A stretch of 64,000 nucleotides of DNA, from assembly GCA_017591395.1 (NCBI GenBank), contig WEDG01003229.1, positions 61,713 through 125,712 of the forward strand. The letters are read 5' to 3'. Each line of letters starts with the position of its first letter. Within the stretch, counting starts at the first letter, position 1. The DNA is from Schistocephalus solidus (Eukaryota; Platyhelminthes; Cestoda; Diphyllobothriidea; Diphyllobothriidae). A program made the position numbers and the translations under genes. This document shows, piece after piece, positions 1-64,000 of this stretch. The notes below the pieces were generated by a model that saw nothing but the letters and a program-made list of their open reading frames with translations, ran no database searches and had not been told where the DNA came from.

Positions 1-289
1 AATCATCGGTATTCGCTATATAATCATTCGGTTTAGCTGATTTGGTACTGGCAGTGACTGCGTCAGCTGATCGAACCGATTTAATGGCTGCAAAAAGATG
101 CTCAGTCGTTGCAGCTATAATTTTATCCGTCTAATGTTTGCGCTTCTCCCTCAAACGCTTCCTCAGCGATAGCGTTAGGCGACTTACAGTTCGGTTGTCT
201 TTACTGGCGATTTTCACCACGTGCATCACATCATGGTTGGCACAAGGATGATGAATTGCGTTGTATCTACCGCACTTTCGCCTCCCTCG

Positions 290-410
290 TCCACCTGAGT
301 CTGATATCAAGAGAGGCAGGACGGCCGGAGGCGAGATCGGGCGCAGTGGCTGACAAAGGTAGACAGCCCGCCTACGTGTGCCACACATGCCGGATATCTT
401 GTACAATAGG
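290..410 (-). repeat. Diverged interspersed repeat, inverted relative to 1530-1640
   Basis: Read on the minus strand this stretch resembles 1530-1640 on the plus strand: both contain a block like gtggcacacgtaggcgg / gtggcgcgcgtagacgg followed by a shared cgcctccggtcgtcctg-like block. It probably belongs to the 3'UTR repeats of the zinc-finger LINE described further along, but the match is short and diverged. I see no gene between 1 and 1200. Confidence 0.35.
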
Positions 411-1209
411 TTCGATTTTAACGGCTGTTGATAAAGGTAACCGGATGCATAGGAGTCGCAGTTGCTCTACAACGAAACTTAATAAAATTGGTGGGTTCCA
501 CATTCATCACGGGTGTTCGTTCTTTGTACAACGATGCCTTCGTCGCCCGTACCTAATTCATTAATGGCCGCGATGCCATCACTAGTGTTCACGAGAATTA
601 CCCAACCTTTTGGACCATTACTATCTAAGGAAGCGTTGTTCACCCACGTGCTCCCCGCGTGACCAATTTCTCCGCTCCGCCAGTCTTGGAACCGAGCAGG
701 GATGAGGGGCACGATTGTACTTGTTTATGGACTGCGAAATGGAGAAGCATATCTCCAATATCTCGCCTTTTATTTGAAATCCGCGCTTAACTTTATCAGC
801 AATCAGCCACTCAGCCAAGAACGCAATTACCGAAGAACACTTCATCGCCGCGTGTAGACACGCTGCAATACTGTCGGGCTCTTAGAGTGAATGACTACCC
901 GCGCAATTTCGTCAATTGGCTTATGTAAAGAGATAAGAGGCCAACTAGCACCGGAGCCAGGTTTTTTTCGTAGATACAAACGTCTTGGGTGCCGGTTGCA
1001 CGCGGGCCGGAGATTATTTGCGCCAGTTGATGATGCCAAAATGTCTTTCTTTCTTAATCAACGTTCGTTTGCGGAAATAAAGAACAGTCATTGGCAGCCG
1101 GACTATCTGAAAAATTACTACAGGCATAGATTTTTGAACACAAATCAGCAGCCAGAAGGAAGGTGTTGCATTCTCTCAAAAGTTACCAGTCGCGAACTAA
1201 TTGATCCAT

Positions 1210-1690
1210 GGTTGTCTCGTCTGCAGTCCCCCGGATGGCTGACTGGCCCGGACAGTGTACTGGTGCATGGGAGCGAGCAGAGGGAGGTCGGCTTGCAGGG
1301 CTGTCCTCACGGAACTTAGCGCATTTTCCTCATAAACAATCTGGCACACTTAATTTATCAGTGTGTGCTAAACGTCGTGACCTAGAAGCCCACAAACTGA
1401 TGGGATAACTCGGTGCTTTCACTCCGGACGGAGAGTCAAACTGCATTGCCTTCTTACTGTGGCCTCTATGGCAATTGCACTCAGTTAGAACTCTCTCCCC
1501 CTGTGTCTGTGAAAATCAGATCCGTCTTGCGCAGGCCATGTGTGTGTGGCGCGCGTAGACGGGTGGTTAAGCTTTGTGAATCACTGTGGCCTATGCCGCC
1601 TCCGGTCGTCCTGACTGTCTTACAACCGGGCCCAGGTGCGTGAGTGTTAGATGCTGCACAATTCACCGTCCCTCCGGTCACCTCGCTGTG
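1210..1690 (+). repeat. Degenerate solo 3'UTR fragment of the zinc-finger LINE
   Basis: The order of blocks seen in the LINE 3'UTR at 19250-19480 recurs here in decayed form: a gcgcattttcctcat block, a caatctgg block, a gtgtgctaa block and a tgatgggataactcgg block, then a stretch like cctctatggcaattgcactc. There is no coding remnant upstream, so this is a 5'-truncated and old insertion. Similarity was judged by eye. Confidence 0.5.
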
Positions 1691-1699
1691 GGCACATGG

Positions 1700-4600
1700 T
1701 TGACATCTCCGGTTGGGGCGGGTAAACTGTCACCTGCCGCCGTCTTTGATAAGGGATTCGACAGAAAATTTAAAACGCTGGGTGACTCAACTTCTTACGC
1801 CATCAATCGAGCTTCCTCGTCAATTGGTCTGCCTCCCCGTTATATTAGATTATTTTCAACCATTCTCTTTTTGAACATATTATTTTCCTCCTCCCATGGT
1901 CTCTTTAAGTTATGTACTTGAGACCTGGTAGAAAAAAGACAGGCCGATATTCTGACTGATCGACTGGACCTCCATTGACTAAATCCTTAAGGCGAGCCCT
2001 TCGGTTAATAATGGGCACAACTCCCTGTGCTTTCTACTTCCAGCTGATGGCTTCATCGGTGTCGTCCACCTTGCAAAAGCACGTTCTGTATAGGAATTCG
2101 GGCTTCTTGGAGCGTGACAAACGGATGTGCAGATTGCCACAGGGAGCTGATGCAGTCGACATACTCCGGTACTAATTTCATATGTGCTTTGTCCTTCAAA
2201 CGCGCCCATCTTGCCTACCCCTAGATTACTTTGCCCATCAACAGCATTTTGGTACCTTTTCGCCCCGAGAAAGCCATGAGGATCGGTCATCTAGCGTTTT
2301 GGCGCTATTATGCTGCCGAATTTAGTCCGTATGGAAAATAACTCATTTTCTGAAGGAGACACGATCACTGGAACAGGAGCTTTATTTGCTCGACGTTTCG
2401 GATTCCCTCGAACCCATCATCGGAGACAGTCGCACATTGATGCTATATGGAGTGTTTGTGCTAATAGCTTCACTACTTGCTCACTGCTGCATACTTGACT
2501 AAACATCTTGGTTTCTTCATCATGTTTTTAAAACCACACAAGGTTGTCAACCAGGGAAATTTACCTTCTTATCTGCACTGACGCACCTCAAGTTATGGGT
2601 CGGACATTTCGATGTCTAGTATTCCCAGCTGAAAGCTAATTCACAACCATATCTTCCGTGATAACTCTATGGACGCTTAAAACCTACAAAGTCTCGGTGT
2701 TCCATCTCTTATTACGTGCATTCTTGTAGTATAATCTTTGAACAGATTTCTGGCGGAGCTCAGCGGCAAGACCGCCTTAATGGCCACTCACCGCTGAATT
2801 CTTGTGGTATTGGCTTATGACCTGCTTAACGTTCGATGTCGAAGTGCCGAGAACAGTCACGGTCTTGTTTGGTTAGGTTTTCTCTCTGTTACAGATATCC
2901 TTCCTAAGTGAACAAGGTACTCAGTGCTTGCCGAGGATCAGTTGATGTTCTCTCAGCTCATAGCCTATCCTGCGGAAGTGACCGAAACTTGCATCGGACC
3001 TCGTTCCAGATCCTCAGTAAAGTTAGGGCTCTGTGAGCTCCTTTAAAAATGGCCGTTATTTTATTAAAGTTTCAGCAACGGTTCTTCTTTACCGGGTATT
3101 GCGTTTACGGTAAATTATCGTTAATTATGTTTTAAAAAAACTCGTGTCTCGACTAGTTAATAGTATCTTAATCAAGTTCTTTGGAGGGGCTTCTGAATTT
3201 CAACTGAAATCACAAGGTAGATTCGTGTGGAAGTTTCTTTGCTTAATGAAACAGTTGGCTGTGTTTATTATCCCTCTTCACTGTTGCGTTTAAAAATGGG
3301 CTATCCATTATCCAGTCGCAGGCTTGTCATATGATATGTAACCCGCTTTTAAATAACTGGGGTATAGGTTAGCTTTTTAGATTTGGACATCTTCAGACGG
3401 CCCACCGTTGTGCTTCTGTAGCAGCTGTGGCTGAACGCGACTGATTTACCAACATTCAAATACCAGTCATTGAGAATAACAGGATCCCTGGCAAAATGAA
3501 CTGCGAATTCTCCATCACGTCTACAGATAGTGGATAGCAAAGCAGTCATCAGCCTTATAAGGCTGACTGCAAAGCAAAGCGGCTCTGGTTTCCGACGAAT
3601 AAGCAGGCGTCGAAATAAATATTGGCAATACCTCTAAGAATGTCCGCGCATGATGTGTCCGGGGTGTAAATGAAGACGTTCACCACGGAACCCAGATATT
3701 ACAGGAAACCATTTCTTCATTATGTCATCTCACCCAGCGAGTCTTGCCTTAAGCGGTTTTTTGGGCTACCGGAGTGCTATGGTCCGCGTGCTCTGCTTTA
3801 ACTGACCAATGAGGGGTCAGTAAAACCGGAATTAAGATTTTCCTGCCTACCAGCATTTCGCGCTCGCCAGCGTTTTGTGTACGCAGAATTTCTGCCCGGG
3901 CAGAAGTTGCGTGTGCCCGAGCCATGCCAGCGAAGATGAGTATTTGGCGTAAGCCGTGTCTACCTTATTCAGGTTAGCCTGACCTTCGCTCAATGGAAGC
4001 CTTCTCTTCAATCTTAGATGCAACTCCGAATTGTTCACTGCTTGAGTTTTTTTTTATTTATTTATCTGACCGCTTATTCCGCCTCAGGCGTTATCAGTAC
4101 AACGATATGCGTAAATTTGGTTCTTGAGAGCGGTGGTATGTGGAGAATGCGTCTGGTACGTGGGGTGTGGCAGTCGTGTGGTTTAGGTAGGAGGGAGTAA
4201 GATTAACTGTTGGCGGTCGCCTGGTTTTGTTCAGCAACCACGCAGTGAGCAAGCAGACCGTGCATGAATCCGTCGTGGGATTTATTTAGTCAACACTTCA
4301 GGATGCCCAGAAAACGTTTTGTTGTCTAGATGTGTTTAGCCGGGAGGGAGGAGGTTGGATGTTTTCGGGTAGCAAAGTTTGCTTGAGTGCGATTGCAATG
4401 GCGATTAAACTGGGACCTAACCGCGAGCTAATTCATGTGTAGCAGTGGTAGCACGTCGCCTTTCAGATTGACATTTTTGCTGCCCTCTGTATAAAGCTTT
4501 CTGATTAAGATCACTGCCCTGTATTTCTTTCATTGTCGCAGTCATGTATTTAGAATCTGTTCAAAATTTGCTGTTTGCACTCACCGAGCGGAAAACCACG

Positions 4601-5430
4601 TTTCCTAAGCACTTCAATTAACGAAAAGGAATATGTTACTCTTAAACATGTGTGCAATGCGGTAGTTGTTTAGAAGAAGAAAAAGAAGAAGAGGATGCTG
4701 ATTATGAAGACGACGATGATGATGCAATCGCTGGTGTGTAGTATTCATAGGACACAGTTGCCTTCCAGCCGCGTGTTTAATCCTATTTGCAGTAATTGTT
4801 TATGTATTCGAAGAATTCGATCGTGTAGCCTGATTTTCATATGTCTATGAAGGCTATTTTTGAAGTCTGTAACATGTTCCGTGATGCCTCTTGATGACGA
4901 AGTGGGCATACATAGTTGTGACAGAGACACTTTCCGACATGTATATAACTTGGAATCGAAAGGGGTTTCAAGGTATGCGGTAACTCAAGGCCCTTTCGAG
5001 GCCGAATAATACTCATTTAACTATAGCCTTGATAGACTTCATTTCCTAACAAGGGATTGAAGTGTTCACTGTAGAAAACACTCAAATTCGCACGATTTTT
5101 CGCTTTCTGACTCATAGTCAACGTTGACGCAAAAACAGGAAAAAATGGCACGCAGTTCGCTATGTAGGAAACAGCGACTTAATCTATGGCCTATAGTAAC
5201 ATTATTGAAGGAGAAAAACCCCCTCACTGTTAGATAATTTGCTCAAAGGAACTTCCTCAATCTTACTGTGCTTGCTACCCCGTCAACCTTTCGAAAAAAT
5301 TCCATTCCAATCCTTGCTCATGCATCTTCTGATAATCTTTTATTAGTCCTCTGTGAACATAGTTTAATGCGAATTAAAGGAAATGCACGATTAATGAAAT
5401 GCCCGTAGTAGGACATAAGCGATAAAGACC
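1700..5430. other. No recognisable gene
   Basis: All reading frames are short and unlike any protein I know. There is a small purine-rich tract at 4673-4725 (GAA/GAT-like). I see no transposon hallmark and no splice-bounded coding segment. Confidence 0.5.
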
Positions 5431-5434
5431 AAAG

Positions 5435-5700
5435 AGACTGGAATACAAATTTCTGGCTTATTAGTCGTCATTAACCCCAGGTTTTGTGCCAACAAAGACT
5501 TGGACCTGCGACCTGTTGATTAGAGGTCCAGCGCTCTAACCATTGAGTTACGGGCTCGTGGTCGTTGCCAAATTAAATCGGGAATATGCACATTGGTGGA
5601 TAAGCGCTCACCGATCTGTTATGGTACTCACTCGCCCCCTTCTGCGTTGAGGCTCATTCGAACCCCACCAGCAGCCGCACGGCGGCTAGTAGTGTAGGCA
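5435..5700 (-). repeat. tRNA-derived SINE, minus orientation
   Basis: The minus strand carries a tRNA-like head (actcaatggttagagcgct, resembling an RNA polymerase III A box) near 5530-5560, followed by a B-box-like stretch around the reverse complement of 5505-5525. A SINE body (gcctcaacgcaga, gagcgcttatcca) lies on the other side of the head, so this is part of a body-head-body arrangement rather than a simple monomer. The same blocks occur at 19.9, 20.5, 44.7 and 45.0 kb. Confidence 0.65.
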
Positions 5701-5710
5701 GTAGAACATT

Positions 5711-5960
5711 ACCGTTAAATTGTTGGACTACTAACCAACAGATCGCGAGTTCCAGCGTCTGGTGCCGTATCGCCTGGGGTTTTATATGGCTGGCTGATGA
5801 CGGTTAATAAGCCAGAAATAGCCATTCCAGTCTCCCTGGTTTTTGTCGATAATTTTATGCCGCCTAAACCACTAGTCGCTGTGCAGCTGCTCTCGAGAGT
5901 GAGCTTCAAGGCGGAACGGGACGATTGAGTCCCGTAACAGCTCGGTGAGTGTAAGCATCG
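5711..5960 (+). repeat. tRNA-derived SINE, plus orientation, head truncated
   Basis: It contains the B-box end of the tRNA-like head (gatcgcgagttccagcg) and the full SINE body: ggctggctgatga, gccattccagtctccct, gccgcctaaaccactagtcg, gcttcaaggcggaacggga and ctcggtgagtg. It lies about 10 bp from the minus-oriented unit and forms an inverted pair with it. Confidence 0.65.
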
Positions 5961-5969
5961 GTAATGATT

Positions 5970-7053
5970 ACACGTTCCATCGCAAAGCTAAACAGTGGTG
6001 GTGACTTTGGTACTCGGTGTCATGGCGTGACTAAAATCGCCAACCAATGAGCCACAAAATGACATCGGATTGACCAATGACGCTCTAAATCGCACTAATC
6101 TCGGTGTGTCGAAATAGTAGTACATCGAATTGGATGTCAATTGCCATATGGTAAATGGCAAAGCATGCACTCCTGGAATCAGGATTTTTTCCCGAGCGCA
6201 GTGCACACATCTGGTTAAGTTACTGCTCATCTGAGATCAGTCTACCACGCACGAATTAACCCTGAATTGTGTTCCTTGCTAACCGGTACTGCAAACACTT
6301 AACGTTCCCTGTTCAAGAACACATTTGAGTATTTTGACCATTATTTTCATGAGTTTCATCGAGTAATGTGCATTCCTACCCTCCAAAAGCAAACTGCTCT
6401 GTTCTTATGTCCTACACATCCACATGGAAGGCCATTAATCATCTAGCATGTCTCTTCCTGGTCAAACATTCAGCCCTTAAAAGCTTTAATTTTCTCTGTG
6501 TTTATTTACAAATGGCCAGATTTATCGTCCTCATTCATCCAAAGCACTGGCATCTAATTTGATGCCAGGGGATGTTTGTCGCTCACCTATTTGCGGTTAA
6601 AAGCTGGCCTTCTGATGTGCATTGGATAAGAATACCACTTACAACCCTCCCGAAAACGCGCATGCTGGTTTTATCTCCTCTTGAACGCAAACACAAAGAT
6701 GGTCATAGGTCCTTCACCATTAATGACCTTTTCCCTGGCCTGTTAAATCACCTCATGGAAACAGGAGCATTTCTGAAGTTCCCCATTACTGGGAAAGTTT
6801 CAAAGGTGACGTTTTCACTAGATCGATTGGTGCCTTGAGTTCTACGAACACGTAACCGATCTCTTCTCACCACCTCCTGGAAACAGGACTTGATTTTCCC
6901 TTTTTTTACCTTCTGTAATCCTTTACTTAAGCATGATTCTGTAGCATGTAGGTACTTAGATCCGTCACATTTATGTTTTGTTCGCCTTGTTTGCGTACCG
7001 GATTTCTACTCCTCGTATTTTGCTTCCCGCATATTCTGTGTCCTTTTTTACAG
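5970..7053 (+). other. 5' flank or intron of the CLIC gene; earlier exon not found
   Basis: The CLIC coding exon at 7054 has no start codon of its own, so an upstream exon must exist. I could not identify it here. The acceptor at 7041-7053 (tcctttttta then cag) is good. Frames open at 6572-6838 and 6890-7177 do not look like coding exons. Confidence 0.45.
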
Positions 7054-7827
7054 ACCGCTGAATTTCAAAAGAAGCTATCGAGTCTGCCCAGCCCTCCAGA
7101 GGTGCGACTGTTTGTGCGGTCGGCGCTATCTGAACGTGAGCGAGTTGGTGCCTGTCTCATCTGTCAACAGTGGCTGATGGTCTTCCGTACCATGGTTGAG
7201 GCCAATCTTGTTAAGCTCGAGGTGGTGCCCATCAGTTACGACTACGAACCGGAGGACTACAAGTGCCTGCACGCCTCCAAACGCCTGCCTGCTGCCTTTT
7301 TACCTGACTTTCAGTTGGCCGCCTCCACCACCGATGAATTGGAAACCTTGTTGAGCAAATTCCAGTACGAACACATGAAGTTGTCTTTTGAGTCGGAGGC
7401 TGTTGGCGCGGCCCTGCGCTCCTTCATCGACGTCTACCTGACTATGATCGGCTTTGTCCGTAACAACGCCGAAAAGCCCCTACTGACAGCCCTGCAACAG
7501 CTGGAGGATTACCTGCAGAGCCATGGCACCCGCTACCTCATTGGTGATGAGCTCACCTTCCCAGACTGCATGCTGATGCCGAAGTTGCAACACTTGCGTG
7601 TCATACTTCGCGCCTGCAAGCGGTGGGACATACCACTGGAATTTGTGCACATTTGGAAGTATGTCAAGTCCATGTACGAGACGCCCGTCTTCACTCTATG
7701 CTGTCCCTGTGATCGGGACATCCTGATGCACTATAAAGACAAAAAGTCTCTGGATATTCCTCAGCAGTTACTGAAAGCCGCATCGGACACTTATCTGCAC
7801 GCCTGTCCTACCCAGTTGCCCGCCTAG
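7054..7827 (+). CDS. Chloride intracellular channel (CLIC) family protein, main coding exon
   Basis: CLIC proteins are GST-omega-like proteins that exist in soluble form and can insert into membranes, where they act in ion conductance, redox enzymology and tubulogenesis. This exon encodes about 257 residues, close to a whole CLIC (about 240), and ends at TAG 7825-7827. Visible hallmarks: an N-terminal thioredoxin-like strand EVRLFVRSAL; a redox helix GACLICQQWLMVF, with the conserved CLIC cysteine at codon 7153-7155; and the all-alpha C-terminal half with RYLIGDELTFPDCMLMPKL, the family's most conserved block (general form FLDG-ELTLADC-LLPKL), followed by a helix ending YETPVFTLCCPCDRDI. Translation enters at 7054 in phase 0 through a pyrimidine-rich acceptor, so the initiator lies on an unseen upstream exon. 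There are no frame breaks. Oddity: the redox motif is C-x-x-C instead of the usual C-P-F-S. The alternative, a divergent GST, is less likely given the C-terminal block. Confidence 0.9.
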   Translation, partial: TAEFQKKLSSLPSPPEVRLFVRSALSERERVGACLICQQWLMVFRTMVEANLVKLEVVPISYDYEPEDYKCLHASKRLPAAFLPDFQLAASTTDELETLLSKFQYEHMKLSFESEAVGAALRSFIDVYLTMIGFVRNNAEKPLLTALQQLEDYLQSHGTRYLIGDELTFPDCMLMPKLQHLRVILRACKRWDIPLEFVHIWKYVKSMYETPVFTLCCPCDRDILMHYKDKKSLDIPQQLLKAASDTYLHACPTQLPA

Positions 7828-8089
7828 TAGGCGTGTTTCTTTCTCCATTGCCAACAGATCGCGAGCATGTGCCCCTTTCCTGCTCCCACTCCTGCCAACT
7901 TTTCCACGAACAAGGAGTGTGAAACCAACTCCTTATGAAAATATTCATGCCATGATTTTGACTTTTGTAAAACGTTTGTACTGTGCAGAGTTTAGCCCCC
8001 TCTCCCCTTTATATGGCCCTCTCACAAATATTCGGCCCCATTTCTATCGTTAAGTAGATTTTGTTTCTGGGACCTACAGCTTCACCTGT
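7828..8089. other. CLIC 3' flank
   Basis: It follows the CLIC stop codon. No canonical AATAAA is seen before the gypsy LTR begins at 8090, so the true 3' end could be close to, or inside, the transposon insertion. Confidence 0.4.
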
Positions 8090-8259
8090 TGTTGTTATCA
8101 GAAAAGTTTCAATTTCTCGTGGGACATAGTACAAACGGAGTAGATGGAAAGTCAGAACAGATGAGTACCCTAGAATTGGGCTTTATTCATCTTACAATTA
8201 ACGTATACGAGCAAAAAAAAAACAAAAAACCGAACACTAGCGGGGTATAGATTAACCCA
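8090..8259 (-). repeat. 3' LTR of the gypsy element
   Basis: On the minus strand it starts TGGGTTAAT and ends ACAACA, giving the usual TG...CA ends. It shares long blocks with the other LTR, for example agtacaaacggag, gagtaccctaga and gggctttattcatctt. Differences are frequent, and there is an A-rich indel at 8214-8230, so the insertion is old. Confidence 0.8.
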
Positions 8260-8599
8260 GCCAACAAATAAGGGGCCGGTTGTCGATAAATCTAGTTCGC
8301 AAATTATGACCTTTACGGAAGGAGTATGGATGAACGCGTTGCTGTTGTTTGCTCAGTGTCTCCAGAGTAGGCTTATGGACATCGTCTTCGCTATGGGCAC
8401 TACCCGGTGTTATCGCATCCTGTCTGTCAACTGAGCTGGCGTTATTTTCCTGCTCAGTGTTGGGTGCGGGTGGCCAGGGGAAACGGACTGGAATTTTCTA
8501 TTAAGGGTGTGACTGTCTCCTGACGACGATCACTGACTTCTTTTTCCCCTCTAGGAGCAACCAGTCTAACGGGTTCTTCTCTGTCATCACCCAATCGAA

Positions 8600-9450
8600 T
8601 ATGAGCATACTGAGAGTTGCAGGTCAACCTCCTCAACGAGCGGATAATATTTAGGCTCTTCTTCAACAGGACTCGGCCAGGGGAAGACTGGCTCCAGTGG
8701 TTGACCGCCGATTATAGATAAACATTCTTTCATGTGGTGTCGCATTAGTAGCGGTTCATACAAGTGACCTGATTGAGTGTAAGACCTCCAGGAGAACAGA
8801 CTCCCAGTGCGTGACGGGCAGACATCGAGATTTCAAAATAAGTAAAATACTCTTCCATAAGGTTTGTTTCAAACGCTCGGACTGATCGTCTCCTTGTGGA
8901 TTGTAAGGCGTTGTCTTACTAGTTGCTACTCCCCTACCGTTGAGGAATTTTTTAACGTCGTCAACATTAATGAGGATCCCCGATCAGTGTGGATGTACGA
9001 AGGAGTACCGAAAATGGATCCCCGATCAGTGTGAATATACGAAGGAGTACCGAACATGGAGAAGAGCTGGCATAAACATCTAATAACATTTTTGGCAGAC
9101 TGCTCGGAACAGGTTACTGTGAACTGAAAACGTGAATATTCGTCAATACTCGTCAGCAGATAGCGATTGCGGGTTACCGACGGAAGAGGACCTTTGAAGC
9201 CGTTCGAATGGTTGGTAGCTTTAATGAGTTGGCCTTGAGATTTTTGAGAAGAAACGGGGTTTCACTTCACAGCAGGTTTGACATCTAGAGACGACATAAA
9301 GAATCTCTTCCATCTTAAAAGGGAATATTCCTGGCCCGACGGAAAGGGGAGAGTCAAGAGACACCAGGATGACAAAGAGACTCGTGCAGTTCTTTCAGAT
9401 TAACATCTGTTAGCAAGGCCTCATGACAATTACCAGCAAGTGTATCCGCT
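8600..9450 (-). pseudogene. Integrase domain remnant of the gypsy pol
   Basis: Minus-strand frames near 9420-9360 read LKELHESLCHPGVSRL, which matches the histidine end of an integrase HHCC zinc-binding domain. Near 8930-8860 they read TTPYNPQGDDQSER, the conserved block preceding the catalytic glutamate in gypsy integrases. Frames shift several times and stop codons interrupt, so no functional enzyme is encoded. Continuity was pieced together from different frames by eye. Confidence 0.75.
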
Positions 9451-10029
9451 GCACCGTTTTCTTTACCAGGTCGGTAAACGATATCGAATTTGAATGGTGA
9501 CTACTCCAACGTTCGATCTTTTAATTCTTCCCCTTCGTCTTTTGTTGATTACTGTAGATAAAAGCAACAGACCGCTGATCTGTCATTAGTTTAAAATGAT
9601 TACAGAGAAGAAAGTCCTTCCATTTTCGTATGGATTTGACCACCACCACGTACGTTTCTTTTTCGATTGCCGAATGGGTTCGTTCATTTGGCGATAAACT
9701 ACGCGAAAAAACGCGACTGTTTGGCCATTCTGGTTCAATGTGGCAGCAATTGCAACTTCTGAGGCATCGGTTTCGACAACTAATGGGGCATCATACTGAA
9801 CGGTAGTGATCGTGGCTTTCGCAAGTTCTTCCTCAAGTGTCTCGAATGTTTCTAGTACTCTATTTGTAGAGGGAAGGTTTTGGTGTGAATGAGTAAGTGA
9901 ACTTTATCTGAAAGATGATCTATCCATTTGTGAATAGTACGCAAACAATTCCATGGCCCATTGCTGTAACTTTAGATCATACGGAGGAGGCGTTTCACGC
10001 AAGGGTTTTAGGCGATCTGGATCAGGTCT

Positions 10030-11480
10030 CATATTGCCCTTGGACACTTTGTAATTAAGAAGCTATGAAACTTGTCGCTTCATTGAAGGTTAGTCCGTAT
10101 CTCTCGTCTACGTTGAGGAGTTTTGAAGGTTCTACTCGTACTCCGCATGGCCATTTCCACAAATGGTGATACTGTCTACGTAGACAAAAACATCCTTCGG
10201 GTTTTTGCGCGAAATTAAGTTGTGAATGGTTTTTTGGAAACACACAACACCCGTCATCACGCCAAAAGGGATTCGAATAAATTGATAAAAAGGTCCACAA
10301 GCTTCAAAAGCAGTGTTTGGCCTTTCGTCTTTCCCGATGGGTACTGGTGGCAGGCGCTCTTGAGAAAAAGAGTACTAAACGTGTCTTATTTAGAAATATT
10401 TTCAATCGTTTCATTTATCCTGGGGGAAGGGTAGGCATCGAGAAGGGTGTACTTTCTGACAGTCTGGCTATCATCCATCACCATTCGTTTTTCGTCGTTT
10501 TCATTGGCTATCACTAAAACTTGGGCTCGCCAAGGGGATGAGGAGGGTTCGATTACTCCTTCGGACAGAAGACAATGAGTCTCTTCTCGTATAAGTTTTT
10601 CATCAACATTCTTGTACCTACGGGATTTTGTAGGCTTGCAGTCCTGTGTTAGATTAGGGAACAAGCGGGGAGTCTTGACGCAAGCGGAAGCCACAGAACG
10701 TAGACTTTGATCCACTAAAAGGAATTTCCACGCTTTTGTGTAGCCGGTTTCGTGATGCCATGCAAACCTTTTGGAAGTTCCCCTTTTTACCGCATCCCTC
10801 GCATGCGGGACACTTTGAACGGGGGTGTTTATCGTCTCCTCAAAAGAAACACTTGTAAGAGGATGTAAACTGAAAGCTACAATGTCAGGTGCCTTAGCAG
10901 GACTGCATGGGGTTTCGCACACCACAGTAGCGGCAGTGAATGAGGTGGCCGGAGCGTTCTGATAAAATAAAGACTGCCGTTTTGCCAATTCTAGTAATCT
11001 TGCCTGATCAAAAGTATTTGGAAAGTTTAAAGTTTTCTGCTCCAACAGTCTTTACCGAATCTGGTTTGATGAAAGGCCACTGATAAAGGCATCTCTGATG
11101 GCATCATCACGGTATTGCTCCGCCGTAAAGGCTTTAAAATCACAGTCTTTAGCAAAGATTTTCAGTTTTTGGGTGAACTGATCGAAGTTTTGTCCACCCT
11201 CTTGTCTGCAGGTAGCTAGAAGAATACGAGCAAAGACTTCATTTTAAGGTTTTGAGTAGAGATCTTTTGGCAATCCAACAGCTTCGTCGTAACTGGAACA
11301 TTCGCTAGTGCCCTCTCAAACAGTCGGAGCATCATAATTAGTCAGAATACTCTTTTTTTCTGTTTCAGACTTTCGATCGTGGTCATGAAATTTTCCAACT
11401 TCAAAACCAGCGGCTCCATTGTTTGGAGGTGTCTGGCGCACTGGGATCCACATCAAATCGTTCTGGCATCAGAAATCAAT
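10030..11480 (-). pseudogene. gag-to-reverse-transcriptase remnant of the gypsy element
   Basis: From 11480 downward the minus strand encodes a gag-like stretch containing DAIRDAFISGLSSNQIR. The open frame 11045-10386 continues gag and passes directly into the reverse transcriptase N-terminus (IREETHCLLSEGVIEPSSSP, then WRAQVLVI). Further along come a second-frame block with IPFGVMTGVVCFQKTI and the palm motif FVYVDSITI near 10180. The palm motif should be YVDD; the second Asp has become Ser, so the enzyme would be inactive even without the frameshifts. Protease and the zinc knuckle are not found. Confidence 0.8.
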
Positions 11481-11509
11481 CCATCTGTTAAGTTGTAATA
11501 TTAATAAAT

Positions 11510-11676
11510 TGTTGTAATCAGAAACATTTCAACCACTCGAGGGAGATAGTACAAACGGAGAAGATGGAAATTCAGAACGGACGAGTACCCTAGAAATGGG
11601 CTTTATTCATCTTGCAATTGATGCATGGGAGCTAAAAACAAAAACAACAGAGCAATAGTGAGGTATACATTGACCA
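11510..11676 (-). repeat. 5' LTR of the gypsy element
   Basis: It pairs with 8090-8259. On the minus strand it begins TGGTCAATG and ends ACAACA. A gag-like reading frame starts about 50 bp downstream on the minus strand (ATGCCAGAACG, near 11468). Confidence 0.8.
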
Positions 11677-11784
11677 GGGGAAGAATTTAGCATGACGCCT
11701 GTGTTCAGTAATAACCACCTGGATTTTGTCCTTACGAATTGAGGTGAATGTTCGAATTCAAGGTGGAAATGTATTAGTCAGGAA

Positions 11785-12240
11785 GAAGGAGTTAGTTTGC
11801 TCGCTGGAATCCTATCTTTATTCATCTGAGCTTTCAAACTCTTACTGGAGTCCATCATAAGAGGTGAAAGCGGCAACGAAAAACAAGCATCTGTTATACA
11901 AGGTAGGGGCCAACCAAACATCAGCAGTTCCTACGAAAGGGATTACGAGTTTAACTTCGCAGCCACGAGGATAATTGCCCACGCCAGAAGCAAGACAAGC
12001 CGCGAATCGATCGAAGTCTGGGCCTCCGATGAGAGTTCGTCAATTGATTTATCGATCGGGCGTCAGCATAAAGAGCCCCGCACTGGCGTTATTGATGTTT
12101 ACTTCGCCCCTTACCCATCAAATGTCGTTTGTTTTTTGCCGCTTTCGTCTTTACCGATAGACTCCAGTAATAAGTTGAAAGCTCACATGAATAAAGACAT
12201 GATTCCGGTGAGTGAACAGCCTCTTCCTTAGTAATTTTGT
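11785..12240. mobile_element. Inverted pair of Penelope-like element (PLE) 3' ends
   Basis: The minus strand at 11785-11930 carries the PLE tail that ends the long PLE near 46.1 kb. The plus strand at 11935-12240 carries a longer piece: the end of the endonuclease coding region (EFNFAATRIIAHARSKTSRE at about 11945-12005) and the same tail. The two pieces therefore face away from each other around 11930. The coding part is interrupted and non-functional. Each tail holds a decayed hammerhead-like motif. Confidence 0.75.
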
Positions 12241-13161
12241 CCTTATTCTAGTGGTTTCTGAGATTCACACTGAATGTGACTAAATGATGCGGCAATTTCT
12301 ACTGAACTTAACTGCACAGGTTGCACCGGTAGGTCCATCTGTGTGCGTTACTTTCCAGAGTACCTGGACTATACACGTGGCACTTTGGGGGCCAGGAGCT
12401 GATTGGTAGCTGTTCGTGCCTCCTTGTTTTCGTGCTACACCTTGCGATAGCGCAGTCAGTGTTAGCCAGACCATCTGTTTCACGTGCTTCGGAAATGTCT
12501 GCGTATTTGTTCATAAAGACTGGCGTCAAGTGCCCTCTGGTAAGTCGCATTTGAGCAGGGGCAAAGCACTGATGCAGGGTCTGACAAAGTCATCTTGTTC
12601 AACTCCTCTGATGAGTCAAGCTGAGTCTTGACCGAATAACCTGCGGCTCTCTTGGTGGACCCCGTGACTTCACGTCTCCTGTGTTCTGATTGGCAGGAGT
12701 CGGAGTTAGTTATCCTGACTGCACTGGACTGGACCGCTCGCCTTACCATGAATGAAGTCTCGATCCCCGTCTCCAGCGCATCTTTCGGGTGCTCCAACCC
12801 CACTATCGACCACATATAATCCTATAATAGTTGACACCCAGCTGTGAAGCAACTATGCTTCCGTTGGGCTATAATATTCTCAATCTTAAAGAATCCTGCC
12901 TCATCCAGCCACCGCTTGTCGAAGAGCATTCCTTGCCAAAACCCTAAGGTCCTTTAATGAGGGAGAATGGAGACCTGTTGGACGCTAGAGATGCGGCTTC
13001 ACTCTAAACATAGCAAATAAGGTTTCTTAAACACATCGAATCACCTACCGCTGCTGCCTGTCTATAGCTGGCCACGCAAGATCATGGTCGGGGCTTGGCA
13101 TGTCAGCTGATTGTATTGTCATATGAATAGAGGCGAACGTTCGAGTTCCAGGTGTGAGGTG
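12240..13161. other. No recognisable gene
   Basis: Only short overlapping frames on both strands, none matching a family I know. Confidence 0.45.
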
Positions 13162-13175
13162 TATATATATATATA

Positions 13176-13242
<67 letters not shown>
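13162..13242. repeat. (TA)n microsatellite
   Basis: About 80 bp of nearly pure TA with one interruption (tatagtata) near 13175. It ends exactly where a LINE 3'UTR copy begins. Confidence 0.95.
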
Positions 13243-13245
<3 letters not shown>

Positions 13246-13980
13246 CAATGTGTGTTGTGTGGAGTGGCTGACTGGTGGTCTGAGAGTCAGGCTGCGATCG
13301 CTCCTTCTTAACGTGACCTCTTGCTATCTCACACATGTGAGATGTAAGCCGTTTAAACCCCCTGCTGTGTGAAATCCTGGTGCTTGTGTTTGGGGGCTCA
13401 GGTCGTACGTAGTACACGTAGACGAGGTCACCAGCAGCTGCGCTCAGCTTCCGCATCAGACAACTTACCGGCTCGGACAGTGGTCTGATTTTGGGGTGGG
13501 GAGAGAGTGAGATTGAGAGCTCAGCGTATTTTCCTCACTATAAAAACAATCTGACGCGCTTGAAACTATCACGGTGCGCTAAAAGCCGTGGCTTGGAAGG
13601 TTGCCAACTGACGGGATAACTCCGACCGCGTGGTCAGCCCAATGTGTGTTTTGTGTGGAGTGGCTGACTGGCGGACTGGGAGTCAGGTTGCAATGGCTCC
13701 TTCTAAATGTGGCCTTTATGGCACTCCCACTCCGTGGGATCCGATCCAGGTGGGGTGGCACGCCCAGGGGCGGCTCCGGCCGCGCCAGCCACCTGCGCCC
13801 TCTCCCATCTCCGGTCTTTTTTACACCGGGCTCAGGTGGGAGAAGAGGAGAGAGTGCGGTAGATGTAGCGCAAGTCTACTATCACTTAAAAATTATTCAC
13901 GCGCAAGTCACTGTCCCTGCTCCACCCTTCCATGGAGCATACGGTGGACATCGTCGGACTACGACGGTCGAACTGTCGTA
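13243..13980 (+). mobile_element. 5'-truncated zinc-finger LINE (3'UTR only)
   Basis: Two tandem diverged units of about 370 bp are visible. Each contains ccaatgtgtgtt-tgtgtggag, tggctgactgg and gagtcagg-tgc, at 13244 and again near 13639. The copy ends with the family's 3' terminus gactacgacggtcgaactgt near 13977. Its 5' truncation point lies on the (TA)n tract. Confidence 0.8.
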
Positions 13981-13984
13981 AGTT

Positions 13985-14290
13985 AAGAAGAAGGTTGTTC
14001 ACTCGCCAGAATCATGGCTTTATTCGTCTGAGCTTTCGAACTCTTACTAGAGTTCACCGTCAGAGATAAAAGTGACAAAAAAACAGCACCAAATATACGG
14101 GGTAGGGGCCAATCAAACACTGGTGACACCAGTCCGGAGGTGACTGTGCAGGCCTCGGTATGCCGGCCCCAGATCGATAAATCGAGTTGCTCTTATTGGT
14201 TTTTATTGCCGCTTTTATCTCTGACGATGGACTCCAGTAAGAGTTAGAAATCTCAGACGAATAAAGTCATGATTCCAGCAAGCGAATAAT
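13985..14290. mobile_element. Inverted pair of PLE 3' ends
   Basis: The minus strand at 14140-13985 and the plus strand at about 14150-14290 both read the PLE tail (actc-agtaagagtt, gaaa-ctcagacgaataaag, gattc-agc-agcgaa). Both copies are non-coding. The arrangement repeats that at 11785-12240, so it is not a one-off. Confidence 0.7.
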
Positions 14291-15489
14291 ATTCTTCTCA
14301 TATGAGTTTCGTTGCTCATTCATCTCTCAACTTGCCCTGTTTAAACTGCCTGAATTTCGAACTTGGAGGTATGGGCAGAATTTTGAGCCTGCCTATCACA
14401 GGATCATTTTAGGTATATATGTGTAGTCACGGCCTTCATTTTAATAGATAATGCGCAAGGAGTTTGTATTCTGGTAACCATTTGGTGACCGAATATCTTT
14501 GTTTCCGTCCCATGAGAGTCCAGTCGCAAAACGGGCTGAAGACATAGCACGTCATCTGAATCTGCGAACGGAATACCACAGCGCAATCCGCACATTTTCT
14601 GTGAAATTTATTGATTCATCATAACTAAGTGATCTACTTGATGTCGTTTGCCGTATAGTACACCATCGGTACACATTTAGATATGGTTGGTGATGTGGAC
14701 AATGTAACTGGGGGGGCGCACCCTCGAGACTGATCATGCTCGCCAGTTCACAACCAAGATGACCGTCGGGGCTTTGAGGTACCAAACTGAATCAGTCGGC
14801 CTGTTAACTCCTCATCCGCATCTGATACTCAGTACGGAAGTCTCTAGGCTTGTAAGACCGTTCGCGTATTGGTTGTAACACTTAAAAGAAAAACCACGTC
14901 AGTTGCTCTTGTTATCGGGTCTGTGGCTTAGTTCCTAGGCTGTGGCCATTGAACTTGTAGTCTCAGTACTTGAACATTCGCCTCTGCCTCTGCAAATTCA
15001 CAAGATTCCATCCTAGCTTTTAATAATTGTGCTGTACACCCTTCAAACTGCCCACTTCAGGGCACTTTATAGATATCTCTCCTACCCAGGACATTCAGAG
15101 TATATGTACGGAGTCAGTGAGGAGTAGACATGTAAAAGGAGATTGGAATGTAGCATACACCGAAATTTTTCGACCCATCGATCATTACCTTTGAGATGGA
15201 AGCAGCCTTGTTCGTAAGGATGTGCCTAAGAGGATTTGCGCGATGCGATTCGTGCCAAATTCAAAGCCAGAGTCCTCAAACTACTATCTTCGGCACCATG
15301 TGAATGCCTTGTGATGGCGTGGGGGAAATTAGTTTTACGAGCCCCGGGTTGCGGCATCTACTTCACCTGCCGAAGATCATGATGATTTCACCCAAAACGG
15401 TTTTGTCATCGACTCTAGTGAAAGTTGCGACTGAGGATGGGATTGTACAGAGCGATACTACTGACACTGACCTCTGTCAGTAACCTGGT
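14291..15489. other. No recognisable gene
   Basis: Short frames only. The stretch ends where the LINE endonuclease homology begins. Confidence 0.45.
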
Positions 15490-15503
15490 ATCTTCGTTCC
15501 CTT

Positions 15504-16095
15504 TTGGACAATCCCAGGAGCAACCGACCGGAACGGAGAACGGCGCGTGTTGCTCGGGAACTGGCGCGCTACAATGTGGACATTGCTGCTCTCTCTGGGA
15601 CCCGATTCTCTGAGCAGGGTCAGATGAAGAAGGTGGGTGCCGGCTACACCTTCTTCTGGAGCGGCCGGCAAAGGGCAGAGCGACGCGACGCTGGTGTTGC
15701 CTTTGTCATCAGGAACGACATCGTCAGACGTCTGCCCTGTCTGCCGCAGGGTGTCAATGATCGCCTGATGAGCCTCTGCCTGCCTCTTCGGGGAGACCAG
15801 TTCGCCACCATCATCAGCGCCTACGCTCCCCGAATGACGAGCTCCGATTCGGCGAAGGACAAATTCTACGAGGACCTGCACGCCCTGCTGGCAAGTGTGC
15901 CGAAGGTGGAAAAGTTAATTGTCCTTGGTGACCAACGCCCGCGTCAGGACGGAACACGCTGCCTGGCAGGGAGTCCTTGGTCTCCACGGTCCCGGTATCT
16001 GTAACGACAACGGGCTCCTTCTTCTGCGAACGTGTGCGGAACACCATCTCCCGCTGACCAACGCCTAATCGCCTTCCGACGCGGGAGAAGGCCAC
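15504..16095 (+). pseudogene. LINE apurinic-type endonuclease domain, frameshifted
   Basis: The frame 15504-16004 encodes [40 protein letters not shown] and [20 protein letters not shown], the exonuclease/endonuclease/phosphatase fold that nicks target DNA. At about 15935 the motif that reads [11 protein letters not shown] in the copy at 34.7 kb becomes [11 protein letters not shown] because two bases are missing. The rest of the domain continues in another frame and resumes at 16100 with SRRWQCLDYVLVWRRDQKDV. The copy is therefore broken in the endonuclease. Confidence 0.85.
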
Positions 16096-16099
16096 GTGG

Positions 16100-18180
16100 A
16101 TGCACCCTCGGTCGCGGCGCTGGCAGTGTCTGGACTATGTTCTTGTCTGGAGGCGAGATCAAAAGGACGTGCTGGTAACCAAGGCGATCCGCGATGCCGA
16201 TGTTTGGACGAATAACCGCCTCATCATCTCCCAGATGAGGCTCCGACTTCAACCCCGACGAAGGCCCCAAGGTAAGCGACTACGAGTTAAGGTAAATACT
16301 CTTTGGTTAAATCTACCTGCTCACTGTTTTGATTTCAGCAACCAAATAACCCAAAAACTGGAGAACCTCTATGTTCCAGATAATAATTCCACCGTGGAAA
16401 AACGATCGTGTCAACTGCGAAATGTCGTCCAGTCTACCGCCCTCGAAGGACTCGGACGCGCACGCCGTCAACACCACGACTGGTTTGACGATAATGACGT
16501 CGACATCAGCAACTCACCTGCGGAGAAGAATGGACTACACAAAGCCTACATGAACCTTCGGACTAACGCCACCACAGCAGCCTTCTTGAGGTGCCGAAGC
16601 CTTCTACAGCAACGGCTGCGGGAGATACAGGACGCCGAGATGATCCAAAAGGCTGAGGAAATCCAGGGGGTATGCGGACCGCAATGAAATGAAAAACTTT
16701 TTCAAAGCCATCAAGGCTATCTACGGTCCGTGTATCAAGGGCTCCAAACCGCTGCTCAGCTCTGACGGCACAACACTGCTGACAGAGAAATCGCAAATTC
16801 TGAAGCGCTGGACCGAGCACTTCAGAAATGTCCTTAATTGCTCATCAGCCATCTCCAATGCTGCCATTGACCGGCTCCCTCAAGTGGACACGAACAATGA
16901 CCTGGATCTGCCGCCTTCCCTACCAGAAACCATCCAGGCCGTGCAGCAGATTTCCAGCGGTAAAGCATCGGGATCCGACGCAATCCCCCCGGAAGTCTAC
17001 AAGCATGGCGGGCCCCAGCTGATGGCAGAACTGACAACACTCTTCCAGGAGATGTGGCACCAAGGACAAGTTCCTCAGGATTTCAAAGACGTGACCATCG
17101 TCCATCTCTACAAACGGAAGGGGAACCGACAACTCTGTAATAATCACAGAGGCATCTCGTTGCTCAACATCACCGGGAAGATCTTCGCCCGTATCCTTCT
17201 CAATCGTCTTAACGGTCACCTAGAACAGGGCCTGCTCCCGGAAAGCCAATGTGGCTTCCGCCGACACCGCGGAACAACCGACATGATCTTTGCCGCACAC
17301 CAGCTGCAAGAGAAGTGCCAGGAGATGCGAACTCACATATAACTGCCTTCGTGGATCTGGTGAAAGCGTTTGAAATTGTGAATTGCGACGGACTGTCGAT
17401 AGTCATGCAGAAATTCGGCTGTCCTGAGCGGTTCACGCATATGGTGCTAAGCTTGATGACGGGATGACGGCGCGTGTCACTGACAACGGGATGGTATCCG
17501 AAGCATTCGCAGTGGTCAGCGGAATGAAGCAGTGCTGCACACTGGCCCCCATGTTCTTTGCTATGCTGATGAACGCCTACCGTGATGAGCAGCCTGGGCT
17601 CCGCATCACCTACAGAACTGACGAGCACCTTCTCAACAGTCGGCGTATACAGGCTTCAACACAAGTGTCTATGACTACAGTCCATGACTTGATCTTCGCG
17701 GACGACTGCGCCTTTAACACCATGACGGAGGACGACATGCAAAGGAGCATGGACCTATTCGAAGCAGGCTGCGCCAATTTTGGATTAACAATCAGTACAG
17801 CCAAATCGGTTGTCATGCACCAGCCACCACCCAGCGCGGAATACAATATTCCCTGAATCAATTTCAACGGTGCTCAACTCAAAAATGTGGAAAACGTCGC
17901 TTATCTAGGATGCACGCTGTCACGCAACACGAGAATCGATGATGATGTTGCCCAACGGATCTCCAAAGCCAGTCAGGCATTCGGCCGGCTGCAGGCCTCC
18001 GTGTGGAATCGCCACGATATCCACCTGAACACCAAACTGAAGATGTACAAGGCCGTTGTCTTCACGACACGCCTTTACGGAGCGGAGACCTGGACCGTCT
18101 ACTCGAACCAAGCCAGGAAGCTTAATCATTCCCATTTTAGCTGCCTCCGCAGAATACTGAAGCTGAGATAGCAAGACAGG
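16100..18180 (+). pseudogene. LINE reverse transcriptase and C-terminal region, several frame breaks
   Basis: Frames 16100-16687, 16689-17342, 17249-17467, 17464-17856 and 17887-18171 together give one degraded polyprotein. Visible in order: a linker with DFSNQITQKLENL; finger/palm motifs ASGSDAIPPEVYKHGGP and NHRGISLLNITGKIFARILL; the catalytic block TAFVDLVKAF; FADDCAFNTM (the YxDD equivalent, both Asp retained) near 17700; and the post-RT block [19 protein letters not shown] with CLRRILKLR. In-frame stops (16685, 17340, 17855, 18169) and shifts show it is dead. A stop also replaces the tryptophan seen after LRRILKLR in related copies. Confidence 0.85.
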
Positions 18181-18528
18181 ATCCCAGACATGGAAGTCCT
18201 GGAGCGGACCGGAATCCGCAGCATCAATGCCATGCTAAGGCAAGTGCAACGGCGATGGAGTGGCCACCTGGTGAGAAGGGACCACGAGAGACTACCCAAA
18301 TGAATTTTCTATGGAGATTTCGCTACGGGTGCTCGCCGACAGGAAGGTCAAAAACGACGCTACAAGGAAACTCTGAAGACTTCCCTGAAGCAACTGCAGA
18401 TCAACCCGGTGACCTGAGAGGAACTCGCCCAGGATAGACCGGCATGGAGAAGATCCATGATGACTGGTTCTGCAATCTATGAGGCCAACCGGATCGCCGC
18501 CGCCAAGACCAAAAGAGTGGCATGAAAG

Positions 18529-18868
18529 TTGCCAGCGCAGACTAATGTACCAGTGTCTGGAGCACGAACACACAGCAGAGATCGCCACATCCACTGCCCT
18601 CTCTGTCCTCGCGAATTCACTCATCGCATGAATCAAAACTCCCCAGCCTCTCCCGATTTCTCCTGCCCACACTGCGCCCGCAAATTCAACTCACACATCG
18701 GCCTGGTCGGTCACCAGCGAATCCATCGCACGGATTCTGGTTAACCAGTGCCTGAGACTCCGACATACAGTCGATGCGCCCGCCTCCACTGCCCTCACTG
18801 CTCCCGCAAATTTACACACCACATGGGCCTATTAGGACACATGCGCCTTCACGACAACCTGAGGTAAA
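18529..18868 (+). pseudogene. LINE-encoded C2H2 zinc fingers (3 fingers)
   Basis: Three finger-like units follow the RT region: CPLCPREFTHRMN (incomplete), CPHCARKFNSHIGLVGHQRI with H-x-H spacing, and CPHCSRKFTHHMGLLGHMRL ending DNLR and a stop at about 18866. The linker HRTDSG followed by a stop interrupts the frame. In non-LTR elements such fingers may bind nucleic acid; the role here is inference. Confidence 0.75.
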
Positions 18869-19872
18869 CCACCGGAGGCTAAGCCACATCAGTGCACACC
18901 ATCTCCACCAATACATAGACAATATCCTCACCATCATCATAATGTACCTGATAAAATCAAGGTTTCCTTGAAACCGTGGCTAGGAAGGCTGCCAATCTGA
19001 CGCTTACACCAAACCACGCCGTCGGCCCAGTGTATGTGCTATGTGTGTCGGGTGGCTAACCAGTGGACTGGGAGCAGACGGCGATGGCTCCTCTATATAC
19101 CCTGATTAAGTGAATCCTGGTGTGTGCGTTATGAAGGTCAGGTCGTGCTGTGGCGCGCGAAAACGGGTACGCCGACCCGTCAGCCAATGCACCCACTTCC
19201 ACAGCAGACAACTGATCGGCTCCGAAGGGGGTCTGATTGTGGGGGTGGGGGAGAGAGTGAGGTCGACAGCTCAGCACATTTTCCTCACTATAAACAATCT
19301 GAGGCGCTTGAAACTATCACGGTGTGCTAAAAGCCGTGGCTTGGAAGGTTGCCAACTGACGGGAACACTCGGACCGCGTGGTCAGCCCAATGTGTGTTTT
19401 TTGTGGAGTGGCAGATTGGCGGACTGAGAGTCAGGCTGCAGTGGCTCCTTCTTAATGCGGCCTTTATGGCACTCCCACTCCGTGGGATCCGAGCCAGGTG
19501 TGGTCGTACGCCCACTGGCGGCTCCGGCCGCACCAGCCACCTGCGCCCTCTCCTATCTCCGGTCTTCTTGACTCTGTCATGGCGCCGGGCTCAGGTGGGG
19601 GAGGAGGAGAGAGTGCGGTAGCTGCAGCGCAGGTCTACTATCACTTTAAACTAAATCACGCGCAAGTCACCGTCCCTGCACCACCTGGTGTGGAGCATAC
19701 GGTGGACCTCGTCGTAATCATCGGTCGAACTGTCGGATGACGCGGAGTCTTTAAGTGCTACAACGTTTGCCCAAAGTGGACCAGCACCATCAGCATCCAA
19801 AATATGACTGTGAAATCTGGTGAAATGTGCATGCAAGACATACTTCGATTAGTTTATAGCCATATATTCATT

Positions 19873-19985
19873 GAATAACGCTCACCGATCGCTAATGGAA
19901 CTTACTCGTTCCGCCCTGCCTTGAGGCTCAATCTCGAACCTGCTAGCAACCGCACAGTGGCGAGTAGTAGAATAGGCCATATTAA
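19873..19985 (-). repeat. SINE body fragment, minus orientation
   Basis: The minus strand contains the SINE body blocks cgccactgtgcggttgct, gcctcaaggcagggcggaac and gatcggtgagcg. The tRNA-like head is missing. Confidence 0.6.
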
Positions 19986-20489
19986 TCTGCTTATAGCAAT
20001 GTATACTTTGAATAACAGGTGAAAAGAAGCAAAGGACTGACTAGTAGCATGCACAGCCAATGAACATTTATAACAGCTGTACAAAACTACAAAGACTAAA
20101 GTACATCCGTATGAATTCAAAAAGACAGACTCGAGTTCGTCGTTGGAACTCTTCGGACGCATTGAAATTCCGGTGAGAAAACGTGAATAAGCTCAGTCCT
20201 GGGAAGACTTGATTGCCGAAACGATTGCTGACTAGGATTTACGGATGAGGTATGGGAAAGCATTCCATTACGATGTGGTGCGGGTATGATCTCGCTCTTA
20301 TCATGGATGATTCCAGGCCGTGGCTTACTCCATTTTAACCTTATGGGCTGGAAGAGGATGGCAGCAAATTATTGCTAACAGGCATAAGCCTGGGTTCAGT
20401 TGGCGTTCAGCATATTTCAGGCTAGAATCCGATCTAAGGACATGATCGGTGTGCGCCCTTCTGTCTTTGTTTATAGACCCGATCACAAC
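19986..20489. other. No recognisable feature
   Basis: Unassigned spacer between two oppositely oriented SINE pieces. Confidence 0.4.
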
Positions 20490-20775
20490 TGACAAGACAA
20501 CGTGCCCATGACTCAATGGTTAGAGCATTTGGCTTCTAACAAACTGGTCGCGAGATCGAGCCTCATTGGTTGCACAGCCTGGGGTTGGTTATGGCTGGCT
20601 GATGAAGGCTAATGAGTCAGAAATGGCCCTTCCAGTGACCCTTGTCTTGGTCAGCAATCTTATGCTGCCTAGACCAATATCCGCTGAGCGGCTGCTGCTG
20701 GGAACTGAGAGTGAGCCTCACGGCAGAACGGGACGAGTGTCCCGTATCGCGATCGGTGAGTGCTCCCTCTAGGAA
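20490..20775 (+). repeat. tRNA-derived SINE, plus orientation, nearly full length
   Basis: The tRNA-like head reads catgactcaatggttagagc (A box) and gtcgcgagatcgagcctcat (B-box region). The body contains tggctggctgatgaaggct, cccttccagtgacccttgtc, gctgcctagaccaatatccg and gcctcacggcagaacggga. The opposite-facing body fragment lies at 19873-19985. Confidence 0.7.
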
Positions 20776-21550
20776 CTGTCGCTTTATTGTATGGGGAAAA
20801 GGCAGAAGTATAACGTGATGAGAACAATTTTCTTGATGAGCGAAAATAGATGATGGAGATGAAGCTCAGGATGTCTCTATACCTTAACAGAGGGCTGTCC
20901 GATCTTTTTATAGGATAAGACACGCCAATAGTCGACTATGAAGTTAATAAGGAATTCAAAACCAAAAATAACGTATGCGGTTTTAACAGTGCTAATAAAC
21001 CTCGAAAGCACATGAAAGAGACTCGGGTTAAGAGTGAGGAAGCGGATATCGTAAATGGCAACACCAGAGCCATTGAAGGATAGATGCAGTGGGGAGCATG
21101 GCATGGACTGTGCTCCAGAATCAACTAAAAAGCATTTGTGATAGTGCAAATTGCAGACGTGGAAAGTCCGACCAGGGTGAACATGGCAGGATAAACGGTG
21201 GCTCTCTGGCCTGATGTCATTGTAAACCAGCCTGGCGTCGGCAACTGATATCCGCACCACACCACACCACACCAGACCACGGCATGACATGGCTTATGAG
21301 CTCAGAGTTTCTACTCAAATGCGGTTTTGGCGAGTCCAGCCAGTCAAAGATGTTAACTTATTGATTTATCGATTTTCTACCCTTGTTAATGGAGTACACT
21401 CCCATTAATGCTGCTCAGTATTGACGTACTGGTGCATGCCACTGGCAGTTTGACCGATGATCGTGAAACTTGAGATTCTAAGTTTTAACTCCGCCGCATG
21501 CCCTCGAAATGTGACTCGAGTAGCTGTAAATTAACCGTTGGTGTAGGTTA
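20776..21550. other. No recognisable gene
   Basis: Only short frames. A small acc-acacc run occurs at 21255-21275. Confidence 0.4.
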
Positions 21551-21559
21551 ACGAAGGAC

Positions 21560-22612
21560 TGTTGAAATGAATCTCAAAAGCCAGTTAGGCCTCCGTGTGG
21601 AATCGCCACGGTATTCACCTGAACACCAAACTGATGATTTACAAGGCCATAATCTTGACGAAACTCCTTTACGGAGCGGAAACCTGGACCGTCTACTCAA
21701 ATCAAGCCAGGAAGCTGAATTACTTCCATCTCAGCTGCCTCCGGAGAATACTGCAGCTGGGATGGCATGACAGGATCCCGGATACGGAAGTCCTTGAACG
21801 GACTGAAATCCCAAGCATCCACGCCGTGTTGAGGCAAGTGCAACTGCGGTGGAGCGGCCATCTGGTGAGAATGGTCGATGAGCGACTACTGAAACTACTT
21901 TTTTTTAACGGAAATGTCGCTACGGGTGCTCACCGACACGGAGGTTAAAGACGACGCTACAAGAACACTTTGAAGAAATCTCTGGAGTATCAATTCACAG
22001 CAAAGATCGCCGTATCTCCTGTCCTCACTGCCCTCGCGTGGTGCCTCTTCGAAGGTGCCTATTCGGGCACATGCCAACAGAAATAACCGCAATGCCGACA
22101 GCATCGATACACCCAGTCACTCCCTCCGTTCCTGTCAGTTTCACCGCCACTGCCACCCCCACTACAACGAACGACAACTCCTCAGCCCCTCCCGATTTCT
22201 CCTGCCCACACTGCGCCTGCAACTTCACCTTACGCCAATCTGACGGGATAACTCGAACCGCGTGATCAGCCCCATGTGTACGCTTGTCCGCAATGGACGA
22301 TTGGCGGGCTGAGAGCCAGGCTGCAGTGACCTTTATGGCACTCCTACTCAGTTGCAATCCAAGTTCCCCCTTTCTTATGTCGTTGTGTTCTTGTTTGGTG
22401 TTGGACCACAGTGCGTGGGCCTGCGCCCTCTCCCATCGCCGGTCTTCTTGACTCTGTCTTGACACCGGGTTCAGGTGGGGAATTGGAACAGAGAGTGGTG
22501 TAGATGCAGTGCAAATCTACTCTCATTGCAATAAAGCGCAAGTCATCGTTCCTGCACCACACTCCTGTGGAGCATACGGTGGATATTCTCAGACTACGAC
22601 GGTCGAACTGAC
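21560..22612 (+). mobile_element. Zinc-finger LINE, copy 2 (5'-truncated, internally deleted)
   Basis: It begins within the post-RT region ([12 protein letters not shown] shift, then [73 protein letters not shown] at 21595-21948). A decayed finger (CPHCACNFTL, near 22200) follows, then the last part of the 3'UTR, ending at the family terminus cagactacgacggtcgaact near 22612. Most of the finger region and the first UTR subrepeat are deleted. Confidence 0.8.
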
Positions 22613-22759
22613 GTTAATGGCCGTGATTTCGTCAACATTGCTGATTCTTAACCTCCCGGCTACTCTGTACTTTGGCTCACTGTCACCGGTATTGCTGGTC
22701 ACCCGCGCCTTCCCTGTGTGGCAAATAATTTTGCCCAGGCAACGTTGCAGCACATAATA

Positions 22760-23210
22760 TCGGAACGGGAAGTCATTGAGATTAGTTACTGACTGTGAAC
22801 CGTCAGCTCGCGGCTCACGCGATTGTCACCTCTTTCAAAAATGTTGGTCTCGCCAAACTAGAAGGTGTGGTCGGGTTCCATTGAATAAGCCGTGATCTGG
22901 GAGTAAGATTTATTTATCCTCATTAATGCTGCATGCGCGGTCATTCGCGTTTGGAGTGGTCTCCCAGTTTCTCCGATGTATTGGCTTTTTCCGCAATTGC
23001 ATAAACGATTCTAATGTTTCCCGCAGGGGTAGAGGGTCCTTTGGACTCATGCCCTGGCGTCTCATGGTCGACTACGTAACGTGTGCTCCCCCACCGAGTG
23101 GTGTGAAGAGGCGGTTGATGGCTTCCAAGACGAGTGACCAGCAGTCGCGGTGACAGCGAGGCAAATAGCCATAAACGACGCGGGTATGGACTGAAAAACA
23201 ATAATCGTAT
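22760..23210 (-). pseudogene. PLE endonuclease-region fragment
   Basis: On the minus strand frame 23201-22941 includes RIVYAIAEKANTSEKLGDHS. This has the V-Y start of a PLE GIY-YIG domain and a downstream DHSK in place of the usual basic helix. The rest does not align well. It lies upstream of the decayed hammerhead-like motif at 23359. Assignment is moderately uncertain. Confidence 0.45.
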
Positions 23211-23397
23211 CAGCTACGACCTCCATCGATGAACAAGAGGACTGATAATTATTGTAGGCATGTGGTCACCTGGTCACTGTCCTATAAATACTGCACAGCT
23301 CGTGTCTTTAGTATAGTTGTCTGCGACTTTTTATGATAATAGGTTTGAATTAGGATCCGAAACGTCAAGCCAACAAACTTCTTGTTCCAACAATCAC

Positions 23398-23488
23398 ATC
23401 CTCATCATCATCATCATCCTCATCCTCCTCCTCCTCCTCCTCATCATCATCATCACCGTCATAATCGTCGTCGTCGTCGTCGTCGTCG

Positions 23489-23575
<87 letters not shown>

Positions 23576-23690
23576 CCACCACCACCACCACCACCACCAC
23601 TATCATCATCATCGTCAGCAGCAGCAACAGCAGCAGTATCCTCTTTTTCTTCTTCTTCTTCTTCTTCTTCTTCTTCTTCTTCTTCTTCGG
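23398..23690. repeat. Compound trinucleotide microsatellite
   Basis: Successive blocks of (TCA)n, (TCC)n, (TCG)n, (TCA)n, (GCA)n, (CCA)n, (TCA)n, (GCA)n and (TTC)n. Every neighbouring pair of repeat units differs by one base, consistent with stepwise replacement during slippage. Long runs of His, Gln, Ile and Ser codons in the frames here are by-products, not a gene. Confidence 0.95.
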
Positions 23691-23699
23691 AAACTCTTC

Positions 23700-25340
23700 C
23701 GGGACCTCGCCTGCTCGCTTCTATCTGCAGGCAAGTTACTGATCGACTTTATTTGATGGCCGCGTTGGGAAAGGGGGGTTGCTACCAGGAAGATCGAGTT
23801 TGCACCAGGCGCTGTTGCGATTCTTCATGGTCCTTACATACCGAAGGATGACCTCATAAAGACCTGTAATGTCAGCCCTATTTGCTCGATGTGCAGTATA
23901 CGTTGAAAAGACCTTAATGACCTGCGCAACCCTCCCGACAAGTTCGGTTGGTTAGTTGACTTGCATTTCCTTTAGTCAGAAGCACCGAAATGTGGACCCT
24001 GATTGATCCGGTATGCAGTTCTGCGCCGGCAATGTGACTCAGTGCTGCGCATCTACCCGCGCACTCATTTATCACCCCTCATCTGGACTGTCAGTTCGAG
24101 TCACGGCACTTCCTTTATTTCATTTATGAGGCTTTCTTTATCTGGATTTCTACGTGCCTAGCCTATTCATGTGTCGAGGCCAAATCTTCCAGTAAATGCT
24201 TTTCTAAAACTCCGTAAGAACCGGTCTTGAGAGCCGAATGCGCGTTTACGGACATCACAATGTGTGACCGGACTACGGTGGTAGGTACCGAATCGTCCCA
24301 TGCCGGCTGTATTTAAACAATTAAGACAAGTGAATAGGAACATCCCCATAATACAGATGTTCATGCGTTATATTACAGGGAGGTTAGGATTAGGCTAATG
24401 ATTATGGCTAAATTTATGGTTAGAGTTAGTGGTAGGGTTTAGGTGAGGATGACTTTTGGCATTATCGTCAGCATTTGCCGAAAGTTTTCCTGAAAGGCTG
24501 GGGCTATTTGCGTTTCTTACCCTTAAACATAACAAGCCCTTATGAGGACGCTGCTACTGGCCCTCGCGCATGACAACAGCGGTTATGACTATCTTTTTCC
24601 TGCGATTAACTGACCACATTGTTTATTCCCGCACCAACAACACTGTATTGTACCTAGTTCACTCTATACTTAATTGGTGCTGATCCTGCACAAAGATCTT
24701 CTCCTGTGTTGGAGAAAACGATCTTAAATCATTTAGATTATCTGAAATTACCACGGCTATGCCCTCTTTGGGGGGGGGGGGGGGGGGGGGAGAGGAGATG
24801 GCGGTTGAAGTAAACTGGCGACGCCAACCACCTGGAGACTTTCGGCAGGTTGTAAGGGAAACATGGTTTTGGTAAAAGATGATGAGGAAAAATTTGAATG
24901 CGTTTACAGTGCTAGTTGAATCATGATTAGTGCCTCCAGCAAGAGCTATATGTGGAAATGATGTGGAAGAGAAACTACTTGCGCGGTCCTTTCTGAGTGG
25001 GTTTACACAAAGCCTTCAAGCAGGCCCTGATATCGGTGTGCTTTTTAAGGTGCAAGGGAAGCAGTGTAGATTGTTATACTGTTATCTTCAGGTGGTTCCT
25101 CGTGTTTGCATTGCTTCTCATCACGTGACCAACAACAGGAATCTTCATCTCACGCGCTGGCTTCAGGGACAGAGGTTCGAAGATAACGGGGTGTTGTTAA
25201 AATATCTCAATCTTCTCTCCTTTGGCGTCTTTTCATGAATATTTTTAAAAATGTCAGCGAGCCATGCATTGGTGCTCCCTTAGTGGTTCATTGGCCCTTT
25301 AGCGCACCCCGTCTCCACTTACTATCAGCTAGCACTCTCG
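23700..25340. other. Non-coding stretch with TTAGG-like and poly-G tracts
   Basis: No gene recognised. 24376-24450 contains degenerate gttagg / ggtaggg words. A run of 21 G occupies 24770-24790. 24300-24370 resembles the element end at 46330-46385 (shared pattern aatagg/aatggg-aac, cccata/cccaca-atac). 25342-25366 is a (CCA)n tract. Confidence 0.5.
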
Positions 25341-25847
25341 CTACCACCACCACCACCACCACCACCCTAAGTATTACCATCTTTACAGCAAGTGCGTGTG
25401 GGCGTAAAGTACGAAAATACGACAAACTGCAATGTGGTTATTGTGCTAGCGAAAACAGATGTTTTTAAACCGCACCGACGCGTGATCTTACACTCGCAGT
25501 GTTTTTCGTTAAGCACGCTGTTTTCGTCAATGGGATTTCAATGACGTGCAGACCCTTTCTGCTTCCATAACGGTTCACACGCGGCAAAAGCGTGATTTAT
25601 GCTAATGTAATAAGCACGGGTTGATGACGTTTGACAGTTCATCGTGTGAATTGGCTTCCACAGACGCTCATAATTTTGTAAGTAAACGTTAGTTCTGGGA
25701 AGGGATGAAGGTCTGTTGGCTGAATACGTTTTCTTCAATCCAAAAGAAATAAAAGAGCTGATCGATGCAAAAGGAATTTTGTTGGCTCGAAATCCTAGAT
25801 TTTCACTCAGACTGCGGACCGGGGATCCATGACTCAAGCAGTTAGTG

Positions 25848-26628
25848 CAGTGGTCGGCAACCTTTTCGGACAACTAGGCCATTTCAGGAGGTCAAGAAGG
25901 CACATTAGACCAGAAGAAACAAGGTGTCCAAGGAAACGTTTATTATTCAAAAATACAGTACGATCGATGAGAAACATGATGTTGCATGGTCTTAGAGACA
26001 GATACAATATCAGGTTCTAATGATGAGGACTTCAGCAACAGAATGGCATTAAGGCGATTGTCAGTGAGCTGAGAGCGCTGCTTGTTCTTACAAAACTTCA
26101 TTTTGGTGAACAGCTGCTCGCACGAATAAGGGTTGCCACGTTGGACAAAGAATAATTCGTCAGTTCATTCGGGGTTAAAGACACGACGTTCGAGGTCAAC
26201 CTTCCGGAGACTGGTAGCTGGGCGTTGCTTCCGCTCTTTAGGCATAGTAATTGGGGTTACTGTACGGGAACTCGATGTCTGTAATATGACCATGAAATGA
26301 AATTGCTTCGCACGTCACAGCACAGACACGCCTTGACCCTGGTAAGAGGTGAATGAAACCAAGACCAGAGAGTCAACTTGTTTACAACACAACATTTATC
26401 ATTCCTCCCCGGTCAGGCGCTTCTGTTCCATACAAGCGCCCGACATCAGTTCCAAAAATAAACACGAGCCACAGCTTGAGCTGCAACCAGCAGTAATGAA
26501 GGGGAACAAAACCGCGACACCACAATTAGGCCGGATCCAACGCTAAATAACTAGGGGGGGGCGTAAGGCCGGCCTGGAATACTAGCTAGGCCGTATCTGC
26601 CCTAAAGGCCAGAGTTTGCAGACCTCTG
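25848..26628 (-). mobile_element. Short hAT DNA transposon with TIRs and 8-bp target duplication
   Basis: The left end reads CAGTGGTCGGCAACCTTTT. The reverse complement of the right end reads CAGAGGTCTGCAAACTCTG. These imperfect terminal inverted repeats fit the hAT consensus that starts CAG-GGT. The flanking octamers are agttagtg (25840-25847) and agttagag (26629-26636), a 7/8 match of the length hAT transposases generate. The element is 781 bp and keeps only the C-terminal end of a transposase, so it is a non-autonomous internal-deletion derivative. Confidence 0.85.
25943..26143 (-). pseudogene. hAT transposase C-terminal dimerisation domain (fragment)
   Basis: The minus strand gives an uninterrupted run of about 66 codons containing SCEQLFTKMKFCKNKQRSQ and LTDNRLNAILLLKSSSLEPD, ending IFE and TAA at 25945-25943. 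This is the conserved C-terminal block of hAT transposases of the ZBED5 / GTF2IRD2 / FAM200 type, which mediates dimerisation. The catalytic core and BED finger are absent. A tttatt motif (AATAAA on the minus strand) overlaps the stop at 25939-25944 and may be the element's polyadenylation signal. Confidence 0.8.
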
Positions 26629-26639
26629 AGTTAGAGGCT

Positions 26640-26990
26640 CACGCGGTTGTCACCGCTTGTGAGAATTTCAGCCTCGTCAATCTTGAAGGTGTGACCGGCT
26701 CGCGTCGGGTGAGCCGCGATTTTGTAGCTAGCGTCATGCATTCTCACTACTGCTGCATTTTCGGTCATTCATGTTGGGGGTAATCTCCCAGTTTCTCAGG
26801 CATTCTTGCAACTACGGCAGTTTGAACGTCGCTTTCAACGAGTTGCACCTTAAGTATGACAGCAGGGTGGGACAGAGACGGTGACTCGCGCTGGATTTTT
26901 AGTGACTTACACAGCCTCTGACTCACTTTCTGTTCCACTCCCCCACCTGGGCCCGCTGTCAAGAAAGATTCAAGTGGACCGGAGATAGGA
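26640..26990 (-). repeat. Mixed PLE / LINE-3'UTR remnants
   Basis: The minus strand resembles part of the PLE fragment at 22.8-23.2 kb: MPEKLGDYPQHE here against TSEKLGDHSKRE there. It then has a gcgcgagtcaccgtc-type block that belongs near the LINE 3' terminus. The plus-strand text gagaatttcagcctcgtcaa parallels aaaaatgttggtctcgccaa at 22837. It abuts the hAT element. Confidence 0.45.
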
Positions 26991-27955
26991 GAGGGTGCCG
27001 CAACAATACCAGATCCGGTAAAGGATTCAAGGAGTTTCCTGACGTATTCGTGGCTCGCTCGGCCTCATTAATTGGCGTCTCGTGTGCAACTTCAACTCCG
27101 AGTTATATGAGAAGGCGGCTCCTTTACTCTTTTCACGTCGGTAACAGTTGTAAATTTTGCAGTGCTTGATACTCCAATCGGAATAGGCCTAGGAGACGCA
27201 ACTATTTAGCTTAAGTGCTGGCTATTCGGCTGTTTTAGCATACCTCGTAAGGCCGACGGCAGTAAAGATCGCTTGCATGCCGGCTCGACACGGGATTAGA
27301 GATCACCTGTAATACAGGTGGTCGTACGCTAAATTCCAGGGAAATTATAGTTAGCAATAAAAGTAGAGTTTTAGCTAGTACCTGTGTTGGCGGCATGGTA
27401 AATAATTCCGTATTTTTTACGTTTAAGGTTTTTTACCTTTCCCGAAATTTTTGTGCAGTACCACCTGAATTACGTGGGGGTAGGCAGAAAGGCGTCCCCC
27501 GAACCCAACGGCTCATGAACTACACCACACTGCGATAGAGAATACTCGGGGTGGGGGGGTCATCATTATCGTTGTTATTTTTCTCGGCACAGGCATTGTC
27601 TCAACTACAGGATCATAATAAAATATGTTATACTTTAGGTTAGCTCTGCGGTAGTTTACAGGATCGACTGCAGATGATGTAACTGCAAAAGCATGAGCCA
27701 GGAAAGCCGGATGAAAAGTGTGTCAGTTTACTTGGCGTGGCGACATCGGCTGAGCCCCCCTTGCCAGAGGAATGCTTATACCGCGTACGACTCAGCCCTT
27801 CGGCGTCACTGGTAGCTAACGCCAGTGAAACTATTAGCTGAAGTTCAATATGTTCTTTGGGCAAGGTAATAAATTTTCGACGCAGGTAACACAGGTCATC
27901 GTCAAAGGTAGCTTTTTGAGCGGGCCTAAAATCAGGGGGTATGTCAGCGTTTTTG
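26991..27955. other. No recognisable gene
   Basis: Short frames only. A palindrome-like atcacctgtaatacaggtggt occurs around 27302. Nothing else stands out before the (GAT)n array. Confidence 0.45.
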
Positions 27956-27965
27956 TTGACGGAGA

Positions 27966-28755
<790 letters not shown>

Positions 28756-28900
28756 GTGTCAGACACCCAGGCCTTCAGCGATTCCCGCCCCGGCTTACTG
28801 CTGGCTCGCGCTCCAACCCGCGTACTCGCGAAGTTAAATTCGTGGTCTGTTTTGGCTTCATTATTCGCGAGCAGGTCAAAGATTTCGGCACAACTACTGG
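28756..28900 (-). pseudogene. PLE C-terminal coding fragment
   Basis: Minus-strand codons read TDHEFNFASTRVGARASSK and then PGRESLKAW, matching the PLE block GHEFNFAATRIIAHARSKTS at 45.85 kb. The (GAT)n array starts on the next codons downstream. Upstream homology stops at about 28900. Confidence 0.7.
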
Positions 28901-28989
28901 AATACCAGAGTAGCACACACCAGATAACATCACATGGGCGCGGGTACGCGTGCGCTTTCGTCATGCACTGCGAATTGCGGGATGTGGCC

Positions 28990-29553
28990 CGTTAATGTGA
29001 CTCAGTCGCCCGAGGGGTCACGTGACGGGCAGCCCATTCGGTGCGCACTGGACGGTTGGGGTGTTCGAGTGCGACGGAGATTGAGAAAGAAGCTACCATA
29101 AGGACCTCCTACGCCAGAATGGTGTCCTTTATTTACAGGTAGGCTGTAGGTCGGCTGAACTCGATTCGTGTCTCTTCTGAAAGTCACCTGCATTTGGCTC
29201 CTCAACAAAAATAGTAGCAGCAACAGCCGGTTTGAAGACTGCATTTCCGCTTGCTATTCTACTGCAAAAAGGGGCGAAAAGTTGTCTTAGTGGGTACCAA
29301 ATTGCCGATCCATCGCACACATGTTCCGGTCATGGATAGCCCGCAATCAGGCTAGTGGCAAGGCTGGACTTTAGAGTTGATAATCCAGGAATTCTGGAAA
29401 AGAACGGGCGCTTTGCTCGGTACGAGGTAGAGAAGGCGAGACTTTGGTGGCAATTAAAGATAGTTACAGCGCAAATGAGAAAGATTCACGCCGATGTCCC
29501 CGTTTCTTAGTGATACTGGGCCAACTATTTCTTCGAAGTGAAGAGGGACTTAC

Positions 29554-29554
<1 letters not shown>
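28990..29554. other. No recognisable gene
   Basis: Short frames only. Confidence 0.4.

Positions 29555-29605
<51 letters not shown>
29555..29605. repeat. (GA)n microsatellite
   Basis: About 50 bp of GA. LINE copy 3 starts within 10 bp of its end. Confidence 0.95.
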
Positions 29606-29607
<2 letters not shown>

Positions 29608-29611
29608 TGAG

Positions 29612-32600
29612 GGAAACCTTCTCAACAGTCGACGTATGCAGGCTTAAACGCACTTGTCTACTGGTACAGTCCATAACTTGCTCTTCGTGGACGATTGCGC
29701 CTTTACCAGCCTGACGCAGGAGGACATGCAAAGGAGCATGGATCTATTCGCCGCCGGCTGCGCCAATTTTGTATTGAAGTTGCGAAAATTCCCATTAAAA
29801 GATTTAAAAGACGACTTGGCGAGCATGCGCACTGCTTTCGATAACTTCTTTTCAGGCCATTTCAGTTATAGGGGAAACGTTGGAACGTAGTAGAAATTTA
29901 AAACATGAAATCGATACCCAAAGCCAGTCAGGCCTTCGGCCGCCTGCAGGCCTCCGTGTGGAATCGCCAAGGTATTCGACTGAACACCAAACTGAAGATG
30001 TACAAGGCCATCATCTTGAGCGGAGACTTGGACCGTCTACTCTAACCAAGCCAGAAAGCTGAATCACTTCCATCTCAGCTGCCTCCACAGAATACTGAAG
30101 CTGAGATGGCAAGACAGGATCCCGGACACGCAAGTCCTGAAGCGGACCGGAATCCTCAGAATCCACGCCATGTTCAGGCAAGTGTAACTGCGATGGAGCG
30201 GCCATCTGGTGAGAATGGACGATGAGCGACTGCCGCAACTACTTTTTAACGGAAATTTCACTACAGGTGCTCGCCGACACGGAGGTTAAAGACGATGCTA
30301 CAAGGACATTTTGAAGATATCTCTGAAATAACTGCAAATCACTCCAACGACCTGGAAGGACCTCGCCCAGGATAGACCGGTATGGAAAAGATCTGTAGAG
30401 ACTGGTTCAGCAATCTATGAGGCCAACCGGATTGCCGCCACCAAGGCCAAAAGAGTGGCACGAAAGACACCAGCGCTCCGGACCAGCACCGTCGATGCCC
30501 GAGGCACTTCCAACATGCCCGCGCTGTCAACGCACCTTCCGTGCGCGAATCGTTCTGGTTGGACATCTTTGGACGCAATGCACCATCAATCCGGCAATTC
30601 CAACTTCTAAGTCAAATTATGCCTTCCCTCCTTCGGACTCCCCCACCCTCACTCCTGGCATCAAATCCATTACTCCCACTATCATAGAGACCACATCCCA
30701 ATACTCATCGCCTGTTACCCCCACCACCGCAACCAACACCGCCTTCGCTGCCACCACCTTCGCCGCCACCGCCACCGCTACCGTCACCACCACCAGCACC
30801 ACCAGCGATGGGGACTCTCTCCTAAACTGTCCTCAATGTGACCGCATATTCACCGCACGCATCGGCCTGGTCGTTCACTTACAAATCCAACGTACGGAGA
30901 CTGGGGAACCAGTGCCTGGAGCACCAACAGACAGCAGCGGTTACCGCTTCTACTGCCCTCATTGTCCTCACGCATTCACTCATAGCATGGGCCTATTCGG
31001 TCACATGCGCATCTATGACAGCAGAATTCATCGCAATGTTGAAAACACAGATACCCCATGCAAACCCTCCGCTCCTGCCATTCTTACCACCACAGCCACC
31101 CCCACTACCATGAATGACATCCCTCAGCCTATACCGATTTCTCCTGCCCACACTGCGACCGCATCTTCAACTCACGCATCGGCGTGGGCTGTCACCCGCC
31201 AATGCCCAGGCCCTTCCAACATGCCCACGCTGTCAACGCACCTTCCGTTCGCGAATCGGCCTGTTCGGACATCTTCAGACTCAATGCAGCAACAACCCGA
31301 CAATTCCAAAATCTACGTCAAATTCAGCCAGCACTCCTTCGGACTCCCCCTCCCTCTCCCCAGGCATCAGTTCCATTACACTTACCATCATAGAGACCAC
31401 ATCCCAATACACATCACCTGTTACTTCCACCACCACCGCCGCCGCCGCCGCTACCACCATCAGCGATGGGGACTCTCTCCTCAACTGTCATCAATGCGAC
31501 CAAACATTCACCTCACGCATCGGCCTGATCAGTCACTTGCGAATCCATCGCACGGAGGCTGGTATACCAGTGCCTGAGGCTCCGACACACAGTCTTCGCG
31601 CTCACCTCCACTGCCATCAATGCTCTCGCACATTTACACACCGCATGGGCCTATTACGACGCATGCACCTTCACGAAAACCTGCGGTAAACCACCGGAGG
31701 CTGACCCACATCAGCGCACACCTACACTAATACATAGACAAAACCCTCTCCATCGTCATAATGTACCTGATAAAATCACGGTGTCCTAGAAACCGTGGCT
31801 TGGAAGGCTGCCAATCTGACGCTTACACCAGACCACGCCGTCGGCCCAGTGTATGTGCTGTGTGTGTTGAGTGGCTGACCAATGGACTGGGAGTAAGACG
31901 GCGATGGCTCCTCCATATCCCTAAGTTATTGAATCCTGGTGTGTGCGTTATGGCGGCCAGGTCATGCTGTGGCGCGCGAAGACGGGTACGCCGACCCATC
32001 AGACAATGCGGCCACTCCCACATCAGACAACTGACTGGCTCGGACGGTAGTTTGATTGTGAGGGGTAGAGGAGTGTGTGAGGTCAACAGCTCAGCGCATT
32101 TTCCTCATTATAAACAATCTGACACGCTTGAAATATCACGGTGCTTTAAAAGCTGTGGCTTGGAAGGTCACCAACTGACAACTACACGCCGACCTCGCAG
32201 TCAGTGCAATGTGTGTTGTGTAGAGTTGCTGACTGGTGATCTGAGAGTCAGGCTGCAATGGCTCCTTCTTAACGTTACCTCTGGCTATCTCACACATGTG
32301 AGATGTAAGCCGTTTTACCCCTTGATGTGTGAAATCCTGGTGCTTCTGTATGGGAGGCCAGGTCGTGAACGTAGTACACGTAGACGAGGTCACCAGCAGC
32401 TGCGCCCACTTGCGCATCAGACAACTGACCGGCTTGGACAATGGTCTGATTGTGGGGGTGGGGGAGAGAGTGAGGTCGACGGTTCAGCGCATGTTCCTCA
32501 CTATAAACCATCCGACGTGGTTGAATCTATCGTAGTGCGCTAAAAGCCGTGGGTTGGAAGGTTGCCAACTGACGGGGTAACTCGGACCGCGTGGTCAGCG

Positions 32601-32835
32601 CATTGTGTGTTTTGTGTGTAGTGGCTGACTGGTGGACTGAAAATCAGGCTACAATTGCTCCTCCGGTCTTCTTGACTCTGTCGTGACACAGGGCTCTGGT
32701 TGGGGAGTAGGAGAGAGTATGGTAGATGCATAGCAAGTCTACTATCACTTTACACTTAATCAAGCGCATGACATTGTCCCAGCATCACCCATCCGTGGAG
32801 CATACGTTGGACATCGTCAGACTACGACGGTCGAA
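29612..32835 (+). mobile_element. Zinc-finger LINE, copy 3 (5'-truncated)
   Basis: It starts inside the RT palm (VHNLLFVDDCAFTSL, DMQRSMDLFAAGCANF) and is interrupted at about 29778-29915 by unrelated sequence. It resumes with the post-RT domain ([37 protein letters not shown]), then an enlarged zinc-finger region and a 3'UTR (31690-32835) with three subrepeats. It ends at the family terminus gactacgacggtcgaac near 32835. A deletion of about ten codons removes TxLYGA from the post-RT block near 30017. Confidence 0.8.
30500..31690 (+). pseudogene. LINE-encoded C2H2 zinc-finger array, internally duplicated
   Basis: Seven finger-like units are readable: CPRCQRTFRARIVLVGHLWT (C2HC), CPQCDRIFTARIGLVVHLQI, CPHCPHAFTHSMGLFGHMRI, one near 31143 in a shifted frame, CPRCQRTFRSRIGLFGHLQT, CHQCDQTFTSRIGLISHLRI and CHQCSRTFTHRMGLLRRMHL, followed by the terminal HENLR stop at 31687-31689. 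The first and fifth are the same finger type, with the same Thr/Ser/Pro-rich spacer (IIETTSQY) after each. The block has therefore been tandemly duplicated, at 30507-31140 and 31205-31690. Frame changes occur at about 30430 and 31115. Confidence 0.75.
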
Positions 32836-32849
32836 CACTCGCGGCTGAT

Positions 32850-34003
32850 GCATCACATGCGGCAGCGAAGAAGTCCGTGCTCCTTTGCATTTCCTCTTCT
32901 GTCGTTGCATTGGGTGCGCAGTCGTCAGCAACGAGAAGTTCGTGAATGGTGGTTGTGGAGACACGCGAGCGGAAGTGCATCCATCGTTTGTTGAGGAGAC
33001 GGCCGTCCATCCGGTAGGCGATGCGGATCCCGTGGCATTCTCCACGGTAGGCGTCCGTTAGCATGGCAGAGAATATGCGATTAAACAGGGTAGGTGCAAT
33101 GACACAGCCCTGCTTCAATCCGTTGGTAACTGTTAATGCTTCGGATTTTGTCCCGTTGTCAGTAACGCACGCCATCATCCCGTCGTGAAGCTGACGTACC
33201 ATATGCTTGAAACGTTTAGGACAGCCGAATTTCTGCATGATTTTCAACAGCCCGTCGCGATTCACCATGTCAAAGTCTTTCGTCAGATCCACAAAGGTAG
33301 TGTGTAGGTGAGTCCGCATCTCTTGGCACGTCTCTTGCAGCTGGCGAGCAGCGAAGATAATGAAGATTGTTCCTCTCTGTCACCGGAAACCGCATTGGCT
33401 TTCCGGGAGCAGTCCTTGCTCCAGGTGAGCGTTCAAGCGATTGAGGAGAATGCGGGCGAAGAGCTTTCCAGCGATGGTCAGTAGCGAAATTCCTCGGTGG
33501 TTGTCACAGAGTTGGCGGTTCTCCTTCTTTTTGTGGAGGTGGACAATGGTTGCGTCTTTGAAATCCTGAGGGACTTGCCCTTGGTGTCACATCTCCTGGA
33601 AGAGCACTGTGAGTCGGTACATTAGTTGGGGTCCACCATGCTTGTAATTCTCAGCAGAGATCACGTGCGAGCCAGGTGCCTTCCCGTTGGAGAGTTGCTG
33701 CACGGCTCTGATGGTGGTTTGGAGAGAGGGTGGGAGATCAATGTCAGCGTTGATTTCCACTTCAGGCAGGTGATCGGTGGCGGCGTCGGTGATGGTAGAA
33801 GGCTGATTGAGAACGATTTTGAAATGTTCTGCCCATCGCGTCAGTATTTGCGTCTTCTCAGTGAGTAGCGTCCTGCCATCGAAAATGAGAAGAGGGGTGG
33901 TGCTTTTGACGGGAGGTCTGTAGACAGCCTTGTTGGCGGCGAAGAAGTTCTTCCATTCGCTTTGGTCCACGTATTCTTGGATTTCCTCGGCTTTGCGCGT
34001 CAT
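32850..34003 (-). pseudogene. LINE reverse transcriptase, broken
   Basis: Frames 34003-33587 and 33319-32822 cover WKNFFAANKAVYRPPVKSTT, ILTRWAEHFKIVLNQPSTI, TTFVDLTKDFDMVNRDGLL, TNGLKQGCVIAPTLFNRIF and the palm motif LLVADDCAPNATTEEEMQRS. The catalytic pair is kept but F/YADD has become VADD. The middle (33586-33320) is in a third frame and the protein is truncated after FFAAACDASA. Confidence 0.8.
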
Positions 34004-34361
34004 CTAGGCATTCTGCATCTCTCGCAGCCGTTGCTGTACAAGGCGGCGACTTCGGTAGAAGGCTGTCTTGTTTGCAGTGGTAGGGCGATCGACGTAGGCG
34101 TTGTGCAACTGGTTCTTCTACACGAGCAGAGCGTTGATAGCTGCGTCGTTGTCATCAAACCATTCTTGATGCTGATGACGTGCGCGGCTGAGGACATCCA
34201 GGGCGGTGGATTGGATGGTATTAATCAGCTGACACCAGCGGTTCTCCACGGAGATGTCCACGTCAGCGACTGGAAGGTTGGCTAGTCATTTGGCCAGTTC
34301 GTTGCTGAAATGGAGATGGCGAACAGCACATTCAAAAAAGTGCATTGGACATTACTGGTGG

Positions 34362-35140
34362 TCACTTAGCTTGGGGTCTCCTGCGTGTTTGCAGACGAAG
34401 CCTTATCTTGGAGATGACGAGGCAGTGATCCGTCCATCCGTCGGCACCGGGGATCACCTTTGTCACCAGCACGTCTTTACGATCTCGCCTTCGGACGAGA
34501 ACATTGTCCAAGAGGCGCCAGTGTCTCGACCGGGGCTGTATGCAGGTCACCTTTTGCCGCATCGGGAGGTGGAAGAAGGTGTTGGGCAACAGGAGACGGT
34601 GTTCCGCACAGGTTCACAGAAGAAGGAGACCGTTATCGCTACGGTTACCGAGACAATGGGGACCCAGCAATCCTCTCCACGAGGCACGGTCTGTCCCGAC
34701 GCGGGCGTTGAAGTCACCAAGGACAATGAACTTATCCGCCTTCGGCATAGTCGCCCGGATGGCATGTGGATCCTCGTAGAAATTATCCTTCGCCGCATCA
34801 GAGCTCATCATTGGGGGAGTGTAGGTGCTGATGATGGTGGCGAACTGGTCTCCCCGAAGAGGCAGGTGGAGGCTCATCAGGCGATCATTGATACCCTGCG
34901 GCAGACAGGGCAGATGTCCCACGATGTCGTTCCGGATGGCAAAGGTGACACCAGCGTCGCGTCGCTCTGCCTTTGGCCGGTCGCTCCAGAAGAGGGTATA
35001 GCCGGCAATCACCTCCTCCAGCTGACCCTGCTCAGAGAATCGGGTATCGCTGAGAGCAGCAATGTCCACCTTGTAGCGCGCCAGTTCCCAAGCGACTAGC
35101 ACTGTCCTCCATTCTGGTCGGTTGCTCCTGGGATTGTCTA
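34362..35140 (-). pseudogene. LINE endonuclease domain, nearly complete
   Basis: Frame 35102-34614 reads [40 protein letters not shown] and [18 protein letters not shown], so the catalytic LGDFN block is intact, unlike copy 1. It continues in the frame 34589-34362 with RHWRLLDNVLVRRRDRKDVL and DGWTDHCLVISKIRLRL (the SDH catalytic motif region reads TDHC). A frameshift near 34600 separates the two parts. Confidence 0.8.
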
Positions 35141-35160
35141 AAAGGTATCAAACATTCCAG

Positions 35161-35770
35161 ACTGCTAGAGTGAGTGGACTCATCCGAGCAGCCTGCAGGG
35201 TATGGCGAGGGGGATGGGGACGGGGGGTATTATTGTTTGTTTGAGTTTTACGATCGCGTAGTTTGCGATCTGCGAGCCGCGGCCGGCTGCAGAAGACGTG
35301 AGACCCAGCATTTTTTAGGGCAAATTTTCTAGCCCCTTCCTCCGCGAGGAGGCAAGCAGTGCCATCCCTAAATAGGGCTGCTCGGACATCCCAGATGGCT
35401 GCCGAACTCCACTATGGGTCACGCATTTGTGTTAGTGGGAGAACGACCCGAGTTAGTCTGGGCCGCCTACGGGGTTGCTGTCGCCCCCACCGTAGGACTT
35501 TTTGAGAGGGGGGAGGTGGGAAATTCGGGAGTCAGACATACCAGGTGTGGAGGCACACACAAGACCGGAGACCCTCACCTGGTTTAGCCCGCCGGTCGTG
35601 ACGGTTGCCCTGGTTGTGGCCGCTGGGAAGAACCAGCTTCGATTAGCCACAGGTGAGAGTTGGGTACCAGCTAGACGCAGCCACAGGAGCATTCACCACA
35701 TGTACGAGACAAATGGAGCGACTAAATGCAGCTGTGTGGTTGCCTCTATGGTACCCTACGCCCATGCGCT
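35161..35770 (-). other. Possible 5'UTR of LINE copy 4
   Basis: It directly precedes the endonuclease start on the minus strand and is GC-rich, with ccccttcctccgcgaggagg and cggccggctgc blocks. The plus-strand frame at 35502 and minus-strand frame 35692-35453 have no recognised domain. The assignment rests on position only. Confidence 0.35.
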
Positions 35771-35773
35771 TCA

Positions 35774-36190
<417 letters not shown>

Positions 36191-36444
36191 GATACTCTGT
36201 GATGGGGCTGGTGCGTGCTGCTCGCGTGGCTGGATCGCATGTGTGCGCACGATGTCTCATCGCAGATGGGCGGTTTGATCGGATTCGGACTCGATGAAGT
36301 TTCGATCGGCATACCGACTTTTGCGAATTGTATCGCATGATTTTTGGGTGCGCACAATTTATGACAATTTGCGGATGCGTGCACCTGATACCCAGTAGGT
36401 GCATGTGTCTTTGAAGCTCCTTTGAGTGCACCTGTAGAGAGAGA

Positions 36445-36660
36445 GTTGTGAGAGAGGACCCGACGGGCGTAGAATATCCGGTCAGGGAAAACCTGCACTG
36501 CAAGTTAATTTCACTTCAAGGTCAAAAAAATTGTCTCTTCTCCTGGCGCCTGCTGCAAGGTTTCGCCCCTCGCATGTGCTCGCGCACGCGTACCATTGGT
36601 AGTCTAGATCGGCCAATCAACTTCAAGGCTGACTCAAACAGGCTCTCGCTCAAGGCGCGA
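36445..36660 (+). repeat. Left member of a diverged direct repeat (partner 36925-37145)
   Basis: It shares with the partner the ordered blocks cctgcactgcaagtt, tcacttc-aggtc, ctggcgcctgc, caacttcaa-gc-ga-tca and gctctcgct. Between the two members, 36661-36924 is unique. Confidence 0.65.
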
Positions 36661-36924
36661 ATAGAGAAATTGATAAGGGGGCTGGATTTCACTGTTTTAC
36701 CCGGAGTTTTCCTGCAACGGCACATGGGGCCGAATAGATGGCTGTGGTTTCTGGATGATCTGGATGGTGCGATCGAGGCAGGCGTGACAGATGTTGACCA
36801 GGGTTGCAGGCACCGGTTCTACAATTCTAAGGTGGTAGATTATCAGTTACGTGATGCAAAAGAGGCGATTGCAGAAGGGACAGGCATATTGGAGCGGTAT
36901 CCACACTGCTAGCAGTTGGTGTCC

Positions 36925-37145
36925 GTAATGTCCTGAGGGGATGGGCACAGACATATCCAGTCAGTACAAACCTGCACTGCAAGTTGGAGTCACTTCCAGG
37001 TCCTTTAGTGTCTCGACTCTTGGCGCCTGCCACAACGCGGCACCCCCGCGCTTAACAATGGCTGCCTAGTTCCCAGACAATCACGACTATCCCAGCCACC
37101 CTGCCAACTTCAAAGCCGAATCAGACATGCTCTCGCTTGAGACCC
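36925..37145 (+). repeat. Right member of the diverged direct repeat
   Basis: Same blocks in the same order as 36445-36660. The pair could be solo-LTR-like ends of a small element or an old segmental duplication. The intervening 264 bp have an open frame (to 36912) with no recognised domain. Confidence 0.65.
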
Positions 37146-37149
37146 TGTG

Positions 37150-40100
37150 AAGCATCCCCAACCTCACTCAGCACAACGAATCTCGCGGCAGCGGACGTTT
37201 CGGCTGCCAACCAGCTACAATCTGTTTTCTAATCATTATGTACAATATACAATAGCCTTTCAACTGACTTCCAGCATCTTATCTTTATACTCGGGACAGA
37301 TCCTGCTGTTTGCAGTGGTTAGGATATCCTTATCACTTAAACTATCGTGACTGCTAGGTGTGAAGACTGTCTTCAGTAATGGTACCGACCTTGGTGACTC
37401 TCCTTCGTGTTGGGCGGTCGTTCAGTGATCGTTCGTTTTACTGAACGTAAACTGCACTGCTCTAGCTAGGGCGCGTAGCATGCGCTGGATGCTCAGGTCG
37501 TTTGACACTCATTATAAATCCCGTCTTGTCCTGGTGCTAGCGTCCTTCGAACTCACGACATCACTACACACGCTGCCCCTGCACAGTCTGGTTAACACAT
37601 GCTACGAGCCAATCTGGCCCCCGTTTTGGTCCAACGCAATCGCGATGCAAACCATGACAGAGTGATTTTTTGTGTTGTATTATGGCCGCTTGAGCTGTGA
37701 TGTTTACTATTTGGTTTTTGTGCATGCGCATACGACCCAATGGTTGAATGTGCTTTTCGTCTCTCCGTCGTAAGTTCAGGTGCATTCCCCTCCAACTCAC
37801 ACAGAGTTTTACAGTGCCCACTAAATTACTTCCGTTGGTCCAAGCAGACAGCTTACAGAGACTTCACGTACGCCAGAAGTGCAGTCAATGAAAGCTTGCC
37901 CTCGAGTGACTCAGTGGCGTTTTTCGGGTAACTGTGCTTTGGGTGCTACGATAATAGCCACGCTACCACTACATGTATCGGAGGAATGGATACCTTTAAC
38001 TCACAATTTGAAGACAACAGCCTGACTGAAGATAACAACATTTATTTGAGCGACTATTCCGCAGTAGGATAACTATAAGCATTACAAGTGCTGCCATGTG
38101 TAGCTACCCGCATGCATCTACTCTTGACATATTTTGAAATTATGATAACGTCAAGGTTGGCAAGGCTTTACAAGCCTTGTGTGGAGTTCGGAGCCAATTA
38201 ATGCAGCTTTACTTCGCTGATTGGCTGCTGGTGGACAAAGCCGAGGCCTAATCAATTCCATCTCCCAGATCTTTTATTCTGGAACCCTCGCGCCGGCACC
38301 TACCTTTCAACAGCCGCAAGAAGTGGATGCAACACCGGTGATTAGTGCGTGAATGAGTTTATAATGAAATATGCTTGCGCTTCATGTGCCGCATTCATCA
38401 AACCGTCCAGCGATGGAAAAGCATAGACCAAATGATCGAACGGTGCCGTGAGCGCAGCGGCTTAAACAGCGCCTCTACACGCGCCACACCAGGGCTGATC
38501 CCCACAACGTGTATCAGGCTTTCTGTAGGGGCGACTCGAATCACGTGTGGGTAATGATGTCATGCAGCCTGACCATCAGCTTGTGGTGGTCCGCTTCCGC
38601 GATCAGCGCCACCTCCGCCGACTCATCATGCCTTTGCCTGCAAAACCTTGTGTATTCGCGCCTGGCAACCTCTGTCCCACGCTCTTGATCAACTCACCGC
38701 TGGTGCTCCCTTTATCGACCTTCTGTATACCTTACGCTCCAGGTTATTTCGCTGCTGGAACCGCGCGAGTCTTGGCCCTAACCTCTTGAGAACTCCTAAC
38801 CAATCAAACTGCACTAGTTAACTGATTGGCTGCAGGCGCCAGAGGAGACACGGTTCGGGTTGGGTAGTTGCCTGGACAGACCGCTTACGGCAACCACTTG
38901 CGCAGCTCTTGTACGCTCTTCTACTCAGCAAAAAGCTTTTCCTACCTAATCCATCTTCCCTGACTTCTGACTAGGGAAACCTTGGTGTTGTCAACCCCAC
39001 AACTTCGAGAGGCCCTTAGAAGAACCGAGTTATTCAGTTATCTGGCAACTTTCCAATCCATGACCCGTAGCGTGTCGTGGTGAATTCGTGCATGTCATGT
39101 TTATTATAGCGAGGATGAATGCTCCTGTCTCATCAACACTGCACGATGCACCAGTCCCCTGTTCGAACACCTGTCAGCCAATGGGTGAGGGGACTAAAGA
39201 CAGTGCTTGACGCGTCGTGAATGGCAACGTCTAGGCCCATTATCAAACCCTACACTGGGTGCGAAGGTTCACGCTCAAGGTGTTTGTAGTAGCCAACTCT
39301 GTAAACCAGGCACAACACAAACTACTCAAGTGGTAGACGTTTTCCCATTTTTCTATCATAATTCGACTACACCTCGTAAAAGAGTTCGTAAAAAATAATT
39401 TCTTGAAAATTTGAATACAAAGGGTGCGTGCTACTTGTGACAGGGTCACCAAATTTCGAGAACGAAATCGTGCTTTGAAGTTTACCAACTATGTGATCTT
39501 TGTTTTCCCTTAAAAAATTGCATTGATATTCTAGCTTGTATGTAGCATAAATAAATAAATGAATGATAATCTACGTGAACAACCACGCAAACATTTGAAA
39601 AATTACTAAAAGCATACAGTTTTCTTCACCCAGGAGCAAATCCTTCATTGATACGAAATTTAAAGTAGACTTAATTTTCTGCGATGTGAGTGTAAGGAAA
39701 TCTTTGCGCATTACACCAGGAAATATAACTGACAAGTAGGAAAATCGCCCTTAATTTTTTCCAAAGTGAATTTTAGCGTTCGATGAACTTGATGCACTGT
39801 GTCCGGGGTTTGGCTTTATTAATCTTAACCTTCCTTATTACAGAAATGAAAGTAACGTATCCAGGTTAGGATCAAGGTTTTCTACAGCCAAAAAGCGCTT
39901 GTCATTCGCTAACTTTCCCATGAAGGGGTCCACTAGTAGGGATTAAAGAGGTGATGCCATCGCTACGCAGTAGATCTGGCAATAAAAATGATCACTGGAG
40001 CTTGCCGCACATTTACTGTGGAGCGAAGGAGCAGTTCTTTAGAAGTGCAACCATTATACCAACTGGGAAATCTCGCATAACAATCCCACCACAAAAATAT

Positions 40101-40385
40101 TTAATCTTCTCAGTGCGGATAATACTAGTGCAAAAAAAGAAATATCTATGAATAGCATCATTTTTTCACTATGATTCCCACTTCTTATTGAATCTATGAA
40201 TTCAAAAGTGTCGTTTAGATTGCGTGATGCTGCTTTGCGTCTAATCGACTTAATTGCTTCGGCCAGCTGCACATTCCTAATATCAAACGCTGAGGAAGGT
40301 CAGATTTGTGTATCTTTGGTAAGCCCTAAAGCCTTGGAGGGTTTTGTGCCCGTAGGCGTAAGATATTAAGATTCTTGTTTGAGTA
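37150..40385. other. No recognisable gene
   Basis: Only short frames. A tgattggctgc word recurs at 38219 and 38824. AT-rich stretches lie at 39500-39600 and 40080-40150. Confidence 0.45.
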
Positions 40386-40386
40386 A

Positions 40387-40387
<1 letters not shown>

Positions 40388-40435
<48 letters not shown>
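40388..40435. repeat. (AAT)n microsatellite
   Basis: About 47 bp of pure taa repeats. Confidence 0.95.
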
Positions 40436-40559
40436 GACTGGTCGATCACTGGAAATATTTTTATCATCCTCGTCAGCGGTAGAAACCAATCAATGATCAA
40501 GCACGTAAGTCTGGAGGAGACACTCTAAGGCCCTGTACTCTGGCAATAGATCAAAACAT

Positions 40560-40830
40560 GGTTTGACTGGGATTTCATTTGATGCCCAGATTTTAATCCG
40601 TTCTCGGCTCGTCTTGCTTCCGGTGTAAAGACTGCAAGTTTAACCTCATGTCCTGCTTCGTAGGTGTGGGCAGCCACATGTCGTAATTCGTCGCACAATT
40701 GCACAACCAGCTTAAGTTCCTGTATGCGCGATTCGATCATTTGTTCAGTTTGGACCTTGAAATATGGCCTAGTAATTTGGGATGACGTGGTTTTTCTCAT
40801 CAGCATACAAGACTCCAAGTCTTTTGGATT
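40560..40830 (-). pseudogene. PLE endonuclease-region fragment
   Basis: Minus-strand frame 40857-40525 includes IQELKLVVQLCDELRHVAAH followed by TYEAGHEVKLA. It matches the PLE block EQKLAVRLGDGLSQVAAHTY and ETGHEF at 45.8 kb. After that the frame diverges. No reverse transcriptase remains nearby. Confidence 0.65.
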
Positions 40831-40977
40831 CAAGAGAACATCAGAAGTCATTGTCAACTGACCTTATTCTCTATCCTGTCTCGTAATAAGCAATGGTGGG
40901 TTAAATGCAGCTGACAGCAGGTGAGAGTGGCTGTAAAGTCTGAACTTGCTCCCTTTTTCTTGCTACCCGAAAGTTCT

Positions 40978-41805
40978 ATTGTCGTAGTCCGACCGTATCC
41001 ACCGTGTGCGTCACAGCAGGGTGGTGCAGGGATGGTAACTTGCGCTGGATTACAGTGAGATTAGCCTTGCACTTCATCCACCTCACTCTCGCCTCCTCCC
41101 CCACCTGGACCCGGTGTGAAGAAAGATTCAAGAAGACCACAGGTGGGAGGGTCATAAAGACCACATTAAGAAGGAGCCATTGCAGCCTGACTGTTAGTCC
41201 GCCAGCCGTCCATTGCGTACGAACGAATGCACTGGACTGACCATGCGGTCCGAGTCACCCCGTCAGTTGGTAACCTTCCCAGTTACGGCTTTCAGCGCAC
41301 AGTGATAGTTTCAAGCGTGTCAGATGGTTTATAGTGAGGAAAAATTTGCTGAGCCGTCGACCTCACTCTCTCTCCCCCACACAATCAGACCACCTTCCGA
41401 GCGGGCGCATTGGCTGATGAGTCGGCGTACCCGTCTTCGCGCCCCGCAGCATGACCTGGCCCCCATAACGAAAAAACCAGAATTCACTAAATCAGGGGGT
41501 AAGACGGAGCCCTCACCGTCTGACTCCCAGTCGACTGAGCAGCCACTCAACGCACAACACACACCAGAATGACGGTCTGGTCTGGTATATAGCGTATGCA
41601 TAGCATCGATTCAGTCCTGGTGTTTACGGCGTGTGCAGCCGAGGACATCCAGGGCAGTGGATTGGACCGTGCCCGTTAGTTGGTACCAGCGGCTCTCCAC
41701 GGAGGCGTCCTCGTCGGCGAATGGGAGGTTGGCTAGCCGGTTCGTTAGTTCATTGCTGAAATGGAGAGGGTGAGCAGGCACTTTCAACAAAACAGTATTA
41801 GTGCC
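40978..41805 (-). mobile_element. Zinc-finger LINE, copy 5 (large internal deletion)
   Basis: On the minus strand, a linker piece VPAHPLHFSNELTNRLANL, ... SRWYQLTGTVQSTALDVLG (41805-41610) jumps straight into the 3'UTR (about 41600-40978), which ends at the family terminus, the reverse complement of gtcgtagtccgacc. RT and zinc fingers are missing. It belongs to the same subfamily as copy 4. Confidence 0.75.
41245..41508 (-). repeat. Unit B (source), part of the LINE 3'UTR
   Basis: 264 bp that recur almost exactly at 41927-42189. The only differences seen are a g/t change, c-count changes in homopolymers and a couple of substitutions. Confidence 0.85.
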
Positions 41806-41817
41806 ACTTTGGTCCCG

Positions 41818-41929
41818 CCAGCGGCCATTGTCACCAGAGACCGTATCTCCGGGTTCCGTCTTCAATAATCCCCTCAGTCAGCTGTTTTCCATTAACTCTT
41901 GCTTATCTATAATTTGTTTGATGTTTGCG
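41818..41929. repeat. Unit A, first copy (112 bp)
   Basis: Starts ccagcggccattg, ends gatgtttgcg. An apparently identical copy occupies 42191-42302. Not LINE-derived. Confidence 0.9.
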
Positions 41930-42189
41930 GTCCGAGTCACCCCGTCAGTTGGTAACCGTCCCAGTTACGGCTTTCAGCGCACAGTGATAGTTTCAAGCGT
42001 GTCAGATGGTTTATAGTGAGGAAAAATTTGCTGAGCCGTCGACCTCACTCTCTCCCCCCCACACAATCAGACCACCTTCCGAGCGGGCGCATTGGCTGAT
42101 GATTCGGCGTACCCGTCTTCGCGCCCGCAGCATGACCTGGCCCCCATAACGAAAAAACCAGAATTCACTAAATCAGGGGGTAAGACGGA
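41927..42189 (-). repeat. Unit B, second copy
   Basis: Near-identical, same-orientation copy of 41245-41508 placed between the two A copies. It shares the 3-bp word gcg with the end of A. Confidence 0.85.
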
Positions 42190-42190
42190 A

Positions 42191-42302
42191 CCAGCGGCCA
42201 TTGTCACCAGAGACCGTATCTCCGGGTTCCGTCTTCAATAATCCCCTCAGTCAGCTGTTTTCCATTAACTCTTGCTTATCTATAATTTGTTTGATGTTTG
42301 CG
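42191..42302. repeat. Unit A, second copy (112 bp)
   Basis: Same length and sequence as 41818-41929 as far as I can see by eye. Confidence 0.9.
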
Positions 42303-43440
42303 ACGCTTCAAGTTCACACTCCAGTTAAATGCCGAAAAGTAAGCAGTTACAGGACTTGAGACCACGACTAACTTTCTTCCTTGAGTGTTAGAGGAGAGGT
42401 TTATTGCCCTACTTCAGTCTAAAACATTCTTCTGAAATCAGTGCCATAATTTTGATAATAACTATGCGGTAATTGTAATGCTTTCGAGCAGACCTTTAGC
42501 GAGCAGGTCAGTTTTTTACCAGCAAGAAGCGATTTAGAGGGCAAATTGCTCCTCAGTCGATTTTTGACGTCAAGTGTGCATCTCGAAGTTCTCTGCAGTA
42601 AGCAGCTCTGCACAGAGAGAATGACAGGTCTGTGCATCAGCCAGAACCAGAGCATGTGAAAAAACAACCTCAGTGCTTGATCAAATGAGCTAATAACTGC
42701 AGATCGCAGGTTGTGAGGTGCAGTTACCTTTCGACGCTGACTAACTGAATGCTGGCGAGCACGTTTCCACGAGGCCGCTGCGTGAAATCAAACTGCGTAG
42801 CAGCTACTCCACCCTGGTGCCATACAAGGCTACAAGTAAGCTAATTCTGCGCTGAAATCGTGCAAGTTAGCTTTTCAATCACCCCTGACTATCGAGTCGG
42901 AAAATGCGAGGACGAAGAAGAATACGGGGCTACAACGTGGGACCTGAAAGTGTTCAGGTTCAGAAATGCTCGAGAAGTCCATATTCCCTTGCCCAAGTGT
43001 GTTCATTTTGTCATTCAGTCAGCTCAGAAGGGTAGTTTCTGGGTTCTGAAAGGTAATCAGAAGTATATGTTCTCATCGAAGCGGTCGCCTATGCAAGAAA
43101 TAGTTGTCCACTAGTTCTATGGTCTGCCGCGAAATGCGTTCATTGAACAGTCAGGACTAATGTCCAGCAGGAGACGTGTGTTATTGGTGAGGTTTATGCA
43201 GTCCTGGGCAGTCCGGGAAGGCTCTCAGAGCATATAAACGGGAAAAATTGCCATATCCTTTTGAAAAGATGAATTTTCCCATTCTCAGTCATTTTAAAAA
43301 GGTGCGTTACCTTTTTGTTTTACCGCATAACGCAGTTGTGAGGACTCCGGCCCATGCGTGCGCCTCCCCACGTTTTCCACGTGTCTTCTGGTATATGAAG
43401 GCCAGTTTTCAATGTTAAGCTTTTTGACTTTCCACAGAAC
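42303..43440. other. No recognisable gene; upstream part may be PLE 5' region
   Basis: A plus frame 42860-43114 of 84 codons begins at GTG, has no ATG start and matches no family I know. 43240-43440 could be the PLE 5' untranslated part, by position only. Confidence 0.4.
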
Positions 43441-43476
43441 CGAGTGTATGATAGTTGAGAAAATTAGTCGGTTGAA

Positions 43477-44681
43477 TTGGAACTAAAACGGGATACGTTG
43501 CAGCCATCCGTCACAGGGAGCTCGAACTTGGTTCACAACCTCTCATCCAAGGAACTAACGGAGCAACAACTACGAGTGCTGCGGCATGAAGCTTGTTGTA
43601 ACACCGTCGATGCCGACCCTGTTGAATTTACTGCAGCCATGGAAGCCCTGCATTTTGAGAACTGAAACGACCGACAACGAGAAACACTGCGTTCGACAAC
43701 GTCTCACCTCTTTGCTGATGGCTCACAGGCCAACCCAATGGGTTTCGAAGAGTGAGTCAAAAGCTATGAGGAAACCATAGACGGATGACAAATTATCATT
43801 CTACTAGCGGATAAGGGACGATGAACTGTCGTAATAAATCGAGAAGACTACAATGAGAAAGTCGAGGTTCTACTTAATGATAGAGAATTTTTCAAACCAG
43901 CACAGGATGCACAAGCCAACGCAGTAGCAGATCGGTTGAATAGATAACTCGGAGAATTCGAACGCTAAAATGTGATCACGGAGAACGAACGGCACCAAAT
44001 GAAACCAATGGATCCTGCCCTAGCTCGCTTCCTCGGTCTGTCAAAGATCCATAAACCAAGAGTTTCACTGCGGCCAATCGTTGTCTTTTAGGATGCACTC
44101 GAAACTGAAATTCCTCCAAAACAATTCTAATGCCTCAGTCTATTCAGCCTCCCAATTCCTGTCAGACGTTCAAGGTCAGAGGATTCAATCGGACGAAATG
44201 ATGGTCACTTTTGACGTGATGTCATTATTCATATCCATCCCGAAGAGTTTAGCACAGGCAGTCTTGCGCAGGAAACTTGAGGAATCATACGACGAAAGCC
44301 AGAGCTCGCTAAAAATTGAACATCTTATGAGAATGTTTGAATTTTGTCAAAAGACCTACTTCAATTTTGTCGGAGAAACCTATTAGCCAATCAAAGGGAC
44401 TCCAATTGGCTCCCCAATCTCCGATTAAGTGACAGAATTGGTCCTAAAAAAGCTGGAAAAGATTGTCTTAAACCAACAGCCGCCGATCTTTTGGCACCAT
44501 TACGTAGATGACACATTTGCTATTGTCAAGAGGGACATGCTGCAGAATTTCCATTATACCCTCAACTCTACCTTCCCAGTTATACAATTCACGAGGGACG
44601 GAGAAAAAGAGCTGCAGCTGCCATTCCTTGATATGCTCGTCAGGCGAAGTCCCAACGGCGAAATAGATACAGCTGTTAACC
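43477..44681 (+). pseudogene. PLE reverse transcriptase, degraded
   Basis: In order: NLSSKELTEQQLRVLRHEAC and TSLLMAHRP (N-terminal domain); FDVMSLFISIPKSLAQAVL (RT motif A; the catalytic Asp is in TFDV); EFCQKTYFNFVGETY; KGTPIGSPIS (motif B); and HYVDDTFAIVK (motif C, YVDD intact) at about 44500. Then come ELQLPFLDMLVRRSPNGEID and the break at about 44680. At least eight in-frame stops or shifts occur, mostly at 43665-44080. Confidence 0.85.
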
Positions 44682-44995
44682 TGTCACACCAAACCCCAGG
44701 TGGTGCACCACCCGACAATCTAACCCGCGACCCGTTGATCAGAAGTCGAACGCTCTAACCATTGAGCCATTGGCTCGTTGTCTTGCAGGTTTAAATCGGG
44801 ACTATTGACTTCCATTCGTTGATGAACGCTCACCGAGCGCTAACGGAATCCCCCCGTTCCGCTCTGCCTTGAGGCTGACACTCGAGCCCCGCCAGAATCC
44901 ACACAGCGACTAGTAGTAGAGTACACAGATGAATATTGCAAGCAGACAAGGGAGACTGGAATAGCCATTTCGGGCTTGTCAACGAATGCAAGTCG
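44682..44995 (-). repeat. tRNA-derived SINE unit(s), minus orientation, inserted in the PLE
   Basis: The minus strand reads SINE body (44990-44820: gctattccagtctccctt, gcctcaaggcagagcggaac, gagcgttcatcaacgaatg), then a tRNA-like head (44800-44725: atggctcaatggttagagcg, ggtcgcgggttagattg), then the start of another body (ggtggtgcaccacctgggg). That is body-head-body, as in the 5435-5700 copy. Confidence 0.75.
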
Positions 44996-45002
44996 ATAGT
45001 CC

Positions 45003-45309
45003 CTATATAAACCGGCAAGACAACGAGCCCGTGGCTCAATGGTTAGAGCGCTGTACTTCTGATCAATGGGTCGTGCGTTCGATCCTTGAGTGGTGCAACA
45101 CCTGGGATCGGGTATGACGGGCTGACGACAGCTTCTGTACCAACAATGGGTATTTTAGTCTCCCTCGATTTTGCCGGCAATATTTGCCTGCTTACTCTAC
45201 TACTAGCCGCTGTGTGGCTGCTGGCGGGGTTCGAAATTGAGCCTCAAGGCAGAGCGGAACGAATGAGTTCCGTTAGCGTTCGGCGAGCGTTCATCAACGA
45301 ATGCAAGAA
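45003..45309 (+). repeat. tRNA-derived SINE, plus orientation, full length
   Basis: A-box-like tggctcaatgg at 45032-45042 and B-box-like gcgttcgatcc at 45075-45085 mark the pol III promoter of the tRNA-derived head. The body follows with ccgctgtgtggctgctgg and gcctcaaggcagagcggaac. It ends gcgttcatcaacgaatgcaa near 45306. PLE sequence resumes at about 45312 with the codons for TVYRK. Confidence 0.8.
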
Positions 45310-45312
45310 ACG

Positions 45313-46036
45313 ACTGTCTACAGGAAGGCGACGAACAGCACGCAGCTTCTCATTTTTTGACAGCAACAATCCGGTGGCTCATAAAAGAAGCTGTATGAGA
45401 ACACTGCTCAAACGCATCTAGACTTATTGCACCAACCCGGCAGAAAAAGCACGTAAGCCCGTTAACTCTGCGACCAGTTTATGCGGAACGGCTATCCGAA
45501 GGTGTTCATAAGTCGATGCCTACCATAGCAAGACCCTATGGTATCGCATGCGCTGCCATACATCAAGGGCGTGTCAGAAGCGACCGTGCGCATTGCTGCG
45601 AGATTGGTGTCGAATTGCACCCCGGCCAAAAGCTACCATGCGCAGCAGGGTCATGAAAATCAAAGTCAGGTTAAATCCTAATGAGCAGTCGGGTGTAGTG
45701 TATCGAATCCCGTGCCAAAACTGCTCCCATAAATACACAGGACGGACTGGACGTATGCTCGGATCGCGCAAACGCGAGCAGAAGCTGGCTGTGAGACTGG
45801 GTGACGGCTTATCACAAGTGGCTGCCCACACCTACGAAACGGGTCACGAGTTTAACTTCGCAGCCACGAGGATAATTGCCCACGCCAGAAGCAAGACAAG
45901 CCGAGAACTGACGGAAGCCTGTGCCCCGATGAGAACTCGGCCAATCGATATATCGATCTGGCGCCGGCTTACAGGGTCCTGCGCAGTCATCTCCGTACTG
46001 GCGTCACCGATGTTTGATTGGGCTTACCCCGTATAA
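45313..46036 (+). pseudogene. PLE RT C-terminus and GIY-YIG endonuclease, degraded
   Basis: It resumes TVYRKATNSTQLLIF after the SINEs, then NNPVAHKRSCMRTLLKRI to the stop near 45419. The frame 45548-46036 holds the GIY-YIG nuclease: SGVVYRIPCQNCSHKYTGRT and GRMLGSRKREQK, with the cysteine pair CQNC typical of Penelope EN and YTG where YIG is expected. It continues QVAAHTYETGHEFNFAATRI and a C-terminal tail. The nuclease cleaves target DNA for insertion; this copy is interrupted before it at 45420-45547. Confidence 0.8.
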
Positions 46037-46054
46037 CTGTTGCTGTTTTTTTGC

Positions 46055-46110
46055 CACTTATCTCTGACAATGGACTCCAGTAAGAGTTCGAAAGCTCAGA
46101 CGAATATAGC
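46055..46110 (+). ncRNA. Decayed hammerhead-ribozyme-like motif, PLE tail
   Basis: CTGACAA at 46064-46070 stands where the core CTGATGA is expected. A perfect 6-bp stem II (GGACTC 46072-46077 with GAGTTC 46084-46089, one G-U) is followed by GAAA-GCT-C (46090-46097), where AGCT could form a minimal stem III and C is the cleavage nucleotide. Stem I starts TCT/AGA. Two core positions are changed, so activity is unlikely here. Confidence 0.5.
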
Positions 46111-46321
46111 CAGGATTCCGGCGAGCGAACCTCCAGTTTTTCTTGAAATTTGTGTGTGGATTAATTTGGCTGCTAGTCCACTACCGCAGCCGCTGCCGCT
46201 TCCGACCCTAGTTTGTGTATTTCCCTACCTGTTGAGTGCTTTCCACGGGAAAAATAGCGATTCAATGAATTAGATGATCATATAAACTTTTATTTGATCT
46301 AGTTTTTAAAAGAGTGAGTAT

Positions 46322-46738
46322 GCCTTGTATGGCCGCCTAAACAGGACACGAGAATGGGAACCGCCCACAATACATGTGGCTTTGCGCCCAATTCCAAGGA
46401 ACTTCTGCTTATGATTACGGTGAGGGTAAGGGTTAGGCTGAAGTTTGCGGTTATGGTCAGAGTTGGGCTATGATTATGCTCTGTCTCTGATGACGGATTC
46501 GAGTGATAACCCGAAACGTCAGGCAAATAAACCTATTGTTCCAGTGATCGTGGCTCCTTCTTCGTGACCTCACCTCTTCGCTTCTAAGGGTTAAGATTAA
46601 GGATACAGTTTAGTTTTTTTTAGCATTACAATAAGGGTATATTTGCCCTTTGTGAAATTTACCATAAGCTTACTTATTTTAAGCGGGCGTGGCGGTTCCT
46701 ATTTCCATGTCCTGTTTGGGCAGCCATACAAGATATCC
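46322..46738. mobile_element. Candidate element with ~50-bp terminal inverted repeats
   Basis: The left end (cttgtatggccgcctaaaca, ggaca, gggaaccgccca) and the reverse complement of the right end (cttgtatggctgcccaaaca, ggaca, aggaaccgcca) match closely. The interior holds gttagg-like words, the hammerhead-like motif at 46482-46525 and an AT-rich part. It has no coding capacity. A related left end appears at 24300-24350. No target duplication is obvious. Confidence 0.55.
46482..46525 (+). ncRNA. Hammerhead-ribozyme-like motif (best copy)
   Basis: Stem I: TGTCT (46482-46486) pairs with AGGCA (46521-46525), 5 bp with one G-U. The core CTGATGA is exact (46487-46493). Stem II is short and imperfect (GG/CC plus TT/AA with a bulge; 46495-46511). 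Then GAAAC-GT-C (46513-46520) gives G12 A13 A14, an ACGT minimal stem III and a GTC cleavage triplet. This layout, with a nearly loop-less stem III, is the one I recall as described for Penelope-like elements. Cleavage would fall after C 46520. Confidence 0.65.
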
Positions 46739-46744
46739 CTACCG

Positions 46745-46900
46745 CGAAAAATTTGAGGCCTCAGTGGGATTCTAACCCACGACAGCAAAGTGAAGGCTTT
46801 AGTACAGTAAAAAAATCTAGACACGTAACTATGCGGGTCGAACCCGGACTCCCTGGTCCTTGAGCATTAAGTTCAGAGCCCCATCATCAGATCATCCTGT
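46745..46900 (-). repeat. tRNA-like/SINE fragment
   Basis: The minus strand near 46880-46825 reads a tRNA-like gctctgaacttaatgctcaa, then ccgggttcgacccg. The latter is a good B box. The head differs from the SINE at 45.0 kb, so it may be another family. Confidence 0.4.
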
Positions 46901-47041
46901 CGACTGCAATGAGGAATATAAACTTGCGTGGGAATATCATTCTCGGATAATGTTACGTAGGAGACTAGTCCAGTATATTATTTGAGCTCCAGTTGGAAGC
47001 CTCAGCGATAAGCCACACACCGACAAGTAATTATAAAAAGG

Positions 47042-47195
47042 GATTTAACGCTCAGTTGCTAAACAGTCCTGGTTCGAATTCGGGGTTGTCCAGATATGTG
47101 TTGGACTGTATGACGGGCTGACAAATACTAGTAAACCAGAAAAGGCCATCCCAGTCTCGCTTGTCTTGGTCAGTATTCCTTCCAGTATCACAACT
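47042..47195 (+). repeat. SINE fragment, plus orientation
   Basis: A B-box-like ctggttcgaattcgg is followed by the SINE body words atgacgggctgacaa and ggccatcccagtctcgcttg. Both the A box and the distal body are missing. Confidence 0.55.
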
Positions 47196-47283
47196 TGTCT
47201 TTATGCGGCCAACCGTTGGCTTTAAACTGCAACTCCTTCATCAAACGAGACGGACATGTTTTTGAATTGGAACCTCATAGGCA

Positions 47284-47286
<3 letters not shown>

Positions 47287-47337
<51 letters not shown>
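47287..47337. repeat. (CT)n microsatellite
   Basis: About 50 bp of CT. Confidence 0.95.
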
Positions 47338-47340
<3 letters not shown>

Positions 47341-47772
47341 GTCGCCCTCCATCCAAGCGCAGACGAATGTTTTTTTGAGAGTGCGCTTAATACCAAAATT
47401 TAAATTTAGGCCTTTTTTATAGTTTTGGATTTCCCGCATACACATCTCCTCGAGTTCACTCACATTTTTAAACCGTTTAGTTTGTTTTTTGGCTCATATG
47501 TCATAGATTCACTTATCTAACTGAGTGGCATCAGACTGATTGACAAATGCCGAAACCCTGCAGGAAGAGCCCTCATGCATGCCCCCACATATCTGGTGTG
47601 GTAGCTCATGTGATGAAAGTCACATGCAGGCTTCCAGCGTCAGGATGCGTACACTACCTACTGCAGCGCGTCAGTCAACTATGGTACGCTGGCTGGTTAG
47701 AAGTCTGAAAGTGCGTGGGTGGACCTCCAGCATGTAGCCTGCGAGAAAGTGAGTCACACCATTTCCTTGTTT

Positions 47773-47881
47773 ATGATGATGATGATGATGATGAGGAGGA
47801 GGAGGAGGAGGAGGAGGATGATGATGGTGATGATGATGATGATGATGACGACGATGACGATGATGATGATGAGGATGATGA
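47773..47881. repeat. (GAT)n/(GAG)n compound microsatellite
   Basis: GAT, then GAG, then GAT with GAC interruptions; Asp/Glu runs in one frame and Met/Arg in another are by-products. Confidence 0.95.
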
Positions 47882-48046
47882 GTCGAATGCATTTTACATC
47901 GATTCGCTCTGCCGCTCGCTCGATTGCATGCTTCTACTGCTTCAATTTAGCGCAAGTAAGTTCTGTTTTTTTTAAGACGGCACGCTGAAATATCCAGACT
48001 TTTGACCCTTAACCATGTCTGCCAACCCAATATAAAACCTACTTTG

Positions 48047-49258
48047 TCGGGGAATGATCGACAGGACGTGCTGGTGACCATGGTGATCCGCAATGCCGAT
48101 AGTTGGACAGATCACAGCCCCGTCATCTCCAAGATGTGGCCCCAACTTCAAACCCGACGAAGGCCTTAAGTTAAGTGACATCCTGGTATGTTCAATACTC
48201 TTTTGTTAAATTTTCCTGCCCACTGTTTTGATTTCAGCAACCAAATAACCCAGAAACTGGAGAACCTCCATGCTCCAGATAAAAACGCCACCGTGGAGAC
48301 ACGATATTGTCAATTACGAAATGTTATCCAGTCCACCGCCCTCGAAGTCCTCGGACGCGCACGTGATCAGCACCAGGACTGGTTTAACGACAATGACGCC
48401 GTCATCAAAAACTTACTTGCGAAGAAGAATGGACTACACAAAGCCTACACGGACCTTCGGACTGACGCCAACAAAGCAAACTTCTTCAGATGCCCTCGCC
48501 TTGTACAGCAGCGGCTGCGGGAAATGCAGAACGCCTGGATGGTGCGCAAGTCTGAGCAAATCCAATGGTATGTTAACCGCAATGAAATAACAAACTATTT
48601 CAAAGCCATCAAGGCAATCTATGGCCCCTGTATCAAGGGGACCGCACCGCTGCTCTGCTCGGATGGTACATCACAGCTGATAGAGAAATCGCAAATTCTG
48701 GAGCGCTTGGCCAAGCACTTCAGAAGTGTCCTTAAATGCTCATCAGCCATCTCCGATGCTGTCATTGACCGGCTCCCTCAAGTGGACACAAAAAATGATC
48801 TGGATCTGCCGCCTTCCCTACCAGAAACCATTCGGGCCGAGCAGCAGATTTATAACGGGAAAACACCGGGATCCGACGCAATCCCATCGGAAGTCTACAA
48901 GCACGGCGGGCCCCGGCTGATAGCGGAGCTCACAACACTCTTCCAGGAAATGTGGCGCCAAGGACAAGTTCCGCAAGATTTCAAAGACGTAACCATCGTC
49001 CATCTCTACAAGCGGAAAGGGAACCGGCAACTATTTGGTAACCACAGGGTCATCTCGTTGCTCAGCATCGCCGGGAAGATCGTTGCCCGTATCCTTCTCA
49101 ATCATCTGACCGATCACCTAGAGCAGGGACTGCTCCCGGAAAGCCAATGTGGCCTCAAATGTAATCGCGGAACAACCGAAATGGTTTTCGCCGCTCGCCA
49201 GCTAAAAGAGAAGTGTCAAAAGATGCGAACCCGCCTCTACCCGCCAGACTGGACGTGG
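48047..49258 (+). mobile_element. Zinc-finger LINE, copy 6 (truncated at both ends)
   Basis: It starts in the last part of the endonuclease (SRQDVLVTMVIRNADSWTDH) and continues as one long open frame 48188-49261. That frame covers the linker (PAHCFDFSNQITQKLENLHA) and the RT to NHRVISLLSIAGKIVARILL and ESQCGLKCNRGTTEMVF. It is the longest intact stretch of this family's RT in the window (about 350 codons) and belongs to the same subfamily as copy 1. It stops abruptly at 49258, before the catalytic Asp motifs, where an RTE element begins. Confidence 0.85.
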
Positions 49259-49261
49259 TGA

Positions 49262-51780
49262 ATCCACTATTAGTCATCTTATTGACCGTTTTGGGCTTGG
49301 TTCTCGATGTGAAAATGGTGAGAGACTGCTAAACTTTGCTGACCAGAACCGACCGTTTGTCACAAACACCGTCTTCCAGCACCGCAACAAACACCTGCTG
49401 ACCTGGTATTCAAATGACGGTCATATGGCCAGTCAGATCGACTATATCCTAGTCAGTTCACGGTTCCGCAGCTGGGTTAATGATCGCAGATCGATGGGTG
49501 GTTCGGAGACTGGTTATGCCTATGGGTCTGACCATGTTCTTGTCCGTACACGCTTGAACGTGCACCTATCATCCGCACCCAAACTTTCACGTGCATGACG
49601 CCTCGATGTCGCCAAAATCCGGCAACCCGGCACTGCTGAGGCCCTGGACAGAGAAATCCGGTCCTGTTTTACTACACGAACAGACGGAGAAGGCAGTAGT
49701 GAGTGGTAATCACTGAAGGCATTTGTCTATGGGGCGGCTGAGAAAACCCTTGCGATTACTCAGCGACACTGGATCAATGAAATAACCCTACAGTTGTCTG
49801 CCCAGACGGCTCGAGCCAGGTCCCACAACTATGCTTCCTTCCGCCAACTCCTAAAGATGACGGCAAAATCGGCTAGGGAAAACCAGAAGAAATATTGGGC
49901 TGAAATAGCGACCTCAATGGACCAGGCCTCAAACGTAGGTGGCACTCGAAAACTCTACCAAATTATCCGCCAAGTTAGTGGTAGGCCCTCTACACTGAGC
50001 GACTATGTTCGTGACGTGAATGACAGCTTTATTGCTGAAAACCCAGCCAAGGTCAAGCGCTGGCGTGAGCACTCCGAGAACCTTCTTAATTTCGATACCG
50101 AGCCCAGGACCCCCTTACCACGTGCAATGGAGTCTCCTCCCTCTCCTGCTTGTGCAGTGTTATGCGAACCCCTTCTGAAGGAGAAGTCACTGATGCCATA
50201 AGTAGGTTGCGCAACAACGAGGCACCTGGAGAGGACGGTATACCCTCTGAAATCTAAAAGTCTTGTGTTGGCACTGGCGCCCTGGCTCTATGAAGTGCTT
50301 GTACAAGCGTGGAGAGACGAGGTTGTTCCTGATGAATGGGGCTCAGGCATCCTTGTACCTGTCCACAAGAAGGGAGACTAAACGAGATGCAAAAACTACC
50401 CTGGCATAAGGCATATCTACGTTTCTGCTAAAACTTTGCTATTGTCCTTCTCAGGCGATTCCAGGCTGTGCACGACTCTAGGACGAGGCCCAACCAAACC
50501 AAATTCCATGCTGGGCGTGGATTTGTGGACCAAATATTCACACTATGGCGTATCCTTGAATCCCGCCATAGTTACCAGCAACCGACAGCCGTTTGCTTTA
50601 TCGACTTCGCCGCCGCTTTCGATTCCGTTCATCGTGAATCCTTATGGCGGATAATGGCAGTAGATGGCCTACCATCGAAAATCATCGCTATGATCAAGGC
50701 CTTTTACAGCTCAACCACTGCACGAGTTTTGGTCCATTATAATGATTCACAAAAATTCGATATCCGGTCTAGAGTTCAACAAGGTTGTATGTTGTCGCCC
50801 ATCTTGTTCAACTACGCTATCGACTGGATTCTTGGGAAGGCCTTGAATGAAGAGGACGGTGTTGAGCTTGCACTCGGACGCCGGCTGGCTGACCTCGACT
50901 ACGCAAGTGATACCGCCTTACTAGCCTTAAACCTTTATGATCTACAGTCTATGGTGTCACGGGTGAATGAAGTCGCTAAATCAGTTGGCTTTTCCATAAA
51001 CACGGGGAAGACCAAAGTTTTTTCAAGATGCATCCCTGCCCAGGAAAAAGTACCTCTCGAGGTTGGTGGCTGTCAATTTGAAGAGGTGGACAGTTTTAAA
51101 TACCTTGGGGAGAGGTTGCTGCCGAATGGACACGGTAAGGATGACATTGTCTCACAGATCGATGCTGCTCGTCGGGTTTTCTCAAGCCTTAGAAAGTGCC
51201 TGTGAACCCAAGCGACATTTCTATCGACACAAAGGTTTGCGTTTACCGTGCGTCTGTCCGTTCTGTCCTTCTCTAAGGTTGTGAATGCTGGACACACGCG
51301 TAGAAGATGAGCGAAAACTGGAGGCATTTAGTCACCACAACTGCTTGAGGACCACCCTACGAAATGAAGTACGCAGACTTCGTCTCAAAATGAGACAGTC
51401 CACAATCATGCTGTGAAAACATCGCAATGGTACCCCAAGCCATCAAAGAACGACTACTGAGGCGGTTTGGACGCGTTCTTCGTCGTCCACCTTACGAGCT
51501 CAGTGTTACTACCCTTGGACCGGTCCTACTACCCAATTGGAGATGTCGAAGAGGGGTCAGCTCAAAACCGGACTCGACAGCGTTCCTAAGGACATATAAG
51601 TTGTTATTGGACCTTCTGTATTCGGCGTTCGTCGTTGGCGAAGAGAATAGCTTGAGCTGTCCATGTCTGCTTGCGCGGATCGTCACGCGTGGAGGGGCAC
51701 AATCCGTGACATAATCGAGGCCGGCTAGATTAGGCCTGATCGCAGCCGTAACATTGCAAGTAAGTACAACTGCAAGAGTT
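49262..51780 (+). mobile_element. RTE-type LINE, 5'-truncated copy
   Basis: It opens within an RTE endonuclease (FGLGSRCENGERLLNFADQN, LTWYSNDGHMASQIDYILVS, GSDHVLVRTRLNVHLSSAPK) and proceeds through a linker (frame 49794-50201) and RT (frame 50468-51205) to a C-terminal tail with RPDRSRNIASKY-like codons near 51750. It resembles schistosome SR2-type RTE elements. It follows directly on LINE copy 6. Confidence 0.85.
49794..51205 (+). pseudogene. RTE reverse transcriptase region, inactive
   Basis: Visible blocks: ARENQKKYWAEIATSMDQAS, VKRWREHSENLLNF, CFIDFAAAFDSVHRESLWRI (motif A with catalytic Asp), RSRVQQGCMLSPILFNYAID (motif B) and LADLDYASDTALLALNLYDL, where YADD has become YASD. The frame then continues SVGFSINTGKTKVFSRCIP and DSFKYLGERLLPNG to stop at 51203. 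Frame breaks lie at about 50200-50465 and after 51205. Loss of the first palm Asp would abolish polymerisation. Confidence 0.85.
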
Positions 51781-51789
51781 GGTTGAAAA

Positions 51790-52625
51790 TGTCCCTCGCC
51801 GTGCTCTGTGGATAATTGTCGGGTACTGGACCTGGCGACTCCTCAGACGATCACTTTATTGGGCGCTTTGGGCTTGGTTCTCGATACGACAATGGTGAGA
51901 GAATGCAAACCTTTGCCGTCACTGTCACCAACACGTGCTTTCAGCATTGCCGCAAATATTTGCTGACCTGATATTCAAACAATGCTCATATGGCCAGTCA
52001 CTACACTATAGTCAGTTGAAGGTTCCGCAGCTGGGTTTACAATGCATGGTGCCCAAACTGGTAACGCCTATGGATCGACTCATCTTCGCTCACGCACCCA
52101 CTTTAAAGTCCATCTCTCACCTGCACCGAAGATATCTTAATGTCACAAAACCTCAGCAATCCGCAGCGGTCGAGGCTTCCGTAAGTGAAACCCAGTCGTT
52201 TTTACCTCTGAGCAGACGGAGGAAGCAGTAGTCATTGTTAATCATTGAACACGTCTTCTTATGAGATAACTCAGAACGTTCGAGGATATACCCAGCCACG
52301 CCGCAATCGCTTAATCAGCGGAAGAACATGGCAGTTCTCCACCCAGATGGCTAGAGCCAGGTATCACAAGGATGATTCCTGCCAAATCCGAAAAACCGGC
52401 AGTCTAATTGGAATAACCGGCGGGATAATTGGGCTGCAACAGCGACCTCAATAGAGCAGGGCTCAAATGTTGATGATACTCGACCACTACTAAATTATCC
52501 ACCAAGTTGGTGATAACCCTCTGTATACAAGTGATTATGCCCCCGATGTGAATGGTAACTTTATTGCTAAGAATCGCGCGAAGGTTTGGCGCTGATGTGA
52601 GCATTTTGAGCGCACGCTCGCGCAC
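51790..52625 (+). mobile_element. Second RTE copy, short and heavily decayed
   Basis: The words FGLGSRYDNGERM, NTCFQHCRKYLLT, YSNNAHMAS and then a degraded linker with ccatctctcacctgcaccgaag parallel the start of the preceding copy (49290-50090) in the same orientation. Stop codons are frequent. It begins right after the tail of the first copy, so the two are in head-to-tail tandem. Confidence 0.75.
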
Positions 52626-52629
52626 GCTT

Positions 52630-54091
52630 GCGTTTTATCCTTTTTTTTATACAGTGTCTGCGCCCTCGCTCTAAGGGAGAAGTTGCTGATGTACAGAGTA
52701 AGCATGACATCGTCCCCCGAATTGATGCTACTCACATAATTTTTACTGACAACGTGATATCTCTATCGCCACAAAGGCGGTTAATATTGTTTAGATTTCC
52801 TTGATTCAGTGATAGTTTATCCACCAGAATAGGCGCACCCGAGGTCCAAGGGTATGTTAGAAGAGAGTCGGAATAACTGGGATATTCTTTGTGGTTCCAG
52901 AGAACGATAGTTAACAAGGTGGGATAGAAATCAAAAAAGGTGTATATACCTTCACGATGATTAGACGAGCAGTCTTGCGAGTGATACGAACGTGTGTCTG
53001 TCGGTTTATAAGCGAACGAGTACAAGGGACAAGGAATGAGGCAAGCCAACGAATGTGAATGCAGCCAATGAGGTCAAAGGACAAGGAGAATCGATGAATG
53101 ACTAAGCGAGAACAAATGACGTGCTTCGGATAAGTCTGGTTATTAATAGGCAGTTAGTAGCAAATAATACAAGAATAGAACACTGACGTGCTGAATTTTA
53201 CACTGACTGTCCCGTGGACGAAATGTGGTCAGTGGATTTGATCTCGAATGAGCGGTGGAGTATGAAGGGAAACTCATTTCAGACACTTTCGCGTCAGCTT
53301 GTCCTTCATGCTATTCATTGTATTGTCTGTTTATTCGACTAGCGCTCGTATGCAGTTGTGATCGATCCTCAAGAATTTTTTGTTAATATTTTTTATTTTA
53401 GTTGATAAGTCAGTTAAGTGGTATTGGCCTGGCCATGGGAATTAACGAATCAGCACCTGTGTGGCACCGTAGATTGGGGTCTATTCTAGATGAGTAGTTG
53501 TACTTACATTCAGATATAGTTATATTGACCTCGTCGTATGAATCTTATGGGTGTGGGAACCATGACTAGGATATGGGCCCTGCATGTCACCGCTGTCTCC
53601 GGGTGGTGGCAGTCTCCGATTTCGGCTAGCTAAAGAGTACTGCTTGCACCGATGGATTTATTTTCGTTGCTAAACTTCTCAAGAATCGAGTATAGCCGGA
53701 AAACTTAGCAGCCAAGACATTAGTCGTAACCATACCACTGCCCTGTTAGGTGGATACAGTTGGTATCTCTGTAGATTTTTTTGAACTAAAGCCGATGTGC
53801 TGCTGCTGTGTCATATTTTTTCGCCATTGCCACTGTCTTTTTCTTAACAAGAAAAGCAGATCAACCGGAGGTGGGTCTGTTCCTTCCAGTCATACAAATT
53901 TGTACTTTTGATCACCCAACAATAGTATCAGAAATGCTTTTCGTTTGCCAAAGTTTGAGCATTTCGCGGCCCAGCCTGTCCCCCCAAAATGCCACGTAAA
54001 TTAAGTAGATCTTCAGTTCGTTCTGGATGTGAGGTGGTTTCTAAGAGTAATCTTCAGCTCTAGAGTGGTTTATGCCTTTTTTTATCTCTAG
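52630..54091 (+). other. Probable intron/5' part of the RBM25-like gene; no exon recognised
   Basis: The exon at 54092 enters in the middle of a codon, so earlier exons exist, but I could not see the RRM or Arg/Glu-rich region here. Confidence 0.45.
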
Positions 54092-55318
54092 CTGAACATA
54101 CTGTCAGAAAACCCGCTGCTGCATTCACCGACGATGATTTTGAACAGAGAGCAGCAAAACCGACTCTTAGTTGGCTTCCGCCATCTGCAACGTCCTCCCA
54201 GAAGCCTCTTCCTCCACCACCCGAGGAACCGCACGTTTCTCGATTGTCGACTGCTGAAAAGAAGGCTGTGATCAAACGCATAATAGAGCAGATTCCGACT
54301 GCCAAGGAGGACCTTTTTGCCTATCCCATTGACTGGGCCATTGTGGACTCGGTGAGTTTTTGCTTTCTTTTTAACCCAAAGTTTTGCTGTCCGAATTGGT
54401 TTGTAGGTTCTCGGCGGCGGGTTCGTTATAGTCTGTACGGATGAACGGCTGCGCATTTATTTGTAAATTCAGACCCGAAACAAAACTATTCTAATGATCG
54501 CTCCCTCCACTTCGGTCATTTTGCATACTCGGTGTATCTTTTTCTTATCGCATTTGTGAAAGTTTACGCAGCTGGATACCGACCGGTTGTTCTATATCGC
54601 CTGTTAGTGTACATTTCCATCTGTGCGGGCATCCTAATTTCCAGTTTGTTATAGGTTGTGGATCCTGTATTTATTATTGACTGCTGACTAGGTTTTTGAT
54701 CCCGCTTTCGATCAAGAAATTCCTGTTCCAAAACAGAAATATTTCGTCCGTATAAGAAAATTTAACCCCCTTGAGGCCCTACAATTGGAAACATTTTTCA
54801 CCTTCCTGCTTAATTTTAATATTATTAAATTGAAAGTTTCCAAAATGAAGGTAGATGATGCCCATACCGCCAGCATTGGCGTCAAAAATATTTCTTTATA
54901 AGCTTTCCTGCAGTTTGTCTTATTCTTCCGGTTAACTGTAATCTCTGCTTGCATTTCAACGCTTTCATTTGCCGGATACACTCCGCTGTGCTTTTGTTGT
55001 AGGAGTTTGTTAATACTCGGATAAAACCGTGGGTTGATAAGAAGATTGTCGCATACATTGGTGAGTCTGAAGCCACGCTCTCCAACTTCATATGTGAGCA
55101 AGTACTGGAGCACAACCCGCCTACGAAAATCCTGAACGAAATTGCCATGGTAGGTTTTTTATTCTCATGTCGCATTAAGCAATTAATATTTGACTTTTTC
55201 ACTAATGGTTTCGTTGTATTTGCAGGTCCTCGACGAGGAGGCTGAAGTATTTGTAGTGAAGATGTGGCGCCTTCTTATATACGTAATCGCAGAGAAAAAA
55301 CTTGGATTAAGCGTTTAA
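54092..55318 (+). CDS. RBM25: RBM25-like splicing factor, last three exons with PWI domain
   Basis: RBM25 is a nuclear RNA-binding protein that associates with spliceosome components and influences alternative splice-site choice. Its C-terminal PWI domain binds nucleic acid. Three exons are read with GT-AG junctions: 54092-54351, 55003-55149 and 55226-55318 (TAA 55316-55318). The first encodes an acidic/Pro-rich linker (QKPLPPPPEEP) and the start of the domain (EKKAVIKRIIEQIPTAKEDL, FAYPIDWAIVDS). The second has NTRIKPWVDKKIVAYIGESE and ATLSNFICEQVLEH, with the P-W-I-type core as KPWVDKKIV. The third has VLDEEAEVFVVKMWRLLIYV and ends KKLGLSV. The C-terminal order and length fit vertebrate RBM25 well. 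The exon at 54092 begins with the last two bases of a split codon. No RRM is visible in the window, so this is the 3' part of the gene. Introns are 651 and 76 bp. Confidence 0.9.
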
Positions 55319-55351
55319 TTTTTTTATTCAAGTGTCTGCTGAGTTTGTACA

Positions 55352-55357
55352 AATAAA
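55352..55357 (+). promoter_or_regulatory. Polyadenylation signal of the RBM25-like gene
   Basis: AATAAA 34 bp after the stop codon. Confidence 0.75.
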
Positions 55358-55359
55358 TG

Positions 55360-58300
55360 AGTTTTGATTACATACCTCTTTTATTAGAAACACCGTTAAC
55401 AGTTGATTTTGCACCAGTTTCCGCCGTATTAATGCCAAGCATTTGCGGCAATGGTTGACTTGCGCACAACAACCTTCCCTTATTTTCCAAGCCTTTACAT
55501 CTCAGCACTAAACTACTTGGATTAATTGCCCTAGCTCTTGTTATATCTGTTAATCTTTCTAACATAAGTTACTGTTTCTAGGTTCACTCGTAGAAACTCC
55601 TATCCTTCCCTTAGCATGCACCGGTGTGTTGGCTATGTGTTCGATCAGCCGAGTGTCACCGCAACTAGTAAGGTATCATCAAAAATCGGCCTTCGGTTCT
55701 GCACATGTTCTATTGACTCGACGAAGAGGCTGGTCTATGTGGAGACTTAAGGCAAATTCAGCCAATACCAAATTAATGATGGCAAGCTGTCATTTGGTCA
55801 TCCTAACTGGGTCAAATAGCGTAATTTTAAGATGAAATAATAATGAATACAGCCGGTGAGGTGTTTGAACATTCTTTGCATTGCCGTGTTCCTTTTGTCT
55901 CTTAACTCGGTATCCGTTCGGCCTGAATTTTAGAAGAACCAACCTATAAGGCGAATTCGTTTATGATATCTACCTCAGTCCAAGCACTTGACAGTGCCGG
56001 TTTTAATCAAGTGACTCCACTGTGCAAGCACAGTAGTCCACCGAAGAACAGGCAAGGTCTAGGTGTATCAGTCGAAGGATGGCAGGCGGCGTTTCCAGCT
56101 GCGCATTGCCTTATCGTCAAAGATAAAGGGATATATTTTTAATTCACTGCTGTTGAAGATCGCCTTCGACCGTGTCGCAGACTGATGTCGATCGATTGTC
56201 CACCAGCAGACGCGAAATGAGGCTGTCCGATTGGTTCGAACTGTTAACTTTGTTTGCAACATTTGCTCCTTGGCTCGCTTGCTGGCTGTGAGGAGGTACA
56301 TCAGGTCTCCTCAGCCTGACTAATTTTTGCACGCGAGCTCCGCTATCTTTCGATTTAAGCAGGGAAATTTAAGGCAGTTACGGTATGAAATCCGGCAAAG
56401 GGAACCAAAGTTCTCTCCTGCGTTCCGTTGTTAATTGCTTCGTATGGCCCATGTGAACGCAGTAGCTCCTTTAAGAGTGAAAGATGCCAACGCCAGTTTT
56501 CGACCATATGTTCGTTGGCCTCGGTGACATTTTGAAAGATGTTTTGGGCTTGGGCACTTACAGCAATTCCGTATTGATTAGCCTCCCACTTATTACGTTT
56601 TTAACTCGCGTGATCAGAGGTGCATCTCGATTTCGTGACGTAACCATCTCGCCATTTGTTACCGTTCCTTCAGTATCTTCGGAAGCCCAAGGTGCACCTG
56701 CGCTATGTGATTATTCGCGTTTCTGTTGCCAGCCCCAGATTTTGATAATCGGAGTTAAGGTTGGCTGAATAAACCGGCAACTAAGGTGTTAATCAACGCG
56801 CATCTCTACCGTCACTCCTGCTTCGTCAATATCAGTCTTTCAGGTTGCTGCTTTTTCGTGACCTTAAAACCAACTCGGAGCTTGTTTGATGTGAAAATCT
56901 GATGAATTATTGCGCAACAATGCGCGGTCTACAGCGACAGACGGCAAGGAACTGATGAACTGTGGTGTTACAATGTGTTTATACCTTGTGCGCAACTTCG
57001 TTTAATGCCCCAAAAAAGTGCTCAGGGCTATGGGAAAGTGGAGAATGGAGTGACTCGAATCCTATTTCAGTCGGGTTTCCTAAGTTTAAAATCGCACCAG
57101 GACGATAATTATCTTGATAACATGGATTAACTCTTGCGTTCGTGATCCTCGATGATCCTGTCAGCGCTTTATTTGCTTGCATTGACTGTTCGTCCTATTT
57201 GAGAGTATTTGCGGTTTGATAGTTAGCTCGTTGCTCCCGGGCGAAAACCACCACTATTATTTAACTGTAGTGAAGAAGGCTAACACAGCACCGGCCTCCC
57301 TCCCATTCCACTTATTCGCTTATGTAAAGCCACAGGATATGTGACTGAGTACCGTAGCTGGCATATAATTTTGCCCGTCTACCGGCGGTACGCTCATTTG
57401 GGTTCCCTTATTCAACGCAACCAAGCCCCACGTAATCTTATCCATCTCGATAGATATGATAAAGCGTTCAAAGAAGTCTCATGGACGGTGTCTAGCTTCT
57501 GGGCAGGCTTACGTCGCAACATTTTATAAAACACTGATAATCTGGATGCGCTGGAACTGAATTATAGTGATGAAAGTATGCACATTGTTGACTTCACTAA
57601 CACTTCGCTATTATTGTGCCAGGGGTATATAACGGACTTTGAAGTTGGGCGCAGTCGTGAACCAGACAATATCTGACCTTTATACTAGTGTAAAACCAAT
57701 GCACCAAAAAGTTATTTGGTTTTGCTATTTTACCGAGTATAGTATTGAAGACATGTGTACAAAGGCGCACGAAGGCATGCATCGCTCACCTGAGACAGAA
57801 TTCACGAGTTACCATGTGTGTGCCGTCTGGTTTCGAAAGTAAAACTACCCTCTGACGCTGCTCGACCGAGTTGCACACGGGAAAAAGGGCGAATAGGTTG
57901 GGCGTCTTAGCTTCACAGGGTATGTACCGTGATGGGCGGTGCCACTGTAGAATGCTACTTTTGGCGCAGCCTACCACACATGTACGTTTACATGCGCACA
58001 GGAAACAGAATGTTACACAAAAAGTTCTCAGGGTGATCGTCCGGAGCTCAATGCGGACACACAAACTCCTTGAAGTAAGGTCGTCGCGAGTATTCAACCG
58101 GATCGGTGTGGTGCCACCTCTATATGAGTGTTCAGTTTGTTTACCATCCACCGATTTTTGTCTTAGAAGGATTCGGAAACCCCCAGGTGTTGAAAATCGC
58201 GCCTTAAGTTTGAATGGATAAGTGTTTCGCCTTCAACAAAGGGGCTCGGCGGTATGGTCCTGTTTTATGATCTGCCCCTATCCTTACCTAAACTGATAAA

Positions 58301-59072
58301 GCGAAAGTTTTAGAAAATCATTTTCACACCAAAAATAAAACCCGAAGTAAACGGCGTCGAGTCAGAAATCGAGCGTTTAACACATTTCCAGCTCGGTAAG
58401 CTGGTTAAGCATGGTCTAAATATTCGCTACTGAAAAAATCTTGCAGTAACGAGATATCAATTAATAGAAATGGGAGTACAAAGATATAGAGATATCTTCA
58501 GCACGAAACAGTCGGAAAATGCACATATGTTCAGCGAAAAGCAGACTGTCGTAAACAATGGAGTATACATGCCTTGACACCTTGTTACTATTTTCGAGTT
58601 CCAGAAGGAGTGCAGCAAAAGTATCTAGCGCATTTTTAAAATCTGAGTTCGTGTATATTTTTATTCTTTTCTTCCGGGCAATACTCAGAATGTCGACATG
58701 GTAGTATAGTAGATCCAGTAACATTTTAAAAGATTATTTTTGGTTTCGATTTGCCCTACAGAGCTGACTGGGCGTCTGCAGGTCCGCAACACTGGATGAC
58801 ACCTAGAAGTGCAGGCAAAACAGGAAAAGTTTTGATCCGCTCGTTGTCTAATAATTTGGGTCTCCTTCCGAATGCATGAACTCCACCATTTAATGTTTCC
58901 ACTGTACTAGCTCATCTTTGTGTCGATAGGGATGGTCTAATTGCTAAATAACAAACATGAATCACAGAACTCAACTGCATTCGTTTGATATGCCCAGTCT
59001 GTTCTCGAAATCCAGTCTGACTATGTACCGTCAATAATCTACTTTTGCATGATGATGCTACCTCTACATCTG
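55360..59072. other. Intergenic, no recognisable gene
   Basis: Only short frames. The minus frame 58724-58461 (87 codons, real ATG) has a regular composition but matches no family I know and has no splice or UTR support. I see no transposon hallmark. Confidence 0.45.
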
Positions 59073-59103
59073 ATTTTTTTTTCCTCTGTTTTTCTCATTA
59101 TAG
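59073..59103 (+). promoter_or_regulatory. Strong splice acceptor just upstream of ABHD13
   Basis: A 27-nt pyrimidine-rich tract ends tctcattatag, leaving a 39-nt 5'UTR before ATG 59143. It is either the end of a 5'UTR intron or a spliced-leader trans-splice site. Confidence 0.7.
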
Positions 59104-59142
59104 GATAACGAAATCGGAGGGTTTTGAGGTTCATAACGCTCA

Positions 59143-60423
59143 ATGCGCTTTCGACGTGCTCCTCGCCTAATGGGTTCCTTATTTCGTTATTTCAAGGAGC
59201 GCGTTTGTGGTGTTCACCTCTACTCCCCCCTATCACCGAAACGTTCGAGCTGTTTCTGCTCATTCTTGGCGGGAACGAACCCAACGGACATTCGCAGCCA
59301 TAAATTGGCCTTCTCACGCCACGTTCTTACTGGTCATCTTCCAAATTTACTTTGCCCATTTGTCCTAGCGTTAAGATTGTTCTTTCCTGAGGGCTTCTTC
59401 GGTTACGTCCTGACATTTTCGTTACTGCTGCTTTTGTTAGCAAGCGTCATCCATCTTCTGGAAAACATTGCTGTCTTTGCTCCAACTGAGCCGGAAAATG
59501 CGCGGTTCCTCATCGAGTGTCCTAAATCCAACGACTTCCTCTGTTGGAAGGTTGTAAAACTTCGTCCTCAGACAATAGAAAACGACCTTGAACTCAAGTG
59601 CATCTTCATACTTCATCCAGATGTTAGGAGGCGTGAGACCGCACCCACCCTCCTATTTCTCCACGGCAACGCAGGCAACATTGGCCACCGTGTGCCGTTG
59701 TGTCGGGCGCTGCAGGAGGTTTGTGGAGCCAACTTCTTTCTTTTGGAGTACAGGGGGTTTGGATATAACGGAGGGCAGCCTTCTGAATTAGGTTTGTACG
59801 CCGACGCAATTGCGGCCTTGGACTATTTGACAAACTGCAGTGAAATCAATCCACGCAATATCTTCGTCTACGGTCGGTCTCTTGGTGGTGCTGTTGCTAT
59901 CGAACTTGCCACACGTGCAGATACATGTGGCAAGCTCCGCGGGGTAATAATAGAGAACACGTTCTCTTCAATAGCGGAGATGGGACAAGCGATCGGTTCA
60001 ACTATTGCCGGTTCGCCGGCTAAGCTACTTCCGACCTTCGCGATCGCTAACAAATTCGAATCCTTAGAAAAATTAAATAAACGGCTGCCGCAACTTCAGG
60101 ACAAAGAGCGCTGTCGATTCTTGTTTCTCTCCGGGGGCAAGGACGAACTCATACCACCAGAAATGATGTACAGACTAGCAAAGTCCTGTTTCGAACATTT
60201 ACATATGGATGCACACGATGCGAAAGATCTCCCGAACGATAAGCCACCCTGGGTATATGATCCCGTTGACTTTAGCAGCAAAGGCAGTGAGGGTCTGGTA
60301 CTCTTTCCTGATGGCGAACATGGGACCACCTGGCTGTGTGATCACTATCCACAAGTTGTTAACCGTTTTCTATTGGTGCACAACGAAAAACTCGAAACGG
60401 ACCTGATAGTGCGCGACCTTTAA
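59143..60423 (+). CDS. ABHD13: ABHD13-like alpha/beta hydrolase, single exon
   Basis: ABHD13 (Bem46 family) proteins are membrane-anchored serine hydrolases; vertebrate ABHD13 has been linked to protein depalmitoylation. The 426-residue frame is uninterrupted. A hydrophobic anchor lies at about residues 85-106 (GYVLTFSLLLLLLASVIHLL). Then come the oxyanion-hole motif FLHGNAGN, EYRGFGYNGG, and the nucleophile elbow GRSLGG with Ser246. The acid is Asp334 in GGKDELIP and the base His393 in GEHGTTW, so the Ser-Asp-His triad is complete. Vertebrate homologues have about 337 residues. The extra length is mainly an N-terminal extension of about 50-60 residues and acidic loop sequence around 350-380 (HDAKDLPNDKPPW). 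Met10 is an alternative start. A splice acceptor lies 40 nt upstream and AATAAA 61 nt downstream. It is convergent with the dehydrogenase gene. Confidence 0.93.
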   Translation: MRFRRAPRLMGSLFRYFKERVCGVHLYSPLSPKRSSCFCSFLAGTNPTDIRSHKLAFSRHVLTGHLPNLLCPFVLALRLFFPEGFFGYVLTFSLLLLLLASVIHLLENIAVFAPTEPENARFLIECPKSNDFLCWKVVKLRPQTIENDLELKCIFILHPDVRRRETAPTLLFLHGNAGNIGHRVPLCRALQEVCGANFFLLEYRGFGYNGGQPSELGLYADAIAALDYLTNCSEINPRNIFVYGRSLGGAVAIELATRADTCGKLRGVIIENTFSSIAEMGQAIGSTIAGSPAKLLPTFAIANKFESLEKLNKRLPQLQDKERCRFLFLSGGKDELIPPEMMYRLAKSCFEHLHMDAHDAKDLPNDKPPWVYDPVDFSSKGSEGLVLFPDGEHGTTWLCDHYPQVVNRFLLVHNEKLETDLIVRDL

Positions 60424-60483
60424 TTTCCGTCAGTCAGTCGGTTGCCATTGTCCGTCTAAATTTCTGTTTTTGCAATTTAAAAA

Positions 60484-60489
60484 AATAAA
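60484..60489 (+). promoter_or_regulatory. Polyadenylation signal of the ABHD13-like gene
   Basis: AATAAA 61 bp after the stop codon, in the short gap between the two convergent genes. Confidence 0.75.
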
Positions 60490-60608
60490 TCATTACAAAT
60501 AATTTAATTGTGTTCATGGGTAGGGATTTTTGCCAAACCAAGGCTTAAAAGTAAAAGATAGGCTGAGAAAACGTCACTGTAGCTACTAGTTTCTGCGTAA
60601 AAAAAGAT

Positions 60609-61691
60609 TCATCGAAATTCATGTTCAAATATGGTCTCTGCCTCCTGGTAGACTGCTGCTGAGAGTGAACCCAGGCCTGAGGCGGTTGGCCACTCGACGG
60701 GTACACAGTTGCGGTACAGGCACCCACTTCCATTCTCGCTGGAGTTGTGTTTGCTGATGAAGTGTGCCCCATAAACATCATCACTGACGGAGCAGTGAAC
60801 GACACTTTGGCATCCCTCGTGAGGAGTCTTAAGGAGAACTCTTGAGAGAAATCGAAGAAACCATTGTATGGGCCAAGGGAAGCCCTGAACAATTTCACGA
60901 TTCAGGTTAGTGTTGACCATTCCACCGGTAACCAAACCGTAGATGTCGACGGACCTATCGGTACCGGTGCCGCAGCGTGCACATAGCTCCCGGATGTAGA
61001 GGTTCAGTGCCTGCTTTGAGTTGGCATACGATTGCTGAGCAGTCCAACCACTTTCGGCTGCAGCCAGGATGCTTCCTTTGTCTTGTAGCCGCAAATTGCC
61101 CCGTGAAGCAAGAGCAGAACTTACGAATATCAGCCGCGGCCTGGGGCCTGCCTTTTTCGAGGGGTTTTTCAGATGAGGAAGTAATAATTCACAGAGAAAG
61201 AAACATCCCAAAAAATTGGTCATCATGTTCGTGTCGAGAGTCGGAAATTTCTTAGAGTATGTAAGTTTGGCGGACATTATTCCAGCATTATTGATAAGGA
61301 CGTCAAAGTGAGGTAGGTCTTGTGCGAACTTCCTGATGCAATTTGGGTCCTCGAGGTCTAGCCTCTTTACTAGAACTTTAGAATTTCCAGTTTCAGCAAC
61401 CAACTTTTCACGAACGGCTTCTCCGCGTCCTGTGTCCCTAAAGGTCAAAATGTACCAGTATCTACGAACGATTACCTGCAGGCGAGGAGGAGTGACCAGT
61501 TGCGACAAGCTAGCTCACGGGCTGTAGCAAGACCAATACCTGATGTAGCACCAGTTATGACAGCGTGCTTCGAAATGCCAGACGCACAGTCACAAAAAGT
61601 GACCTTTGGGTGCAGTAAGTCGGCGTAGCATGATGACAGAAAGTCCAGCGACAGAGGCAATACCAAGGGATATAAAGGTCCAACTGCCCAT
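60609..61691 (-). CDS. Retinol-dehydrogenase-like short-chain dehydrogenase/reductase
   Basis: It belongs to the classical SDR fold, RDH11-14 group: NAD(P)-dependent oxidoreductases acting on retinoids, steroids or other lipids, usually held at the membrane by an N-terminal helix. The last exon (61437-60609, stop 60611-60609) joins exon 61567-61476 across a 38-nt GT-AG intron (61475-61438). The join restores LLLACRDTGRGEAVREKL, typical of the family. Cofactor motif TGATSGIG, structural NNAG, active-site block IFVSSALAS and catalytic YANSK (Tyr codon 61028-61026) are all present. After these comes a normal C-terminal region of about 130 residues. The 5' end is uncertain: ATG 61691, 7 nt after an acceptor (ag at 61700-61699), would give an anchor MGSWTFISLGIASVAGLSVI, but it is one base out of frame with the TGATSGIG exon. 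A 36-nt GT-AG segment (61603-61568) may also be an intron. Substrate cannot be inferred. Confidence 0.88.
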
Positions 61692-61700
61692 TAAGCAGCT

Positions 61701-64000
61701 AAAATGCGCGGACTGCAGACTTAGGTTGTATTTCTTGTCAGGTCTACAAGGGATGAGTAGCCAGTTACGGGCTGATAATACTTCAGTTCGCAGTATGAAA
61801 AGCTATAGAAAATTCCGTAGGTTAATACTGCTGGTCATATCATTCTGCCTGAAGGGCCTAGTTGAGACGGGTAACAGGGGAGAGGCGGGCCGAGGTACTG
61901 GATTTGGACTCAGGGTAATACTACGCGAATGGGTGTTTAGCCAAAGACTGCAAAAATCGCATACGTATGCATTAGTTGGCAAGACACTACGGAGTTTGTC
62001 CCAGTCAAACCGCATAACTATTCAGTTTTTCATCCTTACTGGTTTGAGTAGATTATATTCTAACGGAAGCTCGTCAGATACCCTGCATGCGGATTAAACA
62101 GCGATACTTGGAAGGCAGCTACGCAGTTAATTTATTTAGTGTGGCTGAATGCAGAGCAGGTATTGCTGGACTTGTAAATAAACTGCTCACACGAGCTAAC
62201 TTGTTGAACTCATCATACGCAGTAAGAACAGAAGACACAATTTTACACTACAGGATCAGTCGCACGGAAGCGTTATGCGTTTAAACGCATAACGGTATAA
62301 ATATACTGCGAAGCGGACGCCACGGTGGGAAGTCGACAAGCCAAGTAGATTCCACCCTAAAAGTACGTAGAGTTCGTTGTGCTGGGTGAGGTTAAATAAG
62401 ATGCACTTGACTGTGAGTAGGATGACAATGAGGGAACACATTGCTCGTGAGTAAACGGCGTCTAACTCATCTACGAGTCTGATTATAGTGAAGAATTGTG
62501 CATCATCGACTTCACGTACTTCTGGTGTTGTACGTATTTATGCCCATGCTTGAGCAGGCCTGAACAAAGAGCACCTAAGCTGTCCCATGAACACGCACAA
62601 CTTTAGTCATTTTAGCGCCAAGCAAAGCAGAATGATGGGCAAACAGGCCTGCTAGATCTAATAGGATAGTTGGGGAAACCGATGTACTTAGACGATACGA
62701 TTTAATGTAACCAAATGACGTGAAATGTTCTGTGCCTGAGACCGACTTGCTAGTGCAATTTTATGCCAACCCACGCATTGGAGCTGACCGCACCGGCGCA
62801 ACCCAACCAGCCAAAAAGAATTCGAACGATTTTTCTGTGTATTTATAGAATAATTATTGTACGCCTTCCTTAAAATGACCAATCGGCACTGGTCAAATGA
62901 TGAGTTAAAACTTATAGTCCTGTTGACAACAACTTAGTATCTTATACAATTAAAACATAATATAAACATAAAAACATCATTGAAACGGCATTTAGTAACA
63001 TAATATAACTCAACTTGATCAATTTATCTGTTCAACACGTTCTCAAAAGATTCACAGTGTGGTGCACGCAGATATTCCGGCCACGAACTATTGTCGTTTG
63101 CCGTCTGTGCTTTCAAACTAAAGCCATCGTTTGTCCGTTCCGTATATAAAAAGCATAAATTAGATAATGGACGAAGTTTAATCATAATATATCTCGTTTT
63201 TGTTAACTACCTTTATCTTTCTTTTGGATCAGCCCCATGCTCGTTCAATATCATCACAACCAGGTGATTGAGACCGCCTTACGAAGATCGCAGATTGCTT
63301 GCCCTTAAATTCTGTAATCAACTGATATTATTATCCACTAATGGACTGGCACTGAATTTGGAAGATGATTCAATAACATTCGTTGTATATGAATGTTTTA
63401 CCAAAATATAAAATAACATTGAAAATATAAGTTTAGTAAGTTTCGATAATATAGCTTACAGACCTCCATTCGGATTTGGTGAAAGAATGGGCTTTTCAAT
63501 AAAATGTAAACCATAGATGCCTACGTATCATTCTGGGTAAACAATCACAGTATTCGTGGGACCAATCTCTGCCACTTTCGTCGGTATGTTGCCTAATTTA
63601 CATCTCAATATGAGGAGGAGCCTGAGAAGTGTTTTTCGCTAAGGATTTAAGGGCTACATTGTCAACGAGCAAGCCTCCTGATCGCCCTGGTAAAACAGGA
63701 ATTTTTTTCATGAAACTGCCCCTGCCATTGGCTCATCACAGACACCAACACAAGGGGACTCAACTGAGGCCTAGGTTGAAATAGATCAAAAACTTATATT
63801 ATGGCAAAAACCCTATATTTATATTTTTAATAATGCAGCGTAGAATACTATTTCGAATGAGAAATCTGGGTGTGGCCCAAGCATGGCCACTACCGCTAAG
63901 GCGTAACTGGCTTCGGATATGCATGCAAATCTATTCGCGCAGCCAATTACTTGCTGCGAGGATTTCGATGAGCGAAATGCCAGGTTACTGGTGCTACTGG
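61701..64000. other. No recognisable gene
   Basis: AT-rich, especially 62930-63480. Short frames only. Confidence 0.45.

Follow-up and report, generated by a model that had tools for sequence, protein, structure and literature searches.

Penelope-like elements (PLEs) carry minimal type I hammerheads (Cervera and de la Pena 2014; Lunse et al. 2017), and these are the closest described systems to the unit reported here. As portrayed in text citing those papers, they share with our unit the type I order, a near-absent stem III, a position in terminal repeats, and an expected action as dimers. The part of a review that we consulted gives the role of the PLE ribozyme as unknown (PMC7761336). Penelope elements are abundant in tapeworms, making up about 10% of the assembly in two related species according to a published table (PMC8166898). 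A literature search combining Schistocephalus with hammerhead gave no match, the species lists of the founding PLE-hammerhead papers being outside its scope, and among the matches listed for Schistocephalus solidus with Penelope none was about ribozymes by title.

We analyzed a stretch of 64,000 nucleotides, referred to as the window, which corresponds to positions 61713-125712 of contig G000:C2664 in a 604-Mb assembly. A window gene, ABHD13 (59137-60423), is 100% identical to a Schistocephalus solidus record. The segment at 46481-46584 is very probably a truncated S. solidus PLE tail, made up of a minimal type I hammerhead lying across the frame start and of about the first 25 codons, which landed as a solo fragment in a copy of an abundant MITE.

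Anatomy of the hammerhead unit

We delimited the unit at 46482-46525 on the plus strand from its sequence, a leave-one-out covariance model, base-pair counts, and a check of the core. An earlier note had picked out the motif by eye, and on direct reading every element it listed is present letter for letter. Stem I is formed by TGTCT (46482-46486) and AGGCA (46521-46525) and has 5/5 pairs, one of them G.U. The core consists of CTGATGA (46487-46493) and a second strand at 46513-46516, with GAA at 46513-46515, and a single unpaired base, C at 46494, stands between A9 and stem II. Stem II, GGATTC (46495-46500) with TAACCC (46507-46512), encloses loop II, GAGTGA (46501-46506). Its weakness, also remarked on in the note, is real: four of six positions pair, in the order G-C, G-C, A.C mismatch, U-A, U-A, C.U mismatch. 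Stem III is the palindrome ACGT (46516-46519), with 2/2 pairs. C17 follows at 46520, and from the sequence reading cleavage is predicted directly after it, at the position the note had given. Judged against CUGANGA, GAA, A15.1-U16.1, and an H17 that is not G, this copy has no core mismatch, a state found in 3 of 20 copies.

Copies of the unit and their homology

Comparison of the window with itself showed that 46481-46560 is a repeat. Its closest relative, a unit on the minus strand at 2370-2432 recognized by the covariance model, is 84% identical over 80 nt (at 2352-2429, on the opposite strand), and weaker similarity extends to 23327-23389 and to PLE-fragment tails at 46061, 14066, and 14218. 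When the copy was shuffled 1000 times, its real score against each of eight other copies was never reached. A nucleotide profile (nhmmer) built from seven other window copies, with this copy left out, found 46481-46563 with an E value of 1.2e-17. The earlier note had asked for a covariance-model check, and the outcome was divided: a leave-one-out model, again made from seven other window copies with 46482-46525 excluded, recovered it with 59.5 bits and an E value of 2.6e-12, whereas the Rfam hammerhead models gave no match.

The further window copies come from the covariance search. One on the plus strand at 46055-46119 lies in the tail of the PLE at 45512-46036 and has an AGCT stem III, an AUG, and G8 changed to A. 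Another plus-strand copy (23324-23388) runs into an (ATC)n microsatellite. The tail of the PLE fragment 11863-12066 holds a copy at 12142-12206 (plus strand), which has an inverted partner at 11806-11870 (minus strand). Likewise, the tail of the fragment 14186-14100 holds one at 14008-14072 (minus strand), whose inverted partner at 14212-14276 (plus strand) has an intact core and one of two stem III pairs. A candidate at 1742-1817 was rejected as too decayed, having an nhmmer E value of 0.0053 and being absent from covariance matches up to an E value of 1.

Inverted pairs of PLE tails flank short PLE fragments at 11806-11870(-)/12142-12206(+), at 14008-14072(-)/14212-14276(+), and, elsewhere in the genome, at 893-957(-)/1323-1387(+) of L008. 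Microsatellites adjoin PLE tails or ends at 23324-23545, 27964-28871, L037:2738, and L036:1705, and include (ATC)n, an 800-bp (GAT)n array, and (TA)n.

Pairing and conservation across copies

In ten copies from the window and L008, including 46482-46525, 84.6% of 130 cells were paired, compared with at most 43.8% when partners were slid; two of five shuffle covariation measures were weak in this alignment, their values being reached in 27 and 234 of 500 shuffles. Ten copies from outside the window, none used for the model, were located in 5 of 20 stretches (200 kb in all) elsewhere in the genome. Here too the paired share of cells was 84.6%, and sliding the partners gave no more than 43.4%; both sides had changed in 10 of 13 pairs. 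Stem II pair 21-32, for example, is C-G in four of these copies, A-U in three, and U-A in three, while the inner pair of stem III is C-G in six, G-C in two, U-G in one, and unpaired in one. Some bias is possible in these counts, because the contigs that supplied the stretches had been selected by their MITE matches and the copies were located with a structural model, whose matches lean toward the model's own structure.

When all 20 copies are pooled, 12 of 13 pairs have changed on both sides, and at the level of the family the three-helix arrangement is backed by paired changes in stems I and II. The letters of stem III vary (AC/GU, AG/CU, and once GG/CC) with self-complementarity mostly kept (37/40 cells paired). 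Conservation is 0.87 in the catalytic columns, compared with 0.70 in the stems, 0.69 in loop II, and 0.74 in the tail. This combination of pairing, stem III variation, and core conservation is, on comparative grounds, what a hammerhead predicts.

Place in the Penelope-like element

The earlier note had set the motif apart from any PLE open frame. This was not borne out: a plus-strand frame at 45512-46036, resembling the C-terminal, GIY-YIG-type end of a PLE, lies close by upstream of its own tail, and that tail holds the copy at 46055-46119, which begins fewer than 20 bases past the stop. Judging by their names, the 32 relatives identified for this frame come from tapeworms, and UniRef labels 4 of them, from S. 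solidus, as GIY-YIG domain-containing. The GIY-YIG Pfam model had no match in the frame itself and weak matches in 5 of 13 scanned relatives (best E value, 0.00087).

An element elsewhere in the genome (L037) shows this order too, with a reverse transcriptase-type frame at 1062-1442, a GIY-YIG-type frame at 1899-2552, the stop at 2552, and the tail at 2738. Across the two loci, the relatives bear RVT_1 or have names that refer to a reverse transcriptase or a GIY-YIG domain; those of the first 407 residues from L037 have the RVT_1 domain (e.g., P0154). Pfam support for the two domains is weak, falling below curated cutoffs where scores are shown. A hammerhead tail thus adjoins a GIY-YIG-type PLE frame at 45512-46036/46055-46119 and follows reverse transcriptase- and GIY-YIG-type frames in L037.

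The tails themselves can be translated. From the AUG that uses A9 they read M-x-S-S or similar, followed in many copies by K-R-Q-x-N. We compared tail peptides with the first 150 residues of relatives of the L037 PLE frame (among the matches listed, 120 of 768), and five of them matched N termini of tapeworm PLE-related proteins with best scores of 83 to 186, against shuffled maxima of 40 to 43. In the copy under study, a remnant of the frame start is found by translation at 46493-46567 on the plus strand, where ACG stands instead of ATG and leads into DSSDNPKRQANKPIVPVIVAPSS and a stop; this peptide aligns with residues 3-25 of P0182. Of the 20 copies, 13 keep an intact start codon. By these translations and alignments, the hammerhead unit overlaps the PLE start codon, and the tail is the start of the PLE frame (the pLTR-ORF junction). 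In 19 of the 20 copies A9 is followed by T, the exception being the C at 46494, and this unpaired nucleotide, usually the U of AUG, is as aligned here a modest extra feature of the tapeworm units.

Long inverted repeats at 44675-45307 (arms of 148 and 136 nt, 82-83%) lie between a reverse transcriptase-like frame and the GIY-YIG-type PLE part; that frame, at 44024-44386, was read by eye and has no Pfam reverse transcriptase match. A dispersed repeat family (5714-5950, 20519-20761, and 45042-45287) overlaps an Rfam tRNA match at 20502-20574 and looks like a tRNA-derived SINE.

The host MITE and the nested insertion

The host element is a MITE copy of about 431 bp (46313-46743) with degenerate TTAGGG-like repeats inside. 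An inverted-repeat search placed its 42-bp arms at 46324-46365 and 46691-46732. The whole PLE-tail insert, at 46481-46584 on the plus strand, was defined by the MITE alignment, nhmmer, and similarity by eye to the tails of L030, L044, and L037; its edges were read by eye, the right one being good to a few bases. Also by eye, about 104 bp of tail stand where the MITE would have roughly 53-60 bp of its interior. The MITE is a high-copy family, with 4275 first-look candidates in its own genome, of which 40, the window included, were scored.

Of 18 MITE copies in which both ends could be located (the other 2 of the 20 were missing one), 6 had flanking 8-mers that agreed in 7 or 8 letters. Such agreement occurred in 2 of 342 mismatched pairings, and the MITE therefore probably generates target duplications of 8 bp. 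At the window copy itself, 4 of 8 flanking letters are alike, and no target duplication was found. In L002 (1683-1774) and L009, a PLE tail directly abuts the TIR of another MITE copy, so that nesting or abutting of the two repeats occurs elsewhere too. Attachment to telomeres in the manner described for Terminons (PMC6431247, consulted in part) was considered and rejected, since the TTAGGG-like surroundings are ordinary MITE interior and lend that account no support.

Alternative explanations

One alternative is that the likeness to a hammerhead arose by chance. A loose pattern (CTGANGA-N5-35-GAAA-N0-12-GTC) has two matches in the window with 1.16 expected, and since 33 of 100 shuffles reach at least two, it is not significant; the second match, at 5794, lies within the repeat family that overlaps the tRNA-like match and was treated as chance because the covariance search reported no PLE-tail match there. 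Rfam 15 likewise yielded no hammerhead, either in 121 bases around the motif with E values up to 10 or in the whole window at the gathering threshold. The stretch including the PLE-tail copy at 46055-46119 also gave no hammerhead in Rfam, with E values up to 1, and because that copy is missed as well we did not count the silence against 46482-46525, nor did we treat an Rfam match as a defining feature of PLE minimal type I hammerheads. A strict rule (CTGANGA, GAA, a self-complementary ANNT, and no fewer than 5 bp in stem I), devised after the motif was seen, has a single match in the window and turned up once when the whole window was dinucleotide-shuffled 1381 times. Together with the homology to PLE tails, whose stems covary, recovery by the leave-one-out model, and paired changes outside the window, this makes the probability of a chance likeness close to negligible. 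Viral contigs scanned with a 22-base pattern gave 0 matches, and solved-structure searches returned nothing useful.

Two other readings accept the hammerhead and give it a different carrier. The earlier note had placed a Penelope-type hammerhead in a TIR-bounded element as an unusual vehicle, and a ribozyme-bearing, non-autonomous MITE family would account for a unit sitting between 42-bp inverted arms and for a second MITE copy (C4621, in L015) with a PLE tail 81% alike over query 182-269. However, the C4621 tail, the only second hammerhead-part match among the 40 scored MITE places, is reversed, lies at another site, and belongs to a longer PLE piece that has two such tails in inverted arrangement. 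By our own arithmetic, about 10 tails per 200 kb predicts that some 2% of 0.4-kb MITE copies would hold one by chance. None of the 20 other MITE copies fetched, drawn from the scored copies, has a hammerhead at this place in the alignment, and we therefore do not regard the TIR element as a ribozyme vehicle; a MITE-borne ribozyme is very improbable. The PLE minimal hammerhead with its palindromic stem III stands on homology and covariation, while the unusual vehicle does not. An equally improbable reading makes the unit a monomer of a retrozyme-type retroelement, small, circular as RNA, and equipped with type I hammerheads. That would suit a repeat that is short and non-coding, bears a type I hammerhead, and occurs in an animal, and a source consulted in part reports such repeats in platyhelminths (PMC7229834), but no tandem repeat is listed at the locus, the unit encodes a PLE N terminus and follows PLE frames, and stem III is a loopless palindrome, PLE-like rather than canonical for a retrozyme.

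As the MITE alignment indicates, the location of the PLE tail is an ordinary nested PLE insertion in an unrelated small DNA transposon, and the unit at 46482-46525 is, on homology and pairing, a genuine, solitary, partly worn copy of the PLE-tail hammerhead.

Folding and proposed activity

Folding programs, which ignore tertiary contacts, put the hammerhead form of this copy at -1.5 kcal/mol against a minimum of -11.8 kcal/mol as a monomer, and at -3.5 against -26.3 kcal/mol as a dimer. The hammerhead was the predicted minimum in 0 of 19 copies evaluated, 1 of the 20 having been skipped for a gap.

We infer cleavage, its dimer mode, and a role in the PLE cycle. In intact PLEs, the hammerhead would be expected to cut the PLE RNA about 28 nt downstream of the frame start. 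Dimeric action would be most likely, since stem III, a palindromic ACGU or AGCU, cannot form a hairpin within one unit but can pair across two. In our judgement, there is a strong likelihood that the family is a working or once-working ribozyme, and the putative ribozyme of the 46482-46525 copy is probably weak or idle. Taken further, the start codon of tapeworm PLEs might lie inside the ribozyme core, with A9 as the A and the extra nucleotide as the U of AUG, so that the cut, at about 28 nt, would remove the start of the message and self-cleavage and translation would be mutually exclusive for each RNA; some 10^4 such tails (an extrapolation from 10 tails in 200 kb) could exist in the genome, a few of them inside MITEs. 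We put forward this full picture tentatively and think it rather unlikely to hold.

Comparison with known systems

The copies described here put PLE hammerheads on record for a tapeworm and back them with covariation. The tapeworm host sets them apart from the published PLE minimal type I hammerheads, as do, for the 46482-46525 copy, its solo state, weak stem II, and lost start codon. The many natural stem III variants (AC/GU, AG/CU, and once GG/CC) could be used to address both dimer cleavage and the role of the PLE ribozyme. The locus also carries a warning, as a single motif match within a MITE can be nested debris.

The tapeworm unit further differs in its extra unpaired nucleotide after A9, a provisional difference, since the published PLE hammerheads are known here from citing text. 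One unpaired residue directly after A9 also occurs in the self-cleaving plus-strand hammerhead of CChMVd, according to the portion of that report consulted (PMC3705267). There the residue is A, compared with what is usually the U of AUG in the tapeworm units, and the two systems are otherwise unrelated.

The closest parallel to the frame-start overlap is PAc, a Poseidon PLE of Anolis carolinensis, in which, from the part of the study consulted, the hammerhead likewise extends across the beginning of the frame, and C3 and G8 come ahead of the start codon (PMC11167929). PAc belongs to another species and is another PLE, and in the same source its cleavage is shown in vitro only with the PAc protein, whereas the tapeworm unit is known from sequence. 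The overlap known from a lizard PLE thereby extends to flatworms.
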